This document shows, in pieces, positions 1 through 64,000 of a stretch of DNA of 64,000 nucleotides; within the stretch, counting starts at the first letter, position 1, and each line of letters opens with the position of its first letter. The notes under the pieces were generated by a model. That model saw only the letters and a list, made by a program, of their open reading frames with translations, searched no databases and was not told where the DNA came from. The stretch lies in contig NZ_CP034661.1 in the NCBI RefSeq assembly GCF_003971235.1, positions 4,092,001 through 4,156,000 on the forward strand, read 5' to 3'. This stretch comes from Chryseobacterium aureum. Its GTDB lineage: Bacteria; Bacteroidota; Bacteroidia; Flavobacteriales; Weeksellaceae. The position numbers and the translations under genes were made by a program.

Positions 1-31
1 TTTGTGCTAACCAAATATACAAATTATGTGC

Positions 32-39
32 TAATTTTG
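32..39 (+). promoter_or_regulatory. -7 box of folA
   Basis: TAATTTTG matches the Bacteroidota -7 consensus TAnnTTTG and ends 15 bases before the folA ATG. No convincing -33 TTG element is visible at normal spacing. Confidence 0.6.
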
Positions 40-54
40 TAAAAAATTATTTGA

Positions 55-552
55 ATGACAACAATAGTGGTGGCAATGGGAGAGAACAATGAAATTGGTT
101 TTGAAAACCAGTTGCTTTGGCATCTTCCCAAAGATTTGAAACATTTTAAAGATATTACTTCAGGACATCCGGTTATAATGGGAAGAAAAACTTATGAAAG
201 TATTGGAAAAGCCCTTCCGAACCGTACCAATATTGTTGTGTCAAGAAAGAAAGACTGGTTTGAGGAAGGAATTCTTATTGTAGGAAGCATCAAAGAAGCA
301 TTGAAATTTGCTAAAAAAATTGATGAGGAAGTTTTTGTTATCGGTGGAGGAAATATCTATGAACAGACAATAGATTCAATAGACAGACTTGAGGTTACTC
401 TAGTGAAAGCAGATCTTGAAGCGGACACATTCTTTCCGAAAATAGATCCGAAAATCTGGGAAAAGACAAACGAAATCTTTCATGAAAAAGACGAGAAGAA
501 TGGCTATGATTTCTTTTTTCAGACGTTTGAAAGAATTAAAAAAGAAGCATAA
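55..552 (+). CDS. folA: dihydrofolate reductase
   Basis: Reduces dihydrofolate to tetrahydrofolate with NADPH, supplying one-carbon cofactors for thymidylate and purine synthesis in the cytoplasm. The 165 residues are the usual length for a chromosomal DHFR. The N-terminus carries the typical start of the fold (TIVVAMGENNEIG), followed by LLWHLPKDLKHFK, the GRKTYESIG nucleotide-binding motif and FVIGGGNIYEQ near residue 98. The ATG lies just after a -7 box. The next gene is co-directional across a repeat-filled gap. Identification is firm; nothing unusual is seen in the protein. Confidence 0.97.
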   Translation: MTTIVVAMGENNEIGFENQLLWHLPKDLKHFKDITSGHPVIMGRKTYESIGKALPNRTNIVVSRKKDWFEEGILIVGSIKEALKFAKKIDEEVFVIGGGNIYEQTIDSIDRLEVTLVKADLEADTFFPKIDPKIWEKTNEIFHEKDEKNGYDFFFQTFERIKKEA

Positions 553-653
553 TTGTCAATAGTGAATTTTTGCTTCGCAAAGTGAATCGTGAATTTCTCA
601 CAGGGACAAAAATTAAAAAGCGTAGCGAATTGACCATTCACAATTGACTTTTT
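553..653. repeat. heptad-repeat locus A with complementary arms
   Basis: The gap between folA and the TPR gene is built of 7-bp steps: GTGAATT-like words at 553-594 and ATTGACC/ATTCACA/ATTGACT at 629-649. The left segment 555-567 pairs with 636-648 with one mismatch in 13 bases. Between the arms lies a small hairpin TTTGC-ttc-GCAAA at 570-582. It belongs to the same class of structure as the other heptad loci in this window. Confidence 0.65.
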
Positions 654-675
654 GAACTTTAAGACCTAAATTTAT

Positions 676-683
676 TATCTTTG
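676..683 (+). promoter_or_regulatory. -7 box of the TPR membrane protein gene
   Basis: TATCTTTG matches TAnnTTTG; a TTG at 652-654 sits 21 bases upstream, compatible with a Bacteroidota -33 element. The ATG at 702 follows a leader of about 13 bases. Confidence 0.65.
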
Positions 684-701
684 CACTTCTAAAATTTAAT
701 A

Positions 702-1271
702 ATGAATAAATACATAAAAATTGCAGTAGCAGCAGTTCTTATCCTGTTAGGACTTTATATGATGATTTTCACAAGAAATCTGGGATGGGGTATTGTTGTT
801 TTTCTTTTGGCTGCATTCCCAATCTTACTATTCTTTAAAAATGAATATATTCTGCTGGCATTCTGGCAATTGAGAAAACAAAATATGGAGAAAGCTGGTG
901 AATGGCTGGCGAAAATTACAGATTATAAAGGACAGCTTCATAAAACCCAATACGGATATTTCCACTATTTGTGCGGATTAACGCAAGCTCAGGATCACCC
1001 TGCAAAAGTAGAACCTTTCATGAAGAAAGCCCTGGAATATGGTTTGAATATGAAGCACGACAGAGCAATGGCTACTTTAAATCTTGCGGCTGCGGCTATT
1101 TCTAAAGGCAGAAAGCAGGAAGGGCAGAAGCTGCTGGAAGAAGCAAAAAGACTGGACAGCGCAGGAATGATGACAGATCAGATCAAAATGATGAAAGAAC
1201 AGTTGAAAATGCCGACCATGCAGAAGCACATGCACAATCCTAATATGAGAAACAGAGGAAAATTCTTCTAA
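702..1271 (+). CDS. membrane-anchored TPR-like protein of unknown role
   Basis: I do not recognise a named family. The 189 residues start with two hydrophobic segments (about 6-23 and 27-44). A soluble part follows with helix-turn-helix repeats of TPR character: the segments around MEKAGEWLAKI, VEPFMKKALEYG, ATLNLAAAAISKGRKQEGQKLLEEAKRL each look like one TPR helix pair. The C-terminus is Met- and basic-rich (about 165-189). The topology suggests an inner-membrane scaffold with the repeats on one side. It has its own promoter and is followed by a terminator. Confidence 0.8.
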   Translation: MNKYIKIAVAAVLILLGLYMMIFTRNLGWGIVVFLLAAFPILLFFKNEYILLAFWQLRKQNMEKAGEWLAKITDYKGQLHKTQYGYFHYLCGLTQAQDHPAKVEPFMKKALEYGLNMKHDRAMATLNLAAAAISKGRKQEGQKLLEEAKRLDSAGMMTDQIKMMKEQLKMPTMQKHMHNPNMRNRGKFF

Positions 1272-1289
1272 TCCGAAAAAATAAAATTC

Positions 1290-1317
1290 AAAAGCATCTG
1301 AAAAAGGTGCTTTTTTT
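1290..1317 (+). terminator. intrinsic terminator of the TPR gene
   Basis: AAAAGCATC pairs with GGTGCTTTT (nine pairs including one G-U), loop TGAAAAA, followed by a T run that continues to 1317. It also separates this gene from the convergent TRIC channel gene. Confidence 0.8.
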
Positions 1318-1334
1318 ATATCTGTGAAATAGGT

Positions 1335-1967
1335 TTACATTTCCGAATTCTGATCATATCCATAAAATTTAGGCATCTGCCAGTGGTATTTTACAGCAAA
1401 TGTTCTTATGGCAACGATGAGTAAAATAGTAAAGATTTGTATAAATGTATATGACAGTGTCGTATATCTGGTCATCAACAAAAATGCTGAACCTCCCAAT
1501 ATACAGGCTGTAGCATAAATTTCTTTCCTGAAAATCAAGGGGATCCTGTTGAGCAGGATATCCCGGATAATCCCTCCAAAGCATCCGGTGATTGTCCCTA
1601 GTGCAATACAGATCATAGGATGGATTCCTGCATTTAATCCTTTCTGAACGCCGATAATGGTAAATAATCCAAGCCCGAAGCTGTCGAAGATAAATAAGGT
1701 GACCTTAAAGTTTTTCTCCAGAGATTTGAATACCATGGAAAAAATACTGGTTACGAGAATCAGGGCACACATCAGAAGGTCGTGCATCCAGAATACCGGA
1801 ATATCCAGCAATAGATCTCTTACCGTTCCTCCACCTACAGAAGTTACAAATGCAATAATAAGAACCCCGAACGGATCAAGCCGTTTCTGCATCGCTGCGA
1901 AACTTCCGGACATGGAAAAGGCAATGGTCCCCAGGACTTCTATTGCAAAATTGAACTGTTCGTGCAT
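1335..1967 (-). CDS. TRIC-type cation channel family protein (YadS/UPF0126)
   Basis: The 210-residue protein is almost entirely hydrophobic with about seven membrane segments. It contains two Gly-rich repeats typical of the family: GGGTVRDLLLDIPVFW near residue 46 and GGIIRDILLNRIPLIF near residue 131. The internal duplication and these GG(T/I)(V/I)RD motifs define the prokaryotic trimeric intracellular cation channel family. It is last in a minus-strand cluster with ddl, a secreted protein and coaD, separated from coaD by a 105-base repeat locus. Physiological role is not deducible here. Confidence 0.88.
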   Translation of the reverse strand: MHEQFNFAIEVLGTIAFSMSGSFAAMQKRLDPFGVLIIAFVTSVGGGTVRDLLLDIPVFWMHDLLMCALILVTSIFSMVFKSLEKNFKVTLFIFDSFGLGLFTIIGVQKGLNAGIHPMICIALGTITGCFGGIIRDILLNRIPLIFRKEIYATACILGGSAFLLMTRYTTLSYTFIQIFTILLIVAIRTFAVKYHWQMPKFYGYDQNSEM

Positions 1968-1972
1968 ATATT

Positions 1973-2061
1973 ATGAATGATAAATGATAATTGATGAATG
2001 ATTTTTTTTGCTTAAGCAAATTCTTGGCCATTGTATCAATTATCATTTATCGCTTATCAAA
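1973..2061. repeat. heptad-repeat locus B, two 28-bp arms
   Basis: Left arm 1973-2000 is four heptads of the form ATnAnTG; right arm 2034-2061 is four heptads of the form TATCnnT. The segment GATAAATGATAATTGAT at 1979-1995 is exactly complementary to 2035-2051, giving a 17-bp perfect stem across a 39-base spacer. The spacer contains a second small palindrome TTTGC-ttaa-GCAAA-like, resembling that in locus A. Confidence 0.8.
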
Positions 2062-2072
2062 TATTGTTTAGT

Positions 2073-2537
2073 TTATCTCTCCACTCTTACCGAGTCCGGA
2101 ACCATCAGTTCATATTCGCCGCCGTGATTGATCACTTCTCTTACAATGCTGCTGCTGATGAAAGATTTTCCTGAAGAGGTCAGTAAAAATACGGTCTCCA
2201 GTTTTTTGTGAGCTAAAGTTCTGTTGGTATGGGCAATCGCTTTTTCGAATTCAAAATCGGCTGGGTTTCTCAGTCCACGGATAATGTACTGAGCATTTTT
2301 TTCAAAGCAGTAATCTACCGTTAAGCCTTCGAATGAGTCTACTTCCACATTGGGAAATTCTGCCACTGAATTTTGAATGAATTCCATCCTTTTTTCAAGA
2401 GGAAACATATATTTCTTTTGAGAATTCTGGCCGATCGCAATAATTAATTTATCAAACAGCGGTGCCGCTCTTTCTATAATGTCGTAATGTCCCAAGGTAA
2501 TAGGATCAAATGATCCAGGGAAAACAGCAATTTTCAT
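2073..2537 (-). CDS. coaD: phosphopantetheine adenylyltransferase
   Basis: Transfers AMP to 4'-phosphopantetheine, the penultimate step of coenzyme A synthesis. The 154 residues are full length for the family. Motifs seen: FPGSFDPITLGHYDII at the N-terminus with the T-x-G-H nucleotidyltransferase signature, the YIIRGLRNPADFEFE segment in the middle and SSGKSFISSSIVREV near the end. It starts only three bases after the stop of the upstream secreted protein gene, so it is co-transcribed with that gene and ddl. Identification is firm. Confidence 0.97.
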   Translation of the reverse strand: MKIAVFPGSFDPITLGHYDIIERAAPLFDKLIIAIGQNSQKKYMFPLEKRMEFIQNSVAEFPNVEVDSFEGLTVDYCFEKNAQYIIRGLRNPADFEFEKAIAHTNRTLAHKKLETVFLLTSSGKSFISSSIVREVINHGGEYELMVPDSVRVER

Positions 2538-2540
2538 ATT

Positions 2541-2990
2541 CTAGTTGTTTTCGTTTGATTTTTCGTAAAACAGCCTTAGGTTTTCAATATTGAGGCTGCA
2601 GTTGTTATTTAGAACCTGATTGGAAGACAGATTTAAAATCAAATCATTTCTTCCTATAATTTTTGAATTTTTGTAAACTTTGTCAATAGGATGAAACTTA
2701 ATCTTACTTTCAAAAACTCCACTTTCATTTTTCTTGATAATTCCTGAAAACAAGATTTTGTTGTCCAGAGAACTGATTTCAAAATAATTGGGAACTGTTT
2801 CATTATCAATGATAACATCGTTTTTTTTAACATAATTGAAACACTTCTGATCATTAAGATAAACAGTAGCAGCATCAAATTTAACGCTTTGGGGTTCAGT
2901 CGAATTCTTAGGCAGTTGTAATTCAAGAGTTTTGTAGTTCTGTGCAAACGCCAAAGAAGAAACAAATAATGAAATAGTAAGAAGCCTCAT
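2541..2990 (-). CDS. secreted hypothetical protein
   Basis: I do not recognise the family. The first 16 residues (MRLLTISLFVSSLAFA) form a classical signal peptide with an AxA-like cleavage site before QNY. The mature 133 residues are rich in Asn, Lys and Ile with alternating hydrophobic residues, which suggests a beta-sandwich. There are two cysteines only, in QKCFNY and NNNCSL. It sits seven bases after ddl and three bases before coaD, so it is a member of the ddl-coaD transcription unit, but the context gives no clear function. Confidence 0.82.
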   Translation of the reverse strand: MRLLTISLFVSSLAFAQNYKTLELQLPKNSTEPQSVKFDAATVYLNDQKCFNYVKKNDVIIDNETVPNYFEISSLDNKILFSGIIKKNESGVFESKIKFHPIDKVYKNSKIIGRNDLILNLSSNQVLNNNCSLNIENLRLFYEKSNENN

Positions 2991-2997
2991 GATTTGA

Positions 2998-3987
2998 TTA
3001 CTTATTCAGTGCTTTTTCTACTTCATTTCCACAAAGATCCATAATGGAAATTCCATAATGTCTTGCCTGCTGAGGAAGAATACTTGCAGGAGAGAACCCC
3101 GGATTGGTATTCATTTCAAGCATATAAGGGATTCCGTTCATCAGGATAAATTCACTTCTTGAGAAACCGCTCATTCCTAATGAGTTGTAGGCTCTTTTGG
3201 CAATTTCTTCTACTCTTTTTGTGGTTTCTTCGTCAATTCTTGCCGGGGTAATTTCTTCAGAAGCGCCTTCGTACTTCGCTTCATAATCAAAGAACTCATT
3301 GGTAGGAACAATTTCTGTAATTCCTAAGACGATGGTTTCCCCTTTAAAATCAATAACTCCTACAGAAACTTCCATCCCATCCAGGAAGCTTTCAATCAGG
3401 ATTTCATCATCTTCTTTAAAGGCAATTTCTGTAGCGGCAATCAGTTCCGATTTTTCTTTTACCTTAGAAATTCCCAGAGAAGATCCTGATTGGTTAGGTT
3501 TAACAAATAAAGGAAGGTTAAGTTCAGACACAATCTCATCTACATTGATATTTTCTCCTTTTCTTAAATAAATGCTTTTTGCAGAAGGGATTCCATATTT
3601 TGATAAAACAGCAAGAGTATCTTTTTTATTGAAGGTAAGGGCGCTCTGATAAAAGTCACAACCTGTGTATTTTTGGCCGATAGCATCCCAGTAAGCCTGA
3701 AGAATTCCGTTTTCTCCCGGAGTTCCGTGGATGATATTGAAACAGACATCAAATTGTAAGGTTTCTCCATTATCTAAAGTCACAGAAAAATCTCCTCTGT
3801 TGATGGCATATTTTTGATCATTTTCACCTAAAAAATACCATTCATCTTTAAGAACGATTACTTTATATACGTCATAGAGATTTCTGTCTAAAGAATCATA
3901 AATCAATTGTCCGCTTTTTAAAGAAACGACATATTCATCAGAATAGCCTCCCATTACTACGGCAACACTTTTTTTATTCATAACCAT
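2998..3987 (-). CDS. ddl: D-alanine--D-alanine ligase
   Basis: Joins two D-Ala with ATP to make the dipeptide terminus of peptidoglycan precursors; cytoplasmic. The 329-residue protein has the ATP-grasp layout: N-terminal VVMGGYSDEYVVSLKSG, the lid region with FVKPNQSGSSLGISKV near 162-177, and the metal-binding end NGIPYMLEMNTNPGFSP near 285-301. Translation can start at 3987 (MVMNKK) or at 3981 (MNKK); the second is more family-like, and both lie downstream of a -7 box at 4004-4011. It heads the ddl-secreted protein-coaD unit. Confidence 0.96.
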   Translation of the reverse strand: MVMNKKSVAVVMGGYSDEYVVSLKSGQLIYDSLDRNLYDVYKVIVLKDEWYFLGENDQKYAINRGDFSVTLDNGETLQFDVCFNIIHGTPGENGILQAYWDAIGQKYTGCDFYQSALTFNKKDTLAVLSKYGIPSAKSIYLRKGENINVDEIVSELNLPLFVKPNQSGSSLGISKVKEKSELIAATEIAFKEDDEILIESFLDGMEVSVGVIDFKGETIVLGITEIVPTNEFFDYEAKYEGASEEITPARIDEETTKRVEEIAKRAYNSLGMSGFSRSEFILMNGIPYMLEMNTNPGFSPASILPQQARHYGISIMDLCGNEVEKALNK

Positions 3988-4003
3988 ATAGTATCAATTA
4001 AGG

Positions 4004-4011
4004 CAAATTTA
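4004..4011 (-). promoter_or_regulatory. -7 box of the ddl-coaD unit
   Basis: On the minus strand the sequence reads TAAATTTG, a perfect TAnnTTTG match, 16 bases upstream of the ddl ATG at 3987. Confidence 0.65.
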
Positions 4012-4103
4012 ATCATTTTATACAATGCAATATGGGAAATCGGCAAATTTTAAAATCAAAAGTGAATTGTGTTAAATAAAAAGTCCATTCTAAAATTATT
4101 AGC

Positions 4104-4111
4104 TATATTTG
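4104..4111 (+). promoter_or_regulatory. -7 box of the PASTA protein gene
   Basis: TATATTTG matches TAnnTTTG. It lies between a possible GTG start at 4069 and the ATG at 4138, so transcripts from it can only use the ATG. Confidence 0.6.
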
Positions 4112-4137
4112 CGGTTATAATTAAAGTATTTTTAAGT

Positions 4138-5226
4138 ATGCTTAAATCACTTTTCAATTGGAAAGTTTTACTGAATTTAGTAGTAGCCATCGGTATTTTC
4201 GTAGGCCTTGTATGGCTTACATTTCGCTGGTTGGAATACCATACTAATCACGGTCAGGAAATTCCTGTTCCCAATATTGTAAATAAATCGGTACATGATG
4301 CCGTTAAAATATTAGATGATACAGGACTGGAATATGAAGTAGACAGTGCCAATTATGACCCGAAATACAGACCTTTCCAGGTGTTAATGGTATATCCTGC
4401 ACCCGGTTCCCGTGTGAAAGACGGAAGAACTGTAACACTTAAAGTAAACCCGAGAACCTGGGCGCCTATTGCTGTGCCGAATGTTATCAATAAATATTCA
4501 GGACTGGCATTCCAGAGGCTGGACCAGGTAGGTCTGAAGATCGGAGATACCATCTATGAACCAAGCATTCAGAAAGATGCTCTTTTAAGAATATTGTATA
4601 AAGGAAATGCAGTGAACCCGGGAACCCGTTTACCTAGATTCTCCATCATTGATGTAGTAGTAGGTTCCGGTCCTATGAGAAACATTTCGATTCCTAATGT
4701 AGTAGGGCTTACGGTAAAAGAGGCAAGAGCTATAATTACCAAAAGCATGTTTGAAGTAGGGTTGGTAGAACATGAAGATGGAAGTAAAGATGAATCTGAT
4801 ATCATTTATTATCAGGATCCTGCTTCCGGAGATGTTCGTGATCAGGGAATGCAGATAGACCTTTGGGCGAGTAAGAAAACTCCGGCAGAGCTGAGAGGTA
4901 AGATTGAACAGCTGAATTCTATCTACAGAATGAAAGTGGATACTTCACTTCCTCCGGTACGGTATGAAGAGGTAAACACGGAGCCTAGCTACGAAGCTCC
5001 TCCAGTACCTGCTCCTGCGCCTAGAAGAGAGACTCCGAAACCTGAAGTTCCGAAAACTGAGACTCCTAAGACTCAGACTTCAACTTCAAAACCTGCAGGT
5101 CAGGGAACAGAGAAGCCTAAAACTTCTATGACTCCTGCTACAGGAAATACAGCCAAGCCGGCTGGTGCTGCTACTACCCAACAGCCTGCTCAAAAGCCTA
5201 AAGCTAAGAAGGTAGTCGTAGAATAA
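4138..5226 (+). CDS. membrane-anchored PASTA-domain protein
   Basis: One membrane helix near the N-terminus (VLLNLVVAIGIFVGLVWLTF) is followed by three PASTA-type repeats, recognisable by IPVPNIVNKSVHDAVKIL, IAVPNVINKYSGLAFQRL and ISIPNVVGLTVKEARAII. A Pro/Lys/Thr-rich disordered tail of about 80 residues ends the protein. PASTA repeats bind peptidoglycan or muropeptides in known cases, which fits the divergent ddl next door, but there is no kinase or transpeptidase domain here. The frame is open from a GTG at 4069; I chose the ATG at 4138 because a -7 box lies between the two. The tail has an Ala/Pro/Lys composition unlike the rest. Confidence 0.88.
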   Translation: MLKSLFNWKVLLNLVVAIGIFVGLVWLTFRWLEYHTNHGQEIPVPNIVNKSVHDAVKILDDTGLEYEVDSANYDPKYRPFQVLMVYPAPGSRVKDGRTVTLKVNPRTWAPIAVPNVINKYSGLAFQRLDQVGLKIGDTIYEPSIQKDALLRILYKGNAVNPGTRLPRFSIIDVVVGSGPMRNISIPNVVGLTVKEARAIITKSMFEVGLVEHEDGSKDESDIIYYQDPASGDVRDQGMQIDLWASKKTPAELRGKIEQLNSIYRMKVDTSLPPVRYEEVNTEPSYEAPPVPAPAPRRETPKPEVPKTETPKTQTSTSKPAGQGTEKPKTSMTPATGNTAKPAGAATTQQPAQKPKAKKVVVE

Positions 5227-5249
5227 GATCAGATTAATAGCAAAAATAC

Positions 5250-5280
5250 AGGCTTCAACTCTAACATGTTGAAGCCTTTT
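5250..5280 (+). terminator. intrinsic terminator after the PASTA gene
   Basis: AGGCTTCAAC (5250-5259) pairs exactly with GTTGAAGCCT (5268-5277), loop TCTAACAT, then TTTT. It lies only 20 bases before the next start codon, and I see no -7 box between, so the pseudouridine synthase may depend on readthrough. Confidence 0.85.
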
Positions 5281-5299
5281 GTGTAAAAAATATAAAACA

Positions 5300-6373
5300 A
5301 TGTCAGAAGATAACGAAGATTTTTTAGATGAAGAATTATTAGAATCCAACAGTATTGAAAACATAGATATTGACGAGGAAAATAAAGGATTGTATGAGCA
5401 TCTTAATATCACTGTAGACAGCAAGCAGGAACCCCTGAGAATTGACAAGTTCCTTTTAATCTACAGACAGAATTCTTCAAGAAATAAAATTTCCCAGACC
5501 TGCAGAGCCGGAAACGTTATCGTGAATGGGACTGCGGTAAAACAGAACTACCGTGTAAAGCCGGGAGATCAGATCTCTGTACTGCTTACCCATCCTCCGA
5601 GAGAGAATGTTATAATTCCTCAGGATATCCCGGTGAATATCGTTTATGAAGACGATGATCTTGTAGTAGTGGATAAGGAAGCAGGAATGGTTGTCCACCC
5701 CGGATTTGGAAACTGGGACGGAACATTGGTGAATGCGCTTGCTTTTCATTTTGAAAAGAATGGTGAAAAATCTGATCTTGACAGAGTAGGCCTTGTTCAC
5801 AGGATTGATAAAGATACCTCCGGACTGCTGGTGATTGCCAAAAATGAATATGCATTGAGCTTTCTGGCCAAACAATTCTTTAACCGTACTACCAAGAGAT
5901 TATACTGGGCTTTTGTATGGGGAAATATGCAGGATGATGAAGGTACGATAAGAGGCCATATCGGAAGGCATCCTAAGAACAGAATGCAGATGTCCGTTTA
6001 TGAAGACGGAAGTCAGGGAAAACATGCTGTGACGCATTATAAAGTTCTTGAGAGGTTTAAATACATGACCTGGGTAGAATGTAAGCTAGAGACAGGAAGA
6101 ACGCATCAGATCAGAGCGCATTTCAGACACATCGGGCATACTTTGTTCAATGATGAAAGATATGAAGGACATACGCCTTTAAGAGGGGTGAATCTTCCGA
6201 AATATAAACAATTTATAAAAAATGTTTTTGAGATTTTGCCAAGACACGCTCTTCATGCCCATACCCTCGGATTTATACACCCGACAACAAAAAAGGAATT
6301 ATATTTTGAGAGCCCAATGCCCAAAGATATGGCGGATGCTGTAAAAAAATGGAGAAATTATTTAGAAAACTAA
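5300..6373 (+). CDS. RluD-family 23S rRNA pseudouridine synthase
   Basis: Isomerises uridines to pseudouridine in structured RNA, probably in 23S rRNA. After an acidic N-terminal extension of about 40 residues comes an S4 RNA-binding domain (LRIDKFLLIYRQNSSRNKISQ). The catalytic domain follows with the signature HRIDKDTSGLLVIAKN, whose Asp is the nucleophile, and with LETGRTHQIRAHF. Length (357 residues) and architecture fit the RluA/RluD group. A longer frame from a TTG at 5279 is rejected because that codon overlaps the terminator tail. It lies downstream of the PASTA gene. Confidence 0.93.
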   Translation: MSEDNEDFLDEELLESNSIENIDIDEENKGLYEHLNITVDSKQEPLRIDKFLLIYRQNSSRNKISQTCRAGNVIVNGTAVKQNYRVKPGDQISVLLTHPPRENVIIPQDIPVNIVYEDDDLVVVDKEAGMVVHPGFGNWDGTLVNALAFHFEKNGEKSDLDRVGLVHRIDKDTSGLLVIAKNEYALSFLAKQFFNRTTKRLYWAFVWGNMQDDEGTIRGHIGRHPKNRMQMSVYEDGSQGKHAVTHYKVLERFKYMTWVECKLETGRTHQIRAHFRHIGHTLFNDERYEGHTPLRGVNLPKYKQFIKNVFEILPRHALHAHTLGFIHPTTKKELYFESPMPKDMADAVKKWRNYLEN

Positions 6374-6393
6374 AAATATATTGAGAATTTTTT

Positions 6394-6401
6394 TATATTT
6401 G
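6394..6401 (+). promoter_or_regulatory. -7 box of the PorP/SprF gene
   Basis: TATATTTG matches TAnnTTTG and places the transcript start near 6407, which excludes the TTG at 6407 as start codon and supports the ATG at 6425. Confidence 0.65.
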
Positions 6402-6424
6402 TTGAATTGAAATCAAGATTTGTT

Positions 6425-7375
6425 ATGAGAAAACTATATGCTATCGTATGTTTAGCTCTTTTGTCAAATGCATACAAAGCACAAGAATCACTACCATACT
6501 ATCAGCAATATCTTTTGGATGGTGAGTTCCTGTTCAACCCAGCTCAATACGGAAAGACAGATTACGTACAGCTCAACGCCAACTATCAACAACAATTTTC
6601 AAAGTTCAACAACTCTCCGAATGTACAGTCAATCGGGATTAATGCGAATATCTTTGATAGAGTAGGTGCTGGTATTTCTGTGTTCAGAGATAGTAACGGA
6701 CCTATTTCTGCAGGGGGAATTACAGCGGGTGCTTCATATTTTATTCCTCTAAGTAGTGAAGGGGACAGAAAAGACCAGTTCTCTTTCGGTACAAGTGTTA
6801 ACTTTTATAACATGAACTTTGATTATTCAAAAATCAATACTGAAGAAGGAGGTGATCCATTATTGAGAGGTGAAGAAAGTAATATCTTCATGGTGTATGC
6901 CAACTTCGGTTTGGCGGCTACCTACAGAGGTTTATTCGGGGGTGTTTCCGTAAATGATATCGCATTAAGTAATGATGCTTCTATCGTAAACAACTACGAG
7001 CCTTCTCCAATTAAATTCTTCTTAAACTTAGGATATAACTGGAACATTGCTGATAATATTACCATTGCACCATCAGCATTGATCAACCTTAATACCAACT
7101 CAACGAGAATGATCGACTGGAACCTAATGGCGACTTTCTCTAATGACATCAATGCATTCTCTTTCGGGGTAAGCTACAGAACGGTTCAAAACAGATTTGA
7201 TAACCAGAACCTGAGCATCTCTCCCATTGTAAAAGTAAGATTCAACAAATTCATGATCGGAGCTACTTATAACCTTGGATTATCTGATATCCAAAGCTAC
7301 GGAGGAAACAGCTTCATGATTGGTCTTGGTTATAACTTTGACAATTTTATTAATGCCAGAGGATTTAGATATTAA
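6425..7375 (+). CDS. PorP/SprF family outer-membrane protein
   Basis: The protein has a signal peptide (MRKLYAIVCLALLSNAYKAQ) and then the sequence ESLPYYQQYLLDGEFLFNPAQYG. This is the conserved opening of the PorP/SprF family, whose members partner with type IX secretion or with secreted surface proteins in Bacteroidota. The rest (about 297 residues) alternates polar and aromatic residues as in a beta-barrel and ends in a Tyr/Phe-rich C-terminus (FDNFINARGFRY). No other type IX component is adjacent, so this may serve a single substrate elsewhere. The start at 6425 is fixed by the -7 box. Confidence 0.93.
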   Translation: MRKLYAIVCLALLSNAYKAQESLPYYQQYLLDGEFLFNPAQYGKTDYVQLNANYQQQFSKFNNSPNVQSIGINANIFDRVGAGISVFRDSNGPISAGGITAGASYFIPLSSEGDRKDQFSFGTSVNFYNMNFDYSKINTEEGGDPLLRGEESNIFMVYANFGLAATYRGLFGGVSVNDIALSNDASIVNNYEPSPIKFFLNLGYNWNIADNITIAPSALINLNTNSTRMIDWNLMATFSNDINAFSFGVSYRTVQNRFDNQNLSISPIVKVRFNKFMIGATYNLGLSDIQSYGGNSFMIGLGYNFDNFINARGFRY

Positions 7376-7390
7376 TTCATTTAATTTAAA

Positions 7391-7398
7391 TAAATTTG
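7391..7398 (+). promoter_or_regulatory. -7 box of hemW, overlapping the porP terminator
   Basis: TAAATTTG is a perfect TAnnTTTG match. The expected transcript start (about 7403-7405) lies inside the left arm of the terminator hairpin at 7399-7420, so a transcript begun here could not form the full hairpin. Confidence 0.5.
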
Positions 7399-7426
7399 AG
7401 CTCTGAAATTTTTCAGGGCTTTTTTT
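7399..7426 (+). terminator. intrinsic terminator after the PorP/SprF gene
   Basis: AGCTCTGAA pairs with TTCAGGGCT (one G-U), short loop, followed by a T run to 7426. The T run touches the hemW ATG at 7427. Confidence 0.8.
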
Positions 7427-8551
7427 ATGATATATATTCACATTCCGTTCTGTAAACAAAAATGCAGCTATTGTAACTTTCACTTTTCCACATCCCTGAA
7501 CTTTAAGGATGAAATGCTTCGTGCCATGAAGACTGAAATACAATTGAGAAAAGATGAATTGCAGAATAAAAACCTGAAATCCCTGTATTTTGGAGGCGGA
7601 ACTCCTTCCATTCTTTCTGTAGATGAAATCAACGCTTTAATAGATGAAGTTTTAAAATACTTCAGCTTTGAAAAAGATATTGAAGTCACCCTGGAAGCAA
7701 ACCCTGATGATCTGGATAAGAACTTCTTAAAACAACTGGCCGGAACACCGGTAAACAGGCTCTCTATTGGTACTCAAAGCTTTTTTGAAGAAGATTTAAA
7801 ACTCATGAACAGAGCGCATAATGCTTCCCAGGCAGAAAGTTCCATCAAACGGGCTCAGGATTTTGGTTTTGAAAATCTGAGTATCGACCTCATTTATGGT
7901 TCACCCACATCCAATCTTGAGATATGGAAAGAAAATCTTCATAAAACGATGGCTTTGGAAGTCCCTCATATCTCTTCATATGCTTTGACGGTAGAACCCA
8001 AAACTGCTTTGGAAAACTGGATTTCAAAGGGAAAAGTGAAAAGCCCTGAAGAAGAAGAGCAGAACAGAGAATTCTACTATTTATCAGATTTTTTAAAAGG
8101 TAATGGCTTTGAACACTACGAAGTCTCCAATTTTGCAAAACCCGGTTTCTATTCACGCCACAATTCCGCGTATTGGAAATACCAGGAATATCTTGGCATA
8201 GGACCTTCAGCACATTCTTATAACGGATTTGATGTCAGAAGCTGGAACGTAGCCAATAATCAGCAGTACATTAAAAAGCTTAATGATAAATTATTAGCTA
8301 AAGAGGAAGAAATTCTTTCCAAGGAAGACCAGTTTAATGAAATGATTATGATTGGTCTGCGTACCATTTGGGGAGTTGATCTGGAAAGTTTAAAAAATAC
8401 ATTCTCAGATAAAGAAATGGAGCACCTCAAAACAGAAATAAAACCCAAAATGGATGACGGTATTTTAGTCATTGAAAATGGACATCTGAAAATTCCTGAA
8501 AAACATTGGTTTATGGCCGATGGAATTGCCTCGGATTTGTTTATCATTTAG
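7427..8551 (+). CDS. hemW: radical SAM heme chaperone HemW
   Basis: Coproporphyrinogen oxidase-like radical SAM protein; in known members it delivers heme to apoproteins rather than oxidising coproporphyrinogen. The 374 residues start IYIHIPFCKQKCSYCNF, giving the CxxxCxxC cluster motif plus the extra Phe typical of HemW. Further motifs are SLYFGGGTPSIL and LEANPDDL, and the C-terminal HemN domain ends the protein. The ATG follows directly on the T run of a terminator, leaving no room for a ribosome binding site of normal kind. Next comes murI across a repeat locus. Confidence 0.95.
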   Translation: MIYIHIPFCKQKCSYCNFHFSTSLNFKDEMLRAMKTEIQLRKDELQNKNLKSLYFGGGTPSILSVDEINALIDEVLKYFSFEKDIEVTLEANPDDLDKNFLKQLAGTPVNRLSIGTQSFFEEDLKLMNRAHNASQAESSIKRAQDFGFENLSIDLIYGSPTSNLEIWKENLHKTMALEVPHISSYALTVEPKTALENWISKGKVKSPEEEEQNREFYYLSDFLKGNGFEHYEVSNFAKPGFYSRHNSAYWKYQEYLGIGPSAHSYNGFDVRSWNVANNQQYIKKLNDKLLAKEEEILSKEDQFNEMIMIGLRTIWGVDLESLKNTFSDKEMEHLKTEIKPKMDDGILVIENGHLKIPEKHWFMADGIASDLFII

Positions 8552-8552
8552 A

Positions 8553-8624
8553 TTGGAAGTGAGGAGTGGGAAGCAGGAAGAGTTGTTTGTGAAAAACTTC
8601 CGGCATCCAGCATCCAGCATCCAA
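8553..8624. repeat. heptad-repeat locus C, two 28-bp arms
   Basis: Left arm 8553-8580 is four G-rich heptads (TTGGAAG first, CAGGAAG last). Right arm 8597-8624 is four C-rich heptads (CTTCCGG, then CATCCAG twice, then CATCCAA). The arms are complementary at their outer and inner heptads (6 of 7 each) and weakly in the middle. Spacer 16 bases. Confidence 0.75.
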
Positions 8625-8633
8625 CAAATTCAC

Positions 8634-8641
8634 TATTTTTG
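8634..8641 (+). promoter_or_regulatory. -7 box of murI
   Basis: TATTTTTG matches TAnnTTTG. It overlaps the upstream TTG at 8639, so that codon cannot be the start of the transcript's reading frame. Confidence 0.6.
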
Positions 8642-8659
8642 TATAAAATTTCAACTCAT

Positions 8660-9490
8660 TTGAAAACTAAAAAACAAGATTATTCACATCTTTCACCAAG
8701 CCAGCCTATCGGAATTTTCGATAGTGGAGTGGGAGGTCTTACTGTTGCCAAAGAAATCAAAAGACTGCTGCCTAACGAAGATCTGATTTATTTTGGAGAT
8801 ACGAAACATCTTCCTTACGGAGAAAAATCCAGGGAAGCGATTATTGAATATTCTACAAAAATCACCAATTTTCTGCTGGAACAGAACTGCAAAGCGATTG
8901 TAATTGCCTGTAATACGGCAACCGCTAATGCTTTGAACGAAGTAATGCAGTCCGTTGCTGGAAAAGTACCTGTAATAGACGTTATTAATCCGGTTGCTGA
9001 AAAAGTATCTTATGAAATTCATACGAATGTAGGTGTAATTGCTACCAAGGCAACAGTGAATTCAGGACTGTACAAAAAGAGCATCAGAAAGCATAATAAA
9101 TGGATTAAAGTGGATGAGCTGGCAACACCTTTATTGGTTCCTGCCATTGAAGAAGGATTCAAAAATCATCCGATAACCCATGCCATTATTTATAATTATT
9201 TAAGCAATAACAAATTAAAAAATATTGAAACGCTGATTCTGGGATGTACCCATTATCCTCTTTTAATAGACGAAATCAAGCAGTATTACGGAAACAGAGT
9301 CCGTGTGATTGATTCCCCGAATATTGTAGCCAATCATTTGAAGATCATTCTTGATAAGTACAATCTCTTACATGATCATAACCCAAAACCGAATTACCAT
9401 TTCTATCTTTCGGATATTACCAAGAATTTTGAGAAAATATCCAAGAAATTCTTCGGGAAAACCATTGATTTGGAATTGAAAGTACTATAA
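8660..9490 (+). CDS. murI: glutamate racemase
   Basis: Converts L- to D-glutamate for peptidoglycan. Both catalytic cysteines are visible in their usual motifs: VIACNTATANA near residue 80 and LGCTHYPLL near residue 190. The N-terminal IGIFDSGVGGLTV is diagnostic. The frame is open from a TTG at 8639, but that lies in the -7 box; the next candidate, TTG at 8660 (MKTKKQDYSHLSP), gives 276 residues and a leader of about 15 bases. There is no in-frame ATG before the conserved start, so a TTG start is unavoidable unless translation begins atypically. A strong terminator follows. Confidence 0.94.
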   Translation: MKTKKQDYSHLSPSQPIGIFDSGVGGLTVAKEIKRLLPNEDLIYFGDTKHLPYGEKSREAIIEYSTKITNFLLEQNCKAIVIACNTATANALNEVMQSVAGKVPVIDVINPVAEKVSYEIHTNVGVIATKATVNSGLYKKSIRKHNKWIKVDELATPLLVPAIEEGFKNHPITHAIIYNYLSNNKLKNIETLILGCTHYPLLIDEIKQYYGNRVRVIDSPNIVANHLKIILDKYNLLHDHNPKPNYHFYLSDITKNFEKISKKFFGKTIDLELKVL

Positions 9491-9492
9491 AT

Positions 9493-9523
9493 AAAAAGTC
9501 TGCTATTTAGAGCAGACTTTTTT
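9493..9523. terminator. terminator after murI, probably bidirectional
   Basis: AAAAGTCTGCT pairs exactly with AGCAGACTTTT, loop ATTTAG, flanked by A and T runs on both sides. It lies between the convergent murI and nitroreductase genes. Confidence 0.85.
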
Positions 9524-9566
9524 ATTTGTGTTCTTTGTGAAATAATTTGTGAAATTCGTGTTTAAA

Positions 9567-10166
9567 TTACGCTTCCACAATTACCTTTTCAGCATTCAAT
9601 CTTTTCTTTGGATTAAATTTAGGCTGATTGGCATCTGCTTCATCTCTTTCTCCGATGGCTACGGCAAATAAGGTTTCATATTTTTCATTATTCAGAATAG
9701 CATCATAACCTTCCGGTTCAATTCCTTCCATTGGAGTAGAGTCTATTCCCATTGCTGCGCATGCAGACAAAAGAACTCCTAATGATAAATATACCTGATG
9801 ACCAAGCCATGATTTTATTGCTTTTTCTCCCTTAGGTTTTACCATAGTCCGGTAATAATTAACAGCGCCTTCCGGAAGGTTTTCTTCAATTTGTTTTTCA
9901 AAGTTTTCTATGTTTCTGATCACTTGAAAAACAATTACATGACTACTATCCAGTACTTTTTCTTTATTAAAATAAGACTTGTCACCCAATTGCTTTTTCA
10001 GCTCCGGATCATTCACGAAAATAAAATTCCATGGCTGGCTGTTGATGGAAGAAGGGCTTAAATTTAAAATTTGCTGAAGTTCTGCAATGTGTTCTTCACT
10101 TATTTTTCCCTGTGGGTTATACTTTTTTACAGTATACCTGTTTTTCATTTTGTCTAAAAAATTCAT
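9567..10166 (-). CDS. nitroreductase-family NAD(P)H oxidoreductase
   Basis: FMN-dependent reductase of nitro- or quinone-type compounds, similar in layout to NfsB. Seen: RYTVKKYNPQGKISEEHIAELQQIL at the N-terminus, SPSSINSQPWNFIFV as the FMN-binding Ser/Asn stretch near residue 37, and a C-terminal VAIGERDEADANQPKFNPKKRL. The 199 residues are normal. It is divergent from an HxlR-type regulator, with both -7 boxes and a pair of 14-bp inverted repeats in between, so it is very likely the regulator's target. The pairing recalls B. subtilis YodB with its nitroreductase and azoreductase targets. Confidence 0.92.
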   Translation of the reverse strand: MNFLDKMKNRYTVKKYNPQGKISEEHIAELQQILNLSPSSINSQPWNFIFVNDPELKKQLGDKSYFNKEKVLDSSHVIVFQVIRNIENFEKQIEENLPEGAVNYYRTMVKPKGEKAIKSWLGHQVYLSLGVLLSACAAMGIDSTPMEGIEPEGYDAILNNEKYETLFAVAIGERDEADANQPKFNPKKRLNAEKVIVEA

Positions 10167-10193
10167 AATTTTATACTATCATTTTTATAGTTA

Positions 10194-10201
10194 CAAAAGT
10201 A
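10194..10201 (-). promoter_or_regulatory. -7 box of the nitroreductase gene
   Basis: On the minus strand TACTTTTG matches TAnnTTTG; a TTGC lies 20 bases upstream (10224-10221 on the minus strand) as a possible -33 element. Confidence 0.65.
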
Positions 10202-10213
10202 ATTTAAGTTTAG

Positions 10214-10221
10214 TAACTTTG
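10214..10221 (+). promoter_or_regulatory. -7 box of the HxlR regulator gene
   Basis: TAACTTTG matches TAnnTTTG and predicts a transcript start near 10227, just before the right half-site at 10233. Confidence 0.65.
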
Positions 10222-10298
10222 CAATAACGGTAAAAAATGATAGTATAAAAATATATACCATAGATAATAAATCCTATCCCTGCTGTACCAGTGTCACC

Positions 10299-10598
10299 AT
10301 GAAATTTATAGGTGGAAAGTGGAAAGCAGTAATTTTGCACCACCTTATTGGCGGAGCTAAGCGATACAACGAGATAAGAAAATCTATTCCTACCATTACG
10401 GAAAGAACATTGAGTTTACAGCTAAAGCAGCTGGAAGAGGATGGAATTGTAGACAGGAAAGTGTTTACAGAAAAACCTCCTTTAGTGGTGGAATATGAAT
10501 TAACAGACTTTGGAAGGACTTTACTGCCTGTTTTGGAAGCGATCACAAAATGGGGTGAAGAATCTCCGGTGATTTCAAAAAAAATAATCAGGAATTAA
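10299..10598 (+). CDS. HxlR-family transcriptional regulator with unclear start
   Basis: A winged-helix repressor family that often senses quinones, aldehydes or thiol stress. Seen: MKFIGGKWKAVILHHLIGGAKRYNEIRKSI and RTLSLQLKQLEEDGIVDRKVF, the helix-turn-helix and wing. The same frame continues open upstream of the ATG at 10299 and encodes YTIDNKSYPCCTSVT, which matches the conserved N-terminal arm with the sensor-type cysteine. No ATG, GTG or TTG is in frame after the predicted transcript start; only ATA codons occur (10245, 10251, 10260). The gene either uses a rare start, is truncated to 99 residues, or has lost its start. The end overlaps rsmD by four bases. Confidence 0.85.
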   Translation: MKFIGGKWKAVILHHLIGGAKRYNEIRKSIPTITERTLSLQLKQLEEDGIVDRKVFTEKPPLVVEYELTDFGRTLLPVLEAITKWGEESPVISKKIIRN

Positions 10599-11167
10599 AG
10601 TTCCTGATTATCTTCTTTATTCGGTTCGAAAAAACTGAAACTTACGTTTCCGTATTTTCTGGTATCTATTAAATTGGGATGATCAAGCTTCATGCGGCTT
10701 TGGTGTTCCACAATAAGAACTCCGTTTTCTTTCAGGTATTTATTGTTTAATACCAGAGAGATCAGCTCGTGATACTTTTTCTCCTCCATTTCGAAAGGAG
10801 CATCAGAGAAAACGATTTCAAAAGACTTTTTATTTCTGAATTTTTTAAGCCAATCGAATACATCCCCTCTCTGCATATTGATCTGAAGCGCCATATCAAG
10901 TTCAGAAGCTGTAGTGTTGATAAATGCAGTATGTTTTGGATTCATTTCCACAGAAGTAATGCTCTGGCATCCCCGGGAAGCAAATTCAAGGGTGATAGAG
11001 CCAATTCCGGCAAAAAGATCAAGCACGGAGATCGACTGCATATCATATTTGTTTTCCAGAATACTGAATAAAGCCTCTTTCGCAAAATCGGTCGTTGGCC
11101 TTACATCAAAGTTTTTAGGAGCGGCAATTTTTTTGGCTTTCCATTTGCCTGATATGATTCTGAACAT
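10595..11167 (-). CDS. rsmD: RsmD-family 16S rRNA guanine-N2 methyltransferase
   Basis: SAM-dependent methyltransferase for 16S rRNA G966 in known members. Visible: MFRIISGKWKAKKIAAPKNFDVRPTTDFAKEALF at the start, the SAM-binding motif DLFAGIGSITLEFASRG near residue 50, and the active-site region IVFSDAPFEMEE near residue 118. The family motif is usually D/N-P-P-Y/F; here it reads DAPF, so the first Pro is Ala. The length of 190 is normal. It lies downstream of the DUF3822 gene across a repeat locus and converges with the HxlR regulator. Confidence 0.9.
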   Translation of the reverse strand: MFRIISGKWKAKKIAAPKNFDVRPTTDFAKEALFSILENKYDMQSISVLDLFAGIGSITLEFASRGCQSITSVEMNPKHTAFINTTASELDMALQINMQRGDVFDWLKKFRNKKSFEIVFSDAPFEMEEKKYHELISLVLNNKYLKENGVLIVEHQSRMKLDHPNLIDTRKYGNVSFSFFEPNKEDNQEL

Positions 11168-11174
11168 ATTTTTG

Positions 11175-11251
11175 TTAGGGTTTAGGTGGTAGATTATAGG
11201 TAGCAGGTGACTGTGTCTGGGAACTAATCCCTAATCCCTGCGGCCTGCAAC
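11175..11251. repeat. heptad-repeat locus D
   Basis: Left part 11175-11209 is five G-rich heptads (TTAGGGT, TTAGGTG and so on, ending GCAGGTG). Right arm 11224-11251 is four C-rich heptads (CTAATCC twice, CTGCGGC, CTGCAAC) ending exactly at the stop codon of the DUF3822 gene. The complement of the right arm shares the words GCAGG and GATTAGGG with locus F at 19050. Confidence 0.75.
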
Positions 11252-11968
11252 CTAGTTAAGTATAAAATTTTTGTTAGGAATATTGTCAAAAACAATTTTC
11301 AGGTTTTTCACAAATTTCTGAAGTTCGGAAATGAAGGTTTCATTTTCCGTTGTTTCTCCATAAGCATAAAAGCTGGTTTCATTGATTCCGAAACCAATTT
11401 TACTCAATGTAAACATGATGAAATAAAGAAAATCTACTTCTGAGTTCACATCCAGATTATTGTAAAGGATGATTTTTTTATTGTCAATGGCAAAAAACTC
11501 ACACTGATTATGATAAAGGTTGATATGAATCTCTTTATGGGTTTTATTACTGATTGAACTTAGAAACTTTTCTCCGGAGAAATTAAAATGAACCGGAACA
11601 GCCAGCTCTTTTATTTTCTTGTAATAGTTTTTCGGGAACGTATAATAAAACTGGATATTGAATTTTTTGTTGATAGAAAGCATCAGCTCTTCACGTTCTC
11701 TGTCTGCGGGAGCGTTAAAGGCAATCAGATCAAATCCCGCCTCATGCTCAGAAAAACCTTCCGGCATCAGGGTGAAATGATTGAATGCGGAAATCACCTG
11801 GATTTCCTCATAGCGCTGTTTAATAAGAACTTCGTCCAGCTTTTGTTCAATAAGATTGGCTGGCGTCTCTTCAGTAACGAAATAAGACTTTTCCTCCAGA
11901 ATGTTTTTGTTTTTAACAATCTGATAGATCAATCCGTCTTTGGTAAAAAGTAAATTAAGTACGTTCAT
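11252..11968 (-). CDS. DUF3822 family protein
   Basis: I recognise this as the DUF3822 family that in Flavobacteriia sits next to rsmD; function is unknown. The fold looks like an actin/RNase H-like ATPase pair: FTKDGLIYQIV at the N-terminus and repeated hydrophobic strands such as EIHINLYHNQCEFFAI and KIILYNNLDVNSEVDFLYFIMFTL. The 238 residues show no signal peptide. The -7 box is at 11982-11989, inside the end of the upstream Smr gene, giving a leader of about eight bases. Likely co-transcribed with rsmD. Confidence 0.8.
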   Translation of the reverse strand: MNVLNLLFTKDGLIYQIVKNKNILEEKSYFVTEETPANLIEQKLDEVLIKQRYEEIQVISAFNHFTLMPEGFSEHEAGFDLIAFNAPADREREELMLSINKKFNIQFYYTFPKNYYKKIKELAVPVHFNFSGEKFLSSISNKTHKEIHINLYHNQCEFFAIDNKKIILYNNLDVNSEVDFLYFIMFTLSKIGFGINETSFYAYGETTENETFISELQKFVKNLKIVFDNIPNKNFILN

Positions 11969-11981
11969 ATTTCAATTCCTG

Positions 11982-11989
11982 CAAATTTA
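11982..11989 (-). promoter_or_regulatory. -7 box of the DUF3822-rsmD unit
   Basis: Minus-strand TAAATTTG, a perfect TAnnTTTG match. It overlaps the last codons of the upstream Smr-domain gene. Confidence 0.6.
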
Positions 11990-12481
11990 GTGAAATTCTA
12001 CCATTACCGCACCCGATTGATGGTGAAGTATTTCCTTATTATAAAAATCAATATTGACCTGGCTTTCCAGAACATCCCGAACCATCCTCTGCAAAGTACC
12101 GTCACCAATGCCGTGAACAATTTCCAGTCTCTTCAGGTTGTTCCTTCTGCAAAACTCAATTACTTCAATCAGCTTTTCCTTTTGAATAAACAGTCTTTCA
12201 AAGCTGTCATAGTCATTAGGATTCTTTACCAAATTATGAAAATGCAGGTCTAAAACCAAATGATTTTTCTGATGTTTCTTGGAAATGATTTTTTTGGGTT
12301 CTGCTTTTCTTACCACCCTCATATTTTCATAGAGATCAGCATCTTTAGGAACCAGTTTTTCTTTTGGATATTGATGGGTAAAGCCATAATCATCTTTGAA
12401 AACGGCAATATTTCCCTTCACGGAAGTAATTACTCCGCTTAAATCCTCATCTACCACCGAAACCTTGTCGCCAATCTTCAT
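11987..12481 (-). CDS. Smr-domain protein
   Basis: The C-terminal Smr domain is shown by DLHFHNL (about residue 84) and VHGIGDGTLQRMVRDVL (about residue 122), the family's DxH and HGxG motifs; such domains are nucleases or nucleic-acid binding modules. The N-terminal half begins MKIGDKVSVVDEDLSGVITSVKG, a small beta-barrel-like segment. The frame is open from 12547, but a -7 box at 12516-12523 sits inside that extension, so the ATG at 12481 (164 residues) is preferred. Bacteroidota often carry this short MutS2-independent Smr protein. Confidence 0.85.
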   Translation of the reverse strand: MKIGDKVSVVDEDLSGVITSVKGNIAVFKDDYGFTHQYPKEKLVPKDADLYENMRVVRKAEPKKIISKKHQKNHLVLDLHFHNLVKNPNDYDSFERLFIQKEKLIEVIEFCRRNNLKRLEIVHGIGDGTLQRMVRDVLESQVNIDFYNKEILHHQSGAVMVEFH

Positions 12482-12515
12482 ATTTTTTAAGAATTGTCTG
12501 AAACCATTATTTGTG

Positions 12516-12523
12516 CAAAGGTA
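12516..12523 (-). promoter_or_regulatory. -7 box of the Smr gene
   Basis: Minus-strand TACCTTTG matches TAnnTTTG and ends 34 bases before the ATG at 12481. Confidence 0.55.
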
Positions 12524-12557
12524 AAAAGTAAAAGGTATAGAAAACAAACTCCTTTAT

Positions 12558-12599
12558 CCTCAAACTCTCCAACTCTCCAACCCTAATACTCATCAAACT
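12558..12599. repeat. possible heptad-repeat locus E
   Basis: A C-rich stretch of CTCAAAC/TCTCCAA/CTCTCCA-like words between the phosphoesterase and Smr genes. The register is mixed (period 7 and 8) and no complementary arm is clear, so this is the weakest member of the series. Confidence 0.4.
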
Positions 12600-13090
12600 C
12601 TCGGTCCCAGTTCAATGACTTCCAGATCTTTGATTTCCTCACCGTCTACGAGAAAGCGCATCATGGTTCTCACCTTATGCCATCCCTGTTTTCCGCACGC
12701 GCCGGGATTCAGATGGAGAAGGTTGTTTTTCTCATCGTACATCGCTTTTAAAATATGAGAATGGCCTGAAATAAACAATTTCGGCGCTTTTTCTGCAATT
12801 TCTTTCTTCGTGAGTGGAGTATATTTTCCGGGATAGCCGCCAATGTGGATCATCAGAACTTCCAGCTTTTCACAAAAAAAACGGTTTACTTCCGGAAATT
12901 CTGCCTGGATTTTAGCATTATCAATATTTCCGTACACGCCCTTCAGCGGTTTTATTTTTTCAAGCTGTTCAATGACATCCAGACTTCCGAAATCTCCACA
13001 GTGCCAAACTTCATCGGCTTGGGAAGCATATTCCAGAATTCTATCATCTATATAAGAATGCGAGTCGGAAAGAAGAAGAACTTTTGTCAT
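12593..13090 (-). CDS. YfcE-family metallophosphoesterase
   Basis: A compact 165-residue calcineurin-like phosphodiesterase. All metal-ligand motifs are present in order: LSDSHS (N-terminus), CGDFGS, YGNIDN, HIGGYPG and SGHSHI, then NPGACG. Members act on small phosphodiesters; the substrate here is unknown. The start ATG overlaps the stop of the upstream secreted protein in a TAATG arrangement, implying translational coupling. Confidence 0.93.
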   Translation of the reverse strand: MTKVLLLSDSHSYIDDRILEYASQADEVWHCGDFGSLDVIEQLEKIKPLKGVYGNIDNAKIQAEFPEVNRFFCEKLEVLMIHIGGYPGKYTPLTKKEIAEKAPKLFISGHSHILKAMYDEKNNLLHLNPGACGKQGWHKVRTMMRFLVDGEEIKDLEVIELGPRV

Positions 13091-13539
13091 TATCTAAGGG
13101 TTCTTTCAGTAATATTTTCGTGGTATTTATCTTTGAATACAGCTATACGTTCCGTATTTAATTCCCCGTCATGATTAAGTACTCTTTCTTTCAACAGCCA
13201 TTTTATAAGCTTTTCCATTCCTTTTCTGGAATTCATGAAATTGGAGATTTTGCCCAGATCAGTAGATTCTACTTTGGTTTTTTCGGTGAGGAAATTCAGG
13301 ATAAAGTAATCATCACTTACGTATCTTGGAGTTTCATTATCCATATACCGGTAAAGAAGAATTTCCTCATCATCTTTCATGGAAAAAAATGAATATTGTG
13401 CCACATTGATTTTTTCAGCTTTCAGGATCTGTTTACCATCCAGCAAAACCTGATCATCTTTAATGGTTACCTCCTGAGAAAAGTATACATTAAAGCTCAT
13501 CATCAAAAAGAAGAAAGCCAGTAATCTGTTTATTGCCAT
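13090..13539 (-). CDS. secreted hypothetical protein
   Basis: Not a family I recognise. Signal peptide MAINRLLAFFFLMMSFNVYFS with cleavage near SQEV; the mature part of about 128 residues is charged, with the segments VLLDGKQILKAEKINVAQYSFF and FLTEKTKVESTDLGKISNFMNSR. No cysteine is present. It is coupled to the downstream phosphoesterase by a one-base stop/start overlap and preceded by a clear -7 box at 13562-13569. Confidence 0.8.
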   Translation of the reverse strand: MAINRLLAFFFLMMSFNVYFSQEVTIKDDQVLLDGKQILKAEKINVAQYSFFSMKDDEEILLYRYMDNETPRYVSDDYFILNFLTEKTKVESTDLGKISNFMNSRKGMEKLIKWLLKERVLNHDGELNTERIAVFKDKYHENITERTLR

Positions 13540-13561
13540 TTTTACTGTTTTTTTATGATTG

Positions 13562-13569
13562 CAAATATA
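13562..13569 (-). promoter_or_regulatory. -7 box of the secreted protein-phosphoesterase unit
   Basis: Minus-strand TATATTTG, a perfect TAnnTTTG match, 22 bases before the ATG. Confidence 0.65.
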
Positions 13570-13598
13570 ACGAAGCTTTCACCAAATTATGGGAAATC

Positions 13599-14066
13599 TT
13601 AATCCGTAATATTTTTTGTTTTCCTGATAGAATCCATTTTCTTTTCAATATCTGCACTGAAAACCTTTTTTAATTTTAACTGATTCTCTGTAAGCTTTGA
13701 AATGACAAAAGTACCGGTCATATTAGTATTGTAAGGAAAAAATAAGGTCACTGTAGAATCTGAAGCCTTCTTCCAGCTCCCGATGTAGCGGTCTGGTTTT
13801 TCATTTTTTTTATTCACAGGTTCCTCCAAAGCATCATATCGTAATGCAGATTTAATGAGATTTCCTGTTATTTTCCCGTTTTTCTGAAATCTTATTCCTT
13901 CTCTTCTTGCCTCGAAGCCATCCTGTTTCTCGTAAGTATAAATATAGGTATCCATTTTACTGAGATTCCAGGTCTGCAAAAGTAAAGGATTGGCAGTTCT
14001 GTCCTGAGCTTTTATTCCAATGGCAGCGAAAAGAGAGAAAATACAGATACAAATAGGCTTTTTCAT
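13599..14066 (-). CDS. secreted lipocalin-like hypothetical protein
   Basis: Signal peptide MKKPICICIFSLFAAIGIKAQ followed by a short mature domain beginning NPLLLQTWNLSKMDTYIY. It then has a GSWKK segment and beta-strand-rich stretches such as STVTLFFPYNTNMTGTFVISKL, as in small lipocalin-like or DUF4488-like proteins that measure deviation from a background. The frame extends to 14114, but the ATG at 14066 gives the obvious signal peptide. Function unknown. It is divergent from the serine hydrolase gene. Confidence 0.75.
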   Translation of the reverse strand: MKKPICICIFSLFAAIGIKAQDRTANPLLLQTWNLSKMDTYIYTYEKQDGFEARREGIRFQKNGKITGNLIKSALRYDALEEPVNKKNEKPDRYIGSWKKASDSTVTLFFPYNTNMTGTFVISKLTENQLKLKKVFSADIEKKMDSIRKTKNITD

Positions 14067-14128
14067 GAATACAGCTGATTTATTGTAAAGTTTTAACAAG
14101 GCTAAAATGAGCATCGCTTAATATTTAG

Positions 14129-14136
14129 TAAATTTG
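14129..14136 (+). promoter_or_regulatory. -7 box of the serine hydrolase gene
   Basis: TAAATTTG, a perfect TAnnTTTG match, 18 bases before the ATG at 14155. Confidence 0.65.
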
Positions 14137-14154
14137 GGAAAATTAAAATAAACA

Positions 14155-15699
14155 ATGAAACAGAAACTTTCTTTTTTCATTTTTCTTTTGACCGTAGGAT
14201 TGGCCAATGCACAGGTTGAAGAGAAAAAGCTGGATGAACTGATCCAGAATACCCTGAAAACCTTTGATGTACCTGGAATGTCCGTAGGGATTGTAAAAGA
14301 CGGGAAAATGATCTATTCCAAAGGGTTTGGTGTACGCTCTCTTACGACTAAACAACCTATGGATGATAACACCCTGGTAGGAATTGCTTCCAATTCTAAA
14401 GGTTTTACCTGTACAGCATTAGCCATCTTAGCTGATGAAGGAAAACTGAACTGGGATGATAAAGTTTCAAAATATATTCCTGAATTCCAGATGTATGATC
14501 CTTATGTTTCTCAGAATGTAACGATCAAAGATCTTATTACCCACAGAGCCGGATTGGGACTTGGGCAGGGAGATCTGATGTTTTTTCCGGAAGGAGGAAG
14601 CATGACGGTGAATGATATTGTCCACAATGTGAGATATCTGAAACCGGAAAATCCTTTCAGAACAAAATTAGATTATAACAATATCATGTTTATTGTGGCC
14701 GGAGAAGTGATTCACAGGGTTTCCGGATTAAGCTGGGCAGAGTTTATTGAACAGAGAATCATGAAGCCTGTAGGCATGACTTCCAGTTTCGGAAGCTACA
14801 ACAGAGCAAAGGCTGTAGCCAATAAAATAGATGCCCATGCACCGGTAGACGGAAAAGCCATTGCAGTTCCTCACGACTGGAACGAAACGGCCAATGCAGC
14901 AGGAGGAATTATGAGTAATATCAAAGATATGACCATGTGGGCAGAATGTCTGTTGAATAATTTCACAACGAAAGATGGTAAAAAATTAGTTTCTGATAAG
15001 AATGCCCAACAGCTTTGGAGTCTGCAGATTCCAGACAGAGTAGCGGCAAAAAATCCTTATGATACAAGTTTTTACGGATATGGATTAGGCTGGTTCTTAA
15101 GTGATGTGAAAGGCCACAAACAGGTACAGCATACCGGTGGATTGATAGGAACGGTTACGCAGTTTACCTTAATTCCGGATATGAAGCTGGGAATTGTTGT
15201 ATTAACCAACCAGCAGTCAGGAGCAGCTTTCAATACGGTTACGAATACCGTGAAAGATTCTTATCTTGGGATAGCAGATAGAAACTGGCTGAAAACGTAT
15301 GGTGACAGAATGTCTAAAATGGAAGCAGAATTCAATAAACAGAAGAAAGATGCATTTGCAAAATCTGAGGCTTTCAAAAAAGAAAAATCTCTTCAGCCAA
15401 AGGCAGAGCAGTTTACAGGAACCTATAACGATGCCTGGTTTGGTGATGTAGAAATAACACAACAGGGAAATACATACAGAATTTCATGCAAAAACTCACC
15501 AAGATTAAAAGGAGAACTGCTTCCGTATTCTAATAGCTCTTTCATTATCAAATGGGATGACAGAAGCTATGATGCAGATGCCTATATTATATTCAACTAT
15601 GATGAAAACGGAAAGGCAGAATCTGCAAGATTGAAGGCAATTTCTGATGTGACGGATTTCAGTTTTGATTTTGATGATCTGGATTTGAAGAAGAAATAA
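14155..15699 (+). CDS. secreted class C beta-lactamase-like serine hydrolase
   Basis: Signal peptide MKQKLSFFIFLLTVGLANAQ and then a beta-lactamase/PBP-type domain: the SxxK motif is SNSK in GIASNSKGFTC (about residue 79), the YxN motif is YNN in KLDYNNIMF, and the third box is HTGG in VQHTGGLIG. A C-terminal domain of about 100 residues (GTYNDAWFGDVEITQQGNTY onward) matches the DUF3471 type found in such hydrolases. Probably a periplasmic peptidase or esterase; true beta-lactamase activity is not implied. 514 residues, single gene with own promoter and terminator. Confidence 0.9.
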   Translation: MKQKLSFFIFLLTVGLANAQVEEKKLDELIQNTLKTFDVPGMSVGIVKDGKMIYSKGFGVRSLTTKQPMDDNTLVGIASNSKGFTCTALAILADEGKLNWDDKVSKYIPEFQMYDPYVSQNVTIKDLITHRAGLGLGQGDLMFFPEGGSMTVNDIVHNVRYLKPENPFRTKLDYNNIMFIVAGEVIHRVSGLSWAEFIEQRIMKPVGMTSSFGSYNRAKAVANKIDAHAPVDGKAIAVPHDWNETANAAGGIMSNIKDMTMWAECLLNNFTTKDGKKLVSDKNAQQLWSLQIPDRVAAKNPYDTSFYGYGLGWFLSDVKGHKQVQHTGGLIGTVTQFTLIPDMKLGIVVLTNQQSGAAFNTVTNTVKDSYLGIADRNWLKTYGDRMSKMEAEFNKQKKDAFAKSEAFKKEKSLQPKAEQFTGTYNDAWFGDVEITQQGNTYRISCKNSPRLKGELLPYSNSSFIIKWDDRSYDADAYIIFNYDENGKAESARLKAISDVTDFSFDFDDLDLKKK

Positions 15700-15726
15700 T
15701 ACGAGAAATCGTAAAAAATATTCAAT

Positions 15727-15780
15727 AGGAACGGGCTATTATCCTGAGCGGAGACGAAGGAAGCCCGTCCTTTTTGTTTT
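15727..15780 (+). terminator. terminator-like hairpin with a dispersed-repeat core
   Basis: AGGAACGGGCT pairs with AGCCCGTCCT (one bulged A), followed by TTTTTGTTTT. The loop contains CCTGAGCGGAGACGAAGG, which resembles the CTGAGCGnAGnCGAAG word I have seen repeated in intergenic DNA of Bacteroidota. It serves as a terminator for the serine hydrolase. Confidence 0.65.
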
Positions 15781-15819
15781 TAAATACAGTTTGTTTTCTC
15801 GGGGATGTAGCTGATAATG

Positions 15820-15876
15820 GCTAACCACCCCGTCAAAAATTCTTTGAATTTTCGCCACCCCTCCGGAGGAGGGGAA
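15820..15876. repeat. intergenic repeat with two nested palindromes
   Basis: CCACCCCGTCAAAAATTC is followed by a palindromic AAAATTC-ttt-GAATTTT and then by CCCCTCC-gga-GGAGGGG. The layout looks like a dispersed intergenic repeat of Flavobacteriales rather than unique DNA. This, the terminator hairpin and short flanks fill the 204-base gap to the archaemetzincin gene. Confidence 0.5.
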
Positions 15877-15903
15877 TATGCAGTTGGTAATAGAAATACG
15901 GGT

Positions 15904-16797
15904 TTATTGTACAAGATTCAGATCCTGATTGGCTAAAGCAAGCTCTGTAGTAAGGTGTTGTTTCTCAAAGAAATTTTTCAGTTCAAGAAGTCTTTTTTTA
16001 TGATCATAACGGATGCTCGAATTCAGTTTTCTCTGGCAAAGAGAACAGGCTCTGGCCAGATGATAATCTGTTTCTGATAATGAATTGGTCCCGTTCATTA
16101 CACAGTTGGCATTCAGGCAGTGGCTGATTCCGAACATATGGCCAATCTCGTGTGAACTTATTTTTACCAGTCTTAAAAGACTTTCATTGAAATTTGAATC
16201 GGTTAGATGACCGTCCGCAAACCTATACATTGAAGTTACTCCCACGCCATTCTCATAAGAAGCCAGTCCGAAAATGTAGTTCCATTCCGGTTTGGGGAAA
16301 AGATCTTTCTCTGTAATTCCCATCAGTACTACAGCATCTTCAGGTTTTCTTTTGATCAGAATGCTGTCCAGTACATATCCTGCCAGGATCTGTTCCTGGC
16401 CTTCTTTTGAGGTCCTTTTCACTTTTTCAGGAAAGATGCTGTTGGGCAGGGCAGGCAGTATTTTTGTTTCCAGCTGGAAATAGATTTTTAAGTACGTTTT
16501 GACAAGTGCTATTTCTTTTTTCTGAAGATCATCAAATGTTCCTATGGGCTGTATGTAAATGGTATTCTTTCCAGATTCGGGCTTTATTTTTCTTAATTTC
16601 TGAAAATCTTCAAAAGTCTGGAAGTGCTCATCATGATGATAGCGCCAGCTTCCGGGTTTGGGTAAAGAAGAAAGTTTTATATCATTCCCTGCAATAGATT
16701 CAATGTAGGTTTGCTTCTCTTTCTGGCATGAAAAAAGAAGGGTCAGTATGGTGGCATAAAAAAATAATGAAGTGAAGTTATATTTTTCCCGGTTCAT
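15904..16797 (-). CDS. archaemetzincin-like lipoprotein metallopeptidase
   Basis: The zinc site HEIGHMFGISHCLNANCVM followed 16 residues later by CSLC is the archaemetzincin signature (HExxHxxGxxxCx4CxM ... CxxC), binding one catalytic and one structural zinc. The N-terminus (MNREKYNFTSLFFYATILTLLFSC) is a lipoprotein signal ending in a lipobox Cys, so this member is probably outer- or periplasm-facing. Most relatives I know of are cytosolic. The frame reaches 16848; the ATG at 16797 fits the signal peptide. It overlaps the end of the upstream SixA-like gene by 20 bases, so the two are coupled. Confidence 0.88.
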   Translation of the reverse strand: MNREKYNFTSLFFYATILTLLFSCQKEKQTYIESIAGNDIKLSSLPKPGSWRYHHDEHFQTFEDFQKLRKIKPESGKNTIYIQPIGTFDDLQKKEIALVKTYLKIYFQLETKILPALPNSIFPEKVKRTSKEGQEQILAGYVLDSILIKRKPEDAVVLMGITEKDLFPKPEWNYIFGLASYENGVGVTSMYRFADGHLTDSNFNESLLRLVKISSHEIGHMFGISHCLNANCVMNGTNSLSETDYHLARACSLCQRKLNSSIRYDHKKRLLELKNFFEKQHLTTELALANQDLNLVQ

Positions 16798-17254
16798 AAA
16801 AGAAGAGCAGTTTCTTTTTAGCACCCTCAAATTCTGACCATGATTCACAGTCTACTTCAAAACCGGCCACTCCGCAGGTGGGGAAATGAAAAATATCTTC
16901 AGAAATGGAATTGGCAAAATTGGAAATTCCATTGTTATGGGAGAAGAAAGCAACCGAATTCAGGTTGTCATCCAGGTCATAAATTACAGATTCAAAACTT
17001 CTTTCCGAGGGATTATATAATTTTTCATCAGTAGAACAGTTTAACTGATAAGTTTGATTAAAAATTTTACAGGTATTCAGTGCACGAACCGCGGGGCTGG
17101 ACACAAAATGATCAATGGAAATATTATTGTTTTTCAGGAACCTGGACATGTGCATAGCATCCTCCAAACCTTTGTCTGCCAAAGGTCTGTCAAAGTCCTC
17201 CGTTTCCTCCGGCCAGTCGCTTTTCGCATGTCTTACGAGGATGAGTTTCTTCAT
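16778..17254 (-). CDS. SixA-like histidine phosphatase
   Basis: A short (158-residue) phosphohistidine/phosphoester phosphatase of the histidine phosphatase superfamily. The catalytic RHAK is in LILVRHAKSDW at the N-terminus, with HFVSSPAVRALNT near residue 54 and FFSHNNGISNF carrying the second His. SixA in E. coli acts on phosphohistidine of ArcB/PTS proteins; substrate here unknown. Its 3' end overlaps the start of the archaemetzincin gene. Confidence 0.9.
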   Translation of the reverse strand: MKKLILVRHAKSDWPEETEDFDRPLADKGLEDAMHMSRFLKNNNISIDHFVSSPAVRALNTCKIFNQTYQLNCSTDEKLYNPSERSFESVIYDLDDNLNSVAFFSHNNGISNFANSISEDIFHFPTCGVAGFEVDCESWSEFEGAKKKLLFFYEPGKI

Positions 17255-17354
17255 ATGATTGTTTTTTGGAAGATTAAAATTATAAAAAAAATAATGGAAT
17301 AAAACATGATTTATATAAAAAAACTGCGTTATGAATAAAATCAGTAAATTTTAC

Positions 17355-17362
17355 TAAATTTG
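17355..17362 (+). promoter_or_regulatory. -7 box of ruvX, giving a near-leaderless mRNA
   Basis: TAAATTTG followed by GCAGACTTATG: only seven bases separate the box from the ATG at 17370, so the transcript has at most a few untranslated bases. Confidence 0.65.
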
Positions 17363-17369
17363 CAGACTT

Positions 17370-17786
17370 ATGGGACAAATCCTTGCAATAGACTACGGAA
17401 AAGCTCGTTGTGGTATCGCTGCAACGGATGATATGCAGATTATAGCCAGTGGACTGGAGACTGTGGAGAACCGTTCTTTAATGGATTTTTTGAAAAAATA
17501 TTTCAGTATAAACAAGGTAGATGAAGTAGTAATCGGACTTCCCATAGATTTGAAAGGAAACGTTTCGGAAGTGGAAACGGATATATTAAAATTCATAGAA
17601 GAATTTAAAAAAGAATTTACGGATATTGCGGTTCACCGTTTTGACGAAAGATTTACTTCCAAAATGGCCTCGTTTTTCATCTCCCAAAGTGGGAAGAACA
17701 AGAAAAAGAGGCAGGAAAAAGGATTAATAGATAAAGTAAGTGCAACGATCATATTGCAGAATTTTTTAGAACAAAGATTAAGATGA
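17370..17786 (+). CDS. ruvX: YqgF/RuvX-type putative Holliday junction resolvase or rRNA-processing nuclease
   Basis: RNase H-fold protein of 138 residues. GQILAIDYGKARCGIA at the N-terminus holds the first catalytic Asp; VVIGLPIDLKGNVSE and RFDERFTSKMA carry the others. Members of this family process the 16S rRNA 5' end or resolve junctions. Its TGA overlaps the ATG of def (ATGA), so the two genes are translationally coupled. Confidence 0.93.
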   Translation: MGQILAIDYGKARCGIAATDDMQIIASGLETVENRSLMDFLKKYFSINKVDEVVIGLPIDLKGNVSEVETDILKFIEEFKKEFTDIAVHRFDERFTSKMASFFISQSGKNKKKRQEKGLIDKVSATIILQNFLEQRLR

Positions 17787-18355
17787 TTTTACCGATAAGA
17801 GCTTTTGGGGATCCTGTTTTGAGAAAAGTAGGAAAAGATATAGACAAAGACTATCCCGGATTACAGGAACTGATAGATAACATGTTCGAAACCATGTACA
17901 GCGCAAATGGCATAGGTCTTGCAGCGCCACAGATTGGTTTGGATATCCGCCTGTTTGTAATAGATGTGACGCCTCTTGCTGAAGATGAGGATTATGAAGA
18001 TATTAAAGATGAGCTGGCAACATTCAAGAAAGTATTCATCAATGCTCAGATTCTTGAAGAATCCGGTGAAGAATGGAAGTTCAACGAAGGCTGTCTTTCT
18101 ATTCCGGATGTAAGAGAAGATGTGAAAAGAAAAGGTACCATCGTTATTGAATATTATGACGAAAATTTTGTGAAACATACAGAAACTTTTTCCGATATTA
18201 GAGCCCGCGTAATTCAGCATGAATATGACCACATTGAAGGGGTGCTGTTTACCGATCACTTAAGCGCTCTGAAGAAGAAGCTGGTAAAAGGAAAACTCAC
18301 AAAAATCTCTCAGGGTGACGTAAGCATCGGTTACAAAATGAGATTTCCAAAATAA
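17783..18355 (+). CDS. def: peptide deformylase
   Basis: Removes the N-formyl group from nascent proteins. All three motifs are present: GIGLAAPQIGLD (residues 46-57), EGCLSIP (near 103) and QHEYDHIEGVLF (near 146), giving the Cys and two His metal ligands. 190 residues, typical of Bacteroidota type. The ATG lies within the ruvX stop. Confidence 0.97.
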   Translation: MILPIRAFGDPVLRKVGKDIDKDYPGLQELIDNMFETMYSANGIGLAAPQIGLDIRLFVIDVTPLAEDEDYEDIKDELATFKKVFINAQILEESGEEWKFNEGCLSIPDVREDVKRKGTIVIEYYDENFVKHTETFSDIRARVIQHEYDHIEGVLFTDHLSALKKKLVKGKLTKISQGDVSIGYKMRFPK

Positions 18356-18430
18356 TATAAACAAGGATTAAAAAGAATAATAAAAAGCAAAAAGCTAGTG
18401 CTGATTGCAGAATTTACAAAAAATAAAATT

Positions 18431-18988
18431 ATGCTGTTAGAAAAAATAATTTCAATTTCTGGAAAACCAGGACTTTTCAAATTAGTTTCTCAATTAAGAA
18501 ACGGATTCATCATTGAAGATGTTACCAACAAGAAAAAAGTGAGCATTGGAAACTCAAGCCAGGTGAGCTTACTGGATAATATTGCTATGTTTACATTTGA
18601 AAAAGAAGTTCCTTTGTTCGAAGTATTTGAAAATATTGCTAAAAACAATGGTTATAAGGAAACTATTTCTCACAAATCTTCTGATGCAGAGTTGAAAGAC
18701 TTCATGCTGGCATCTCTTCCTAACTATGATACGGAAAGAGTATATTCTTCTGATATCAAGAAATTGGCCCAGTGGTACAACATCCTTCAGAAAGCAGGGT
18801 ACATTACTCCTGAAAGCTTTGTAAAGGCAGAGCCTGAAACTTTAGAAGGTGAACCAGCTGCGGAAGAAGTAAGCATTGAAAAAGAAGCAAAAAAAGCTCC
18901 GAAAGCTGAAAAACCGGCTACTCCAAAAGTAAAAGCTACTTCAGCTGCAAAATCAGCTCCGAAAAGTACACACAGAAAACAAGGATAA
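18431..18988 (+). CDS. DUF5606 domain protein with Lys/Ala-rich tail
   Basis: MLLEKIISISGKPGLFKLVSQLRNGFIIEDV is the opening of the flavobacterial DUF5606 family; function unknown. The first 140 residues are the conserved part (NSSQVSLLDNIAMFTF, VPLFEVFENIAKNN). The remainder is a low-complexity Lys/Ala/Glu/Pro tail ending THRKQG, likely disordered and possibly nucleic-acid binding. The frame opens at 18398, but the ATG at 18431 fits the family. It follows def after 75 bases and is closed by a strong terminator. Confidence 0.85.
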   Translation: MLLEKIISISGKPGLFKLVSQLRNGFIIEDVTNKKKVSIGNSSQVSLLDNIAMFTFEKEVPLFEVFENIAKNNGYKETISHKSSDAELKDFMLASLPNYDTERVYSSDIKKLAQWYNILQKAGYITPESFVKAEPETLEGEPAAEEVSIEKEAKKAPKAEKPATPKVKATSAAKSAPKSTHRKQG

Positions 18989-19014
18989 TTCATCTCTGAA
19001 TTCAAAATACAAAG

Positions 19015-19050
19015 CCTTGTCCGGAATTTCCGGACAGGGTTTTTTGTTTT
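19015..19050 (+). terminator. intrinsic terminator after the DUF5606 gene
   Basis: CCTTGTCCGGAA pairs with TTCCGGACAGGG (one G-U), followed by TTTTTTGTTTT. Confidence 0.88.
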
Positions 19051-19191
19051 AGGCAGGTAGCAGGTGATAGGTAGCAGGGATTAGGGAGAAATTTTCTGGT
19101 TAGTTCAAATTTCGTCTTTATCTTTAAACATTATACCAGAAACTCCGCATCCTGCACCCCAACTTTCCCACCCAACCTCTACCACAGACCC
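19050..19191. repeat. heptad-repeat locus F
   Basis: Five G-rich heptads at 19050-19084 (TAGGCAG, GTAGCAG, GTGATAG, GTAGCAG, GGATTAG) face a C-rich tract at 19143-19191 (words such as TCCTGCA, CCCCAAC). Shares GCAGGGATTAGGGA with the complement of locus D. It fills the gap between the terminator and the mazG promoter. Confidence 0.7.
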
Positions 19192-19202
19192 AAAATAACC
19201 CT

Positions 19203-19210
19203 TACATTTG
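19203..19210 (+). promoter_or_regulatory. -7 box of mazG
   Basis: TACATTTG matches TAnnTTTG. It places the transcript start near 19216 and so supports the ATG at 19236 over the TTG at 19218. Confidence 0.6.
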
Positions 19211-19235
19211 TATAAGATTGAATTTCCCATTACTT

Positions 19236-20003
19236 ATGAATACGAAACAGGAGAAACTGGAAGCCTTTGGCAGATTGCTGGATATTATGGATGATCTGCG
19301 TGAAAAATGTCCGTGGGATCAGAAACAGACGCTGCAGTCCCTACGCCATCTTACCCTTGAGGAGACTTATGAGCTTTCAGATGCTATTTTACAGGAAGAT
19401 TTACAGGAAATAAAAAAAGAATTGGGTGATGTTCTGCTTCATCTGGTTTTTTATGCTAAAATCGGGTCGGAAAAAGAAAGCTTTGATATCGCTGATGTCA
19501 TCAATTCCCTGAATGAAAAGCTGATTTTCCGCCATCCTCATATCTATGGAGATGTTGAAGTGAAGGATGAGGAAGAAGTGAAGCAGAACTGGGAAAAACT
19601 GAAATTAAAAGAAGGAAACAAATCCATTTTGGGTGGTGTTCCGAAAAGCCTGCCGAGCTTGGTGAAAGCTTACAGGATCCAGGATAAGGTAAAGGGAATT
19701 GGTTTTGAATTTCATAATGCTGAAGACGCCTGGAAAAAAGTGGATGAAGAGATTCAGGAATTCCATGCTGAGACGGATTTGGATAAGAAAGAACAGGAAC
19801 TGGGTGATGTATTTTTCTCCCTGATCAATTATGCAAGAATCTCGGGAATCAATCCGGATTCTGCCCTGGAAAGAACCAACCTGAAGTTTATTTCAAGGTT
19901 TCAAAAAATGGAAAATCTTGCCGGAGAGCAGGATCTGAAACTGGCAGATATGTCTCTTGAAGAAATGGATGTTCTTTGGGAACAAGCAAAAAAACTTTCA
20001 TAA
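19236..20003 (+). CDS. mazG: nucleoside triphosphate pyrophosphohydrolase MazG
   Basis: House-cleaning hydrolase of (d)NTPs. Two MazG domains are visible: CPWDQKQTLQSLRHLTLEETYELSDAI near residue 25 with EIKKELGDVLLHLVFYAKI, and the second with AWKKVDEEIQEFHAE and EQELGDVFFSLINYAR near residue 180. The EExxE and ExxD metal-binding patterns are seen in both. 255 residues from the ATG at 19236, the family's usual size. Confidence 0.94.
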   Translation: MNTKQEKLEAFGRLLDIMDDLREKCPWDQKQTLQSLRHLTLEETYELSDAILQEDLQEIKKELGDVLLHLVFYAKIGSEKESFDIADVINSLNEKLIFRHPHIYGDVEVKDEEEVKQNWEKLKLKEGNKSILGGVPKSLPSLVKAYRIQDKVKGIGFEFHNAEDAWKKVDEEIQEFHAETDLDKKEQELGDVFFSLINYARISGINPDSALERTNLKFISRFQKMENLAGEQDLKLADMSLEEMDVLWEQAKKLS

Positions 20004-20060
20004 ATCCTGATTGGAACAATTAATGCTTCTTTTATTCCGTTAAAAAAATAAAAAATAAAT

Positions 20061-20933
20061 ATGTTGCGCTTTCTTATTTTACCTGCTTTGCTTTTATTGA
20101 GCTGTAACCCCAAAGCTCAAAACTCTTCTTCCCGTGAAGATGAACTGAAAGTTCAGTTTTCCCTGCCGAAAAAGTTAAAAGAAGTTTCCGGAATTACTTT
20201 GTCTAAGGATAAAAATATTATTTGGCTGATAGAAGACAGAGGCAATAAAAATGCAGTTTATGGTGTAAATAATAAAGGAGAAATGGTAGCTAAAGTCCCT
20301 GTAGAGAATGCCGAAAATACCGACTGGGAAGATATCATCTCAGATACTCAGGGAAATATTTACATCGGGGATTTTGGGAATAATGATAATAACAGACAGG
20401 ATCTGGCTATTCTAAAAACAGATCTGAAAGACAGTAAGCAAACGGTAACAAAAGTGGTTCAGACTACCAAGTTCCATTATCAGGGACAGACAGAGTTTCC
20501 TCCAAAGAAATCAAACCTGTTATACGACTGCGAAGCTTTTGTAGAAATGAATGGAAATTTCTATTTATTCACTAAAAACAGAAGCAAGGGTTTTGACGGA
20601 ACTTTTCTTGTTTTTCAGGTGCCCAATAAAGAAGGCGATTTTGAAGCAAAATTAATAGGTACCTTAAAGCTGGATGGAGGCTATAACGATGCAGCGATTA
20701 CTTCTGCCACGATCAACAGTACAAAAGATAAGATTGTTTTGCTGACCCATAAAAATGTACATGTTCTTACCGGATTTACTGCGGATAATTTTAATACCGC
20801 AAAAATCCAGAAAATTCCACTCCATCATAATTCTCAGAAGGAGGCTATTGTTTTTCTTGATGATAAAACACTTATGATTGCAGATGAGAAAGCTAAGGAT
20901 GAAGGTGGAAATGTGTATACGTTTGCACTTTAA
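20061..20933 (+). CDS. lipoprotein with beta-propeller-like repeats
   Basis: N-terminal MLRFLILPALLLLSCNPKAQ is a lipoprotein signal with Cys in the lipobox. The mature part (about 275 residues) holds repeats of the type KNIIWLIEDRGNKNAVYGVNNKGEMVAKVPV, GNIYIGDFGNNDNNRQDLAIL and MNGNFYLFTKNRSKGFDGTFLVFQVPN, which resemble blades of SdiA-regulated or SBBP-type propellers. A GDFGNNDNNR loop could bind calcium. No enzyme motif is seen. Located after mazG, before a bidirectional terminator. Confidence 0.78.
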   Translation: MLRFLILPALLLLSCNPKAQNSSSREDELKVQFSLPKKLKEVSGITLSKDKNIIWLIEDRGNKNAVYGVNNKGEMVAKVPVENAENTDWEDIISDTQGNIYIGDFGNNDNNRQDLAILKTDLKDSKQTVTKVVQTTKFHYQGQTEFPPKKSNLLYDCEAFVEMNGNFYLFTKNRSKGFDGTFLVFQVPNKEGDFEAKLIGTLKLDGGYNDAAITSATINSTKDKIVLLTHKNVHVLTGFTADNFNTAKIQKIPLHHNSQKEAIVFLDDKTLMIADEKAKDEGGNVYTFAL

Positions 20934-20956
20934 AAGAACAAATCTCAATACCATTA

Positions 20957-20991
20957 AAACCCCACAGCTTACAGGTAAGTCTGTGGGGTTT
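20957..20991. terminator. bidirectional terminator between convergent genes
   Basis: AAACCCCACAG pairs exactly with CTGTGGGGTTT (11 bp), 13-base loop. T-rich continuations exist on both strands (TTT on plus, TTTT on minus). Confidence 0.85.
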
Positions 20992-21033
20992 CTGAATATA
21001 TGAAAGTAATTAAAGTGATTCGGTTTGTAGAGG

Positions 21034-21753
21034 TTATGGAGTGAGGTAGGAGATATGAATATTACCACTTGACAATCTGAAATCCTGGGTATATCTGCAG
21101 CGTATTCTGAAGGTTTCTCCCGTGTTGAAAAAATTAATGGAAGAAAGGTTATGATTGAGCCCTGTAGTACGTTCTCCATGCCCTGTTGAAATACCGGCTA
21201 ATGTGGTCTGTACAGGAGAAACTTTCTGGATATAAGAATTGGCAGTTCCCGCAGTCTGCCCGGAAGGATTCAGATTAAGATCATAAGTTGCATAGGGAAC
21301 AATATTATAAAATCCTGGTTTTACTACGGTAAAAAGACCTGTTGTGGCATTATAGGTCAAATAAGCCGTATCAATCTTATTGCTCACATTGAAGATATAA
21401 GTTTGTGAATAACTTTCATGGGTACTAACCGGTGTAGAATGAGTACCTGTATAACTTCCGCTTGCGGGGCTTATATCCGTTTTATTTCCTACATACACCA
21501 CCTTTAAAAAATTTTCAGATTCTATGGTCTTCCAAACCGGGGCATTTCCCTCTCCATTAGACATCAGTACTTCACCTTTGTTTCCTGAGTTTCCTTTTGT
21601 TCTGTCATCTCCGCCTACATTCAGATCTTTTACTACCTGAAGTGAGCCATTGACATGCAGTGTTTTCTGTGGTGTTGCTGTTTTAATCCCTATTTGTGCA
21701 TTTAAAAGTATGGACATCATAAATAATGCCATATACAATAGCTTTTTTTTCAT
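21034..21753 (-). CDS. secreted surface-type hypothetical protein
   Basis: Signal peptide MKKKLLYMALFMMSILLNAQ then IGIKTATPQKTLHVNGSLQVVKDLNVGG, a start typical of Bacteroidota surface proteins in which a trimeric stalk-like segment precedes a C-terminal jelly roll. The C-terminal 140 residues are strand-rich (TYIFNVSNKIDTAYLTYNATTG, FRIRCRYTQDFRLSSGNIHISYL) and recall C1q/TNF-like folds. It has no sorting domain. Expression from a -7 box 25 bases upstream. Function unknown. Confidence 0.75.
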   Translation of the reverse strand: MKKKLLYMALFMMSILLNAQIGIKTATPQKTLHVNGSLQVVKDLNVGGDDRTKGNSGNKGEVLMSNGEGNAPVWKTIESENFLKVVYVGNKTDISPASGSYTGTHSTPVSTHESYSQTYIFNVSNKIDTAYLTYNATTGLFTVVKPGFYNIVPYATYDLNLNPSGQTAGTANSYIQKVSPVQTTLAGISTGHGERTTGLNHNLSSINFFNTGETFRIRCRYTQDFRLSSGNIHISYLTP

Positions 21754-22059
21754 TCAATTGGTGATTTTTTAGTTGAGACAAATATAAAATGTTTTTAAAT
21801 TGTCTGTTTTTTAAAGAATCAGTAATCATATAAAGCTATGGGTGGTTTTGATCTATATTACTGAAAATATGGCTTTTAATTAAAAGCCATATTTGTTTTA
21901 TTGATGAACAATGCTGGTTACAAAATAGAATTATTAAATTCAATTAAAATTGAAAATATTTTGAATATTTTTCTTTTTGTAAGTTTAATAAACTGGTATT
22001 CAGTTGGTTGTGTTGTTTGTGTTAATTAAAAAAAATGAGTTATTTTCCAGCAGGATCAT
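21754..22059. other. 306-base AT-rich gap with a 30-bp palindrome
   Basis: No gene is seen. At 21865-21894 there is a perfect 15-bp palindrome, AAATATGGCTTTTAA and its complement with no loop. It may terminate the large minus-strand metallophosphoesterase gene that ends at 22060, or bind a dimeric protein. Around 21930-21975 weaker AT-only palindromes occur. The -7 box of the surface-protein gene lies at its left end. Confidence 0.55.
21779..21786 (-). promoter_or_regulatory. -7 box of the surface-type protein gene
   Basis: Minus-strand TATATTTG, a perfect TAnnTTTG match. Confidence 0.6.
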
Positions 22060-25000
22060 TTAGAACTTCATGCCTATTCCGGCAGAAAGTCTTCCTCCAT
22101 CTGAACCATAGAAATAATTCAGCCTTGCAGACATCATTTCTACAATGCTCAGCCATAGCCCGGCACCGGCAGACTGATGCCATTTTCTCGAATTTTCAGT
22201 GTCATTCCATACACGGCCGATATCATATCCAATAAGAATCCCCATGTTGGCAGGAGCAATATTATTTCTTATCCTTCCGAAATCCCATCGGATTTCCGAG
22301 TTATTGGTAAAATAGGACCTTCCGGCAAATCTATCATTTCTGAACGCTCTCATGCCGTTGTTCCCTCCAATAGCTGCGGCCTGATAGAATTCGAAATTAT
22401 TATTGTTCATCCACATCACGTTACTGGAATTGGCAAATACAAATTTCCCTTTCTTGTCAATTCTGTGGTCAACGGCTAATTTTCCTTTTACGGTCACGAA
22501 GTTTTTGTTAAAATCAGAAAGGGTAGCTTTCCAGTCTGCATTAAGCATAAATTCAAGGCCAAGAGTTGGGAAGGCTGCGTTATCGGCATTTTTATAGCCG
22601 AATGTATAATTGGCTCCTACAAACTGCTGGCTGTTAAATACACCCGGTCTTACATCCGGAGACTGATTGATAAAACGGTCAGCTTTTCGCTGTACTTTAT
22701 TATCTTCAAAAGTTAACTGAAACTGGTGGCTGAGGTTCATCCAGCTTTTCTTATAAAGGGAAGGCGCAAAATTGAACTTGGAGATTCGGGCTCTGTTGTA
22801 TTCTCTTTCCGTATTTTCCTTGTCATACTCACTTTCGTTGGAAAGGCCAAAGAAGTTTTGGGAGAATCTTGGAGTGGTATAAAATGCATCAAGATTGAAA
22901 TCCCATCCTGAGATCGCCTTTTTAAATATTCCTTTGTAGGTAAGACTGAATCCTGCTGTAGCTGTGTAAAAATTAGCCTTTAAGCTGTGCTTTTGGGTGA
23001 AAGGATCACGGATAAAATTATTCACTGTATAATTGGCCAGAACGCCTACGATGACCCCATCATCCGGGTTGTAGTCCAGATTGGGATAGCCTGCAACGGA
23101 GTTGTATTTCGGATGCTTGTAATTGTAGCTGTTGATATCATAATCGTCCGTAATATTTCGGGTTGCGTTTCCGGAATTATACGTGTTTTTCTGAGATTTA
23201 AAATCATAAATCTTCACTTTTCTGCCATCTGCAACATTGTAGGTATCATGGTTGTATCCACCAATCAGCCTGATGGTCATCTTAGGATTTCCGCTTCCGG
23301 TTACTACATAGGTATCATCATCTTCCAAACCGTAGATCCAGAGTTCTTTCGTTTTCGAGTCATGGTAGGTTTTTTCAAAAACCAGTTCATTTTTATCTTT
23401 ATCCTTGCCCAGCTTATATTGCTGTACCAGTACGGAATGCCCGTTTTTCGTAATCACGAATTTATCGGGATTCACAGTTCCTGCTAAAGGTACTTTTCTC
23501 TGAAGAACATCATAATACTGGCTGGCATAGCTCACCAGTTTTGTTTTTCTTGCTTTCAGTTTCCTCTGAATTTCTGCAATGGTTTCGTCCTGTACCTCCT
23601 TCGGAAGGTTATGGAAGGCATCATCAATATCTGCATCAGTTAAATGTTCCTGAATATATTTTGCCTGTGCTTCCCATTCACTCTGGTCTGCCCCTTTTAA
23701 GAAAACAAGGTCCATCGGGTAAGGTTCCATGGCAAGCCACTTTACGCTGCTTATTTCTTCTGTGAAGGTTTTCATATGACGAATGGCCGGAACATTCATA
23801 ATAATTTTAAATGCTGCACCGTCATATTTACTGAATGCCTGATCCCTGTCTTTAGGAATAGGTTTGTAGACTACTTTATCACCTGCTTCATATTCTGCCC
23901 ATTTCCACTGATCTGAGTGCCTGTCCCAGTCACCGATAAGCATGTCAAATAATCTTGCTCTGATGTAGGAAGCTCTGTCAACAGAATATTTATTGCTTTT
24001 GCTGAGATTCTTTAGTACATCATCGGTAGAAACAATATCTTTTGCATGATCGAGATAAGCTAATGTTTTCGGGTCTGAAGAAAAACGTTCTTCTATCATG
24101 TACATCTCATCCCCGTAATCTTCATTATATCTTCCTAAAGCCTGTTGCTTGGGAATATAATACAGTTTTGGATTGCTGTGGAAAATATTCAGTTTTTCTG
24201 ACATATTTCCGATGGTGAATGGGGTAAACGGGTGGTTGGTCGTATAAAAGTCCAGCAGGAATTTTTCAGGGAAAGTATCTGCAAGTTCTTCTCCTAATGT
24301 GCTTTTCTGGAAAGCCATATTATTAAGAAAACGGATCGCACTTTTTTTCACACCGCGCATTACAAATTCCTGTCCGTCTGCAGATTTCAGTCGTAAGCTG
24401 TTAGACTGGTTTCCGCCGCCCTCCCGGAAAGGAATATATCCGCCATTCAGTTCTGAAAGGTTGGCTGTAGGAGCTTCAATCGGTATTCCGTAGTATCTTC
24501 TGTAGTGGTCTCCCCATAGCCATCTGTAAAATTTTCTTTTTTCGGTAAGCTGTACCGGATAGATGGTTGAGGAAAATGTTGCCGGAAAAGAATTCGGAAA
24601 ATTGTTGATGAAGACATCCGGTTTGGAAATTACAGAAATATGAGTCAGTTTCTGAAGCTGGGCATCTTTCGTAGAAAAGTACTCCACATCAGTACTTTCA
24701 TCTTTTCTGAAATTTAAAACCGCAAAACCGCTGCCTCCGTAGGAAAAGTCTGTTTTCTCCACAATGGTAGACGGATCTGTTTTGGAACCTGCACCGCTGA
24801 TGATCTGTCTTAAATTTCCATCTTCATGATACTGCAGATTATGATCATGTCCGGAAACGAAAATAATATTTTCTTTGTCCTGAACAATACTTTTCAGTCT
24901 ATTGGCCAGATCTGCATAATGCTGGTTATTGATATCTTCCGGGCTTGCTCCTGAGGAGCTCCTTAATATATTGACAATACTTGCTGCTACAGGTACAGGA

Positions 25001-25776
25001 ACCTTACTTTTAAAAGGGAAAAGATGTGACTTTGCTGAATTGAAACCTGCATGGGTTCCACTGCTGATAATAGGGTGGTGCAGGGCAACAATGATTTTTT
25101 TACCCTGATTTTTGATAATGAGATCTTTGAATTCATCAAAAAAGACTTCACGGGTTTTAATGTTGCAGTTCTTGTTAATTCCCGGATGATTGTCCCAGTT
25201 CGTAATTACCCATTCCGTATCAATGGCAATAAGTTTAATATCTTTAGAGATGTTGATATCGTCAATAGGACATCCGTTTTTAGGCAGGAATGCCTTTTTA
25301 TCGTCAAGATATTTTTTTACGAAACTTTCCTGGGTGTTTAATCCTTCCAGCCCGTTGTACCAGTCGTGATTCCCGGGGATGACCAATGTTTTACCTTTAA
25401 AATTCTTCGTTATAGAAAGCTGATTCTCCAGTTTTTGTTTAGCTGAAGCATACTCTTTATCTGTTTCTTTGGGCATACCGTTCGGATAGATATTATCTCC
25501 TAGGAAGATCAGCATAGAATTACTGTCGGCAGAATCCAGTTTACTTTTCAGTAAATTCAGTGTTTTCTGTGCCTGAGGTTCATCTGAGTTTCCTGCATCT
25601 CCAATCAGGAAGAGTTTAAAATCATTGTCAGATTTTATTTCGGAATCTTTTACTTCAAATAAGTTTTTGCCCTTTTGTACGTTATAGGTAGCACAGGAAT
25701 AAAGCACTCCTGCGGACATTACTGTCCGAAGAACAATAGAAGTATTTTTTAGATGAGTTTTAAAGGATAAATTCAT
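22060..25776 (-). CDS. lipoprotein metallophosphoesterase fused to an outer-membrane beta-barrel
   Basis: A 1238-residue protein. The N-terminus has a lipobox-like SAGVLYSC (Cys28). A calcineurin-like phosphoesterase domain follows with all ligand motifs: FLIGDAGNSD (Asp60), FLGDNIYP (Asp94), PGNHDW (about 140), LHHPII (about 215) and SGHDHNL (about 305). A middle region of about 500 residues ends near 880. The rest (from about residue 900, DYNPDDGVIVGV onward) is strand-rich with aromatic ends, and terminates in SAGIGMKF, as in BamA/TamA-type barrels. The design implies a surface or periplasmic phosphatase carried by its own barrel. Substrate unknown. No neighbour informs it. Confidence 0.85.
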   Translation of the reverse strand: MNLSFKTHLKNTSIVLRTVMSAGVLYSCATYNVQKGKNLFEVKDSEIKSDNDFKLFLIGDAGNSDEPQAQKTLNLLKSKLDSADSNSMLIFLGDNIYPNGMPKETDKEYASAKQKLENQLSITKNFKGKTLVIPGNHDWYNGLEGLNTQESFVKKYLDDKKAFLPKNGCPIDDINISKDIKLIAIDTEWVITNWDNHPGINKNCNIKTREVFFDEFKDLIIKNQGKKIIVALHHPIISSGTHAGFNSAKSHLFPFKSKVPVPVAASIVNILRSSSGASPEDINNQHYADLANRLKSIVQDKENIIFVSGHDHNLQYHEDGNLRQIISGAGSKTDPSTIVEKTDFSYGGSGFAVLNFRKDESTDVEYFSTKDAQLQKLTHISVISKPDVFINNFPNSFPATFSSTIYPVQLTEKRKFYRWLWGDHYRRYYGIPIEAPTANLSELNGGYIPFREGGGNQSNSLRLKSADGQEFVMRGVKKSAIRFLNNMAFQKSTLGEELADTFPEKFLLDFYTTNHPFTPFTIGNMSEKLNIFHSNPKLYYIPKQQALGRYNEDYGDEMYMIEERFSSDPKTLAYLDHAKDIVSTDDVLKNLSKSNKYSVDRASYIRARLFDMLIGDWDRHSDQWKWAEYEAGDKVVYKPIPKDRDQAFSKYDGAAFKIIMNVPAIRHMKTFTEEISSVKWLAMEPYPMDLVFLKGADQSEWEAQAKYIQEHLTDADIDDAFHNLPKEVQDETIAEIQRKLKARKTKLVSYASQYYDVLQRKVPLAGTVNPDKFVITKNGHSVLVQQYKLGKDKDKNELVFEKTYHDSKTKELWIYGLEDDDTYVVTGSGNPKMTIRLIGGYNHDTYNVADGRKVKIYDFKSQKNTYNSGNATRNITDDYDINSYNYKHPKYNSVAGYPNLDYNPDDGVIVGVLANYTVNNFIRDPFTQKHSLKANFYTATAGFSLTYKGIFKKAISGWDFNLDAFYTTPRFSQNFFGLSNESEYDKENTEREYNRARISKFNFAPSLYKKSWMNLSHQFQLTFEDNKVQRKADRFINQSPDVRPGVFNSQQFVGANYTFGYKNADNAAFPTLGLEFMLNADWKATLSDFNKNFVTVKGKLAVDHRIDKKGKFVFANSSNVMWMNNNNFEFYQAAAIGGNNGMRAFRNDRFAGRSYFTNNSEIRWDFGRIRNNIAPANMGILIGYDIGRVWNDTENSRKWHQSAGAGLWLSIVEMMSARLNYFYGSDGGRLSAGIGMKF

Positions 25777-25802
25777 AAATTTACATTAACAAAATTTCAG
25801 GG

Positions 25803-26978
25803 ATGAGCATTTTACAAAAAGCTAAAAATTATGTTGAAATCTTATTCAAAGATAAGTTATCTTCAGTATATTTTTATCATAATTTTATCCATACTGCCTA
25901 TACCGTCAACAAGGCGGAGGAAATAATGAAAAATACACCTGTTTCTGAAGAGGATCAGGAGAAGGTACTCGTTGCATTATGGTTTCATGATACAGGGTAT
26001 ATAGAATGTGCTCTGAACCATGAGGAAAGGAGTGTAGAGGTGATGAAAGCTTTTTTACATCAGGAAAATTATCCGGAAAGCTATATTGCAGACGTTGAAA
26101 AACTGATCCTGGCTACTAAAATACAGTACGAACCTCAGAATTTACTGGAAAAAATTGTAAAGGATGCCGATTTCAGTCATTTTGCAGGCCATGATTATAC
26201 CGATATCTCCGATGCGTTGAGAAAGGAATGGGAGCTCACCAATGTACGATGTTTTTCCAATGAAGAATGGAATGCCGGAAACCTGGATATGCTGAAAAAT
26301 AAGCATACTTTTTACACCGATTACGCTAAAGAAAACTGGGAGCCCCTGAAAAAGAAGAATATTAAAAAGATAGAAAAGAAGCTGGAAAAAGAAGAGGAGA
26401 AAAAAGATAACAAAAAGGAGGTTTCTGAGGGTAAAAAGGAAAAAGAAAAGTCAGACAGAAGTGTGGATACTTTATTCAGGGTAACACTGAACAACCATAC
26501 AAGACTGAGTGATATAGCGGACAGCAAAGCCAATATACTTTTATCCGTTAACGCGATTATTATTTCGGTATGCCTTTCCGTCTTGGTACCCAAGCTTGAC
26601 GCTCCTAAAAATTCTCATTTGATTCTTCCGAGCTTCATATTGCTGCTATCAAGCGTACTGACGATAATTTTTGCGATTTTATCTACCAAACCCAATGTGA
26701 CAAAAACTACGTTTACTTCTCAGGACATTGTGAACAGAAAAGTGAATCTGCTTTTCTTCGGAAACTTTCAGCAGATGTTGTTTGATGACTATCACAATGC
26801 AATGAAAGACCTGATCAAAGACAGGGATTATATTTACGATTCTATGGTGAAAGACCTGTATTATCTGGGGAAAGTTCTTAACAGAAAATACAAGCTTTTA
26901 TCCATTACCTATAAGATCTTTATGGCAGGGATTATTATTTCTGTCCTGTCGTTTGGGGTGGCTTTTCTTAGTCTTTAA
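25803..26978 (+). CDS. HD-domain protein fused to a Pycsar-type (PycTM/DUF5706) membrane effector
   Basis: Residues 1-170 are an HD phosphohydrolase: His30 in NFIHTAY, His62-Asp63 in WFHDTGY, NHEERS and Asp123 in KDADFSHF form the metal site. A Lys/Glu-rich linker of about 45 residues follows. The C-terminal 180 residues start with DTLFRVTLNNHTRLSDIADSKAN and carry three membrane segments (about 241-262, 274-294, 370-391). This is the DUF5706 pattern of the PycTM effectors of Pycsar anti-phage systems, which depolarise the membrane when a cyclic pyrimidine nucleotide binds. No uridylate or cytidylate cyclase lies next to it. The following bestrophin gene starts 19 bases later. Confidence 0.85.
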   Translation: MSILQKAKNYVEILFKDKLSSVYFYHNFIHTAYTVNKAEEIMKNTPVSEEDQEKVLVALWFHDTGYIECALNHEERSVEVMKAFLHQENYPESYIADVEKLILATKIQYEPQNLLEKIVKDADFSHFAGHDYTDISDALRKEWELTNVRCFSNEEWNAGNLDMLKNKHTFYTDYAKENWEPLKKKNIKKIEKKLEKEEEKKDNKKEVSEGKKEKEKSDRSVDTLFRVTLNNHTRLSDIADSKANILLSVNAIIISVCLSVLVPKLDAPKNSHLILPSFILLLSSVLTIIFAILSTKPNVTKTTFTSQDIVNRKVNLLFFGNFQQMLFDDYHNAMKDLIKDRDYIYDSMVKDLYYLGKVLNRKYKLLSITYKIFMAGIIISVLSFGVAFLSL

Positions 26979-26997
26979 TTAAAAATAAACCTGAATA

Positions 26998-27921
26998 ATG
27001 ATTGTCAGACAGCGAACGAATTGGCTGAAAATGTTATTTATATGGAGAGGGTCCGTATTAAAGAAGATTGTTGCTCAGCTCGCCATCATCACGCTGTTTT
27101 CTTTGGCTATTTATTTTTTCAAAGGAAGAATTTTTGATTATAAAGTACATCTCAATCCTACCATTTTTACCCTGATAGGGCTGGCCCTTGCGATTTTTAT
27201 GGGCTTCTGTAATTCTGCGAGCTATGACCGTTTTTGGGAGGGACGGAAACTTTGGGGCTTACTTGTTATTGAAACCAGATCTTTAACGAGACAGATCTTA
27301 TCATTTGTGAACGATTCCTCTCCCGATGCTCAGGAAGAGAAACATAAAATGATCAAACTGATCTCTGCATTCGGTTGGTCTCTGAATTTTCAGCTGAGAG
27401 ATAAAACAGGTACAGAGCATCTTGAACGGCTACTTTCTCCTGAACAATTGGAACAGGTGAAGCATAAAAAATTCATTCCCAGTATTATTCTTGGATTTAT
27501 TGCTGATTGGCTTTATGAACAGCATAAAAAAGGAAATATTGACACTATTGTGATGACTTCAATGGATCATCAGCTGAATCAGTTCTCCAGTATTTCCGGT
27601 GGCTGTGAGAGAATTTATAATACCCCGCTGCCCTTTGCTTACAGTATCCTTCTGCATCGTACGGTATATCTTTACTGCTTCTGGCTTCCTTTCGGGCTGG
27701 TGGATTCACTGGGTTGGATGATGCCTCTGATTGTATTGCTGATCAGCTATACCTTTATCGCTCTTGATGCCATTATTCAGGAGATTGGAGAGCCTTTTGG
27801 TGAGGAGGAAAATGACCTCGCCCTGAACAGCATCTGCCGAACTATTGAGTTTTCTATTTTTGAGCAGGCAGGAATTCCGCAAGGAGAATTGAAGCAGCCG
27901 GATACCTATTTTGTGGATTAG
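26998..27921 (+). CDS. bestrophin-family anion channel protein (UPF0187/YneE-like)
   Basis: 307 residues with hydrophobic segments at about 21-41, 52-70, 220-242 and 240-260. The bestrophin signatures are visible: ALAIFMGFCNSASYDRFWEGRKLWGLLV near residue 63 and the conserved NTPLPFAYSILLHRTVYLYCFWLPFGLVD near residue 205, ending in PFGEEENDLALNSICRTIE. Bacterial bestrophins form pentameric ion channels. It is just behind the HD-PycTM gene on the same strand, so the two are probably co-transcribed; a functional link is only suggested. It converges with the GAF gene seven bases away. Confidence 0.9.
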   Translation: MIVRQRTNWLKMLFIWRGSVLKKIVAQLAIITLFSLAIYFFKGRIFDYKVHLNPTIFTLIGLALAIFMGFCNSASYDRFWEGRKLWGLLVIETRSLTRQILSFVNDSSPDAQEEKHKMIKLISAFGWSLNFQLRDKTGTEHLERLLSPEQLEQVKHKKFIPSIILGFIADWLYEQHKKGNIDTIVMTSMDHQLNQFSSISGGCERIYNTPLPFAYSILLHRTVYLYCFWLPFGLVDSLGWMMPLIVLLISYTFIALDAIIQEIGEPFGEEENDLALNSICRTIEFSIFEQAGIPQGELKQPDTYFVD

Positions 27922-27928
27922 GACATTT

Positions 27929-30241
27929 TTATTCTTCCGGAAGCGTAAAAGAGACCCTCAGTGCCAGCAGTCCTGTAATTCCCTGAAGATCTTCCACCCT
28001 TAAGAATTCTATATCATTTTGTAGAACTCCTTTTTTCTGAAGTTTGGAAATATAGTCCAGGTATTCCTTCTGGTTTTCCATTCCAAAATAGACGATGGTG
28101 ATTTTTCCGGGAGCAGTGATGCGCTCAGAAGAATCTTTTATATGGGCTTTATCCAGGCGTTTTTTAATAATTTCGTAATAAGAATTATAAGCTCCGTCTA
28201 CATCAAAACGTTTTTCATCCATTCTGAAGCGGATGTCTATTTTTTCGTTATACACAAAAATCAGTGAAGCAATATCCAGCGGTACAGGAAGGAATTTTTT
28301 GAATGACTGAAATTCCAGCTCCATTTTACAGACAGTTTTCAGCTGCCAGTATCTCAGTTTATGGACCACTTTGGAAGTGTAGTGCAGCTCCGGAGCAATG
28401 CTTGGGCCTATGTACAGATTATGCTCCACACCGTCAGACTTAAATCTTTCATAATAGTGCGGGAAAATTTCCTGTGCTTTTATCTGGCCTTCATCCAGCA
28501 TATCGGCCAGTTTACGGTTGACCAGCGTAATAGAATCATCAAGATTCTTTCTGTGATGATAAAATAAATCCGTAGGAGTAAAGAGGTGTGAGAAATAGTC
28601 CTTGATCTTTGCCTTTATTTCTCTGGGAGTTTTTATTTCCAGTTTTCCCTGTAGAAAAGGATGAATTTCTTCCCTTAATAACCTTTGAAAACGCTGTTCT
28701 GTATCAGCTTTGATTTCATTATTCAATTCATTTTCAAAAATATCCAGTGCCAGCAGAAACTTTTCAGAATCGGAGTTGGTAAGTACAAAAATCTCATTCA
28801 GCCATTCGATCTGCTGATTAAGGTCCTGCAGCATCAGGTTATAACGCTTTTCAGAAGAAGAGCGGATATCCGAAACACCAAACAGCGGAGTCAGATTTTT
28901 AAAAGCAATCTGCTTTAAAGTATATATTTTCTTTCCGAGAGATGCTGTGAAGTATTTCTCAGCTTCGTTTCTGAATTTCCACACCACGCTGTCGTGGATG
29001 GTGGTATATTCACGCTGAATGATGGCTTCTATCTGATAATTTTTCTCAAAATAGAACCGGTTCAGAGAGAAAAGAACCATATCGGTAAAAAACTCCAGTT
29101 TCTTTAGTTTTAAGCCATTGAAACTTCCGGCAATGGGAGACGTAAACTCCATGATGGCAAGAAGTTCACCGTCTTTCATGATAGGGATTACCATGAAACT
29201 GTTGACGTTATTATCTTTTAAAATACTAAAGGAAGGAAGTTGTTTTATATTTTCATCGAGGTTGTTGACATTGGAAACAACAACAGGTTTTGAATTATGA
29301 TTTAAATTATTAAAAGTACTCTTTCGGGTATCTTCATCAAATGCATTGATCCAGAAATCCAGGATATGATTGGTGAGAAGACTCTCATAAATCGGAAGCT
29401 TGTCCAGTTTCTGTTCTTTCTTATTAAAAGTCATCAGCCCGAAATTCAGTTCAGAAACGTCGAAATAAGATTTGAAAATTTCCGTCAGATTTTCATTAGG
29501 ATTTAAATCTTCAGGATCAATTTCAATCATGCTTGATTTCAGGTCAGAAAGTGCCACTTCAGAGGTGCAGTCTACCAGTGAAATAATGGTAAACCCTTTC
29601 AGTATCCAGGATTGTGAAGGGAAATATTTTTTCCACAGCTTAAAATCATCCAGGTTTTCTAACAGCATATCCAGCACATCATCCGATGGAATTTTAGCCT
29701 CTTCTGTAGGAAAAATTTCTGTAAAATCTGAATTGACCGTTATCTTATAATGCTTCATGATTCCCTGTTTGTTGGGAATATCATAATAAAACGGGAGGGT
29801 ACTTTTAATGTCTTTTTTAAAGTAGCTCTGAAGAATCAGGCAGCAGCAGAAGACATAAAACTCATTATCCGTAATGTTTCTGAGCTCTATTTCGAAGTCT
29901 TTTCCGGCATCCTTAAGAATGTCTTTAAACCTTTCCGTATAATTGAATGTGATGTTGGAAAGGGGAATGCTTGCCGCTTTTATTTCATTTTTAGTAAGGC
30001 CGGTTGGAAAAAGATCTGCGAGTAGAAGCCTGATGAGGTCTTCATGTTTTTCCAGAAGAGCCGTATCCTGAAAGCCATCTCTGATCTCCTTAAAATTTCT
30101 GGTGCTCTCAATCAGAGATTCCGCATAGTTGACTCTGTATTCCAGTCTGTCATTATAACGGATATGCTCCAGGACATCCAAATATTTTTTGAATGATATG
30201 TACACTTGAAAAGGAGAGTCTTTTTTATACAGATTAGCCAA
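27929..30241 (-). CDS. GAF-domain protein, conserved in Flavobacteriia
   Basis: 770 residues, no signal peptide or membrane segment. A GAF-like sensory domain can be placed at about 265-420 (LLTNHILDFWINAFDED, VNSFMVIPIMKDGELLAIMEFTSP). The flanking regions have no motif I can name. The C-terminal 200 residues contain VYNEKIDIRFRMDEKRFDVDGAYNSYYEIIKKRLDKAHIKDS, which looks like a second sensory or scaffolding fold. There is no histidine kinase or output domain. Role unknown. The upstream 234-base gap contains no clear promoter box. Confidence 0.8.
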   Translation of the reverse strand: MANLYKKDSPFQVYISFKKYLDVLEHIRYNDRLEYRVNYAESLIESTRNFKEIRDGFQDTALLEKHEDLIRLLLADLFPTGLTKNEIKAASIPLSNITFNYTERFKDILKDAGKDFEIELRNITDNEFYVFCCCLILQSYFKKDIKSTLPFYYDIPNKQGIMKHYKITVNSDFTEIFPTEEAKIPSDDVLDMLLENLDDFKLWKKYFPSQSWILKGFTIISLVDCTSEVALSDLKSSMIEIDPEDLNPNENLTEIFKSYFDVSELNFGLMTFNKKEQKLDKLPIYESLLTNHILDFWINAFDEDTRKSTFNNLNHNSKPVVVSNVNNLDENIKQLPSFSILKDNNVNSFMVIPIMKDGELLAIMEFTSPIAGSFNGLKLKKLEFFTDMVLFSLNRFYFEKNYQIEAIIQREYTTIHDSVVWKFRNEAEKYFTASLGKKIYTLKQIAFKNLTPLFGVSDIRSSSEKRYNLMLQDLNQQIEWLNEIFVLTNSDSEKFLLALDIFENELNNEIKADTEQRFQRLLREEIHPFLQGKLEIKTPREIKAKIKDYFSHLFTPTDLFYHHRKNLDDSITLVNRKLADMLDEGQIKAQEIFPHYYERFKSDGVEHNLYIGPSIAPELHYTSKVVHKLRYWQLKTVCKMELEFQSFKKFLPVPLDIASLIFVYNEKIDIRFRMDEKRFDVDGAYNSYYEIIKKRLDKAHIKDSSERITAPGKITIVYFGMENQKEYLDYISKLQKKGVLQNDIEFLRVEDLQGITGLLALRVSFTLPEE

Positions 30242-30475
30242 GAGCTGGAAATTTAGAGTAAAGTTATGAAAAAAAGACTATTTTAAATTGGGTCTCAAAT
30301 TAATAAAAATGACTATTTACAGTTATTTTTTCTATTTCATCGAGGAAATCATGAAAATAGATATAACATTAGAGATTTATACATTTCTTTTTGAAAGTAT
30401 CTACATTTTGGAAAAATAGCTTTTAAAAATAGTTAAATTGTCTTTATCAGCGAAGAGATATGAGCATACTGTTTC
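30242..30475. other. 234-base AT-rich gap without a gene
   Basis: Nothing codable is seen on either strand. The sequence contains CAAATTAA near 30297, a one-mismatch -7 box for the GAF gene on the minus strand. No repeat of the heptad type is present. Confidence 0.4.
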
Positions 30476-31261
30476 TCATTCTAATTTTTCAAAAATTTCA
30501 GCTTCTAACTTTGTATTCGTCCAGTTTCCTTTCTTTGCTTTTTTATCATTTAGTTTTTTGAATAATTCTTTAGGACCGGAGATTGTCATTGTATATTGAT
30601 CTCTATTATTCATATTGAATTCTGTCAAAATATATGAAATACCGAATTCTTTGTTACCGAGGATTTCTTTAATTTTAGGTCTTAAATATTCATCAATTGC
30701 TTTTGGATGCAAGAATGTTTCATTTTTTGGAAACTGTAATTCAAAGGATCCTTCATATATAAAATTAGGTTTATATATAAATAATGTTTTGCTGTCTTTT
30801 ATTTTATTGGCATAAAAAAGATTAAAACTTTCTTTATCTGGAAATTCCTGTTTGTACCATTTATATTTAAAAGAAAATCTTTTCGCAAGTTGGCTTAATG
30901 TTGATATATCAAATTTATGACTTTTACCTTTTATATTAATATTTTCGAACTTTGGGTTTACAGACCATCTGTCAATGATTTCATTTTTTTTTGTGACAAT
31001 GATTGAAAAGTTGTTTTGTTCAAATATATTTTGGGTTGATTCATTATATTTTGTATTCGCAATTAATGAATCTATCACTTTCTTGTCTATTATGTAAAAA
31101 TTATATTTTTCATAAGTTTTATTTTTATCCCAATTATAATACATACCAATAATTTTCAGAGAATCTGAATTTTTGTATTTAATTTCTTCAAAAAGATTAG
31201 ATTGTGATAATACTTGTGATAAAAAAGAAAAACAGATGAGGAATGTTAGTTTAAATTTCAT
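30476..31261 (-). CDS. secreted hypothetical protein, AT-rich gene
   Basis: Signal peptide MKFKLTFLICFSFLSQVLSQ; mature part about 240 residues with many Lys, Asn and Ile and no recognised domain. Visible segments include DKKVIDSLIANTKYNES, IIDRWSVNPKFENI and a C-terminal SGPKELFKKLNDKKAKKGNW. The gene is markedly more AT-rich than its neighbours, and long AT-rich flanks surround it, which suggests later acquisition. The frame is open from 31306; the ATG at 31261 matches the signal peptide. Confidence 0.72.
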   Translation of the reverse strand: MKFKLTFLICFSFLSQVLSQSNLFEEIKYKNSDSLKIIGMYYNWDKNKTYEKYNFYIIDKKVIDSLIANTKYNESTQNIFEQNNFSIIVTKKNEIIDRWSVNPKFENINIKGKSHKFDISTLSQLAKRFSFKYKWYKQEFPDKESFNLFYANKIKDSKTLFIYKPNFIYEGSFELQFPKNETFLHPKAIDEYLRPKIKEILGNKEFGISYILTEFNMNNRDQYTMTISGPKELFKKLNDKKAKKGNWTNTKLEAEIFEKLE

Positions 31262-31493
31262 AGTTGTGTTTACTTTATTTAAATAAATAGAATTTTTATG
31301 AATCAATTATGTTGAAATTTTTATAAATGTTACATATTTAATCCTGTTTAAGTATTTATCGTTATAATCATTTTGATGGAGTGTTAATAGCTTGCTTTTT
31401 AGTTTATTGATCATTATTCTTAATAATTTCAAATTCTAATTTCTGGTTTTAAAAATAGTAAAATTTTGCATGCCAGTATAAAATGTAATTAAT
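31262..31493. other. AT-rich gap between the nuo terminator and the secreted-protein gene
   Basis: No gene, clear promoter box or heptad repeat seen. It lies between the 3' end of the nuo operon and the start region of an AT-rich gene. Confidence 0.4.
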
Positions 31494-31526
31494 AAAAAAA
31501 CTGTCCAGAATTTCTGGACAGTTTTT
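31494..31526 (-). terminator. intrinsic terminator of the nuo operon
   Basis: On the minus strand AAACTGTCCAGA pairs exactly with TCTGGACAGTTT (12 bp), then TTTTTTT. It lies 23 bases after the nuoN stop codon. Confidence 0.9.
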
Positions 31527-31548
31527 GATATTTTGTATGGATAGCTTT

Positions 31549-32928
31549 TTACAATCCGAACATTTTTGCAAACATATCCGGGAAAATTCCAAGGATGATG
31601 ATCAGTACTATAACCACTACTGCAATGATGTTGTAAGTAAGGGTTACTTTTTCTGATGATTTGAATGTTGATTCTTTAAAGAAGAACATGGCGATGATCA
31701 GTCTTAAATAGTAAGCGATAGACAGGGCAGAACCCAATACCGCTACCAGCACTAAGAAAGCTGCACCGTTCATAGCCTGGGAGAATAAAGCAAATTTCCC
31801 CATGAAACCAGCCGTTAACGGAACTCCAGCCATGGAAAGCATAGAGATTGTTGCAGCTGTTGCTAATAAAGGTTCAGTTTTCGCCAATCCTTTGAAGGCT
31901 CCGAAAGAAGTTTCTCTTTTTAATTTCTCTACCCAGATCAGACACATGAAAACACCTACAGTAGATAAAGAATAAGCAAATAAATAAAAGGCAAGGTTGT
32001 ACGTAGAAAGGCTTGTCATTCCGAAGAATACCAATCCGATATATCCTGCGTGGGATACTGAAGAGTAAGCCAGCATTCTTTTTGCATTCGTCTGAGCAAG
32101 ACCCATAACGTTTGCCAATAATAAAGTAATGATTAAGAACACTCCTAAAACATTAATCCATTCATGAGTAACCCCGGCAAAACCAAGCGTCATCAGTCTG
32201 AACAGGGCAAAAAATCCGGAGATCTTTACCACACTCGCCATAAAAGCTGTGATCAGTGAAGGAGAACCTGCATATACATCAGGGCTCCACATATGGAAAG
32301 GGGCTAAAGCTACTTTGAATGCCAATGCACAAAGAATCAGTAATACTCCTAAAATAAACATTACATTTCCGGAATTAGCTACTCCGAAATCATGAATCTT
32401 GTAAAGATCAAAACTTCCTGCACTTCCATAGATGAATGCTATACCAAACAGTAAAAAACCTGTTGCAAAGGCACCCATAAGGAAATATTTAATAGAAGCT
32501 TCGTTAGATCTCAGATCAGTTTTGTTAGCTCCCGCCATTACATATAATGGAATAGAAAGGATTTCAACACCTAAGAACATCGTCACTAAGTTCTGATATC
32601 CGAAAAGGATGATCCCTCCACATAATGCAAATAGCATCAATGCATATAATTCTGACTGGTGGCTTCTGTGGTTGCTGAACGCAAAACCTCCCAGGAAGAA
32701 TAATAATAAAGTTGTTACGATTGATATTTTAGTGAATAATGCGGTATTGCCACTGTACTCATACATATGCTTGTAATGGTCGAAGAACGAACATTCCGGC
32801 ATAAAACTTACATACAATGCAATGATTAATCCCAAAATCCCAATGTATCTTGCGAATTTTCCCTGTTCAAAAACTCCTGAAAATAACGCAATAACTGCCG
32901 TTAGGAAAACAATAATTAAAACACTCAT
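31549..32928 (-). CDS. nuoN: NADH-quinone oxidoreductase subunit N
   Basis: Proton-pumping antiporter-like membrane subunit of respiratory complex I. 459 residues with about 14 helices. LGVEILSIPLYVMAGA and FLMGAFATGFLLFGIAF are the conserved segments, and LALAPFHMWSPDVYAGSP-type sequence (VALAPFHMWSPDVYAGSP) marks the discontinuous helix with the key Lys. Last gene of the operon, followed by a strong terminator and preceded by heptad locus G. Confidence 0.97.
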   Translation of the reverse strand: MSVLIIVFLTAVIALFSGVFEQGKFARYIGILGLIIALYVSFMPECSFFDHYKHMYEYSGNTALFTKISIVTTLLLFFLGGFAFSNHRSHQSELYALMLFALCGGIILFGYQNLVTMFLGVEILSIPLYVMAGANKTDLRSNEASIKYFLMGAFATGFLLFGIAFIYGSAGSFDLYKIHDFGVANSGNVMFILGVLLILCALAFKVALAPFHMWSPDVYAGSPSLITAFMASVVKISGFFALFRLMTLGFAGVTHEWINVLGVFLIITLLLANVMGLAQTNAKRMLAYSSVSHAGYIGLVFFGMTSLSTYNLAFYLFAYSLSTVGVFMCLIWVEKLKRETSFGAFKGLAKTEPLLATAATISMLSMAGVPLTAGFMGKFALFSQAMNGAAFLVLVAVLGSALSIAYYLRLIIAMFFFKESTFKSSEKVTLTYNIIAVVVIVLIIILGIFPDMFAKMFGL

Positions 32929-32933
32929 AATAT

Positions 32934-33054
32934 AGATTTGAGATGTGAGATTTGAAGTTTAAAGTTTATGGTTCAGAGTTAAAAGTTTCTGGTTCAAAAA
33001 TTCCCGTCTCTTAGCTCTTCGTCTTTTATCTTTATTCTCTCTAATCTCTTATTT
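32934..33054. repeat. heptad-repeat locus G (nuoN/nuoM gap)
   Basis: Nine consecutive heptads at 32934-32996 (AGATTTG, AGATGTG, AGATTTG, AAGTTTA twice, TGGTTCA and so on), then seven heptads at 33006-33054 of opposite pyrimidine-rich character (GTCTCTT, AGCTCTT, CGTCTTT). The register of seven is kept without a break in each half. It makes up nearly the whole 151-base gap. Confidence 0.85.
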
Positions 33055-33079
33055 TTTTAATTTTTAAATCTTTAAATTC

Positions 33080-34573
33080 TTAATTAGCCATTGCTGTGTA
33101 GATAAACTTCACCGAACTACTCACCATGTCGATTACCGGTTGTGGGAAAATACCCAGTAAAATCACAAAAACCGCTAAACTTGCCAATACAGAAAATTCT
33201 ACTCCTGATAAATCTTTTGCTGTACTTAGAACCGCTGCATCTCCTTCTCCGAACATTGCTTTTCCGTAGAATCTCAATAAATACACCGCACAAAGAATTA
33301 CCGTAAGACCAGCAATTACTGCTGCTGTTCCGTTAAAATCATATACAGATTTCAACAAAATAAATTCTCCAATGAATCCATTGGTCAATGGAACTCCCAT
33401 TGAACCTAATATAATGATCAGGAATAACACTGCAAACTTAGGGGCCACTTTCGCTAAACCTCCCATTTGTCTGATGTCTCTTGATTTGAATCTCTTGTAT
33501 AAAATATCACAACAGTAGAATAATCCTACTACGTTGATACCGTGGGCAAAAGTCTGTACCAATGCTCCTTCAGCTCCTTCCACATTGAAAGTTCCTCTAA
33601 GCGTCACAACTGCAGAAGCGAAGATTCCCGCTACCATCAGTCCTACGTGAGAGAAAGATGAATAGGCAATGATTCTCTTCATATCTGTTTGAATAATAGC
33701 AATCAAAGCACCGTGAACAATTCCTACAATAGCAAGGATAATCACAATCTGTCCTGAAATTCCGGCAATCGGAAGGGGAGTGATAGGAAGTAAGTAACGC
33801 ATTACACCGTATACTGCCATCTTCAGCATGATCCCTGATAATAACATGGATCCCTGAGTAGGAGAGTAAGTATAGGTATCAGGCTGCCATGTATGGAAAG
33901 GGAATACCGGTAATTTCACTGCAAAAGCAAAGAAAATAAACCAGAATACCACTGTCTGCTGTACTTCGTTAAGCTGGGCATTGTATAAATCTGTTAAAGC
34001 GAATGATGCAGAGTGGTTGTACACATAGATCAATCCTGCTAACATAAATAATGATCCCACGAAAGTATATACGAAGAATTTCGTAGTGAATTCAAACCTT
34101 TTATTCTCCTGTCCCCAAAGTCCGGCAATGAACCAAATTGGAATCAAAGTTACTTCCCAGAAAATGTAGAATAACAATCCGTCTAAAGAAGTAAAGACTC
34201 CTACAAGACCAAATTGCATTAACAGAATCAGTCCGTAGAATGTATTTCTGTAGTTTACATTTTCATTGAAAGATGATAAAATGATAATTGGAGCCAGAAT
34301 ATTGGTCAATATTAAAAGAAGCATACTCATTCCGTCAACGCCGAAATGAAGAGAACTTTTAATAAATTGAGACCATGGATAAGTGATTTCGTACTGAAGC
34401 TTACTGTCTACAGTCGGTCCAAAATTGAAATCCGAAAGCATATAGAACGTAAGAAGCATCTGTACCAATGCAATTCCAAGCGCCAAATATTTGCTGGAAC
34501 TATTCTTCCAGGCAAAAACTAATCCCGAACCTACTAGAGGTAAAAGTAATAATGTTAATAACAAACAAGACAT
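33080..34573 (-). CDS. nuoM: NADH-quinone oxidoreductase subunit M
   Basis: Antiporter-like membrane subunit of complex I; 497 residues with 14 predicted helices. FYIFWEVTLIPIWFIAGLWG holds the conserved Glu, and VKLPVFPFHTWQPDTYTYSPTQGSMLLSG the family signature. Starts two bases after the nuoL stop. Confidence 0.97.
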   Translation of the reverse strand: MSCLLLTLLLLPLVGSGLVFAWKNSSSKYLALGIALVQMLLTFYMLSDFNFGPTVDSKLQYEITYPWSQFIKSSLHFGVDGMSMLLLILTNILAPIIILSSFNENVNYRNTFYGLILLMQFGLVGVFTSLDGLLFYIFWEVTLIPIWFIAGLWGQENKRFEFTTKFFVYTFVGSLFMLAGLIYVYNHSASFALTDLYNAQLNEVQQTVVFWFIFFAFAVKLPVFPFHTWQPDTYTYSPTQGSMLLSGIMLKMAVYGVMRYLLPITPLPIAGISGQIVIILAIVGIVHGALIAIIQTDMKRIIAYSSFSHVGLMVAGIFASAVVTLRGTFNVEGAEGALVQTFAHGINVVGLFYCCDILYKRFKSRDIRQMGGLAKVAPKFAVLFLIIILGSMGVPLTNGFIGEFILLKSVYDFNGTAAVIAGLTVILCAVYLLRFYGKAMFGEGDAAVLSTAKDLSGVEFSVLASLAVFVILLGIFPQPVIDMVSSSVKFIYTAMAN

Positions 34574-34575
34574 TA

Positions 34576-36489
34576 TTATTGTAATAAAAAGTTAACAATT
34601 AATATAATTCCCACCGCTAAAGACATGATAAGGATATATGTCTCTACATTTCCGTTCTGTACACGCTTCATAGCTTTTCCGCTGTCTTCAGCACCATCAC
34701 CTACAAAGTTTACAAAACGGTCTAAGATACCCTTATCAAACATTTTTCCTCCGCGTCCTAATCCTTCAACAGTTTTTACAATCAATGCGTTGTAAAGTTC
34801 GTCAACGTATAATTTCTTAGCAGAAAGCTTTTCCCATCCGGTATAGTTTTCTTCTGCAACAGCCATCTTTTTCTTACTTACATAAGTATTTCTAACGATG
34901 AACCATACAGAGAAGAACATAATTACTGTAGCTGCTAATAAGATCATTTCAGTATTAAAAGGTACTCCTGAAAGAGTAGCTTCCATCTGGCTGAAGCTTT
35001 GTTCCGTAAGAACAGGCTTTAACCATTCCATCAGTTTAGCGTAATGCCCGTGACCGATGAAGTGTGGCAGGTTGATAAAACCTCCGATTACAGAAAGGAT
35101 AGCCAATACGATCAATGGTAATGTCATATTAGACGGACTTTCATGTAAGTGGTGTTTCTGTTCTTCAGTACCTCTGAATTCACCGTGGAATGTAAGATAG
35201 TACAGTCTGAACATATAGGTTGCAGTGATTGCCGCTAAAACAAATAGGATTACCCAGTAGACAGGGTTTTTAGCGAAAGCTGCCACTAAAATTTCGTCTT
35301 TAGAGATCATCCCTGATAATAAAGGGAAACCTGAGATGGCTAAGGTTCCGATAAGGAATGTAGCGTGGGTAAGAGGAATATATTTTTTTAGACCTCCCAT
35401 GAAACGCATATCCTGTTCGTTGCTCATTGCGTGGATAACAGAACCTGCACCTAAGAATAATAATGCCTTAAAGAAAGCGTGTGTCATTACGTGGAACATT
35501 GCTGTAGTGTATGCTCCAAGACCTAAAGCGATGAACATAAACCCAAGCTGTGAAACAGTAGAGTATGCCAATACTTTTTTGATGTCGTTCTGACGAAGTG
35601 CATAGAATCCTGCCAAAGCAGCAGTCAAGAATCCGATGAATAAAATGACTCCCTGTACGGTAGGTGCCAAGGTAAATAAGAAGTTAGATCTTACTACCAA
35701 ATAGATACCCGCTGTTACCATCGTAGCCGCGTGGATTAACGCTGATACAGGAGTTGGTCCCGCCATTGCATCCGGTAACCATGTATATAGAGGAACCTGA
35801 GCAGATTTACCGGTAGCACCGATGAATAAACTCGCTGTGATAAAGATAATCACTGTTCCGTCTAGTTCAAATTTTGAAGCGTTTTCCGCTACAGACAGAT
35901 AATCTACAGCATTGGTCTGAGAAGCGATCATGAAGATACCGATCAATAACGCTAGATCACCAATTCTGTTCATGATGAAAGCTTTTCTTGCTGCTTTACC
36001 ATATTCTTCGTTGGTATACCAGAATCCGATTAACAGATAAGAACAAAGACCTACACCTTCCCATCCGATAAACAGGATAAGGTAGTTGCTTCCCATTACT
36101 AAAAGTAACATGGAGAAGATGAAAAGATTCAGGTAAGTAAAAAACTTATAAAATCCTTTATCATGACTCATATATCCGATAGAGTATAAGTGGATCAGTG
36201 AACCGATACCCGTAATGATCATCACCATCATTAAAGAAAGCTGATCAATCTGAAATCCAAAGTTAATTTGAACTCCATTGACTCTAAACCATTCAAAAGC
36301 TTTTACAATAACAGGCTGGCTTTCAGAACTGAAATTCATGAAAATACTTACAGCAATACAGAAAGATCCGAAAACCATTGCAGTAGCTAAAGATCCTACT
36401 ACTATTTTTGGAAGATTTTTTCCGAACAGCCCGTTAATAAGAAACCCTAAAAGTGGTAAAAGTACTATTGCATATACTAGATTCTCCAT
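34576..36489 (-). CDS. nuoL: NADH-quinone oxidoreductase subunit L
   Basis: Largest antiporter-like subunit of complex I, 637 residues with the long lateral helix at the C-terminus. FIGWEGVGLCSYLLIGFWYTNEE and SAQVPLYTWLPDAMAGPTPVSALIHAATMVTAG are diagnostic. Two bases lie between nuoK and this start. Confidence 0.97.
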   Translation of the reverse strand: MENLVYAIVLLPLLGFLINGLFGKNLPKIVVGSLATAMVFGSFCIAVSIFMNFSSESQPVIVKAFEWFRVNGVQINFGFQIDQLSLMMVMIITGIGSLIHLYSIGYMSHDKGFYKFFTYLNLFIFSMLLLVMGSNYLILFIGWEGVGLCSYLLIGFWYTNEEYGKAARKAFIMNRIGDLALLIGIFMIASQTNAVDYLSVAENASKFELDGTVIIFITASLFIGATGKSAQVPLYTWLPDAMAGPTPVSALIHAATMVTAGIYLVVRSNFLFTLAPTVQGVILFIGFLTAALAGFYALRQNDIKKVLAYSTVSQLGFMFIALGLGAYTTAMFHVMTHAFFKALLFLGAGSVIHAMSNEQDMRFMGGLKKYIPLTHATFLIGTLAISGFPLLSGMISKDEILVAAFAKNPVYWVILFVLAAITATYMFRLYYLTFHGEFRGTEEQKHHLHESPSNMTLPLIVLAILSVIGGFINLPHFIGHGHYAKLMEWLKPVLTEQSFSQMEATLSGVPFNTEMILLAATVIMFFSVWFIVRNTYVSKKKMAVAEENYTGWEKLSAKKLYVDELYNALIVKTVEGLGRGGKMFDKGILDRFVNFVGDGAEDSGKAMKRVQNGNVETYILIMSLAVGIILIVNFLLQ

Positions 36490-36491
36490 TC

Positions 36492-36821
36492 TTATCCTCT
36501 TAATTTATTAAATATACTCACATCTACAGAACGGGTGTTTCTATATAGCATCGCAATAATTGCTAAACCTACTGCTACTTCAGCAGCTGCCACCACCATA
36601 ATGAAGAAAACTAAAAGTTGTCCGTCGCCGTTGCCTTTATACGCTGAAAAAGCTGCCAATAAAAGGTTTACAGAATTCAGCATAAGCTCTACACAGCCCA
36701 GAATCACAATAGCATTTTTTCTAAGCAATACTCCCATTACTCCCAAACAGAACAATACTGATGAAAGAATGACGAAGTAGTCCAAAGGGATGCTTTGTAT
36801 AAATGTATTTACTTCTCCCAT
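36492..36821 (-). CDS. nuoK: NADH-quinone oxidoreductase subunit K
   Basis: 109-residue membrane subunit with three helices. LLRKNAIVILGCVELMLNSVNLLLAAF carries the conserved Glu residues of the proton path, and VAAAEVAVGLAIIAMLYRN the third helix. Small gaps on both sides. Confidence 0.96.
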   Translation of the reverse strand: MGEVNTFIQSIPLDYFVILSSVLFCLGVMGVLLRKNAIVILGCVELMLNSVNLLLAAFSAYKGNGDGQLLVFFIMVVAAAEVAVGLAIIAMLYRNTRSVDVSIFNKLRG

Positions 36822-36825
36822 AATT

Positions 36826-37323
36826 TTATAAATCTTTTTTACCGATTAATACCGCGCCTACAATACCTGCCAGAATTAGGATGGAAGCAAGCTCAAACGG
36901 TAAAACATATTCATTAAACAAAAGTCTACCCAGATTTTTTGTAAGACCTATCCCTCTGTCTACATTTTCAACCACGATGTGGTTTTCTCTTACTCCTCTG
37001 AAAACACCTAAAATACCTACTAAAAGAATACCTGCTGTAAAAACTCCAACAAATTTTAAAGTATTGTTCTTCTTACTTTCGTCTTCTTTATTAAGGTTAA
37101 GCATCATTAAGATGTAAAGGAAAAGTACCATAATGGCACCTGCGTACACTATAATCTGGATGATTGCAAGGAACTGTGCATTTAAAAGAATGTACATTCC
37201 GGCAATTGAAAACATCGTAACAATTAATGACAAAATAGCATAAAGAGGATTTTTTGCAAATACAAAATACACTGCACTTGCCACTGCTAAAAACGCCACC
37301 AAGAAAAATAAAAACTGATCCAT
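36826..37323 (-). CDS. nuoJ: NADH-quinone oxidoreductase subunit J
   Basis: 165-residue membrane subunit with five helices. FAKNPLYAILSLIVTMFSIAGMYILLNAQFLAIIQIIVYAGAIMVLFLYILMML-type sequence (the helix-3 pi-bulge segment) is conserved. Its start overlaps the nuoI stop by one base. Confidence 0.96.
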   Translation of the reverse strand: MDQFLFFLVAFLAVASAVYFVFAKNPLYAILSLIVTMFSIAGMYILLNAQFLAIIQIIVYAGAIMVLFLYILMMLNLNKEDESKKNNTLKFVGVFTAGILLVGILGVFRGVRENHIVVENVDRGIGLTKNLGRLLFNEYVLPFELASILILAGIVGAVLIGKKDL

Positions 37324-37880
37324 TATTTTACCGCATTTTTTTGTTTCTCGGATTGTCTTGTGGTGATATCAATCCTTTCATTTATTTTTTCAACTAATTT
37401 ATCTTTTCCATAGATGAAAGAACCTCTGTTGGTTTCTACATCCACCAATCTGTCTGTAAGATAGATGGCAGATTTAGGGCAAGCTTCTTCACACATACCG
37501 CAGAAAATACATCTTAGCATATTGATTTCATATACTGAGGCATATTTTTCTTCTCTGTAAAGACCTTTTTCCTCTTTAGTTCTTTCAGCAGCAGTCATTG
37601 TAATGGCTTCTGCCGGACAAGCTACCGCACAAAGCCCACAAGCTGTACATCTTTCTCTGCCTTCCTCGTCTCTTTTCAAAACGTGCTGGCCTCTCCAGAT
37701 GGTGGTTCTTGGCTTCTGTACTTCCGGATACGAATATACTGCGGGAGCACCCTTTATCACGGTTCTTACAGCATGCTTAAATGTAATCCCCATCCCTGTA
37801 AAGATGGCAGGAAGGTAGATTTTTTCAGCAAGGGTCATTTCTTTATTGGAAACAACTTTTGATCTGTTTGTAAGTTTCAT
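37323..37880 (-). CDS. nuoI: NADH-quinone oxidoreductase subunit I
   Basis: Carries two [4Fe-4S] clusters in CTACGLCAVACP and CIFCGMCEEACP, on the arm that passes electrons to the quinone site. 185 residues, with an N-terminal amphipathic stretch. It ends where nuoJ starts. Confidence 0.97.
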   Translation of the reverse strand: MKLTNRSKVVSNKEMTLAEKIYLPAIFTGMGITFKHAVRTVIKGAPAVYSYPEVQKPRTTIWRGQHVLKRDEEGRERCTACGLCAVACPAEAITMTAAERTKEEKGLYREEKYASVYEINMLRCIFCGMCEEACPKSAIYLTDRLVDVETNRGSFIYGKDKLVEKINERIDITTRQSEKQKNAVK

Positions 37881-37886
37881 TTAATT

Positions 37887-37964
37887 ATAGATATTAGATG
37901 TTAGACATTAGATTTTAGACTAATCTTGTCTGTTATCTTAATTATTTAATATTCAATATTCACA
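37887..37964. repeat. heptad-repeat locus H (nuoI/nuoH gap)
   Basis: Five heptads at 37887-37921 (ATAGATA, TTAGATG, TTAGACA, TTAGATT, TTAGACT) and a degenerate partner at 37944-37964 (ATTTAAT, ATTCAAT, ATTCACA). Confidence 0.8.
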
Positions 37965-37965
37965 C

Positions 37966-37998
37966 AAACCTAACAGGTTTTTAAAACCTGTTAGGTTT
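37966..37998. repeat. perfect 16-bp inverted repeat in the nuoI/nuoH gap
   Basis: AAACCTAACAGGTTTT pairs exactly with AAAACCTGTTAGGTTT with one base between. It lies directly after heptad locus H and 8 bases before the nuoH stop region. It has no T run and so is not a normal terminator; it resembles short palindromes scattered in flavobacterial intergenic DNA. Confidence 0.75.
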
Positions 37999-38005
37999 AG
38001 ATTAT

Positions 38006-39070
38006 TTAATTTGCAAATGCTAAAATTACAGCTCCTGTAATTAATAGGTTTACCAATGCCATCGGGATTAATGTTTTCCATCCCAAGTGCATTAACTGGT
38101 CGTATCTGAATCTTGGAAGTGTCCATCTGATCCACATAAAGATCAGAATTCCGATTACTGTTTTTGTAAGGAACGCCACAATACTTAGAATTCCTGCTGT
38201 GTTTTCTCCCCAGTTCTGCGTTACCCACTCAATACCCGGATAGTTGTATCCTCCGAAGAAAAGAACTACCATGAAAGCATTAGAAATAAACATGTTTACA
38301 TATTCTCCGAACATATATAATCCTAACTTCATGGAAGAGTATTCTGTGGAATATCCTGTTACCAATTCAGACTCACACTCAGGTAAATCGAACGGGTGTC
38401 TGTTGGTTTCTGCTAAAGCAGCTACAAAGAAAACAAGGAAAGCAATTGGCTGGTAGAAAATATTCCAGTTCATTCCGGAAACCCAAGGAATAACTCCCCA
38501 TAATTTTCCGGTAGTCTGACTTTCCGTAATTTGTTTCAGATCTAAACTTCCTGTCATCATGATGATAGAAAGAAGTGCTAATCCCATTGCCAATTCATAA
38601 GAAATCATCTGAGAAGAAGCACGGATAGCACCTAACAATGAATATTTATTGTTGGAAGCCCAACCTCCGATCATAATTCCGTAAACTCCGATGGATGCCA
38701 TACCGATGATGAAAAGTACACCAACGTCAATGTTGGCCACCTGAAGATCAAAGGAAGTACCTGCAATATTTAAACTTTTACCCCACGGAATCACCGCTCC
38801 TGTAATCAATGAAATAAACATTACCAAAGCTGGCCCTAATACGAAAAGAAATCTTTCTGCATTGGCAGGGGTGAAGTCTTCTTTAAAGAAAAACTTTCCA
38901 CCGTCAGCCAGGGGCTGCAGCAATCCGAAAGGTCCGGCTCTGTTAGGACCAATTCTATCCTGCATGATAGAGGCAACTTTTCTTTCTGCCCAGGTAGAGT
39001 AGGCTGCGATCGTTAGTGACAGCAGGAAAAGCGCTAGTACAAGTATAAGTTTAAATGTAAGTAAATCCAT
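38006..39070 (-). CDS. nuoH: NADH-quinone oxidoreductase subunit H
   Basis: Membrane subunit forming the quinone-binding chamber, 354 residues with eight or nine helices. ERKVASIMQDRIGPNRAGPFGLLQPLADGGKFFFKEDFTP-type segment (residues 29-68) and AALAETNRHPFDLPECESELVTGYSTEYS are the family hallmarks. Confidence 0.97.
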   Translation of the reverse strand: MDLLTFKLILVLALFLLSLTIAAYSTWAERKVASIMQDRIGPNRAGPFGLLQPLADGGKFFFKEDFTPANAERFLFVLGPALVMFISLITGAVIPWGKSLNIAGTSFDLQVANIDVGVLFIIGMASIGVYGIMIGGWASNNKYSLLGAIRASSQMISYELAMGLALLSIIMMTGSLDLKQITESQTTGKLWGVIPWVSGMNWNIFYQPIAFLVFFVAALAETNRHPFDLPECESELVTGYSTEYSSMKLGLYMFGEYVNMFISNAFMVVLFFGGYNYPGIEWVTQNWGENTAGILSIVAFLTKTVIGILIFMWIRWTLPRFRYDQLMHLGWKTLIPMALVNLLITGAVILAFAN

Positions 39071-39085
39071 TTTTTATTTTAAATG

Positions 39086-39236
39086 TTTGAAGATGGGAGC
39101 TGGAAGCTGGAAGTTTATCACATCGTGGCATCAACTCTTCATCACATTACCAATTTTTTTATATTTTTTTAAACAGTTAAAGTTAAAACTAAAATTTAGG
39201 TTTTTAATCTCCCAGCTTCCAGCTTCCAACTATCCT
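39086..39236. repeat. heptad-repeat locus I (nuoH/nuoG gap)
   Basis: Left arm 39086-39113 is four heptads (TTTGAAG, ATGGGAG, CTGGAAG, CTGGAAG); right arm 39209-39236 is four heptads (CTCCCAG, CTTCCAG, CTTCCAA, CTATCCT). The arms are complementary over about 18 bases (GCTGGAAGCTGGAAG core with one difference). The last heptad overlaps the nuoG stop codon by two bases. Spacer 95 bases, AT-rich. Confidence 0.85.
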
Positions 39237-40233
39237 ATTTTTCGTCTTTTTCACTGATTTCTTTAGCCATAGGATTGTCTAAAACTCTTAGCTCATCTTT
39301 AGGCTTTTCGTAGTGGTTCAATGAAATTACAGAATGTCTGTCGATATGTCTAGGACCTTCGATGTTCCAGTCTGATAATGATTTTCTCTCGAAACGGCAT
39401 GTATCACAGATGAATTCTTCTACTTCACCCCACTGGTCTTTTCTTGCAGTTACTCTTACAATTTCGTCTCCTTTAAACCATACAACAGCTTTTCCTGAAC
39501 ACTTGTCACATTTGCAAGAAGCGTTCATAGGTTTTGTAAACCAAACTCTGCTTGCAAAACGAGCGGTTCTGTCTGTCAAAGCTCCTACAGGGCAAACGTC
39601 AATAACGTTTCCGATGAAGTCATTATCTAAAGCCTTATTTAAATAGGTTGAAATTTCAGCGTGATCCCCTCTGAAAAGGATACCGTGTTCTCTTGTTTCT
39701 GTAAGCTGATTAGCGGTCAGCACGCATCTTGCGCAAAGAATACAACGGTTCATGTTCAATTTGATGTTCGGCCCAAGATCATCAGCTTCGTACGTATTTC
39801 TTTCGAATTCTGTTCTTGTATTTTCCACACCATGTTCATAGCCTAAATCCTGAAGATGACATTCTCCGGCCTGGTCACAGATAGGGCAGTCCAGCGGGTG
39901 ATTCACCAATAGAAATTCGGTCACCGCTTTTCTTCCTTCCTGTGCTTTCTCGGAAGTAAGGTTTTTTACTTCCATCCCGTCCATTACATTCGTTCTGCAA
40001 CTTGCCACTAATTTTGGCATAGGACGCGGATCTGCTTCAGATCCTTTAGAAACTTCTACAAGACAAGTTCTGCATCTCCCTCCACTGGTTTCCAGTTTGC
40101 TGTAGTAGCACATTGCAGGAGGTACAGATTTTCCACCGATTTGTCTTGCAGCTTCCAGAATGGAAGTACCAGGCATCACTTCGGTAGTCTGTCCGTCTAT
40201 AGTTATTTTGAATTTTTTAACTTCTTCGCTCAT
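39235..40233 (-). CDS. nuoG: short NuoG-like subunit of complex I
   Basis: 332 residues instead of 750-900. It keeps the N-terminal ferredoxin-like part (CYYSKLETSGGRCRTCLVEV for the [2Fe-2S] cluster, HPLDCPICDQAGECHLQD and CILCARCVLT with CPVGALT for [4Fe-4S] clusters). It also keeps the CKCDKCSG plus CDTC region, which would be the start of the molybdopterin-type module. The large catalytic-like molybdopterin fold is absent. This short form is normal for Flavobacteriia complex I as far as I know. It follows the inserted outer-membrane-type gene. Confidence 0.93.
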   Translation of the reverse strand: MSEEVKKFKITIDGQTTEVMPGTSILEAARQIGGKSVPPAMCYYSKLETSGGRCRTCLVEVSKGSEADPRPMPKLVASCRTNVMDGMEVKNLTSEKAQEGRKAVTEFLLVNHPLDCPICDQAGECHLQDLGYEHGVENTRTEFERNTYEADDLGPNIKLNMNRCILCARCVLTANQLTETREHGILFRGDHAEISTYLNKALDNDFIGNVIDVCPVGALTDRTARFASRVWFTKPMNASCKCDKCSGKAVVWFKGDEIVRVTARKDQWGEVEEFICDTCRFERKSLSDWNIEGPRHIDRHSVISLNHYEKPKDELRVLDNPMAKEISEKDEK

Positions 40234-40235
40234 AT

Positions 40236-40270
40236 TGTATGCTTTAAGCTTTATGCATTAAGCAATAGGC
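40236..40270. repeat. heptad-repeat locus J (nuoG/OMP gap)
   Basis: Five heptads of the form xxxxxGC: TGTATGC, TTTAAGC, TTTATGC, ATTAAGC, AATAGGC. It fills the 41-base gap between nuoG and the inserted gene. Confidence 0.8.
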
Positions 40271-40274
40271 TTTG

Positions 40275-41150
40275 TTATTTATATTTCTTAGTATTAAATG
40301 TATATCCAATTCCTGCAAGGACCTGTCCGAAAACGAAATCCTGTTGGGCTTTGTCCGGCTTATTATTCAAAGTGGTTTTAATGTCCCACATATTGATATA
40401 ACCTGCTTTTCCTTCTAATCTTACCATTACATGGTCCCAAAGCACCAGGTTAAGACTGGCTCTCAGGTCGGTTCCCAGACCTGCTACGTGAAAACGGTCA
40501 CTTCTTTCATTACCAAAAAGCTTTACATTACTTTTCGGGAACATAAATCCGATACCGGCTCCGTAAGACCAAACCAGATCAACGTTTTTCTTGTTGATAA
40601 GATTCTGATATCTTTCAAGACCTAAGTTTTCATAGTTAAGTCCGTCTGTATGTTCAAAAGTAAGGAACTTCTCATCTGCCAGATTTACCTGTCCGTTCTG
40701 TACCATTGCGGCATATTCAGGATCGGAAATATGGCCTTTAAAATTCACTGTCTGGTTCTGATCCATCACATATTTCATGTGGTCTATCCCCAAAACAAGG
40801 GCTAAATTATCTTTAATAAAATATCCTGCTCGGAAGTTGTACTGAACCACGGTAAACCATCCCGGATTGATATAAACAATACCAAACTTGGTAGGTCTGT
40901 CCTGTGCAGATACGTTATTCAGCTGGAAATCATATCCATTTCCTGTGAAACGGATATCAGAGTTACTGAACGCCGCTCTGTTCCATCCAAAGAAAACGAA
41001 CATCTGTCCTTTCTTGCTTAAAGGTTCAGGCTTCTTTCTGGAAACCAATGCCCCTTTATCTGAACTTCTATCTATTAAAGAATCCTTCTCTTTATTTTGT
41101 CCGAAAACAAAACTCGACATCATTAAGCCGACAACCAACAATTTTTTCAT
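40275..41150 (-). CDS. outer-membrane-type protein inside the nuo operon
   Basis: Not a family I can name. Signal peptide MKKLLVVGLMMSSFVFGQ, then a mature barrel-like protein of about 270 residues with regularly spaced aromatic strands (MFVFFGWNRAAFSNSDIRFTGNGYDFQLNNV, WFTVVQYNFRAGYFIKDNLALVLGIDHMKYV, MVRLEGKAGYINMWDIKTTLN) and a C-terminal VLAGIGYTFNTKKYK. Likely an 8-10 stranded outer-membrane barrel. It starts five bases after the nuoF stop codon, so it is co-transcribed with nuoF and nuoG. The frame extends back to 41249; the ATG at 41150 gives the signal peptide. Confidence 0.8.
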   Translation of the reverse strand: MKKLLVVGLMMSSFVFGQNKEKDSLIDRSSDKGALVSRKKPEPLSKKGQMFVFFGWNRAAFSNSDIRFTGNGYDFQLNNVSAQDRPTKFGIVYINPGWFTVVQYNFRAGYFIKDNLALVLGIDHMKYVMDQNQTVNFKGHISDPEYAAMVQNGQVNLADEKFLTFEHTDGLNYENLGLERYQNLINKKNVDLVWSYGAGIGFMFPKSNVKLFGNERSDRFHVAGLGTDLRASLNLVLWDHVMVRLEGKAGYINMWDIKTTLNNKPDKAQQDFVFGQVLAGIGYTFNTKKYK

Positions 41151-41155
41151 TTCAC

Positions 41156-42514
41156 CTATGCGTTCTTTTCTACAGCCGGAATAGGATCTGCATAATGTGC
41201 CAATCCATAATTTTGTGTCTGAGACAATTCTGGGTTTTTCACGTGCCACTCGAATTCATCTCTGAAGTGGCGGATTGCTGCTGCAACCGGCCAAGCTGCG
41301 GCATCACCCAACGGACAAATCGTGTTTCCTTCGATTTTTCTCTGGATATCCCAAAGCAAATCGATGTCTTCCATTTTTCCTTCTCCTTTCTCGATTTTCT
41401 TTAAAATCTTGTACATCCATCCTGTTCCTTCACGGCAAGGTGTACATTGTCCGCAACTTTCGTGGTTGTAGAACCTTGCCAAAGTCATGGTATGTTCTAC
41501 AATACACTGGTCTTCATCCAGAACGATGAAACCTCCTGAACCCATCATGGTTCCGGTAGCAAAACCACCATCTGCCAATGATTCATAGTTCATATATCTT
41601 GGCTCTCCGTTCACTGTTCTCAGCAATAAATTGGCAGGAACAATCGGAACAGAACTTCCTCCAGGAATACAAGCCTTTAATTTTTTACCATCTTTAATAC
41701 CACCGCAATATTCATCAGAATAGATAAATTCCTCTACAGTGATTGTCATATCGATTTCGTATACCCCAGGTTTGTTGATGTTTCCACAGGCAGAAATCAG
41801 TTTCGTTCCTGTAGATCTTCCCACTCCAATTTTAGCATACTCAGCACCAGTAATATCAATGATCGGAACTACCGCAGCAATAGATTCAACGTTATTAACT
41901 ACCGTTGGTCTTTCCCAAAGACCTTTAACAGCCGGGAATGGTGGTTTTAATCTTGGGTTACCTCTTTTTCCTTCAAGGGATTCAAGCAATGCGGTTTCTT
42001 CCCCACAGATATATGCTCCACCTCCTCTCTGTACATAGATTTCAAGATCGAAACCTGTTCCTAAAATATTTTTACCTAAAAATCCTGCTGCTTTAGCTTC
42101 TTCAATCGCTTCTTCAAGAATATCCGGAATCCATGAATATTCTCCACGGATGTAGATATAAGAAGTATTGGAACCTAAACAGTAAGAAGAAATCAGCATT
42201 CCTTCGATCAATAAATGAGGAAGGAACTCCATCAGATATCTGTCCTTGAATGTTCCGGGCTCAGATTCATCCGCATTCACAACAAGGTGTCTTGGAACCC
42301 CTTCCGGCTTCGCCAGAAAGCTCCATTTCATTCCTGTTGGGAACCCAGCTCCACCACGACCTCTTAATCCTGAAGCTTTCACTTCTTCAAGAATTTCGTC
42401 AGGAGTCATTTTCAAGGCTTTTTCAGCAGCTGTGTAACCTCCCTGTTTACGGTAAGTCTCAAAGTAGCGAATACCTTCTATATGTGCGTCTTTAAGTAAA
42501 AGTTTTTTACTCAT
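41156..42514 (-). CDS. nuoF: NADH-quinone oxidoreductase subunit F
   Basis: FMN- and NADH-binding subunit, 452 residues. GLRGRGGAGFPTGMKWSF, NADESEPGTFKDR and GGGAYICGEETALLESLEG bind FMN and NADH; SCGQCTPCREGTGWM with a further Cys in NTICPLGD binds the N3 [4Fe-4S] cluster. Heptad locus K separates it from nuoE. Confidence 0.97.
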   Translation of the reverse strand: MSKKLLLKDAHIEGIRYFETYRKQGGYTAAEKALKMTPDEILEEVKASGLRGRGGAGFPTGMKWSFLAKPEGVPRHLVVNADESEPGTFKDRYLMEFLPHLLIEGMLISSYCLGSNTSYIYIRGEYSWIPDILEEAIEEAKAAGFLGKNILGTGFDLEIYVQRGGGAYICGEETALLESLEGKRGNPRLKPPFPAVKGLWERPTVVNNVESIAAVVPIIDITGAEYAKIGVGRSTGTKLISACGNINKPGVYEIDMTITVEEFIYSDEYCGGIKDGKKLKACIPGGSSVPIVPANLLLRTVNGEPRYMNYESLADGGFATGTMMGSGGFIVLDEDQCIVEHTMTLARFYNHESCGQCTPCREGTGWMYKILKKIEKGEGKMEDIDLLWDIQRKIEGNTICPLGDAAAWPVAAAIRHFRDEFEWHVKNPELSQTQNYGLAHYADPIPAVEKNA

Positions 42515-42523
42515 TGTATATTA

Positions 42524-42565
42524 TGCTTTTAGCTGTCAGCTATTGGCTTTTGGCTTCTAACTTAT
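42524..42565. repeat. heptad-repeat locus K (nuoF/nuoE gap)
   Basis: Six heptads of the form xGCTxxx: TGCTTTT, AGCTGTC, AGCTATT, GGCTTTT, GGCTTCT, AACTTAT, unbroken. Confidence 0.8.
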
Positions 42566-42590
42566 GCTATTTTAATTTGTTAAAATTTAT

Positions 42591-43100
42591 TTAGTCTAAA
42601 GCAACTTGTCCCTGTCTGCAAAGATCAAGGATTTCATCTACTTTTTCTATCGTTAAATTTTCATGAAAGAATTTTCCAAGCTGCATCATGGGTGCATATC
42701 CACATGCTCCAAGACATTCCGCAGGCTTTAATGTGAACATACCGTCTTCCGTAGTCTCTCCGTCTTTAATGTTCAGCTTGGTTCTGATATGGTTCAGGAT
42801 TTTTTCGCTTCCACACACCATACAAGGTCCTGTTCTGCAAACTTCCAACACATATTTACCTACCGGCTTCATATTAAACATGGTATAGAAAGTAGCTACT
42901 TCGTATACCTCGATCGGCTGGATACTTAATAGTCCGGCAACATAATCCATCACAGGAACATCTAACCATCCTCCGAACTCTTTCTGTGCCAGGTGAAGTA
43001 CAGGAAGAAGAGCAGATTTCTGTCTTCCCTCTGGATATCTTGCGATAATTTTGTGTACCTGTGCTAAACTTTCCGGTTTAAAAGCTATTGTTTCGCTCAT
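42591..43100 (-). CDS. nuoE: NADH-quinone oxidoreductase subunit E
   Basis: Thioredoxin-like [2Fe-2S] subunit, 169 residues. Cys ligands are in EVCRTGPCMVCG and AECLGACGYAPMM. The frame begins at 43124, but MSETIAFKPES (ATG at 43100) is the natural start. Confidence 0.95.
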   Translation of the reverse strand: MSETIAFKPESLAQVHKIIARYPEGRQKSALLPVLHLAQKEFGGWLDVPVMDYVAGLLSIQPIEVYEVATFYTMFNMKPVGKYVLEVCRTGPCMVCGSEKILNHIRTKLNIKDGETTEDGMFTLKPAECLGACGYAPMMQLGKFFHENLTIEKVDEILDLCRQGQVALD

Positions 43101-43113
43101 TTTATTTTGTTGT

Positions 43114-43193
43114 AAAATGTACATTGTACAAAGTACAAAGTAATTATTAACTAATTTATATTTTCAAGTACATTGTACATCCTACATTGTACT
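43114..43193. repeat. heptad-repeat locus L (nuoE/nuoD gap)
   Basis: Left arm 43114-43141 is four heptads (AAAATGT, ACATTGT, ACAAAGT twice); right arm 43166-43193 is four heptads (AAGTACA, TTGTACA, TCCTACA, TTGTACT). The left TGTACATTGTAC and the complement of the right arm differ by one base. Spacer 24 bases. Confidence 0.85.
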
Positions 43194-43205
43194 TTTTTAG
43201 AATTC

Positions 43206-44429
43206 TTATGCGTCTAATTCTCCCGCAATGATATTCATACTACACATTGTTACAATGGCGTCTGAGATTACAGAACCTGTAATCATTTCAGGATATGCCT
43301 GATAGTAGATGAAGCATGGTCTTCTGAAGTGAAGCCTGTAAGGGCTTCTTCCTCCGTCACTCACAAGATAGAACCCTAATTCTCCGTTTCCGCCTTCTAC
43401 AGCGTGATAAACTTCTCCCTTAGGTACATCTGTTTCTCCCATGACGATTTTGAAATGGTAGATCAGGGCTTCCATTTTCTGATATACATCTGCCTTTTCA
43501 GGAAGATAAAAATCAGGAACATCCGCATGGAACGGACCTTCCGGAAGATTTTCGTATGCTTGTTTGATAATTTTGATTGATTCCCAGATTTCCTGCTGAC
43601 GAACCATGAAACGGTCGTAAGTATCTCCTGAAGTTCCTACAGGAATAATGAAGTCGAAATCCTGGTATGAAGAATAAGGCTGTGCAACTCTTACATCGTA
43701 ATCTACTCCTGCTGCACGTAAGTTTGGACCTGTGAAACCGTAGCTTAAAGCTCTTTCGGCAGAAATAGCTCCTGTACCGATGGTTCTGTCCATGAAAATT
43801 CTGTTTCTTTCTAACAGGGTACAGAATTCTTTGAATCTTGGCGGGAATGTTTTTAAGAAGTCTTTTAACAGCTCATGGAATTTGGGCGTGAAGTCTCTTT
43901 CAAATCCTCCGATTCTTCCCATATTGGTCGTCATTCTCGCTCCGCAGATCTGCTCGTACATATCATAAATACGTTCTCTTTCGATGAACATATAAGTAAG
44001 ACCTGTAATGGCTCCTGAGTCCATCCCGGTTACCCCGTTACAGATCAGGTGGTCACCGATTCTGGCAAGCTCCATTAAAATAACACGCATATAGTCTACA
44101 CGTTTTGGAACTTCCACACCAATCAGCTTTTCTACTGTCATGTGCCAGCCTAAGTTATTGATGGGGGCAGAACAGTAATTCATACGGTCTGTAAGGGTAG
44201 TGATCTGAGAATAGTTTCTTCTTTCCGAAATTTTCTCAAATGCTCTGTGGATATATCCTACAGTTTGCTCTGCATGAAGGATTCTTTCTCCGTCCATCGT
44301 TAAGATATTCTGGAAAATCCCGTGGGTAGCAGGGTGGGTAGGTCCCAGATTCAGGGTATATAATTGTCCGTCAATCTGTTCCTTACTTTCGTACTGGTTT
44401 AGTATATTAGATAATGAGTTATCTTTCAT
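43206..44429 (-). CDS. nuoD: NADH-quinone oxidoreductase subunit D
   Basis: 49-kDa type subunit at the quinone site, 407 residues. LNLGPTHPATHGIFQNILTMDGERI, EQTVGYIHRAFEKISERRNY and GARMTTNMGRIGG are diagnostic. Separate from nuoC, as in most non-enteric bacteria. Followed by heptad locus L. Confidence 0.97.
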   Translation of the reverse strand: MKDNSLSNILNQYESKEQIDGQLYTLNLGPTHPATHGIFQNILTMDGERILHAEQTVGYIHRAFEKISERRNYSQITTLTDRMNYCSAPINNLGWHMTVEKLIGVEVPKRVDYMRVILMELARIGDHLICNGVTGMDSGAITGLTYMFIERERIYDMYEQICGARMTTNMGRIGGFERDFTPKFHELLKDFLKTFPPRFKEFCTLLERNRIFMDRTIGTGAISAERALSYGFTGPNLRAAGVDYDVRVAQPYSSYQDFDFIIPVGTSGDTYDRFMVRQQEIWESIKIIKQAYENLPEGPFHADVPDFYLPEKADVYQKMEALIYHFKIVMGETDVPKGEVYHAVEGGNGELGFYLVSDGGRSPYRLHFRRPCFIYYQAYPEMITGSVISDAIVTMCSMNIIAGELDA

Positions 44430-44434
44430 AATTT

Positions 44435-44497
44435 AAATGCTTTAGGCTATAGGCTCTAGGCTTTAAGCTTATTGCTTGCTGCTTACTGCTTATTGCA
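44435..44497. repeat. heptad-repeat locus M (nuoD/nuoC gap)
   Basis: Nine uninterrupted heptads, eight of them ending in GCT: AAATGCT, TTAGGCT, ATAGGCT, CTAGGCT, TTAAGCT, TATTGCT, TGCTGCT, TACTGCT and then TATTGCA. This is the cleanest single-register example in the window and fills the 75-base gap. Confidence 0.9.
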
Positions 44498-44504
44498 TTA
44501 TTTT

Positions 44505-44999
44505 TTATCTTCCGAACATACTATCGTTCTTGTCGGTTCTTGTACCGTCTTCAAGGCGATATTCTTTCAACATTGGGTGGTATCCCAGGTCTTCCATATT
44601 CAAAATAGGTCTCAGATCCGGATGTCCTTTAAATTTAATCCCATAGAAATCATACGTTTCTCTTTCCATCCAGTTAGCTCCTGCATACAGATCCGTAAGA
44701 GAATCTACCTCAATATTTTCTCTGGACATGAAGATTTTCAGACGTAATCTGAAATTGACCATCATATTGTGCAAATGGTATACAACACCAATTTCCTTTT
44801 CAGGGAATTCAGGATAATGAATCCCGCAGACATCAGTAAGGAAATTGATTTCCAGTGATGAATCTTTAAGATAATGAATAATCTTCTTGATATCTTCTTT
44901 CTTCACTTCAATAGTCAGCATTCCATAAGGCTCTGAGCTTGAAATAACAGATTCCGGAAATTCTCTTGTGATGGCCTCTAATACAAATTCGTTTGTCAT
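44505..44999 (-). CDS. nuoC: NADH-quinone oxidoreductase subunit C
   Basis: 30-kDa type subunit, 164 residues. HYLKDSSLEINFLTDVCGIHYPE and NWMERETYDFYGIKFKGHPDLRPILNMEDLGYHP are family signatures. Starts six bases after nuoB ends. Confidence 0.96.
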   Translation of the reverse strand: MTNEFVLEAITREFPESVISSSEPYGMLTIEVKKEDIKKIIHYLKDSSLEINFLTDVCGIHYPEFPEKEIGVVYHLHNMMVNFRLRLKIFMSRENIEVDSLTDLYAGANWMERETYDFYGIKFKGHPDLRPILNMEDLGYHPMLKEYRLEDGTRTDKNDSMFGR

Positions 45000-45005
45000 T
45001 TCCGT

Positions 45006-45566
45006 TTAGTTGCTTATGTTGTAAGAATCTAGTAATTTCTGATATTCAGGCATATCTCTTCTTCTGATGCTTTCGCTTTCTGCTAGAGCCTGTACCTGCA
45101 TTACCCCTTCAATGATCTGTTCAGGTCTTGGAGGACAACCGGGAACATACACGTCTACCGGAATAATTTTATCAATTCCCTGAAGCACAGAATAGGTATC
45201 AAAAATACCACCGCTGGAAGCACAGGCTCCCACTGCTACCACCCATTTTGGCTCAGCCATCTGAGTGTACACTTCTTTCAGGACGGGTCCCAATTTCTTT
45301 GATATAGTTCCGCAAACCATCAGCATATCTGCCTGTCTTGGAGAGAAAGAGTTTCTTTCCATACCAAATCTTGAAGCATCATATGTCGGGTTCAGGGTAG
45401 CCATAAACTCGATACCACAACAAGAGGTTGCAAAAGGTAACGGCCAAAGTGAAAACTTTCTTGCCATCCCGATTACACTGCTCAGTTTTGTTGCGAAAAA
45501 CCCTTCTCCTTCATAGCCTTCGGGAGCAGGTGCATCTGTTCTTATTACTGGTTTTTTATCTGACAT
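45006..45566 (-). CDS. nuoB: NADH-quinone oxidoreductase subunit B
   Basis: Carries the N2 cluster that hands electrons to quinone. Cys ligands lie in ATSCCGIEFMA, VGACASSGG and VPGCPPRPEQI. 186 residues. Confidence 0.97.
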   Translation of the reverse strand: MSDKKPVIRTDAPAPEGYEGEGFFATKLSSVIGMARKFSLWPLPFATSCCGIEFMATLNPTYDASRFGMERNSFSPRQADMLMVCGTISKKLGPVLKEVYTQMAEPKWVVAVGACASSGGIFDTYSVLQGIDKIIPVDVYVPGCPPRPEQIIEGVMQVQALAESESIRRRDMPEYQKLLDSYNISN

Positions 45567-45573
45567 TTTTAGT

Positions 45574-45660
45574 AAATATTTAAAGATTAAAATATTTAAA
45601 GATTAAAAAATAAGATCTTTAGAATCTTTAAGTTACTTAAATAAATTCAATCTTTTAATG
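45574..45660. repeat. repeat locus N (nuoB/nuoA gap) with a 16-bp tandem duplication
   Basis: AAATATTTAAAGATTA occurs twice in tandem at 45574-45589 and 45590-45605. The complement AATCTTTA recurs at 45623-45630, and degenerate heptads fill the rest. Composition is almost pure A/T. Confidence 0.75.
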
Positions 45661-45667
45661 TTAAAAT

Positions 45668-46039
45668 TTATTTATCCCAATCCAGTGCGCCTCGCTTCCA
45701 GACATAGAAAAACGCTACGAAAAAAATCGCAACGAATGTAAGTACGGCAAGGAATCCTTCCATACCAAATTCTCTGAAGTTTACCGCATAAGGATAAAAG
45801 AATACGATTTCAATATCGAATAGGACGAACAATACCGCAGTCAGGAAGTACTTGATAGAAAACGGTGTTCTGGCGTTTCCTTCCACAGGAACTCCACATT
45901 CCCAGCTTTGGTTTTTTACAGAGTTTCCTTTTTTCTGCTGAGGACCCAGGAAATGGGCACCCAGTAAAGAAACAGCTACAAATCCTACTGCTACACCAGC
46001 CTGGATAAGGATTGGAATATAACTTTCAGGTAAATTCAT
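45668..46039 (-). CDS. nuoA: NADH-quinone oxidoreductase subunit A
   Basis: First gene of the complex I operon; 123 residues with three helices. YECG-like ENQSWECGVPVEGNARTPFSIKYFLTAVLFVLFDIEIVFFYPYAVNF (residues 44-90) is the family signature. Preceded by a -7 box 23 bases upstream of the ATG. Confidence 0.96.
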   Translation of the reverse strand: MNLPESYIPILIQAGVAVGFVAVSLLGAHFLGPQQKKGNSVKNQSWECGVPVEGNARTPFSIKYFLTAVLFVLFDIEIVFFYPYAVNFREFGMEGFLAVLTFVAIFFVAFFYVWKRGALDWDK

Positions 46040-46062
46040 TTTTGCATTATTATCTCAATTTG

Positions 46063-46070
46063 CAAATTTA
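46063..46070 (-). promoter_or_regulatory. -7 box of the nuo operon
   Basis: Minus-strand TAAATTTG, a perfect TAnnTTTG match. It is the only such box I see upstream of a nuo gene, so the 14.5-kb unit may be one transcript. Confidence 0.65.
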
Positions 46071-46310
46071 GCGAATAAACAAGAAAGCATGAAATTTATC
46101 AGCTTAAAAGTAGGGTGAAAATGAGTTAAATCGGTAATTTAGAATCAATAAAAATTAGCTTTTTGTCATTCTTTTTTTAGGGTATTTATCCCCGTTTTTT
46201 GTAGTGAGTGGGGAGAAAATGCCTGATGAAGTTCATTCAGGGTTCTTATGATTTATTTATTGAGGCTGATTTTTAATGGTCAGAAGGTATGCGAAAGCAG
46301 ATTTTTCTGA
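46071..46310. other. 240-base gap upstream of the nuo promoter
   Basis: No gene seen. It holds a hairpin-like CCTGAtgaaGTTCATTCAGG at 46221-46240 and a CCCC/GGGG hairpin at about 46188-46216, either of which could terminate the small membrane gene. No heptad repeat. Confidence 0.4.
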
Positions 46311-46487
46311 TTATTTCTTCATTTTTTTCAGGAGGGTATAGGCCATGAATGAGATGTATCCAAAAAGAATGCTGGCAAAAGCAATATTGATCACCGTATT
46401 CGTTCTGTCATCCTGTGACTGGAAAAAGAGGTTATAACTGATAAATCCGGCAATTAAAACAGCAAAAATAATGAGTTGTGGTTTCAT
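46311..46487 (-). CDS. 58-residue two-helix membrane protein
   Basis: A short reading frame, MKPQLIIFAVLIAGF at the start, with two hydrophobic segments (about 4-22 and 32-53) joined by a polar loop QSQDDRTNTV and a basic end LKKMKK. The stop is TAA at 46311-46313. Translation is plausible because hydrophobic spacing and positive-inside charge make a tidy hairpin topology. No named family. It lies between the nuo promoter region and the GNAT gene, on the same strand as both. Confidence 0.65.
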   Translation of the reverse strand: MKPQLIIFAVLIAGFISYNLFFQSQDDRTNTVINIAFASILFGYISFMAYTLLKKMKK

Positions 46488-46545
46488 AAGGTGTAAAGTT
46501 GAGCGTTTAAAGGGTTAGGATTACTTTTAAGGTACAAAAGCAATA

Positions 46546-47676
46546 CTACTTATTCACTTCCATAGCATAGGTTCTTCTTCTTTTGTGATTGACCGGATTG
46601 TAATCCTGCCACAATAGCTGAATACTTTTGTTTTCCTCCAGCTCCGGATTGGTTTCGAGGTATTTTACCCCTTTTTTTCTGAATATATCCCAGATTTCTT
46701 TGAAAATAATGGAAGTAACTCCTCTTCTCTGGTAATCAGGATGAATTCCAATCAGATAAAAATTCGCTCTGTCATTTTTCTTTCCGGCCTGAAGGAAGTG
46801 CCACCAGCCGAATGGAAACAGTTTTCCGCCAGACTTTTGCAAAGCTTTGGAATACGAAGGCATGGTAATGGCAAAAGATACAAGATGGTTGTTTTCATCA
46901 GCAATACACACAATGAAATCTTTATCAATCAGTTTGAAATATTTTTCTTTGTAGGTTTTACGCTGCTCATCTGAAATAGGGGTGTAGGTGGAAAGATGTT
47001 TATACGTCTCATCCAGAAGATCAAACATGGGATCCACATACTGAATAATTTCTTCTTTTGTTTTGAATTTTAAAACCTTCAGCTTATATTTTTCGGAAAT
47101 AAGCTGATTGAATTTATGGATCTTTTCAGGTAAGGTTTCGGGAAAAATGATTTCAAACTCTACCCATTCTTTTTCTTTGATTAAACCGAGGTTTTCAAGA
47201 TGCTTAGGATAATAGTCATGGTTGTAAATGCCAATCATGGTTGCCAGCTGATCGAAACCTTTTATCAGCATTCCTGCTTTGTCAAGATTGGTAAAACCCA
47301 TTGGCCCTTCAATTTTATCTGTATTTTTTTCTTTGGCATAATCAACCGCCTTTTGAATAAGTGCCTTTGAGACTTCAGCATCATCAATAAAGTCGATCCA
47401 TCCGAAACGTACCTTTTTAATTCCTAACTCCTTCTCTTCTTTGTGGTTGATAAGAACTGCAATTCTGCCCACAACCTTATCATTCCTGTAAGCCAAATAC
47501 TGCTTGGCTTCCGAATATTGAAGTGCCGGATTTTCATCAGCATTCCAGATGTTGATTTCGTCATTGATAAAGGACGGAACGTAGTAAGGATTGTTTTTGT
47601 ACAAATCCATCGGAAACTTTACGAATTGCTTGAGCTGACCCGCAGTTTTTACTTCAATAATTGAAATTGTAGACAT
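46546..47676 (-). CDS. GNAT-type N-acetyltransferase-like protein
   Basis: 376 residues with two GNAT-like halves: the N-terminal part (YYVPSFINDEINIWN, GRIAVLINHKEEKELGIKKVRFGWIDFIDD) and the C-terminal half with NFYLIGIHPDYQRRGVTSIIFKEIWDIFRKKG, which holds the acetyl-CoA loop QRRGV. It ends with YNPVNHKRRRTYAMEV. Substrate unknown. Its -7 box lies 23 bases upstream. Confidence 0.85.
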   Translation of the reverse strand: MSTISIIEVKTAGQLKQFVKFPMDLYKNNPYYVPSFINDEINIWNADENPALQYSEAKQYLAYRNDKVVGRIAVLINHKEEKELGIKKVRFGWIDFIDDAEVSKALIQKAVDYAKEKNTDKIEGPMGFTNLDKAGMLIKGFDQLATMIGIYNHDYYPKHLENLGLIKEKEWVEFEIIFPETLPEKIHKFNQLISEKYKLKVLKFKTKEEIIQYVDPMFDLLDETYKHLSTYTPISDEQRKTYKEKYFKLIDKDFIVCIADENNHLVSFAITMPSYSKALQKSGGKLFPFGWWHFLQAGKKNDRANFYLIGIHPDYQRRGVTSIIFKEIWDIFRKKGVKYLETNPELEENKSIQLLWQDYNPVNHKRRRTYAMEVNK

Positions 47677-47699
47677 GTTTTTTGAGGGGAATTAGAAGA

Positions 47700-47707
47700 C
47701 AAATATA
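47700..47707 (-). promoter_or_regulatory. -7 box of the GNAT gene
   Basis: Minus-strand TATATTTG, a perfect TAnnTTTG match. Confidence 0.6.
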
Positions 47708-47781
47708 AATAATATTATCTTATACTTTGGCACAGTTTTTATATCATTATGAGTAAAAATTAAACACAAAATTTAAATAAA

Positions 47782-48492
47782 ATGGTGGGTTATTATATCA
47801 TTATTGGTATTTCGATGCTGGTGAGCTGGTGGGTTTCGTCCAGATTGAAATCTAAATTTGAATATTATTCCAATGTACACCTTCGAAACGGCCTTTCGGG
47901 GAAAGAAGTAGCGGAAAAGATGTTGAGAGATAACGGGATTAATGATGTTCAGGTAATATCGGTTCCCGGGCAGTTGACGGACCACTATAATCCGGCAGAT
48001 AAAACAGTCAATCTTTCTGAAGGAGTTTACATGCAGAGAAATGCCGCCGCTGCCGCCGTAGCTGCTCACGAATGCGGGCACGCAGTACAGCATGCGGTAG
48101 GATATTCTATGTTGAATTTACGTTCGAAACTGGTTCCTATTGTTAATATAAGTTCTAACCTGATGCAGTTTGTGCTTATTGCGGGTATCGCAGTGATGGC
48201 TGCTTCAAGAACAATTGAGAATCCGAATGGTAATACAACTGTGCTTGCCATAGGAGTAGCCATGTTTGCGATGACAACGCTTTTTGCTTTTGTTACGCTT
48301 CCAGTGGAATACGATGCGAGTAACAGAGCGATGAAATGGCTTAAAGATACTGGTACTGTTACTGCGGAAGAATTTGTTGGTGTACAGGATAGTCTGAAAT
48401 GGGCCGCAAGAACGTATGTTGTGGCAGCCTTAGGTTCTCTGGCACAGCTTCTCTACTGGGGATCTTTGCTTCTGGGTGGAAGAAGGGATTAA
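47782..48492 (+). CDS. YugP-type membrane zinc metallopeptidase
   Basis: 236 residues. Metal site HECGH in AVAAHECGHAVQHAVGY near residue 97, preceded by the membrane segment YYIIIGISMLVSWWV at the N-terminus and followed by two hydrophobic segments (about 130-150 and 160-180). Matches the YugP/DUF2268-like family of membrane zinc peptidases of unknown substrate. It converges with yigZ, sharing four bases at the stop codons. Confidence 0.88.
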   Translation: MVGYYIIIGISMLVSWWVSSRLKSKFEYYSNVHLRNGLSGKEVAEKMLRDNGINDVQVISVPGQLTDHYNPADKTVNLSEGVYMQRNAAAAAVAAHECGHAVQHAVGYSMLNLRSKLVPIVNISSNLMQFVLIAGIAVMAASRTIENPNGNTTVLAIGVAMFAMTTLFAFVTLPVEYDASNRAMKWLKDTGTVTAEEFVGVQDSLKWAARTYVVAALGSLAQLLYWGSLLLGGRRD

Positions 48493-49094
48493 TCATTAAA
48501 TTCAAATGAAACATATTGCATCTCGGAAAGCTTTTCTGAGATGCTTTCTTTTTGGGCCAGTTTTAAAGAGGCTGTAAGAATACAGTTTTCATTTGCATCG
48601 AAGTTTACAACTTTTGCATCAAATTTTGATAGCAGGGTGAATATCGTGTTCTGCTGATTGAAGTTAAACTGAATTTCCACTTCGGTTTCCAGCTCTCTGG
48701 TTATGATATTGGCTTCTTCCAGCGTGATTTTGGCAGATTCTTTATAGGCTTTTACCAGTCCGGAAACGCCGAGTTTGGTGCCGCCATAATAACGGACAAC
48801 AATAACAAGAATATTGGTGATTTCATTGGCCAGCAGCTGGTTGTAAATGGGTAATCCGGCACTTCCTGAAGGTTCACCATCATCATTGGCACGGTAGTTT
48901 TCGCCATTTAATCCCATTCTGAAAGCGTAGCAATGGTGTGTGGCCTTAGGGTGGTCTTCCCTGATTTTTTCCAGTGCATTTTTTAGCTCTTTTTCATTGG
49001 TTACCGGGAAGGCAAAGCCTATGAACTTGCTTCCTTTTTCCTTTAAAAGAGTATTTTCTATAGATTTTTCTATGGTTCTGTATTCAAACGTCAT
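48489..49094 (-). CDS. YigZ/IMPACT-family protein
   Basis: 201 residues. The IMPACT domain is seen in KGSKFIGFAFPV, HHCYAFRMG, NDDGEPSGSAGLPIYNQLLANEITNILVIVVRYYGGTKLGVSGLVKAY, and a C-terminal DUF1949-type part follows. The family is thought to act on ribosome or RNA-related processes; exact role unknown. Confidence 0.93.
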   Translation of the reverse strand: MTFEYRTIEKSIENTLLKEKGSKFIGFAFPVTNEKELKNALEKIREDHPKATHHCYAFRMGLNGENYRANDDGEPSGSAGLPIYNQLLANEITNILVIVVRYYGGTKLGVSGLVKAYKESAKITLEEANIITRELETEVEIQFNFNQQNTIFTLLSKFDAKVVNFDANENCILTASLKLAQKESISEKLSEMQYVSFEFND

Positions 49095-49162
49095 GAGAGT
49101 TCCTGCTTTATTGATGCAAAAATATTAAATGCATTAGGATTCTGCACCATGGTCATAAATTA

Positions 49163-49183
49163 AGCCGTCAAATTTTGACGGCT
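49163..49183 (-). terminator. hairpin after the double-glycine peptide genes
   Basis: AGCCGTCAAA pairs exactly with TTTGACGGCT with one base between. The following run on the minus strand is only TTAATTT, so termination is likely weak or the hairpin only stabilises the mRNA. Confidence 0.55.
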
Positions 49184-49214
49184 CAGTTCTATTTTTGAAT
49201 AAGAAATTACAGTT

Positions 49215-49397
49215 TTACATTCCATCTCCACACAGATCCATTGGGATCAGGCACATATAGCTCGTTGGACCACAAAAATCCTGCGGGCATTTATCCCGGC
49301 ATCTGGTAGGTTCTCCATTGGGAAGGGTGCATGTTACGAAAACCCCACCTTTAATGATTTTCATATGGGCTCTGGATACTTTTTTCAAATTTTTCAT
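49215..49397 (-). CDS. double-glycine bacteriocin-like peptide 1 (60 residues)
   Basis: Leader MKNLKKVSRAHMKIIKGG ends in the GG cleavage motif. The 42-residue core starts VFVTCTLPNGEPTRC and contains six cysteines, in TCT, TRC, DKC, DFC, YMC and DLC. This matches the bacteriocin-like protein class common in Chryseobacterium, where PCAT-type ABC transporters cut and export the core; no transporter is in this window. It starts 40 bases after peptide 2 ends. I see no promoter box in between, so it is probably co-transcribed. Confidence 0.85.
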   Translation of the reverse strand: MKNLKKVSRAHMKIIKGGVFVTCTLPNGEPTRCRDKCPQDFCGPTSYMCLIPMDLCGDGM

Positions 49398-49437
49398 GAT
49401 ATTATTTTTTTTGATTCATTGGTGCGAGTCAATTATA

Positions 49438-49602
49438 TTAACATGGAAATGTTCCGTCTGCCCATGGTGGAGGACAACTCATACTCGAAGGAGTGGCACA
49501 GCAGTTCTGTAATGCTGGGGGATAATAAGAACAGCATTCGGGGGCAATACCTCCCTGAATGGTCTTCAGTTCTTTTTTGGAAACTTTCTTTAGATTTTTC
49601 AT
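49438..49602 (-). CDS. double-glycine bacteriocin-like peptide 2 (54 residues)
   Basis: A short gene with leader MKNLKKVSKKELKTIQGG, near-identical in its first eight residues to peptide 1. The core is 36 residues, begins IAPECCSYYPPALQNCC and holds six cysteines in three pairs or singles (CC, CC, C, C). Stop TAA at 49438-49440. The upstream DNA has an 18-base A run ending eight bases before the ATG. Function unknown; disulphide-bonded secreted peptide is the best reading. Confidence 0.85.
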   Translation of the reverse strand: MKNLKKVSKKELKTIQGGIAPECCSYYPPALQNCCATPSSMSCPPPWADGTFPC

Positions 49603-49609
49603 AGTATTA

Positions 49610-49627
49610 TTTTTTTTTTTTTTTTTT
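49610..49627 (-). repeat. A18 homopolymer upstream of peptide 2
   Basis: Eighteen consecutive T on the plus strand (A on the minus strand) between a TAGTTTTA -7-like box (49629-49636 minus strand) and the ATG. By length it is a slippage hotspot. The equivalent position before peptide 1 has only A8. Confidence 0.9.
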
Positions 49628-49676
49628 GTAAAACTAATGTAATGAAATTATTTCATTTATTGGTGATAAAATGTGT

Positions 49677-50702
49677 TTATTTTACTTTAAAAAATGAAAT
49701 CGTATTATCTCTGAATGTTTCGGTTTTCAAAGCTATATGATTAAACTCCGGGGCTTTTGTGCCGTTTTCATGTTTCAGATTTTCATTTTTAATAACAATG
49801 GCTTCATCCCAAAGGTTGGCATTAATGAACTGTTGGAGTGTAAAACGGCCGCCTTCAATAATGACAGACTGTATCTGTTCTTTGTATAAAGCTTCCATAA
49901 GCTCCTGCAGGAAATTATCTTTATTCAGTCTGATGAATTGAATAGATCCTTCTGTTCCTTCTTTGACAGTGTTTAAAACCAATGTTTTTGCTTCATGATT
50001 ATAAATGTTGAAGTTGGAGGGAACTTTTAAGTCAAAATCAATCAGAATTCTGACAGGATTGACGCCTTCAGCATTTCTTACTGTAAGACTTGGGTTGTCA
50101 TTCAATGCGGTTTGGGTTCCTACCAGAATGGCGTGTTCGTCAGCTCTTAACTGATGAACAAACTGATTTGCCAATGCATTAGAAATAGCGGTCGGTTTAA
50201 AATCTCTGTCCAGAAAACCATCCCCGGATTCTGCCCATTTTAGAATAATATAAGGTCTTTTCTTTTCGTGATAGGTGAAAAATCTTTTATTCAGTTCAAC
50301 GCAATCTTTTTCAAGAATTCCTGAAACGGCTTCAATTCCTGCATCCTGAATGATTTTCTTTCCCTTGCCATTCACTTTATCATGGGAATCCATAGCGCCA
50401 ATAACTACTTTTTTAAATCCAAGTTCTTTAATCTTTAAAGCGCATGGAGGAGTTTTTCCATAGTGAGCACAAGGCTCCAAAGACACATAGATTGTAGATT
50501 CCGGAATAAGTTCTTTATTTTTAACGGAATTGATAGCATTGATCTCTGCGTGGTTTTCTCCTGCTTTATGATGGTATCCTTCACCTATGATTTCTCCGTT
50601 GTGTACTATCACACTTCCCACAAGAGGGTTAGGGTAGGTGTGGCCGAGGGCTTTCTGAGCCAGTTCGATGCATCTCTTGATATAAAGTTCGTCGTTATTC
50701 AT
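49677..50702 (-). CDS. ribD: bifunctional deaminase/reductase of riboflavin synthesis
   Basis: Deaminates and then reduces the pyrimidine intermediate of riboflavin synthesis. The N-terminal zinc deaminase is seen in NPLVGSVIVHNG, HAEINAI and EPCAHYGKTPPC (residues 27-75), the C-terminal reductase in ILIDFDLKVPS and IIEGGRFTLQQFI. 341 residues from the ATG at 50702 (MNNDELYIKRC). Not next to other rib genes here. Confidence 0.95.
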   Translation of the reverse strand: MNNDELYIKRCIELAQKALGHTYPNPLVGSVIVHNGEIIGEGYHHKAGENHAEINAINSVKNKELIPESTIYVSLEPCAHYGKTPPCALKIKELGFKKVVIGAMDSHDKVNGKGKKIIQDAGIEAVSGILEKDCVELNKRFFTYHEKKRPYIILKWAESGDGFLDRDFKPTAISNALANQFVHQLRADEHAILVGTQTALNDNPSLTVRNAEGVNPVRILIDFDLKVPSNFNIYNHEAKTLVLNTVKEGTEGSIQFIRLNKDNFLQELMEALYKEQIQSVIIEGGRFTLQQFINANLWDEAIVIKNENLKHENGTKAPEFNHIALKTETFRDNTISFFKVK

Positions 50703-50765
50703 ATTGTATAAAAGAAAAAGCGAAGACAAATTGCTTTGCTCCGCCTTTATTTATTTTGTTATGTA

Positions 50766-52568
50766 TTATTCTCCGCTGATGATCGTGTGGAGATTTTGTT
50801 TCAATGTTTCCAGATGAGCTTTTTTCTCATCAATGGTATTGTAGGTATCTCTCAAAAGAGGATTTTCTCTGGACGGTTTGTTGAAGAAAGAAAGATTGTT
50901 TTCCAGTTTTACGATTTCTGCTTCAAGATCAGAGATTTGATTTTTGATCTTTCTGGCTTTGTCGGTAAGCTGGTTTTCAGACAGGCCTTCTTCTTTCAGT
51001 TCAAGTTCATTGATCTTGTTTATTTTCAATTTCTCTCTTAATGTCTTATTGAATTCAGAGTTGATTGAAATTTTATCTCTCGGAACTTTACCGATATTAT
51101 TCCATGAAGTTTTGATCTGTTCAATTTTTTCGATGCTTCCTTCTTCATTGGAAACTTCTTTCAGCTCGTCAAGAAGTGCTTTTTTATTTTTATAGTTTTC
51201 TTTCCAGTTGTCTGTAGAAGTATTGCTTTTTTCTCTGTAGTTGTTGAAGAATGCATTACAGGCATCGCGGAATTCATCCCAGATTTTGTTGGTCATGCTC
51301 TTTGGAACGTGCCCGATCTTTTTCCAGTCTTCCTGGAGTTTTTTGAATAACGGAACGGCAATATCCCATTCTTCATTATTCATATTGTCCTGTGCAGTCT
51401 GGATGAGTTTTAATTTTTCTTCAAGATTAGCCTGCTGAGATCCTTTCAACGATTTGTAATAATTGTTTTTCGTTGTATTGAAACCTCTTAGAGTGGTTTT
51501 GAAATCGTTCCAGTTTTGGTTGGACAGCTTTCTTGGGACACTTCCTGTTTTTAAGAATTCGGAACGCAGATCTTCAACTCTTTTGATGGCATTTTGCCAA
51601 TAGTTATGATTAGGAGTTTCAGCGGGTTCAGAAAGCTTCTTGATTTCTGCTATGATCTGATTTTTCTTTTCAAGATTTTCACCTTGCTCTTTTTCAATAG
51701 AAGCGGAAAGTTCAGATTTTCTTTCGTGAATTTTGTTTGAAATTTCTTTAAATTCTTCCCATGTTTTTTCACGGAATTCTTCGGCAACGGGTTCGGCTTC
51801 TTCTTTCCAAAGTTTATGAAGGTACTGAAGCTCATTCAATGCCTTCTGGATCACCGGTTCATTTTCCAGTTCTTTAGCACGGGCAATGATATGTTCTCTT
51901 TTTTCGAGATTGTGGCTGTATTCCTGTTCCAGGAATTCTTTGTTCAGATCCAGCATCTGATAAAACTGGTTCAGGTGATGGAAATAGTTGTTGTTAAGAA
52001 TTTTGAATTCAGATTTGGCCACCTGTCCGGCTTTTGACCACTCTTCTTTAATTTCACGGATAGATTTGAAAAGATTGATGCCCGGTTCGGAGCTGGTGTA
52101 TAGATTTTTAAGTCTTTCTATAATGCTTTGACGATGCTCAAGATTTTTCTTCTGCTCTTCTTCCTGTCCTTTCTGGAAGTCGTCATGCTTTTCTCTGAAA
52201 ATGTTGACCAGTGCAGAATATTTAGCCTGGGAAGGATGCTCGTAGCTGAAGTTTTCGGCAGGATTACCAGCTTCTACATATTCATGCTTTTTGTCTTCCA
52301 CTTCATCATGAATGTAATGACTTGCTTTTTCTTTCAGCAGATTGAATCTTTTGAAGTTCTCACCGGCATTGGGAGTGTTGATGATTTTCTCCATTTCCTT
52401 CAATGCATCGGTAAGGGAAATTTCTTCCTCTTCATGTTCTTCCAGGTGCTCCGTATCCTCTTCATGTTGGTTTGCATCATGAGAAACGGTGTTTTCTGAT
52501 GGGTCCTGAGATACTTCGTTAGGAATTTTCTTTTCTTCGTTTTCAGAAAGATTGTTTTCTGTAGTCAT
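50766..52568 (-). CDS. DUF349 repeat protein
   Basis: 600 residues, highly charged, coiled-coil rich. Repeating units of about 75 residues with the pattern W..L...W...G.v......lW..F: examples are EEWSKAGQVAKSEFKILNNNY, DEFRDACNAFFNNYREK, TSWNNIGKVPRDKISINSEF and EDWKKIGHVPKSMTNKIWDEFRD. The first 70 residues are acidic. DUF349 proteins are common in Bacteroidota; function unknown. No signal peptide. Confidence 0.88.
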   Translation of the reverse strand: MTTENNLSENEEKKIPNEVSQDPSENTVSHDANQHEEDTEHLEEHEEEEISLTDALKEMEKIINTPNAGENFKRFNLLKEKASHYIHDEVEDKKHEYVEAGNPAENFSYEHPSQAKYSALVNIFREKHDDFQKGQEEEQKKNLEHRQSIIERLKNLYTSSEPGINLFKSIREIKEEWSKAGQVAKSEFKILNNNYFHHLNQFYQMLDLNKEFLEQEYSHNLEKREHIIARAKELENEPVIQKALNELQYLHKLWKEEAEPVAEEFREKTWEEFKEISNKIHERKSELSASIEKEQGENLEKKNQIIAEIKKLSEPAETPNHNYWQNAIKRVEDLRSEFLKTGSVPRKLSNQNWNDFKTTLRGFNTTKNNYYKSLKGSQQANLEEKLKLIQTAQDNMNNEEWDIAVPLFKKLQEDWKKIGHVPKSMTNKIWDEFRDACNAFFNNYREKSNTSTDNWKENYKNKKALLDELKEVSNEEGSIEKIEQIKTSWNNIGKVPRDKISINSEFNKTLREKLKINKINELELKEEGLSENQLTDKARKIKNQISDLEAEIVKLENNLSFFNKPSRENPLLRDTYNTIDEKKAHLETLKQNLHTIISGE

Positions 52569-52642
52569 AGCAAATCTTTTATGTGAGTGGCGTTAATATC
52601 CTTTAAATATAGCTTTAAGGCCAATTAAAGTACTAATTTATG

Positions 52643-53380
52643 TTATTTTTTTTGAAAACTCCAAATTTCCCAAGCTTTTTCTGCTTGCTGTTCAAGCATA
52701 TAATATCCATTCACTGTTTTTGCTCCTTTTTCGGAGGCGTTGATGATGAATTGGGTATAGTTGGGATTGTAAATCAGATCGATAACCAGGTGGTCCGGAG
52801 AAAGTCCGCCAAAAGGGAAATTCAGACAGTCTTTTACATTCGGGAAAGTTCCAACCGGTGTACACTGAATGATGATTTTGTGTGCTTCAACCGTCTCTTC
52901 ATCTAAGTTTTCAAAATTGATTTCTGTGCTTCTTGAAACGGTTACAGAGGGGATATTATGTTTGTCCAAAGCATATTTAACGGCTTTTGCAGCGCCTCCG
53001 TTTCCTAATATCAAAGCTTTATCCTGTGCAGGCTTTTTGTGTAAAAGTAAAGTCTTCTCAAATCCAAAAGCATCAGTATTATACCCTGTTTTTTTACCAT
53101 TCTGAATGAGAACACAGTTTACGGCACCTATTTTTTCTGCTTCATCGCTCAGTTCATCAAGATAATCAATTATTTTTTCTTTGTAAGGAATGGTTACATT
53201 GAATCCTAAAAGTTCCGGAGAAGAAAAAAGGTTTTCCACTTCATTGATTTCTTTCAGGTCAAAAATATCATAAGAGAAGTTTTTGAGCATGAGTTTCTGA
53301 AACTTGTTTTCGAAGAATTTTTTAGAGAAAGAATAAGAAATATTTCGTCCTATCAATCCTAATTTTTTATTGGAATCCAT
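52643..53380 (-). CDS. aroE: shikimate dehydrogenase
   Basis: Reduces 3-dehydroshikimate in aromatic amino acid synthesis. LIGRNISYSFSKKFFEN holds the shikimate-binding SxS, GFNVTIPYKEKII carries the catalytic Lys, ALILGNGGAAKAV is the NADP site, and QQAEKAWEIW closes the fold. 245 residues, slightly short but complete. Its ATG lies directly beyond the terminator of the upstream secreted nuclease. Confidence 0.95.
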   Translation of the reverse strand: MDSNKKLGLIGRNISYSFSKKFFENKFQKLMLKNFSYDIFDLKEINEVENLFSSPELLGFNVTIPYKEKIIDYLDELSDEAEKIGAVNCVLIQNGKKTGYNTDAFGFEKTLLLHKKPAQDKALILGNGGAAKAVKYALDKHNIPSVTVSRSTEINFENLDEETVEAHKIIIQCTPVGTFPNVKDCLNFPFGGLSPDHLVIDLIYNPNYTQFIINASEKGAKTVNGYYMLEQQAEKAWEIWSFQKK

Positions 53381-53384
53381 AGAT

Positions 53385-53392
53385 CAAAAATA
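53385..53392 (-). promoter_or_regulatory. possible -7 box of aroE inside a terminator T run
   Basis: Minus-strand TATTTTTG matches TAnnTTTG but ends four bases before the aroE ATG, so it would give a leaderless or slightly truncated transcript. Low confidence. Confidence 0.35.
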
Positions 53393-53420
53393 AAAAAAAG
53401 ACCGGATAAATCCGGCCTTT
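53391..53420 (-). terminator. intrinsic terminator after the secreted endonuclease gene
   Basis: Minus-strand AAAGGCCGGA and TCCGGTCTTT pair (one G-U), followed by TTTTTTTT. The G-U works only in the minus-strand RNA, which shows the direction. It lies 11 bases upstream of aroE. Confidence 0.85.
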
Positions 53421-53442
53421 GATTTGAAATATTTTTTAATAA

Positions 53443-55242
53443 TTAATCTACGATAAATTTAGAAGAGAAATTATCTGTTTTCAGGAAGTAAGTTCCTTTT
53501 ACCAGGCCTTTAAGGTTGATCTTATTAGAATGTCTGAAAGGATTTTCAATGGTCTCAATCAGCTTTCCGGAAAGATCATAGATGTCAGCTTTTGAAATTT
53601 TGCTCAGGTTTTCTCCTTTTACAAAAAGCTCATTATTTCTTACCGGGTTAGGGTAGATGGTAAATTCTGATTTGTCTTTTTTAGCTTCCACTGTTGCTAA
53701 TGAGGTAGCACATGTCCAGCTAAGGTCATCCATAGCAACTCTGTCATTGTTTGGATTTACAATTTTAATAACAGCATTTCCGGTAACTCCTACAGTGATT
53801 GTAGTAGTTGTAACAGTAGGACTGTAAGGGATGGTTCCTACCAAAACATCATTTACTAAGACATTTAGCGTACCGTTACTTCCGGTGTACTTTCTTTGAG
53901 TTGTTAAGGTTAATGTTTGCACACCTCCAGAAATAACTGAACTCGTTAAAGTACCTTTTTGAGTACAAACTGCCTTACCATTGATGGTTTCGTCAGTTCT
54001 TGTTAATGTAGCAGTCCATGTTATATTGTTGTTTGTCCATGTTCTTGTTGCGTATTGAGATGCTTGCGATGAGCCATCCTGCATTGTGCTGAAGTCTTCA
54101 GTTCCACAGCTTCCGCCTCCTGCAGGTCCGTCAAGAGTAGTTTCTACAGCATTATTACTTTGTGTTGAAGCATTTCCTGCAGCATCTTTAGCAATAACAT
54201 AGAATGTATACTGAGTCAATGGAGATAATCCGGATACAACTGTAGAAGTTGTTGTTCCTGAAACAGTAGCTTTAAGAGCTCCGTTCGCATACACTTCATA
54301 TGAAGTTACTCCCACGTTATCCGTTGAAGCTGTCCAGCTTACCGCAATGGAACTGGAAGTTGGGTTGTTGGCAATTAAATTTGTAGGAACTGTTGGAGCC
54401 TGTGTATCTATTACCGGAGTTCCCCAAACCATATTGACATATTCCGGATGATCTATATAGGGATTTCTGTTCCCCTGAAATGCATAGGTAGCATTGTTTC
54501 TTCTGATTTCCGAAGCTGATACAGGATCTTGCGTGTGCCATTGTAAAAGCTGATTCAGTTCCCAATCCTGAAGGCTTGGATATGTGTTTTGTGCAAGCAT
54601 ATTCCCTGTAGAGAATCCCGAAAGCTGGCTTTCGTATCTTGTTACAAAATAGAAAATCATTCTTGCGATATCTCCTTTAAACTCATCAATCGGTTCAAAT
54701 ACTACCCCTGAATATCCTGGAGACACAGAGTTTCCTCTTTTGGAACCGTTTTTTGATAAGTAATTATAGACGCCTACTTTTCCATAAGGCAAATTCCCTC
54801 TCTCATTGTTTACCTTTCCGTCAGTAGCTCTGATAAAGTGAACATCTGATCTCATCGGTAAACCTTCATTGAACAAACTTTGAGGCACAACGTGTTCTCT
54901 GTTGTAGCAGTCTCCTTCATTAGAATAACCACTTGATCCACACTGGTCTGTGGGTCCGTAAATGAAGTTGTACTGATCCGGTCCTACCGGTGTTTCAGAA
55001 TAAATATCCAGAATGGTACCGTCATTATCATAATCATAATCGCGGTCTGTGGTTTGATAGGCGCTCCATACGTCATTATAAGTGATATTGGTAGCATGCC
55101 CTGTGGTAATAATAGTCTTAAGGGCGGTTTTAAGAGATGCGCCATTCAGGCCTGCTGCTGCATTGTAATATCCGGCTGGAATTTGAGCCAGTACATTGAT
55201 AAATACAAAGCTTAACAGAAAAAAAGATAGAATTCGTTTCAT
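53443..55242 (-). CDS. secreted endonuclease I with fibronectin III and type IX sorting domain
   Basis: 599 residues. Signal peptide MKRILSFFLLSFVFINVLAQ. The endonuclease I domain (EndA/NucM type) has the active-site motif CYNREHVVPQSLF with His at about 117 and NERGNLPYGKVG downstream. A fibronectin III domain follows at about 283-370 (VPTNLIANNPTSSSIAVSWTAS). A Gly/Thr-rich beta region comes next, and a C-terminal type IX sorting domain closes the protein (about 526-599; FTIYPNPVRNNELFVKG, DLSGKLIETI, GTYFLKTDNFSSKFIV). It is an extracellular or surface nuclease, probably for DNA scavenging. Its own terminator follows. Confidence 0.93.
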   Translation of the reverse strand: MKRILSFFLLSFVFINVLAQIPAGYYNAAAGLNGASLKTALKTIITTGHATNITYNDVWSAYQTTDRDYDYDNDGTILDIYSETPVGPDQYNFIYGPTDQCGSSGYSNEGDCYNREHVVPQSLFNEGLPMRSDVHFIRATDGKVNNERGNLPYGKVGVYNYLSKNGSKRGNSVSPGYSGVVFEPIDEFKGDIARMIFYFVTRYESQLSGFSTGNMLAQNTYPSLQDWELNQLLQWHTQDPVSASEIRRNNATYAFQGNRNPYIDHPEYVNMVWGTPVIDTQAPTVPTNLIANNPTSSSIAVSWTASTDNVGVTSYEVYANGALKATVSGTTTSTVVSGLSPLTQYTFYVIAKDAAGNASTQSNNAVETTLDGPAGGGSCGTEDFSTMQDGSSQASQYATRTWTNNNITWTATLTRTDETINGKAVCTQKGTLTSSVISGGVQTLTLTTQRKYTGSNGTLNVLVNDVLVGTIPYSPTVTTTTITVGVTGNAVIKIVNPNNDRVAMDDLSWTCATSLATVEAKKDKSEFTIYPNPVRNNELFVKGENLSKISKADIYDLSGKLIETIENPFRHSNKINLKGLVKGTYFLKTDNFSSKFIVD

Positions 55243-55322
55243 TTATTTAAAATTGGGGCGTAAAGGTACAAAAAAATGAAAACGAAGTATGTTAATTTAA
55301 TGTAATATATAAACTTAAAATA

Positions 55323-56528
55323 TTAGCTTTTAGTGATATATTCTTTACTGATTTTTGAAAAGAACCATGAAATCGTAAATCCGAAAAGAGAGGCTGTAAG
55401 GGCTACAATAAAGTAGTTTTTTCCTACAATTTTTACCGGGAATGGCAGCACTTCATTGGCTCTGAAGAATTCTGTGTAGAGTTGGAAATAGCAAAGAGCA
55501 GTTCCAAGAATGAGTCCGGTGATTACTCCGGAAACAACAATGAGAATCCCGGTGTAGAAATAGGTCATTCTTAAATGGCTTAAAGGAAAGCCCAGTGATA
55601 TCAGTGATTTGGCCTGCTCCTTTTTATCCAGCTGAAGAATAATGATGGCTCCGGCAAGATTAAAAGTAGTAATAAAAATGACCAGGGCAAAAATAAGATA
55701 GATGAATAGTTTTTCTGTATTGATCATTTTCCAGAAAGCTGCATTTTCTTCTTCCTTGGTTTTGATCTCAATGTTTTTTCCGAGAGAAGAAATCAGACTT
55801 TGTTTTACAGCATCTGCATTCTCCGGATTTTTTAGTTTAATAACAATCTGATACGCAGATTTTTTCGGCAGGCTGAGCAATTCCTCAGTAAGCTCAATAG
55901 GGGATATGATATAACTGTCCAGCTGATCTTTTCCGGGGAAAACCCCTGTTACCAGAATATCTTTTTTATTATAAATATCTTCTTCCTTATTGATGATCCC
56001 TGTTCCCGGCTTTGGCATAAATACCGTTGCATAATGATTGGATGAATCTACAGGAATGGAAAGCCTGTTGTCCAGACTGTTTTCCATCAATACCTCGTTA
56101 GAGTATTTGAAACTGGGATAAGTTCCGTAAAATACTTCTTTATTGATTGGGTTTACCTTGATATAAGCAGAATCAACACCTCTTAAATAAGCAATATCAC
56201 CTTTTCCGTTAAAGCTGATATACACTTTTTCTTCAATCACACGGGAGAAACTGCTGATTTCTTTATTGTTGCTCAGGACTTTATTGACCTTATCCAGATT
56301 TTTAATGGTTTTTCCCGAGGTACTTTTTACAGTAAGATCTGCATGAAGATTGGAAATAAGGTCTTTGTTCAGGTTTTCGAGTCCCGAAAAGACAGAAATA
56401 ATCACGAACATTGCAGCCACAGCAACCGTCATGGCACCTACAGCCAGCCACGTAATAAACGTAACAGCAGTACTGCCTTTTTTAGCCAAAAGGTATCTGG
56501 ATGCTATGTAAAATGCAATATTCTTCAA
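55323..56528 (-). CDS. LolE/FtsX-like ABC transporter permease
   Basis: 401 residues with the lipoprotein-release permease layout: first membrane helix ASRYLLAKKGSTAVTFITWLAVGAMTVAVAAMFVIISVFSGLENLNKDLI (3-52), a large periplasmic domain, and three C-terminal helices beginning MINTEKLFIYLIFALVIFITTFNLAGAIIIL (about 268) and KEQAKSLISLGFPLSHLRMTYFYTG. No ATPase gene is adjacent; in Flavobacteriia such permeases often stand alone. Starts four bases after rbfA. Confidence 0.85.
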   Translation of the reverse strand: MKNIAFYIASRYLLAKKGSTAVTFITWLAVGAMTVAVAAMFVIISVFSGLENLNKDLISNLHADLTVKSTSGKTIKNLDKVNKVLSNNKEISSFSRVIEEKVYISFNGKGDIAYLRGVDSAYIKVNPINKEVFYGTYPSFKYSNEVLMENSLDNRLSIPVDSSNHYATVFMPKPGTGIINKEEDIYNKKDILVTGVFPGKDQLDSYIISPIELTEELLSLPKKSAYQIVIKLKNPENADAVKQSLISSLGKNIEIKTKEEENAAFWKMINTEKLFIYLIFALVIFITTFNLAGAIIILQLDKKEQAKSLISLGFPLSHLRMTYFYTGILIVVSGVITGLILGTALCYFQLYTEFFRANEVLPFPVKIVGKNYFIVALTASLFGFTISWFFSKISKEYITKS

Positions 56529-56531
56529 GAT

Positions 56532-56891
56532 CTATAAAACAGGATTGTCGCCTTCGCCTCTTAATTCTCTTTCCAGTTTTTCAACATCGTCAAGAGCGGT
56601 ATCCAGGTAAAAGTTAAGTTGTGGAATGATACGCACCTGCTTTCCCATTTTCTGGCCAATAAAGTTTCTGTACTGAGGTTTATTTTCTTCAATCTCCTTC
56701 ATGACAGCGGTACGGAACTCCTGTGGGAAAATGCTTAAATAAATTTTGGCAATTCCTAAATCGGCAGTTACTTTTACATCTGAAACAGATACCAATATGC
56801 TCTGTTTGCTTTCTGCAGCCTGTTTGCGGAAAAGCTCTGCGAAGTCTTCCTGAATGATCTGTGCTACTTTTCTTTGTCTGTTACTTTCCAT
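56532..56891 (-). CDS. rbfA: ribosome-binding factor A
   Basis: 16S rRNA maturation factor for cold and late 30S assembly. SNRQRKVAQIIQEDFAELF, VSVSDVKVTADLGIAKIYLSIFP and QMGKQVRIIPQLNFYLDTALDDVEKL-type segments fit. 119 residues. A -7 box ends eight bases before the ATG, so the mRNA is close to leaderless, as at ruvX. Confidence 0.95.
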   Translation of the reverse strand: MESNRQRKVAQIIQEDFAELFRKQAAESKQSILVSVSDVKVTADLGIAKIYLSIFPQEFRTAVMKEIEENKPQYRNFIGQKMGKQVRIIPQLNFYLDTALDDVEKLERELRGEGDNPVL

Positions 56892-56899
56892 AATTTCTG

Positions 56900-56907
56900 C
56901 AAATTTA
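56900..56907 (-). promoter_or_regulatory. -7 box of rbfA, near-leaderless
   Basis: Minus-strand TAAATTTG followed by CAGAAATTATG. Perfect TAnnTTTG, leaving only eight bases to the ATG. Confidence 0.65.
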
Positions 56908-56908
56908 G

Positions 56909-56916
56909 TACTTTTG
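56909..56916 (+). promoter_or_regulatory. possible -7 box of mce
   Basis: TACTTTTG matches TAnnTTTG, giving a leader of about 60 bases. It is divergent from the rbfA box with one base between the two motifs. Confidence 0.45.
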
Positions 56917-56983
56917 TTTGAATTGATACTTTGAAATTCAACAGGAGTATCAAATTTACGATTTAATTATATCTATTCGTATT

Positions 56984-57382
56984 ATGAAGCTAGAACATAT
57001 TGGTATTGCTGTAAAGTCTTTAGGTGTTTCTGATGAACTTTTTGCCAAATTATTAGGAAAAGAATCCTATAAAAAAGAAAGTGTGGAGAGAGAAGGCGTT
57101 GTAACTTCTTTCTATGAAACAGGGGAAAGTAAAATTGAGCTGCTGGAAGCCAGTAACCCTGAAAGTCCGATCTCAAAATTTATTGATAAAAAGGGTGAAG
57201 GAATCCATCATCTGGCATTTGGGGTAGAAAATATTCTTGAGGAAGTAAAAAGATTAAAAAAAGAAGGATTTCAGTTTATCTCCGAAGAACCGAAAGAAGG
57301 TGCTGATAACAAATTAGTTGTATTCCTTCATCCAAAGTCTACAAACGGCGTGCTGGTAGAACTTTGCCAAGAAAAGCAATAA
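56984..57382 (+). CDS. mce: methylmalonyl-CoA epimerase
   Basis: Interconverts R- and S-methylmalonyl-CoA in propionate metabolism. 132 residues of the glyoxalase/VOC fold: MKLEHIGIAVKSLGVSDELFAKLLG, SKIELLEASNPESPISKFIDKKGEGIHHLAFGVENI and GADNKLVVFLHPKSTNGVLVELCQ carry the metal-ligand His and Glu positions. Confidence 0.95.
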   Translation: MKLEHIGIAVKSLGVSDELFAKLLGKESYKKESVEREGVVTSFYETGESKIELLEASNPESPISKFIDKKGEGIHHLAFGVENILEEVKRLKKEGFQFISEEPKEGADNKLVVFLHPKSTNGVLVELCQEKQ

Positions 57383-57409
57383 AAAATTTTGTAGTGAAAG
57401 AAATTTTAC

Positions 57410-57417
57410 TATTTTTG
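57410..57417 (+). promoter_or_regulatory. promoter of the tRNA gene
   Basis: TATTTTTG matches TAnnTTTG, with TTG at 57389-57391 spaced 18 bases upstream as a -33 element. Transcript start expected near 57423, 22 bases before the tRNA. Confidence 0.7.
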
Positions 57418-57444
57418 CAAACACAAAATTTAACCAAGTTTTGA

Positions 57445-57518
57445 GGTCCTATAGCTCAGTTGGTTAGAGCACCTGACTCATAATCAGGTGGTCCCTGGTT
57501 CGAGCCCAGGTGGGACCA
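57445..57518 (+). tRNA. tRNA with CAU anticodon, probably tRNA-Ile2
   Basis: 74 bases from GGTCCTA to TGGGACC plus the discriminator A; all four stems close (one G-U in the acceptor). Anticodon CAT at 57479-57481 in the loop CTCATAA. The anticodon arm GACTCATAATC resembles the tRNA-Ile(k2CAU) type read after TilS modification, rather than elongator Met. CCA is not encoded. A strong terminator follows. Confidence 0.9.
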
Positions 57519-57527
57519 CAGAAAATC

Positions 57528-57560
57528 AACCGCTTACGTGATGTGAGCGGTTTTTTATTT
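57528..57560 (+). terminator. intrinsic terminator of the tRNA
   Basis: AACCGCTTAC pairs with GTGAGCGGTT (one G-U), loop GTGAT, followed by TTTTTTATTTTT. On the minus strand it could also stop the RiPP operon, whose last gene ends at 57576, although a T run is then lacking. Confidence 0.88.
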
Positions 57561-57575
57561 TTATAATACTCAAAT

Positions 57576-58427
57576 TTATTTTTTCAGAGAATGGCCTCTA
57601 TTGGTTTTGTAAAAGCGGAATAAGTGATCATAAACCACCATTTCAAATAGTCTTTGATGGGAAGTAAACAACCGGTTAATATGCATATGAAAAATGCTTT
57701 TCAAGAAATCCTTTAGTTTTATTTCCAGAAGATTATCCTTTTCCAATTTTGAAAGTTCTTCAGCCTTTAATGCAATTTCAGTGATATTACTTTTTATTAA
57801 ATCTCTGATTTCTTCATATTCCTCAGAATTAATAAACTCAAAGTATTGGGGATAAAACTCATTATACTTTTTCTTTAACTGCGTATTTAGGTTCTTATCT
57901 GCATTGAATTCCGATTTGAAAGCATTTTCAGAACGCTGTGCAAACTCTGTTTTCTCTTCAAGAGATACGTTGAATGCTGATAAAATATGATCTATATACA
58001 ATAAAGAAGTAATGATCTTTTCTTCATCACTGTATTCCAGAAAGGTTAAAATCAATTGACTGCTTTTAAAAAAGAGGTCTTCCGCATATTCTATCGTGTT
58101 TTCACCATAGCGTTCAAGTTCTCTTGAGTAAGTATCCATAATGACAGAAGAGACTTCTCCTGATTCCAGATAGTCTTTAAATAAAGAATTAATCATTGCT
58201 AAGACCATACTGGGGTCAGTTATGGGCTTAAGATTTAATCTTATCCTCAGGTGAGGTTTAGGATCGTTATATCGTATAAAAAACCATTTGTCAATAAGGT
58301 TTTGAATTTGTAATTGCCCTACTAATGGGTCTATAACTTCCTGTAGGATGCTATCTGAAGTTTTGATCCCCGTGTAAACTTTGAAATAGAGCCACTCACT
58401 TCCCGGATGAAATTTTCTGGTTGCCAT
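57576..58427 (-). CDS. thiopeptide-type SpaB_C domain protein (split LanB elimination half)
   Basis: 283 residues. The signature WLYFKVYTGIKTSDSILQEVIDPLV with FFIRYNDPKPHLRIRL at residues 49-63 marks the SpaB_C / thiopeptide-type bacteriocin biosynthesis family. In LanB-type dehydratases this half removes glutamate from glutamyl-Ser/Thr to leave dehydroalanine or dehydrobutyrine. Here it is a separate gene, five bases after the LanB glutamylation half, so the two form one split enzyme. Last gene of the operon. Confidence 0.9.
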   Translation of the reverse strand: MATRKFHPGSEWLYFKVYTGIKTSDSILQEVIDPLVGQLQIQNLIDKWFFIRYNDPKPHLRIRLNLKPITDPSMVLAMINSLFKDYLESGEVSSVIMDTYSRELERYGENTIEYAEDLFFKSSQLILTFLEYSDEEKIITSLLYIDHILSAFNVSLEEKTEFAQRSENAFKSEFNADKNLNTQLKKKYNEFYPQYFEFINSEEYEEIRDLIKSNITEIALKAEELSKLEKDNLLEIKLKDFLKSIFHMHINRLFTSHQRLFEMVVYDHLFRFYKTNRGHSLKK

Positions 58428-58432
58428 CTTAT

Positions 58433-60628
58433 TTATAGGTCTTTATAAAGAGTGAAAACGAACTGATGAATATAATCTGACTGATCATTATACAGAAACT
58501 CCTCAATAAAAATTTGTTTTTCATTTTTTACAGATGATAAAAACATTCGAATCAAATCATAATTTTTCAGATTGACCGCCAGTGTATGATCTCCTTTTAC
58601 CCACTGAACCCATTGTGGAATGTGTTTTAGTTTTCTCCATTCTTCAATCTTTTGAAGCAGAATATCATTTTCATCAGATTGAATCAATGACCCGAAATAC
58701 TGAATATGTTCAGGATCAATTTTCCATCGTGCTTTAGACAAAATAATGTTTTGATATTCAACTCTTGGGAGAAAATCATAGATATGGGATAGCCCACCCC
58801 AGTTAAATGATAAATAAGATTTTACATTCTGATTGTTATAATCACATAAAAAATGATAGACAGGCAAAGAGTTGTTTGAATAATTATGGGCATTTGTAAG
58901 ATGAGGAATAACTTCCTTGTTGTACTTCTTTGACCTTAGAAATAACCGGCCGTTCTTGATGGACAGATACAAATCTTCTACAAGAATCTGATTGTCTTTT
59001 TCTAATGCAGAACTGGCCAGATAAGGGATTTCATATTCTCTCAGAGAAGGTCTTCTGATCACATTTCCAATTCGGGATTCAGGTAAGTGTACAATTTCTG
59101 CCAGAATTTTGTCCGGATTAAGTTCCTGTTCTTTTTCAGCAATGGTTTTCACTAAATCTTTTACGGATGATTTTTCTGAACAGAATCTGCCCAGTAATTT
59201 TCCGGCATTTCCACCAGCAGATTGTACAGATAATTTTTCCTGCAGGTTGTCTGAAATGACTTCAGCCATAACGGACAATGTATCTGGCAGTTGATCCCAT
59301 TGTTCCTCAAAACCTTTAAAATCATCATCAGTTAAATGGATTACATGATCTTTATTCCAGTAAGCTTTTTGTAATTTCTGATTAAGGATGATTTGTACCG
59401 GATTGAGATGTACCTGAATTTCTTTTTTCTGGTGAGATGACGGCAGGATTAAATCTTCAAGATAGGGATGAACTCCTTTGGCCTGAGTATCCTGTACATA
59501 GCCAATCCCTATTTCAGGATCTAAAGCATAAGATAAAGGTACTTCCTGGCTTTCAAATCTTTCCTGAAAAGCTTTTTTAAATTTTTCTAAAGCAGTTTCT
59601 TTGGAAGGAACGGCAATTTTATTCAGAAAAGAGATTCCTTTTTTCAGTTCTTTTTTCCATTGATAGGATAAGTTTGTTTCCTCTTCAAAATAAAGATCTG
59701 TCTGGAAAAGGTATTTTTTTTCATATTGTACATTCAGTTTTTTGATGAGTTTTTCAATTTCAGAATAAGAGGCTGCTGTATTTCCAAAATGGAGGTCAAG
59801 TTCATTTAGCTTGTTTCTGAGGGCAGCTAAAATCTCTTTTTCCTGATGGGCACCTATTCTGTTTAAAATGGAAACTATTACTTCCAGAAAATCACCTCCT
59901 GAAACGGTAGGATTAAGTTCACTTACCAGAACCTGATTTTCGATAAGTTCATTAATAAATTCCTGTGCTTCTTCAAAGGATATTTCTTCCTGAACAAGAG
60001 GAATAGCAAGCTCGTCAATGGTTTTACCTGTTTCTGAAAATTGTAGGATAAACTCTAATGCTTCGGAAACCGGAGCGGAAGATATGATGTAATCTCTTTT
60101 TCCTCCTGTATTTTCATATTCTACAAAACGGATTTTATTTCCAATTTTATGAATGCTGTTATTAGGGAAAAAAGAAATATTGTTTTTAATATGCGGCACG
60201 GAAAGAAGCTGTTCTGATAGCGCCACCAAAAAATGCATATCCAGCTTTGTGTCTCTTACTTTTGTATGCTCTGAGAATACCGGAAACAGGGTTTCCTTTT
60301 CAAATTTTCCGGTACTTACTCCTGAGAACAGCCCAAATGGGGTACACCGGGTACTTGTACGGTTATAATATTTGAGCAGTGAGCTTTCAGTTCTTTTGTG
60401 CAGGGGCTGATCACCCAACAACTCATTGTGTGCATACTTTTCTATCTCCTGATACAAAGAAAGAGAAGCTAAATAAATGGCTTCTCTAAAAATCTTGTTG
60501 TTATAATATTTTTCTAGATTTCCGTTGGCTGCATTTTCACCGGAAAAATTATTCTGAAATTCTTTGTAAGAAAAAAGCGGTGCTCTTACAACGAATTTGT
60601 CAAAAAACTGAAAGGGGAAACGTGGCAT
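58433..60628 (-). CDS. LanB-type lantibiotic dehydratase, glutamylation half
   Basis: 731 residues. N-terminal PRFPFQFFDKFVVRAPLFSYKEF and the segment RTSTRCTPFGLFSGVSTG at 90-107 are diagnostic of LanB. The enzyme transfers glutamate from Glu-tRNA to Ser/Thr of the precursor. The C-terminal elimination domain is missing and is supplied by the next gene. Its ATG overlaps the stop of the hydrolase gene (TAATG), so translation is coupled. Together with the precursor this would make a dehydrated peptide; no LanC cyclase is present in the window. Confidence 0.92.
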   Translation of the reverse strand: MPRFPFQFFDKFVVRAPLFSYKEFQNNFSGENAANGNLEKYYNNKIFREAIYLASLSLYQEIEKYAHNELLGDQPLHKRTESSLLKYYNRTSTRCTPFGLFSGVSTGKFEKETLFPVFSEHTKVRDTKLDMHFLVALSEQLLSVPHIKNNISFFPNNSIHKIGNKIRFVEYENTGGKRDYIISSAPVSEALEFILQFSETGKTIDELAIPLVQEEISFEEAQEFINELIENQVLVSELNPTVSGGDFLEVIVSILNRIGAHQEKEILAALRNKLNELDLHFGNTAASYSEIEKLIKKLNVQYEKKYLFQTDLYFEEETNLSYQWKKELKKGISFLNKIAVPSKETALEKFKKAFQERFESQEVPLSYALDPEIGIGYVQDTQAKGVHPYLEDLILPSSHQKKEIQVHLNPVQIILNQKLQKAYWNKDHVIHLTDDDFKGFEEQWDQLPDTLSVMAEVISDNLQEKLSVQSAGGNAGKLLGRFCSEKSSVKDLVKTIAEKEQELNPDKILAEIVHLPESRIGNVIRRPSLREYEIPYLASSALEKDNQILVEDLYLSIKNGRLFLRSKKYNKEVIPHLTNAHNYSNNSLPVYHFLCDYNNQNVKSYLSFNWGGLSHIYDFLPRVEYQNIILSKARWKIDPEHIQYFGSLIQSDENDILLQKIEEWRKLKHIPQWVQWVKGDHTLAVNLKNYDLIRMFLSSVKNEKQIFIEEFLYNDQSDYIHQFVFTLYKDL

Positions 60629-62853
60629 TAATTAAGAGAAATAGGGATTTCTATAAAGCTGTTGTTGTAAAATTTTATTTCCATAGGGGCAGCAGCATCT
60701 TTAATAGTTTCTTCACTTACCTCTTTTCCTGTTCCATAATTGATCTGCATAAGCGGATTTTTTACAGCTCCTAATACTAAAACCAGTTTACTTCCTTTTT
60801 CCATTTTTTTACTTACAAATTCATTATTGGTAACCGTTATGCTTGTTTCTTTGTTCTCACGCAGCAATTTTCTTTTTTCTGAACTTTTTGCATAGCTTGC
60901 TCTTCCATAATAGGTAGATAGCAGAAAATATTTGCCTTCTGTGTTTTGCTCATACAGTTTCATGTATACGTCAACGTCTTTTTTATTAACGGATACATTC
61001 AGATTACCTACAAAATTTCCTGTAAATTCAACAGGTTTTTCAAATGGCTCTGAGGAAAATACAATGGCATCTGAACTGTAAATTTTACTATCCAGTACAT
61101 TATCTTTCTGCTTAAAAAGCTCATCTGCATTAGTCCGGTCTTTAAAATCTACCGTGAGCGGTGTGAAGCTTTTGTCTTTATCTTTTTCTAAAGAAAGCTG
61201 ATGATGGGTGCTGATATAGAATTTTAATTTGTTTTTATCAAAATCATCAATGCTGGAAGTACTTTTCCATTCATTGGTTCCCATTACCTGATAATTAATT
61301 TTATCCTTAAGGAAAGACGGTTTCAGTTTCCCCTTCAGAATATAATCAAACCATTCCATTGTGATATTGCCGATATCCATATTGGCTGCAGAATCAATTG
61401 TATAGCCTTTCAGGTTATTTTTAATATACCCCTGAGCTCCTGAATGATCATAAGGTCCGATAATCAAATAATGATTGGCGTTTTTGTTGTATTTATAATG
61501 ATTTCTGAAATAGTATAACGCTCCCAGCTGATCAGAATCATAATATCCTGTAATGGTGAGAACCGGAATATTGATGTGGGAATAGTCATTTTGGTAAGGA
61601 ATCATTTTCTGCCAGTAGCTGTCAAATGACGGATGCTTTAACCAGCGCTGAAATATTATATTTTTTTTGCCGGCAAGAGAATCTAGCTTGTTAAATGCCT
61701 CACCGCCCTCATACCATTTTTTAAAAACAGAATTCCAATGATCTTCATCTTTGAAGCTTGCATCAAGCATTTTATTATTGGTAACATAGTTAATCCAACG
61801 AAGAGAATAAGAGGAAAAGATGTTATTATTCATAGGGAAATCTACTACGCCAATTCCTACAGACGCCTGCGGAATAATAGTTTTCAAGGCAGGATGTATA
61901 TTTTTAGCGGCTGCCCATTGGCTGAATCCCAGATAGCTGCCTCCAATCATTCCTAATTTGCCGTTGCTCCAGGGTTGTTTTATAATCCAGTCAATGACCT
62001 TATTAATATCTTCCTGCTCATGTTCAAAAGGTTCTATAGCAGCATTGCTCGTATATTTTCCTCTGGGATAAATGTAAACAGAATGATAGCCATAGCTGGC
62101 ATGTACTTTTTGATCATTGACATCCTCTGCATCGGGATAAATGGAATTGACCAGGATGGTAGATTCGGGATTGGTTATTTTTTTATTTAAAACAACTCTT
62201 ATACTGATTTCATTATTGATTAATAAGCTGTCTTTCACCTCGAAGTTCCTGGAGTCGAGTTCTTTCAAATAATTTTTAGCGATATCAAATGTAGGTCCTG
62301 TTACATAGGAGTTATAACTTCTGCACAGCAGTAAAGCTTTTTTCAGATCCACGCTGTCTTTGTTCTCAAAATCATTTTTAAGGGCAGCCAGAATCTCTTT
62401 TTTTGTTTTCTCGGTATCGCCATTGAAATAGCGGGGAAGTATGATCTGTGTTTTTGCCGGCAGACTTTCATATTTTTTCAGGAATTCTTCTTTATATTTT
62501 TCCTGAAAATCTTTCTGAGCACTTTTATTTTTCTGAGCATTGATGTAAATTTCATACTGTGTTCCCATTGCATTAGAAATAATGGGATTACTTTTTCTGT
62601 AAACACTGCGTACTGAATCCAGCTGGCTTAAAGCAATATCATAATTTTTTGCGGCCATACTTGCCCTGAAAAGATTATCATACTTTACTGCCTTGTCTTT
62701 TTCTTTATAATTCTTTTGTATTTCAGAATTTAAATAAGAAATTAAAGGCTGCAGTTTCTCAATATTGTATTCATTAAAATGCTTGATACTTATTTTCTGG
62801 GAAAAAGTAATATGGAATGTAAGAAAAAAAGATAGGGTTAACAGGTACTTCAT
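60628..62853 (-). CDS. secreted CocE/NonD-type (S15-like) hydrolase of the RiPP operon
   Basis: 741 residues. Signal peptide MKYLLTLSFFLTFHITFSQ; then about 190 residues of helical N-terminal extension. The alpha/beta hydrolase of the CocE/X-Pro dipeptidyl peptidase type follows. The nucleophile is Ser306 in IGGSYLGF, acid Asp439 or Asp441 in TGYYDSDQ and His470 in GPYDHSGAQG. A C-terminal jelly-roll follows (FTGNFVGNLNVSVNKKDVDVYMKLYEQN). It is periplasmic or outer-membrane facing, so it probably cuts or trims the exported product or degrades a related peptide. It is the second gene of the operon, downstream of an attenuator. Confidence 0.9.
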   Translation of the reverse strand: MKYLLTLSFFLTFHITFSQKISIKHFNEYNIEKLQPLISYLNSEIQKNYKEKDKAVKYDNLFRASMAAKNYDIALSQLDSVRSVYRKSNPIISNAMGTQYEIYINAQKNKSAQKDFQEKYKEEFLKKYESLPAKTQIILPRYFNGDTEKTKKEILAALKNDFENKDSVDLKKALLLCRSYNSYVTGPTFDIAKNYLKELDSRNFEVKDSLLINNEISIRVVLNKKITNPESTILVNSIYPDAEDVNDQKVHASYGYHSVYIYPRGKYTSNAAIEPFEHEQEDINKVIDWIIKQPWSNGKLGMIGGSYLGFSQWAAAKNIHPALKTIIPQASVGIGVVDFPMNNNIFSSYSLRWINYVTNNKMLDASFKDEDHWNSVFKKWYEGGEAFNKLDSLAGKKNIIFQRWLKHPSFDSYWQKMIPYQNDYSHINIPVLTITGYYDSDQLGALYYFRNHYKYNKNANHYLIIGPYDHSGAQGYIKNNLKGYTIDSAANMDIGNITMEWFDYILKGKLKPSFLKDKINYQVMGTNEWKSTSSIDDFDKNKLKFYISTHHQLSLEKDKDKSFTPLTVDFKDRTNADELFKQKDNVLDSKIYSSDAIVFSSEPFEKPVEFTGNFVGNLNVSVNKKDVDVYMKLYEQNTEGKYFLLSTYYGRASYAKSSEKRKLLRENKETSITVTNNEFVSKKMEKGSKLVLVLGAVKNPLMQINYGTGKEVSEETIKDAAAPMEIKFYNNSFIEIPISLN

Positions 62854-62892
62854 AAAAATAAAAAATCAGTAATTTTTTTCAAAATTACTGAT
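62854..62892 (-). terminator. attenuator hairpin between precursor and processing genes
   Basis: ATCAGTAATTTT (62865-62876) and AAAATTACTGAT (62881-62892) pair exactly across four bases; on the minus strand a run of TTTTTTATTTTT follows. Position just after the precursor stop suggests most transcripts end here, giving precursor in excess over enzymes. Confidence 0.8.
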
Positions 62893-62907
62893 AAAATGTT
62901 GAAATGT

Positions 62908-63084
62908 TTAATGGTTTTTTATTGTCATATCCAGAGTGTCATCTATTGTTCTGTCTACCACAGTATCGTTGTCGCCATTCAAAAGCATTTGATTGCCTCC
63001 TCCGGAGCTTAGCCCTCCTCTTATTTTAGACATTTGAACTTTGTTTAGGGATAATTTTTTTTCTGTTTTTTTAATTTTTTTCAC
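62908..63084 (-). CDS. RiPP precursor with Gly-Gly leader and cysteine-free Thr/Asp core
   Basis: 58 residues from a GTG at 63084: leader MKKIKKTEKKLSLNK then VQMSKIRGG. The LSLNK word resembles the FNLD-type recognition box of class I leaders. The 34-residue core begins LSSGGGNQMLLNG and then carries Thr at regular intervals (DT, DRT, DDT, DMT) within an Asp-rich stretch, ending IKNH. There is no cysteine. A longer frame to 63126 would add 14 residues that overlap a -7-like box. The adjacent LanB pair and attenuator support its precursor role. Confidence 0.85.
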   Translation of the reverse strand: MKKIKKTEKKLSLNKVQMSKIRGGLSSGGGNQMLLNGDNDTVVDRTIDDTLDMTIKNH

Positions 63085-63123
63085 AGCTAAAATAATTTTA
63101 AAATTTCTAAATAAATTGAAGTA

Positions 63124-63131
63124 CAAAGGAA
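63124..63131 (-). promoter_or_regulatory. candidate -7 box of the precursor operon
   Basis: Minus-strand TTCCTTTG differs from TAnnTTTG in one base. It ends 40 bases before the GTG at 63084. Confidence 0.35.
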
Positions 63132-63172
63132 ATTCTATTCCTGTAAATAAAGAATTTATACATGCCGAAATT

Positions 63173-63190
63173 GATAAATTCCGATAAATT
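63173..63190. promoter_or_regulatory. GATAAATT direct repeats, possible activator site
   Basis: GATAAATT occurs at 63173-63180 and 63183-63190, spaced 10 bp (one helical turn), about 45 bp upstream of the candidate -7 box. This is a reasonable position for an AraC-type activator site. Assignment is inference. Confidence 0.35.
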
Positions 63191-63230
63191 TAAATTGTAA
63201 ACTATTGGTTTTTAGTGTTTTGAAATATAT

Positions 63231-64000
63231 TTAATTGAGGGCTTTTATGTAATAAGAAGGAAGTGTTCCTGTTATTTTTTTGAAGGCATTGGTGAAAGAT
63301 TCAGCATTATTGTAGCCAATATCATCAGCAATAGCAGCGATGGTATGCTTTCTTATTTTTTCGTTAGATTTTAGCTCTTCAACAATATAGTTGATCCTGA
63401 GTTCATTCAGATATTGGGAAAAGTTTTTGCCTTTTAATTCATTAACCAGTTTGGAGAGATAATCCCTGTTTGTATCAAATTCTTTTGAAAGAGAGTCTAA
63501 TGTAATATTTTTATTGAGAAAGTGATTCGTCTTTTCAAACTGTTCTATTTTATCAATAAGTATTTTAAATTTCGGATTGGAAGAAAGGTCACTTTTCGGT
63601 GCTTTTTCCTTTCTTTCAATATGAGCGGAAGGATGATCTGTTATAGGAGTTTCATTCTTTTTTTCTTTTTCCGGTACAGGAGTAGCCAAAGGCTTTTCTG
63701 ATAATACTTTTGCCTGCCTTTCATATTCTTTTATTTTCTTTCTGTTTTTTCTGATTACCAATATGAATATTAAAGTAATGAGCATCAGAGACGCTATCAG
63801 CCAGGCATTCTGATGGTTCAGTTTTTCAATTACACCTACCTTTTCTTTCATAAGAAGGGGAGTATCATACTTTTTCAGAATTTCTTTTGAAAGATTTTTG
63901 CGGTTTACAGCAATTATACTGTCGCTATGGATCAGATTATCAATATATTTTAATTGGTTTTTTAAATCGCCTTTCTTTTTATAATAATCGATCAGAATTT
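63231..64000 (-). CDS. TPR-containing AraC-family regulator, 5' end cut by the window
   Basis: The reading frame is open from the stop at 63231 to the window end; the first 50 or so codons visible (IDYYKKKGDLKNQLKYIDNLI onward) look like a TPR repeat. An ATG at 63851 is therefore internal, not the start. A membrane helix (AWLIASLMLITLIFILVI) and a Lys/Pro/Glu-rich linker follow. An AraC-type DNA-binding domain ends the protein (LDSLSKEFDTNRDYLSKLVNEL, HTIAAIADDIGYNNAESFTNAFKKITGTLPSYYIK). Such TPR-membrane-AraC regulators sense peptides or signals in Bacteroidota. It lies directly upstream of the RiPP precursor in the same direction. Confidence 0.88.
   Translation of the reverse strand, partial: ILIDYYKKKGDLKNQLKYIDNLIHSDSIIAVNRKNLSKEILKKYDTPLLMKEKVGVIEKLNHQNAWLIASLMLITLIFILVIRKNRKKIKEYERQAKVLSEKPLATPVPEKEKKNETPITDHPSAHIERKEKAPKSDLSSNPKFKILIDKIEQFEKTNHFLNKNITLDSLSKEFDTNRDYLSKLVNELKGKNFSQYLNELRINYIVEELKSNEKIRKHTIAAIADDIGYNNAESFTNAFKKITGTLPSYYIKALN

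Follow-up and report, generated by a model that had tools for sequence, protein, structure and literature searches.

The paired seven-base repeat arms of the Chryseobacterium aureum window (the whole stretch of 64,000 nucleotides analysed here) are probably the two stem sides of a dispersed stem-loop element, the full form of which carries a PF05635 gene in its loop. In the full element, this loop gene would encode the four-helix-bundle protein PF05635 (23S rRNA intervening-sequence protein, S23/IVP), whereas the majority of copies, and every copy in the window, would be bare, gene-less hairpins, some of them born by deletion of the IVP gene. The association of IVP with heptads may explain the seven-base repeats of several bacterial groups. 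It joins the function of IVP to the origin of heptamers, makes both questions testable, and provides a genomic context for IVP, namely the loop of a heptad stem.

Pairing of heptad arms in the window

Four loci (B, C, I and L), each located between same-strand genes according to the reading frames of the window, had been put forward in the preliminary description as carrying mutually complementary arms. Pairing was assessed by comparing the best ungapped inverted repeat of each locus with those of 200 dinucleotide shuffles. Locus B, a minus-strand hairpin element with GATAAAT/ATTTATC arms that separates coaD from a UPF0126-like gene (1968..2072), has a stem (1968-1995 with 2035-2062) containing 23 pairs in 28 positions, with a continuous run of 17. 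Locus I, also on the minus strand, displayed 23 pairs in 27 positions with a run of 13; in gene sense, its 3' arm, of the GGAAGCT type, adjoins nuoH (39086..39113), and its 5' arm adjoins nuoG (39209..39236) and has its last 2 bases inside that gene. At locus L in the nuoD/nuoE gap (minus strand), GTACAAA heptads (43114..43141) are followed by GTACATT heptads (43166..43193), giving 25 pairs in 32 positions with a longest run of 6; the left arm overlaps the first codons of nuoE by 11 bases (43114-43124). For these three loci none of the 200 shuffles reached an equal value. Locus C, on the plus strand in the hemW/murI gap, consists of heptads of an irregular GGAAGNN form downstream of the hemW stop (5' arm, 8553..8580) and TCCAGCA heptads (3' arm, 8597..8624), and yielded 10 pairs in 12 positions, which was equalled by 11.5% of the shuffles. 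Complementarity beyond chance was thus confirmed for B, I and L, and not for C. RNA folding was strong for loci B (z -5.5) and I (z -4.9) and weak for C (z -2.1) and L (z -1.2), and the continuous 58-base GCTNNNN array between nuoC and nuoD (44439..44496, minus strand) did not display any RNA fold (z 0.4).

Further minus-strand heptads are found in the nuoH-nuoI gap (ATTAGAT, 37881..38005), upstream of nuoG (GCTTTAA type, 40234..40274), in the nuoE-nuoF gap (42515..42590), which is mosaic with GC-type heptads on the nuoF side and an unrelated other side, in the nuoA-nuoB gap (45567..45667), where some alleles have degenerate heptads, and as inverted arms of the TAGGGTT/CTAATCC types at 11168..11251. 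A long minus-strand array also occupies the nuoM-nuoN gap (32929..33079), which in other species is a 19-bp gap. Across Chryseobacterium species and their kin this gap holds either a heptad array of approximately 80-165 bp or the 19-bp sequence (TAATTTGATATTTTAAGAA or one base off), and both states occur among close relatives. Searching the whole window with Rfam at gathering thresholds gave no match to any heptad locus, the sole match being a tRNA gene at 57445-57518.

Abundance, length and position of heptad arrays

The arrays are built of tandem seven-base units and thus qualify as heptameric simple sequence repeats. Their frequency was determined in 864 kb of the 5.07-Mb genome (two fetched stretches and the window), with an array defined as period 7 at no fewer than 16 of 21 matches. 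Arrays were present in 27 of 363 co-directional gaps, compared to 0.4 expected from shuffles, and in 6 of 171 other gaps (0.2 expected), while periods other than 7 averaged 2.3 in the co-directional gaps. Gene calling relied on a simple ATG-ORF rule, which makes the gap edges approximate; the gap at locus C was called too long because murI may start at TTG.

The length of the 64 arrays in this sample varied continuously from 21 to 142 bases with no step at 28, and 23 of them rounded to four heptads. The proposal that the arms comprise exactly four heptads therefore fails, and the special role suggested for a 28-bp arm as the length of a bound helix finds no support here. At 11 own-genome loci, the median distances of the arms to stop and start codons were 8 and 15 bases, respectively. 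The left arm was purine-biased on the sense strand at all 11 of these loci and weakly so among IVP elements (35 of 52), and this bias was absent from the nuo set (18 of 32).

IVP genes between inverted heptad arms

Inserts matching PF05635 (23S_rRNA_IVP) were identified in nuo gaps of LGM1 and of Epilithonimonas, where in E. xixisoli the IVP gene sits between heptads in the nuoH-nuoI gap, and likewise at locus B of the sister genome G100. PF05635 loci were collected from 5 genomes (40 matches, 30 loci fetched) and from 34 further genomes (30 loci fetched), and a gene was considered to have inverted arms when the inverted repeat score between its 200-base flanks was 12 or higher. Such repeats flanked 28 of 30 IVP genes in the first set and 24 of 30 in the second (52/60 combined). 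The control counts were 43 of 336 for genes encoding 90-200 aa, 56 of 300 for mispaired flanks and 24 of 116 for neighbouring genes. Two of the loci scored as hits (L358 and L382) are cut by contig ends and their flanks therefore mis-set; omitting them leaves 50 of 58 usable Bacteroidota loci with inverted arms and 8 without. Some of the counted loci represent the same site in the C. aureum genome and in G100 (for example L294/L298), and are therefore not all independent. The arms of the IVP elements were themselves heptads, with identities of 0.575 at lag 7 and 0.574 at lag 14, compared to 0.37 at lag 8 and approximately 0.28 otherwise. One exceptional IVP gene (L300, G119:C299:7044-7343) is bordered on either side by long direct GTGTTTTGGT-like arrays in place of inverted heptads.

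Where the neighbouring genes could be judged, 31 of 44 IVP genes lay between same-strand genes and none between divergent genes. Of those 31, 30 were co-oriented with both neighbours. The number of IVP copies also followed the presence of nuo heptads, with a mean of 6.9 in 16 genomes with such heptads and 1.7 in 18 genomes without them (p=2e-4), the exceptions being one of the 16 without an IVP hit and 11 of the 18 with some IVP.

On plasmids, tblastn returned 15 records with IVP, of which 11 were cyanobacterial. Ten of the records were analysed (9 cyanobacterial and 1 from Riemerella), and all had period-7 DNA on a flank (p7 of 16 or more), with inverted arms at 7 of the 10. For the heptamers published from Xanthomonas and Nostoc, the link to IVP was examined on these cyanobacterial plasmids. 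In two of the cyanobacterial plasmids, IVP elements with heptad arms are located between cas6 and cas4 of CRISPR operons (L339 in pANA02 of Anabaena sp. 90, 1495-1863; L342 in pPg_01 of Pseudanabaena galeata, 1501-1860), and the pANA02 operon has a type I-D cas1d annotated. The Riemerella anatipestifer record (L347, NZ_CP081938.1), called a plasmid, has lepA and a gene for iron-sulfur assembly next to its IVP element and may be a fragment of a chromosome.

Link between IVP elements and the gene-less loci

The C. aureum genome contains 13 PF05635 matches at 12 places, none of which lies inside the 64-kb window in the profile search. The IVP elements elsewhere in the genome nevertheless share their arms with loci B and I, and weakly, through one arm, with locus C. 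At locus B, the 3' arm in gene sense (1973..2000, minus strand), which faces the downstream gene, matched the own-genome IVP element L351 with a score of 21 (null maximum 13), and the 5' arm (2034..2061, minus strand) matched the same element with a score of 17 (null maximum 15). Both arms of locus I matched element L308 with a score of 17, against null maxima of 12 for the nuoH side and 11 for the nuoG side. The 3' arm of locus C also matched L308 (score 15, null maximum 10), and its 5' arm, which was present in the window genome and G100 and not in 6 other relatives, did not match beyond chance (score 13, null maximum 13). The nuoC-nuoD array is of the same type as IVP element L298 (score 25, null maximum 13), which is located between groES and groEL, as named from the flanking sequence and not by search. 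For locus L, no matching IVP element was found in the own genome.

The gap at locus B provided the most direct view of both forms. In 20 relatives, selected because the gap is longer in them, it holds an IVP-bearing allele, with IVP sequence, intact or broken, between TAATGAG heptads. A frame of at least 117 codons was retained in 10 of the 20, and among these the median dN/dS was 0.076 at a dS of approximately 1.1. The locus B allele of G086 (L131) corresponds to that of the sister species G007 (L328) minus 351 bases, which leaves a bare hairpin. In the window itself, a remnant of the IVP gene in the locus B loop appeared plausible by eye, but was rejected, as the score of 20 was identical to the null mean of 20 and no remnant was thus detectable.

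The main alternative to a unitary element is that heptad hairpins arise independently and that IVP elements insert into existing loops, so that the association is one of target. We consider this rather unlikely. It would agree with the position of the 23S rRNA intervening sequences (IVSs), which, according to the part of the Coxiella IVS paper available, sit where an extended stem-loop replaced a tetraloop in the rRNA (PMC4990558), and with the large excess of bare arrays over IVP copies in the Saprospiraceae genome G119, in which (GGTGAGA)x3, up to one mismatch, occurs at 630 places (0 in two other genomes) and IVP has 5 matches. Set against this are the families shared within one genome between the arms of IVP elements and bare hairpins elsewhere, the bare hairpin yielded by IVP gene deletion in L131 relative to L328, and the IVP copy number, which tracks heptad abundance.

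Spread of heptad families across genomes

Intergenic period-7 segments were found at 43 of 80 Bacteroidota nuo loci, at which other periods were near zero except for L040 (a masked run of N). The heptads were genome-specific, each genome having its own set: a heptad was common to two gaps in 100 of 223 pairs within a genome, compared to 668 of 6186 between genomes, and permutation of the within-genome sharing gave a mean of 27 and a maximum of 53. In gaps with two arrays, the heptads were reverse complements within one mismatch in 18 of 23 cases and direct repeats in 1 of 23. In G119, conserved palindromic cores lie between the arms, of which 17 of 26 comprise exactly four heptads. Variant heptads agreed between the arms at 31 of 46 positions, compared to 30% when permuted (maximum 58%), in a comparison where some rows have an arm in common (two elements at 90.4 kb) or combine arms from neighbouring elements.

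Allelic turnover and covariation of the arms

When the window was compared with 7 relatives, more than one discrete allele class was found in 10 of 12 heptad gaps and in 0 of 10 non-heptad gaps (one gap of intermediate score, 12482-12592, was omitted), even though the genes beside heptad gaps were more alike than those beside non-heptad gaps (93% vs 88%). The nuoD-nuoE gap (locus L) had 5 allele classes with 17 changes on a nuo tree of 34 species, and 4 of 7 nuo gaps differed between C. aureum and G100, its nearest relative examined, with nuo genes 96% alike. The intercistronic gaps of a core operon thus change between discrete hairpin alleles faster than its genes diverge. Between species, switches of heptad family usually hit both arms together, as seen in the nuoD-nuoE gap for the GTACAAT, TCAGATG, AATTATA and AAAGATA types, and some nuo gaps had mosaic, unpaired arms.

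Covariation was followed in most detail at locus B, where the 17-pair stem of the GATAAAT family was 95% paired in 33 sequences (31 distinct rows). Two-sided compensatory changes occurred at 5 pairs, compared to 1.6 after shuffling, and none of 500 shuffles was as high. Together with the family switches in both arms and the agreement of variant heptads in G119, these changes bear out the initial argument that independent slippage cannot explain the tie between arms. The preliminary description had looked to arm lengths and to covariation as the deciding observations; the lengths proved continuous, and the covariation was present.

The same compensatory changes, together with the placement of arrays in co-directional gaps and of their arms close to stop and start codons, are also compatible with intercistronic stems that selection maintains because they stabilise the mRNA or couple translation, with the heptads as a by-product. 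The locus B stem contained 14 G-U and 10 A-C cells, with the A-C cells mostly at the outer end and the inner part leaning to G-U. Across the 11 of 15 allele groups that entered the sums (p7 of 13 or more and a stem score of 8 or more), however, wobble-state changes comprised 52 G-U and 48 A-C, in addition to 16 two-sided and 117 other changes, and there is therefore no bias towards the sense RNA. Arms of the own loci even displayed more A-C than G-U (26 vs 18), whereas hairpins without heptads leaned to G-U (76 vs 45). Selection at the level of the sense RNA, which had been suggested as one origin of the hairpins, is consequently not supported overall. Many alleles are moreover unpaired or mosaic, and the association with IVP is not predicted by this explanation, which we regard as improbable.

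Changes free of RNA bias and continuous array lengths would fit an origin by mutation alone, in which seven-base polymerase slippage and intrastrand template switching make and repair the arms and homologous recombination spreads the alleles. Heptamers are reported to be over-represented in many bacteria in the Xanthomonas and Nostoc study, which also puts forward slippage as an idea (PMC4692102). This origin appears quite improbable to us in view of the genome-specific families at unlinked sites, the conserved palindromic cores in G119 and the IVP association. With a dispersed stem-loop element as the preferred explanation, slippage would subsequently alter the number of heptads and recombination would carry alleles between species.

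Relation to known repeats and intervening sequences

The full element resembles the 23S rRNA IVSs of Coxiella and Leptospira, which, as far as covered by the part of the source available, are stem-loops with terminal inverted repeats and an S23p/IVP frame in the loop (PMC4990558). A stem formed from terminal inverted repeats was found at loci B, I and L and at most of the IVP loci described above. A PF05635 frame in the loop was not seen in the window, but was present in the locus B gap of relatives, and rather than in rRNA genes the loci lie between protein genes (nuo operon, coaD). Both types of element are patchy with apparently horizontal spread. The same paper (PMC4990558) also gives a length of 28 bp for the Coxiella IVS stem and states that no function is known for S23 proteins and that it is unclear how IVSs arose. 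In contrast to the IVSs, the heptad elements are present in many copies, have heptad stems and are mostly gene-less.

The GGGAATC repeats of Xanthomonas and the GGGGAYT repeats of Nostoc are, from the text of that study at hand, similar to the window arrays in their period of 7, their intergenic location and their frequent occurrence in co-directional gaps (PMC4692102). They likewise include inverted pairs (70 and 75 cases) and consist mostly of four units, as reported for the Xanthomonas arrays, but form one G-rich heptad type, compared to many families here. The available part of this study describes no general link of heptamers to mobile elements, and S23, four-helix and intervening sequence are absent from it. 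The TAACTGA repeats of Beggiatoaceae, cyanobacteria and some Bacteroidetes are also intergenic heptamers near start codons with a patchy distribution across phyla, but differ in being direct repeats of one sequence with one inverted case, according to the sections at our disposal, in which neither S23 nor intervening sequences appear (PMC4679880). As far as these two partial texts extend, heptameric repeats are explained by the slippage idea or by an unknown regulator only (PMC4692102, PMC4679880). Searches of the open-licence literature revealed no paper that connects heptads with IVP.

The IVP protein and candidate movers

A profile of 17 IVPs matched the S23 structures 2gsc (Xanthomonas campestris XCC0516, E 2.9e-33) and 2rld (E 4.3e-29), both of which contain five chains; the Xanthomonas S23 protein is described as a homopentamer in the part of the Coxiella IVS paper available (PMC4990558). 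The predicted structure of an own-genome IVP (pLDDT 94) gave Z scores of 16.7-17.5 to S23 structures (17.5 to 2rld), and its PF05635 profile match and predicted four-helix fold assign it to the S23 family.

In the mechanism we favour, the whole element would spread together and IVP would bind the paired stem, possibly as a ring, as suggested by its pentameric relatives. IVP would then act in trans on the gene-less copies, probably on transcripts, since IVP genes are nearly always co-oriented with the surrounding genes. That the element is mobile and IVP its mover is inferred from this co-orientation and from the genome-specific families at unlinked sites. A more far-reaching possibility, which we hold only tentatively, is that IVP serves as mobility protein for a class of stem-loops with heptad stems that spans phyla, its pentameric ring reading approximately four paired heptads at once and copying or moving gene-less hairpins in trans without a classical transposase. 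The cyanobacterial and Xanthomonas heptamers and the 23S rRNA IVSs might then all be members of this class. No target-site duplication, defined element ends or fresh insertion were noticed in the gap comparisons with relatives.

The IVP model also resembled Avd of diversity-generating retroelements (PDB 4dwl, 8ub7; TM 0.69-0.75), with Z scores of 13.5-14.3 that are barely above those of unrelated helical bundles (12.8). Diversity-generating retroelements pair with a reverse transcriptase, and this fold raised the idea of a reverse transcriptase as an obligate partner of IVP. RVT_1 was detected in 6 of 11 IVP-bearing genomes and was not found in the other 5 (G100, G118, G119, G139 and G151, some of which are drafts), and an obligate partner is therefore not supported. 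The single RVT_1 match of the window genome is at G000:C1:294221-294646, in an open frame of 539 codons.

REP/REPIN elements are palindromes scattered through intergenic DNA and probably mobilised in trans by RAYT Y1 transposases. The heptad elements are similar to these as dispersed intergenic palindromes, but the Y1 genes encountered here adjoin palindromes of their own. Y1 (PF01797) had 11 matches in 4 genomes, and at the 8 of 11 whose flanks were examined no heptads were present (p7 of 12 or less in all), which led to rejection of a Y1/RAYT transposase as the mover. Two Y1 genes of the window genome (L277 at G000:824761 and L281 at G000:984201) have the same predicted protein, and both are flanked by palindromes of the CAATACCTCGAGGCTTGCCTCGGGG type, which represent a separate palindrome system in the genome.

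Follow-up and report, generated by a model that had tools for sequence, protein, structure and literature searches.

Five genes were read as an operon on the minus strand at the end of the window, by which we mean the whole stretch of DNA analysed (64,000 nucleotides of Chryseobacterium aureum, contig NZ_CP034661.1, positions 4,092,001 to 4,156,000). In order along that strand they encode a membrane TPR-AraC regulator (63231..64000 for its C-terminal part, the 576-aa protein reaching in full to about window position 64961), a 58-aa Gly-Gly precursor peptide (62908..63084), a secreted S15/CocE-type hydrolase of 741 aa (60628..62853), a Glu-tRNA-dependent glutamylation protein of 731 aa that forms the N-terminal half of a LanB (LanB-N, 58433..60628), and a 283-aa glutamate-elimination protein that forms its C-terminal half (LanB-C, 57576..58427). 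The genes for the hydrolase, LanB-N and LanB-C overlap or have few bases between them. A preliminary description of the window had named these five genes in this order and on this strand, and all were present as described. A noncoding block ahead of the precursor gene (63121..63180, minus strand) is conserved in an alignment of eight orthologous intergenic regions and is a candidate promoter or operator.

The precursor is composed of the leader VKKIKKTEKKLSLNKVQMSKIRGG and the core LSSGGGNQMLLNGDNDTVVDRTIDDTLDMTIKNH and is without Cys. Translation starts from a GTG at 63084, the same in all eight window-clade orthologues; elsewhere in the precursor family the homologous start codon is mostly ATG. 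Over the eight orthologues the leader has a dN/dS of 0.07 and the core one of 0.25; the frame is real, and is conserved in them under purifying selection. Searching related genomes for the gene set gave 99 non-redundant loci from four genera of the family (Chryseobacterium and three others), and a precursor was recognised by motif in 85 of them, 14 loci being without a recognised one. The interpretation given earlier for the window was incomplete in this respect, as the locus belongs to a family found across the genus, whose hydrolases are of the S15 or the S9 prolyl type. The 85 unique precursors showed a conserved leader and a variable core; 47 contained no Cys, 38 contained one and none contained two, so that the Cys-free precursor of the preliminary description is true of the window clade and cannot be extended to every family member.

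The family leader is centred on EKKLSLKKLQxxKI with Gly-Gly at its end, and matches the LxLxKx5L motif, often with a terminal Gly-Gly, described for class I precursors of Bacteroidota (PMC7268733). Against NF038153, the NCBIfam model of class I lanthipeptide leaders, family members scored 10.5–17.3 bits, below the cut-off of 22; the unlinked canonical precursor scored 43.6 bits. The cores average 29 residues, are acidic, and have at least two Ser/Thr in every case. Those linked to S15 carry about five Thr on average, and the Ser/Thr content of those linked to S9 is not clearly above the expectation from ordinary protein composition. A constant leader, a variable core and linked modifying enzymes, the features of a RiPP, were thus found together, with the same neighbourhood in 85 loci.

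The hydrolase gave scores of 128 bits to PF02129 and 178 bits to TIGR00976, and has a signal-like N-terminus, a helical domain (residues 35–203) and a catalytic triad of Ser306, Asp439 and His470 that is invariant in 15 homologues. Its structure model, of moderate confidence, comprised a CocE-like catalytic part and the helical N-terminal domain, with a fold match to cocaine esterase, and gave no pointer to the substrate; because the window core is without Pro, no cut site for the S15 enzyme is indicated within it. The linked hydrolase was an S9A prolyl oligopeptidase at 66 loci and an S15 enzyme at 23, and both types were present at 7.

No transporter gene was found in the operon. A C39 peptidase is encoded wherever a Chryseobacterium genome carries this LanB clade, and in 169 of 173 genomes overall; the four genomes without it are also without a LanB of this clade. 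Its distance from the LanB genes is no more than 16 kb at no fewer than 35 of 77 loci, compared with about 1.6% by chance; for the window's genome the distance is about 10–13 kb, the gene being inside a neighbouring radical-SAM RiPP cluster. An outer-membrane barrel gene adjoins five of the seven other window-clade orthologues and rarely occurs elsewhere, and as it is seldom present outside the window clade it was excluded from the system.

The regulator had been described as AraC-type, which is incomplete: it is a membrane TPR sensor, inherited together with the peptide core and the hydrolase, and the window end cuts its gene. The full-length protein (576 aa) has a signal-like segment at residues 6–24, TPR-like repeats that score under the Pfam cut-offs, a transmembrane segment at 383–407 and a C-terminal AraC-type HTH, a layout that makes it a membrane sensor whose TPR domain is predicted to be periplasmic. 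The TPR-AraC gene was within 400 bp of the precursor gene in 82 of the 83 loci that could be scored, and only about six full-length homologues of the regulator are encoded in the window's genome.

We compared how often the S15/S9 label changes along the trees of the linked genes. With the same rows, the label changed twice on the regulator tree versus 13 times on the LanB-N tree; the LanB-N tree gave 12 changes, at least 9 of them on well-supported branches, and the LanB-C tree 14, at least 6 of them on such branches. The few changes on the regulator tree, and the many on those of LanB, indicate that regulator, core motif and hydrolase type were swapped jointly against a constant dehydratase. 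Of 21 S15-linked cores 15 contained the motif T[VIL]x[DN]xT, as did none of 57 S9-linked cores; in six to eight of nine independent pairs it tracked the hydrolase, and never the reverse (median p 0.016). Core Pro was considered as a second correlate and rejected, for although the counts differ (55/57 S9-linked versus 9/21 S15-linked cores) there are only three to five informative independent pairs and the difference is not significant on the tree. The clearest switch is within a sister pair from one other genus, where locus L129 has an S9 enzyme and the core DADANIPTGTVPTKKTDQ, and locus L130 has an S15 enzyme and the core SEGGGTGATGDNDTIKDKTDNTTTTKDVLTLTN.

Since the regulator, precursor and hydrolase genes are adjacent, simple linkage with breakpoints before LanB may explain their co-inheritance, though we favour a functional match between regulator, core and hydrolase. 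Plain linkage would equally serve an antibacterial, bacteriocin-like dehydrated peptide, with the S15 or S9 enzyme activating it or protecting the producer and the TPR-AraC protein acting as an ordinary, non-sensing regulator. Antimicrobial peptides are the best-known setting of LanB-type enzymes, and an arms race would also yield hypervariable cores on a constant leader; we nevertheless regard an antibacterial role as unlikely, as the operon lacks a dedicated ABC transporter or lipoprotein for immunity, the cores are short and acidic, and the pairing is near-universal with a membrane sensor whose lineage follows core and hydrolase. Under the preferred functional matching, the co-variation of hydrolase type with core sequence suggests that the hydrolase trims or degrades the core. 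Sensing of the peptide by the TPR-AraC protein is plausible, and is the least certain step of the scheme.

The division of LanB into two proteins, as recognised in the preliminary description, was borne out by profile matches far above cut-off, PF04738 to LanB-N (471 bits) and PF14028 to LanB-C (220 bits), the latter protein also matching TIGR03891 (238 bits); both functions of a class I LanB are thereby represented. Mutation of Tyr80, Arg83, Arg87 or Thr89 in NisB impairs or abolishes dehydration (PMC4341554), and these residues align with Tyr87, Arg90, Arg94 and Thr96 of LanB-N. NisB mutants of Arg786, Arg826 and His961 glutamylate but do not eliminate (PMC4979651), and by motif and spacing these positions correspond to Arg63, Arg106 and His247 of LanB-C. 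The NisB-essential residues are invariant in 99 LanB-N and 96 LanB-C sequences, except at the position of Thr89, which is Thr in 93 and Ile in 6 of the 99 LanB-N homologues. With the catalytic residues kept, both glutamylation and elimination are to be expected of the pair.

The broad family TIGR03891, to which LanB-C belongs, carries the name “thiopeptide-type bacteriocin biosynthesis”, and it might be supposed that the two LanB proteins stop at glutamyl esters or attach some other group in place of dehydration, or that LanB-C carries out a cycloaddition as in thiopeptides and pyritides. We give this only a slender chance: the elimination residues are invariant and the pyridine synthase model scored 15 versus a cut-off of 325, so that LanB-C was rejected as a pyridine synthase on both residues and score, and no second enzyme for elimination is encoded in the operon nor, by profile matches to its genes, a YcaO cyclodehydratase or azole dehydrogenase.

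No LanC gene was found near the operon, in agreement with the earlier account of the window, and the DNA past position 64000 held neither a LanC gene nor a Cys-containing precursor belonging to the operon; what follows there is an outer-membrane barrel gene and then the radical-SAM RiPP cluster. The window's genome has only two LanC genes, about 0.93 Mb away, in a cluster with a different, full-length LanB of its own and precursors with several Cys. A LanB of the window clade occurs in 92 genomes of the genus, and 38 of these are without LanC anywhere, among them three with close orthologues (G044, which is a single contig of 5.6 Mb, G138 and G116). A LanC gene was within 30 kb of this LanB in only 2 of the 92 genomes, each time beside a separate full-length LanB. 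The genus also contains split LanBs 34–41% identical to the window's that directly adjoin LanC (G021, G085, G139). Of what defines a class I lanthipeptide, therefore, LanC and the core Cys needed for (methyl)lanthionine rings are both missing, and with no LanC in the operon and at most one Cys the peptide should form no lanthionine ring and be linear or at least non-lanthionine. That an unlinked LanC cyclises it, or that single-Cys members form a ring with Dhb or Dha, is scarcely credible, for despite the two LanC genes elsewhere in the window's genome, the one Cys of 38 precursors and the LanC-adjoining LanB relatives, the Cys-free precursors of the window clade exclude it there, short of a Cys supplied by a different molecule, so many of the genomes that carry the system lack LanC altogether, and the unlinked LanC genes serve a complete cluster of their own.

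A split LanB, a Cys-free precursor and the lack of LanC therefore make a dehydrated, non-lanthionine peptide the most likely product, as had been proposed from the window, and we think that the locus probably represents a RiPP system with a class I dehydratase and no cyclase, the peptide being exported and then processed by the hydrolase linked to it. In such a pathway LanB-N would transfer Glu from Glu-tRNA to core Thr/Ser, most likely to the conserved Thr of DTVVDRTIDDTLDMT, and the separate LanB-C would remove it to leave dehydrobutyrine or dehydroalanine, with no lanthionine ring formed afterwards. The core would then be cleaved off at Gly-Gly and exported by a C39 transporter whose gene lies close by or in another part of the genome; dehydration and export are predicted here from sequence and genome evidence. 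In the periplasm or outside the cell, the S15 hydrolase, or S9 at most other loci, would trim or degrade the core, and, as the weakest step, the periplasmic TPR domain of the TPR-AraC protein may sense the peptide and control the operon.

The system resembles the early part of class I lanthipeptide biosynthesis but lacks two defining features, LanC and the core cysteines. Pinensin-type class I clusters of Bacteroidota share with it a LanB split into glutamylation and elimination proteins and an LxLxKx5L leader, often Gly-Gly-ended (PMC7268733), but form lanthionine rings by LanC and Cys, whereas here there is no linked LanC and there are never two Cys. Goadsporin and the thiopeptides likewise have a split LanB, and dehydroamino acids may persist in the product (PMC10676384), but the window system is without their YcaO/azole enzymes and pyridine synthase. 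Linaridins and dehydrazoles (such as carnazolamide from Chryseobacterium) contain dehydroamino acids and no lanthionine rings, but are dehydrated by other enzymes (in the case of carnazolamide one that resembles LanM and has a cyclase domain that is inactive) (PMC10676384), and not by a LanB of the Glu-tRNA type. A prolyl oligopeptidase also acts in a RiPP pathway in the case of class III lanthipeptides, which it matures (Voller et al. 2013, as cited in PMC10885120); the peptidase here differs in being secreted, in alternating between S9 and S15, and in that its type follows the core sequence. A survey of open-access papers yielded LanC-associated split LanBs and different Chryseobacterium RiPPs and no description of the cyclase-free family, and within that scope the earlier remark that no compound of such architecture had been described was upheld.

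Peptide signalling cassettes such as agr, ComQXPA and those with RRNPP-kind TPR receptors resemble the present loci in that a peptide, a processing enzyme and a receptor-like TPR protein go together in inheritance, which at these loci may be no more than gene linkage; the loci described here differ in being Gram-negative and in having a membrane TPR-AraC protein as putative receptor and a modified peptide. We tentatively suggest, as a possibility that falls short of even chances, a Gram-negative, genus-wide signalling system whose ring-free, LanB-dehydrated peptide would be recognised by a membrane TPR-AraC one-component receptor, and in which receptor, core and S15/S9 peptidase form a specificity cassette that passes between species on a constant dehydratase.

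If these readings are true, class I dehydratases make ring-free dehydrated peptides across a common genus with neither a cyclase nor paired cysteines, and searches of genomes based upon LanC or Cys-rich precursors would overlook such peptides. To our knowledge, little is known of modified-peptide signalling in Bacteroidota; the co-inherited membrane sensor makes it directly testable, with dozens of natural cassettes in which the pairing is known.

A noncoding block lies upstream of the precursor (window 63121-63180); it was strongly conserved in the eight window-clade orthologues, and is a candidate promoter or operator. Divergent from the regulator is a gene for a 708-aa outer-membrane barrel protein (PF14905; L003:12173-14299, coordinates within that locus), which was found at 94-95% identity beside five window-clade orthologues, exceeding the conservation of LanB (77-83%) in the same five, and which was seldom present near other loci. 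A second RiPP cluster adjoins the operon on the plus strand, just past window position 64000 (L003:14353-16999 and L128:713-5192), and encodes about five Gly-Gly precursors with Cys/Trp, a radical-SAM enzyme, a C39 ABC transporter and a 305-aa protein without a Pfam match.

Gene content differed in some loci: two precursors were present in L038 (5209-5636) and also in L141, and a tandem pair of S9 hydrolases, with an S15 gene further downstream, in L043 (3590-12875). A VKOR/thioredoxin fusion protein recurred near some loci (L038:1376-2902, L049:3786-5297 and L055:389-1900), and is perhaps part of RiPP export systems adjoining them.

Elsewhere in the window's genome (L004:2725-12471, at roughly 3.22 Mb) lies a class I lanthipeptide cluster of the canonical type, with five near-identical Cys-containing precursors, a full-length LanB, two LanC, a luciferase-like monooxygenase and a C39 transporter. 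Within the operon's own clade, LanB-N was stop-interrupted or fragmentary in several genomes (G137, G086, G088, G047, G145 and G051), and the system is therefore in decay in some cases.

Follow-up and report, generated by a model that had tools for sequence, protein, structure and literature searches.

Organization of the gene cluster

The analysed window, a 64,000-nucleotide stretch of Chryseobacterium aureum DNA, contains an operon located on the minus strand. Its computed gene order is as follows: a gene encoding a small precursor peptide (62908..63084), a gene for an S15/CocE-type hydrolase of 741 aa that looks exported (60628..62853), and two genes that domain matches assign to the halves of a split LanB dehydratase, i.e. 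a glutamylation protein of 731 aa (PF04738; 58433..60628) and an elimination protein of 283 aa (PF14028, TIGR03891; 57576..58427). Upstream, on the same strand, lies the gene of a TPR-membrane-AraC regulator, of which the window contains the C-terminal 255 aa (63231..64000); the full protein of 576 aa passes the window end (L003:7235-8962, minus strand), and its predicted topology comprises a likely signal peptide, a TPR domain, a transmembrane helix and an AraC-type HTH.

The hydrolase is similar to cocaine esterase, with which its motifs GGSYLG, GYYD and GPYDHSG align, and to alpha-amino acid ester hydrolases. Ser306, Asp439 and His470, which we take to be the catalytic residues, are invariant in all 16 aligned enzymes. 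The assignment as an exported protein comes from inspection by eye of its hydrophobic N-terminus, which reads as a signal peptide. Residues Y80, R83, R87, T89 and H961 of NisB matter by mutation (PMC4341554), and matching residues are present across LanB_N and LanB_C of this cluster, the H961 equivalence being drawn by motif (NisB itself did not align to LanB_C). At the level of the family, the Y80/R83/R87/T89-type motif occurs in 78 of 85 distinct LanB_N proteins (the remaining seven escape the pattern), while the H961 and HxRxR motifs are present in 91 of 92 distinct LanB_C copies.

An Rfam search of positions 57000-64000 found a tRNA alone. This tRNA-Met gene (57445..57519, plus strand) adjoins the end of the cluster here and at four other orthologous loci (L065, L167, L168, L169), i.e. 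five of the eight compared, and is absent beside the cluster in L066, L067 and L068; the cluster therefore has more than one chromosomal home. Right past the window end is a separate RiPP-like cluster (L003:9173-17192; genome C1 4157172-4165191), which encodes four small peptides, of which three end their leaders in Gly-Gly and have Cys in their cores, together with a radical SAM protein, a protein of 305 aa that matched nothing in Pfam, and an exporter of the C39 peptidase-ABC type. A gene for a TonB-type outer-membrane receptor separates it from the TPR-AraC regulator.

The precursor peptide and its Asp/Thr tail

Translated from the GTG at 63084, the precursor is a peptide of 58 aa (VKKIKKTEKKLSLNKVQMSKIRGGLSSGGGNQMLLNGDNDTVVDRTIDDTLDMTIKNH). 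The mechanically called ORF (72 aa, TTG start) is probably too long to represent the true precursor; we prefer the GTG because GTG-AAA is kept at this position in all eight close orthologues, in three of which the open frame starts just one codon ahead of it. Other precursors of the family mostly seem to start with ATG.

The N-terminal part contains the motif LSLNKVQMSKI, which matches the leader motif LxLxKx5L given for class I systems of Bacteroidetes in PMC7268733, with Ile replacing the last Leu (LxLxKx5I). Searches of the precursor against NCBIfam and Pfam gave nothing above cut-off; the NCBIfam class I leader model NF038153 scored 11.3 bits (cut-off 22 bits). There are two candidate Gly-Gly cut sites, RGG|LSS and SSGG|GNQM. 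If the first is used, the leader spans 63013..63084 (minus strand). Aligned relatives place the leader end at the second site (62995-63003, minus strand), but one of the eight orthologues, L067, has Gly-Gly only at the first.

The segment 62908-62990, read on the minus strand, translates to MLLNGDNDTVVDRTIDDTLDMTIKNH followed by a stop codon, and the last 20 residues of the precursor (62911..62970, minus strand) form an Asp/Thr ladder, NDTVVDRTIDDTLDMTIKNH. The sequence-only reading had noticed the steps DT, DRT, DDT and DMT, all of which are present, and had described Thr recurring every four or five residues in an acidic background; this is accurate for the present precursor, whose Thr spacings are 5, 4 and 4 and which has six Asp within the 34 residues downstream of the first Gly-Gly. 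The Ser that it placed at the start of the core belongs there or not depending on which Gly-Gly is cut, and the terminal His that it noted is found in two of the eight orthologues. A run of four Thr spaced by 4-5 residues, each with Asp at -1 or -2, arose by shuffling with a frequency of 3e-5 for the 34-aa core and 2.9e-4 for the 20-aa tail, by a statistic that was picked after the sequence had been seen.

Conservation of the ladder

Comparison of eight close Chryseobacterium orthologues (L003, L065-L068, L167-L169) bore out the expectation of conserved Thr and Asp positions among varying neighbours, as would befit a candidate LanB substrate. Thr is present in all eight at columns 47, 52 and 56 and in seven at column 60, and Asp in all eight at columns 46, 55 and 58 and in seven at column 50. 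Column 54 is Asp, Asn or absent. Residues beside the ladder Thr and Asp vary conservatively, and the region ahead of the tail is more variable; pN/pS amounts to 0.09 in the leader, 0.47 in the middle part and 0.29 in the tail. Because the Thr and Asp columns are kept, and in view of these ratios, the alignments indicate that the identity of the ladder residues is under selection; a fixed period is not.

The proposal of a regular spacing of about four, placing dehydrated residues along one side of a helix, is not supported by the orthologues and appears extremely improbable. The pattern 5,4,4 that speaks for it occurs in four of the eight orthologues, but the other four are one residue shorter (5,3,4 in three and 5,3,5 in one), as is the core of G279, from another genus of the same family (NDTVLDKTKNTIEVTV; 5,3,4). 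Remoter relatives with the same LanB genes keep the first Thr pair (spacing 5) alone, or have no ladder, so that the refuting case named by the sequence-only reading, loss of the spacing with retention of LanB, is indeed found. Moreover, dehydroamino acids disfavour the alpha-helix.

The deeper constant is a single Thr pair, T-[VI]-x-[DEN]-x-T, which occurs in other genera too; its two Thr are invariant columns in a 14-row alignment of relatives. Among 21 cores chosen by this pattern, in which a first spacing of 5 follows by construction, there are between zero and six additional Thr; in L070, which looks like a chance match, the first spacing is 4. The pattern is present in 15 of 20 S15-paired cores (five lack it, and L070 is among the 15) versus none of 54 S9-paired cores (Fisher 8.5e-12, with rows that are not independent). 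The acidic steps had been considered unusual for LanB substrates, which does not hold within this family: cores average 4.8 D+E versus 2.3 K+R in S15 clusters and 3.9 versus 1.8 in the others, a label that denotes all clusters in which no S15 was found and takes in L083 and L098, whose slot is free of any hydrolase.

Absence of LanC and of core cysteines

No LanC gene is present in the cluster, and none of the eight close orthologues has a Cys in its core. Since there is neither Cys nor a cyclase, no lanthionine would be expected to form, and we read the product as a LanB-only dehydropeptide (Thr to Dhb), for which dehydration is inferred, and not as a lanthipeptide. LanC matches were found in 84 of 173 genomes of the genus. 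The two LanC genes of the present genome (3220978-3223229) adjoin a fused LanB about 930 kb from the cluster, and three of the eight ladder-bearing genomes (G044, G116 and G138) gave no LanC match in a genome search; G044 is a single contig rated 100% complete. The fused LanB (approximately 1,035 aa) and the two tandem LanC belong to a second, canonical-looking class I cluster (L004; genome C1 3216000-3234000), which has at least six near-identical Cys-containing precursors (GVNSLQAAAQSCGQCSCGG...).

Among 84 distinct Chryseobacterium precursors, 48 have no Cys, 36 have one and none has two. Given the 36 single-Cys precursors, some products could close one ring without LanC.

A family of split-LanB clusters with a variable enzyme slot

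Relatives of LanB_C were detected in 133 of the 173 genus genomes searched, a count that takes in fused LanBs and other clusters. In all, 88 distinct split-LanB clusters were mapped; a leader-type precursor is present in 83 of them and an S15 hydrolase in 25. At 61 other loci examined, the hydrolase position is occupied in 58 by one related ORF, typed as an S9 prolyl oligopeptidase from a single member (L069); the slot holds a regulator in L083 and L098 and nothing in L089. The recurring layout is regulator-precursor-hydrolase-LanB_N-LanB_C. In 30 long loci, LanB_N and LanB_C are invariably present and the regulator stands beside the precursor in 28.

What lies between precursor and LanB differs by genus: S15 or S9 enzymes in Chryseobacterium, S8 subtilases in Flavobacterium, LanC in Aquimarina and a small number of others. 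Precursors of the seven Flavobacterium S8 loci have 0-1 Cys (L107, scored as 0 by the script owing to the position of its leader end, really has one), and 24 of the 28 precursors at LanC-slot loci have two or more. A further 46 loci included 14 with nothing recognised in the slot, one S9 locus in which no precursor was found and nine fused LanBs. Two of these 14, the Flavobacterium loci L109 and L114, carry two or three precursors right before LanB_N, with one Cys per core. Plasmid carriage was also considered; LanB relatives turned up in 83 plasmid records, all of them below 60% identity.

Several clusters have more than one hydrolase. Hydrolases, tandem or extra, outnumber precursors in L088, L164, L192, L210, L212 and L225; in L088, L210 and L212 an S15 gene lies downstream of LanB_C. 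L173 contains an S15 remnant, and L087 and L174 have the order NDT precursor, S15, degraded precursor, S9, LanB.

Co-variation and probable exchange of precursor core, hydrolase and regulator

The LanB_N tree has 85 rows, after omission of L151, which is a short LanB_N, and of two repeated loci. On it the S15 and S9 labels require 12-13 changes, of which at least 6-7 are forced by well-supported branches, even though none of 500 shuffles clustered the labels as strongly. Genome G050 has three clusters whose LanB_N are 91-93% identical, whose hydrolases are an S9, an S15 and a 50%-identical S9, and whose cores are unrelated; one of them keeps a 65-residue C-terminal S15 remnant between the S9 gene and LanB_N. 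Of 15 LanB_N pairs at 85% identity or above, only the three of G050 are swapped, the cassette being kept in the other 12. The reverse is also observed, namely 50 pairs with hydrolases at least 70% identical but LanB_N below 62%.

Co-variation was computed by partial rank correlations, which are Mantel-type tests and not independent of ancestry. They covered the 74 cassettes in which core, intact hydrolase and LanB_N lie within 3.5 kb of sequence; L087 and L174, with their NDT/S15 cassette, fall outside this set. Given LanB, core and hydrolase correlate at 0.78 in S15 clusters (n=20) and, modestly, at 0.30 in S9 clusters (n=54), with 0/999 permutations each, versus 0.09 and 0.24, respectively, for core and LanB given the hydrolase. 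Hydrolase and regulator, given LanB, correlate at 0.63 (S15) and 0.89 (S9). After thinning to 12 S15 and 37 S9 cassettes, the core-hydrolase values are 0.58 and 0.24 (0/999 each) and the hydrolase-regulator values 0.58 (8/999) and 0.88 (0/999). The variation shared by core, hydrolase and regulator is independent of LanB, which suggests a swappable cassette for product, processing and sensing (or immunity) that appears to move between species as a whole. Plain linkage was considered as the cause; the hydrolase adjoins LanB_N and yet tracks the regulator across the precursor, which argues against it, although preferred recombination points could still play a part.

Proposed pathway and alternative explanations

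We consider it reasonably probable that the ladder represents the core, open to modification, of a ribosomal peptide made with LanB alone and without LanC, which would yield a linear acidic dehydropeptide after removal of a Gly-Gly leader, with an exported hydrolase acting on the product. The split LanB pair would glutamylate the Thr side chains of the ladder from Glu-tRNA(Glu) and then eliminate glutamate, giving up to four dehydrobutyrines; Dha at LSS may be formed as well, if those Ser belong to the core. Near the clusters of the 30 long loci no exporter recurs, and C39 genes are near-universal (169 of 173 genus genomes), for which reasons export is tentatively ascribed to an unlinked C39 peptidase-transporter that would probably cut the leader at a Gly-Gly site during passage. 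The S15 hydrolase would then act on the product outside the inner membrane, in maturation or self-protection, and the regulator, with its TPR domain predicted to face the periplasm, would be part of the same functional unit as precursor and hydrolase. Points that count against this pathway are the sub-threshold leader score, the lack of a linked exporter, the single-Cys precursors, the seven LanB_N copies that escape the motif pattern, and the modest core-hydrolase correlation in S9 clusters.

Other LanB chemistry seems highly unlikely here. Pearlins (an amino acid added at the C-terminus) and products with pyritide- or thiopeptide-like rings are likewise made without LanC and Cys (PMC11002830), but the pearlin LanB is short and has no elimination protein, whereas in this cluster LanB_C follows LanB_N and the catalytic motifs are present. 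As for rings, a second enzyme of LanB_C type that could form one is not part of the usual layout (this cluster has a single LanB_C), the pyridine-synthase model scored 14.9 against a cut-off of 325, and no azole enzymes (YcaO) were seen by eye among the recurrent neighbours of the 30 long loci.

The role of the hydrolase allows several readings of the preferred dehydropeptide pathway. It is possible, at a tentative level, that the dehydropeptide harms competitors and that the exported hydrolase protects the producer, being exchanged and left behind like immunity genes. The co-variation of hydrolase and core, in the full and thinned sets, agrees with such antagonism, as do the loci with surplus hydrolases and the S15 remnant of L173; nevertheless, no immunity transporter or target was identified, and the extra copies may equally be decaying remnants or second processing enzymes, so that remnant and tandem hydrolases fit self-protection and processing alike. 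The same co-variation is compatible with a plain maturation protease, which is possible to a similar, tentative degree. Pro is present in 50 of 54 S9-paired cores versus 9 of 20 S15-paired ones, and in some class III clusters a prolyl oligopeptidase, LanPB, has been proposed for such a task (PMC7268733). The S15 enzyme of this cluster, however, faces a Pro-free core (for this reason, and given the Pro counts, an X-Pro dipeptidase acting on the ladder, which would be the obvious task for S15, was rejected), and processing alone leaves the tracking of sensor and hydrolase unexplained. An esterase removing left-over glutamyl-Thr esters, to which the resemblance to cocaine esterase and alpha-amino acid ester hydrolases could point, is unlikely, as the enzyme looks exported.

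Another reading, doubtful at present, is that the processed dehydropeptide serves as an autoinducer, which the regulator would recognise through its periplasmic TPR domain, with regulator, peptide and hydrolase being exchanged as signal types before a shared LanB. It draws on the adjacency of regulator and precursor in the long loci and on the hydrolase-regulator correlations. In addition, the part of the regulator ahead of the membrane helix varies with the core (0.42 and 0.34, 0/999 each) and the HTH part does not (-0.11 and -0.17); with conservation-matched columns the values for sensor versus HTH are 0.48 versus -0.12 (S15) and 0.16 versus 0.00 (S9). The regulator genes of S15 clusters are mostly oriented towards the precursor, which places the HTH part closer to it than the sensor part. 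A model of the TPR domain (pLDDT 81) resembles the pheromone receptors Rap and NprR with Z 22-23. The TPRs of LGN and APPBP2, however, score equal to Rap, so the fold is not specific, the topology of the regulator is a prediction, and after the hydrolase is accounted for, little of the core is left for the sensor to explain (S15 0.05, S9 0.14).

In its full form the signalling proposal is rather unlikely. A Gram-negative bacterium would make a dehydropeptide with LanB and export it, a co-inherited and likewise exported hydrolase of type S15, S9 or S8 would trim it, and a membrane transcription factor consisting of a single protein would sense it through a periplasmic TPR domain. Signal types would be swappable, regulator, peptide and hydrolase being exchanged as one cassette before a shared dehydratase.

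Relation to known systems

The cluster shares its split LanB with pinensins (PMC7268733), which are class I lanthipeptides of Bacteroidota, and has a candidate leader of their LxLxKx5L type with Gly-Gly. In contrast to them, it has no LanC and a core without Cys, in which no ring would be expected; ChmABC, a class I system of Chryseobacterium OV715 that has been expressed, includes a LanC, and its ChmA product has three rings and needs ChmC (PMC9993889). With pearlins it has in common a LanB family enzyme and the lack of LanC and Cys (PMC11002830), but here an elimination protein is present and motif-complete. Pyritides, thiopeptides, goadsporin and dehydrazoles resemble the proposed product in containing dehydroamino acids, and split LanBs operate in thiopeptides and goadsporin (PMC10676384). 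They differ in that the layout found here lacks a further ring former of LanB_C type, no azole enzymes were seen by eye next to the clusters as recurrent genes, and Thr takes the place of Ser.

Alpha/beta hydrolases encoded beside a RiPP precursor are also represented by LanPB, the FlaP prolyl oligopeptidases and the lasso peptide isopeptidase; what distinguishes the clusters described here is that one slot is filled by either an S15, an S9 or an S8 enzyme, which varies together with the core. With RRNPP proteins (Rap, NprR) the putative receptor shares the adjacency to a peptide gene and a similar, though unspecific, modelled TPR superhelix. It differs from them, which are cytosolic and receive imported peptides, in being, by prediction, membrane-anchored with the TPR outside and the AraC HTH inside, in the presumed LanB modification of the peptide, and in its Gram-negative host.

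Our literature search, which covered few subscription papers, recognised no account of a Cys-free split-LanB family. We rate as known the enzymes and the leader type, and as new the replacement of the ring-forming half by an apparently swappable hydrolase together with a co-varying membrane sensor. The survey in PMC7268733 started from LanC and discarded Cys-free cores, and a search anchored and filtered in this way would miss Cys-free split-LanB clusters. The occurrence, in the same slot, of LanC with Cys-rich cores and of hydrolases with Cys-poor cores shows a possible kinship of the lanthipeptide and linear dehydropeptide pathways, and the co-variation of peptide, hydrolase and sensor provides a concrete, testable proposal for the role that such peptides may play.
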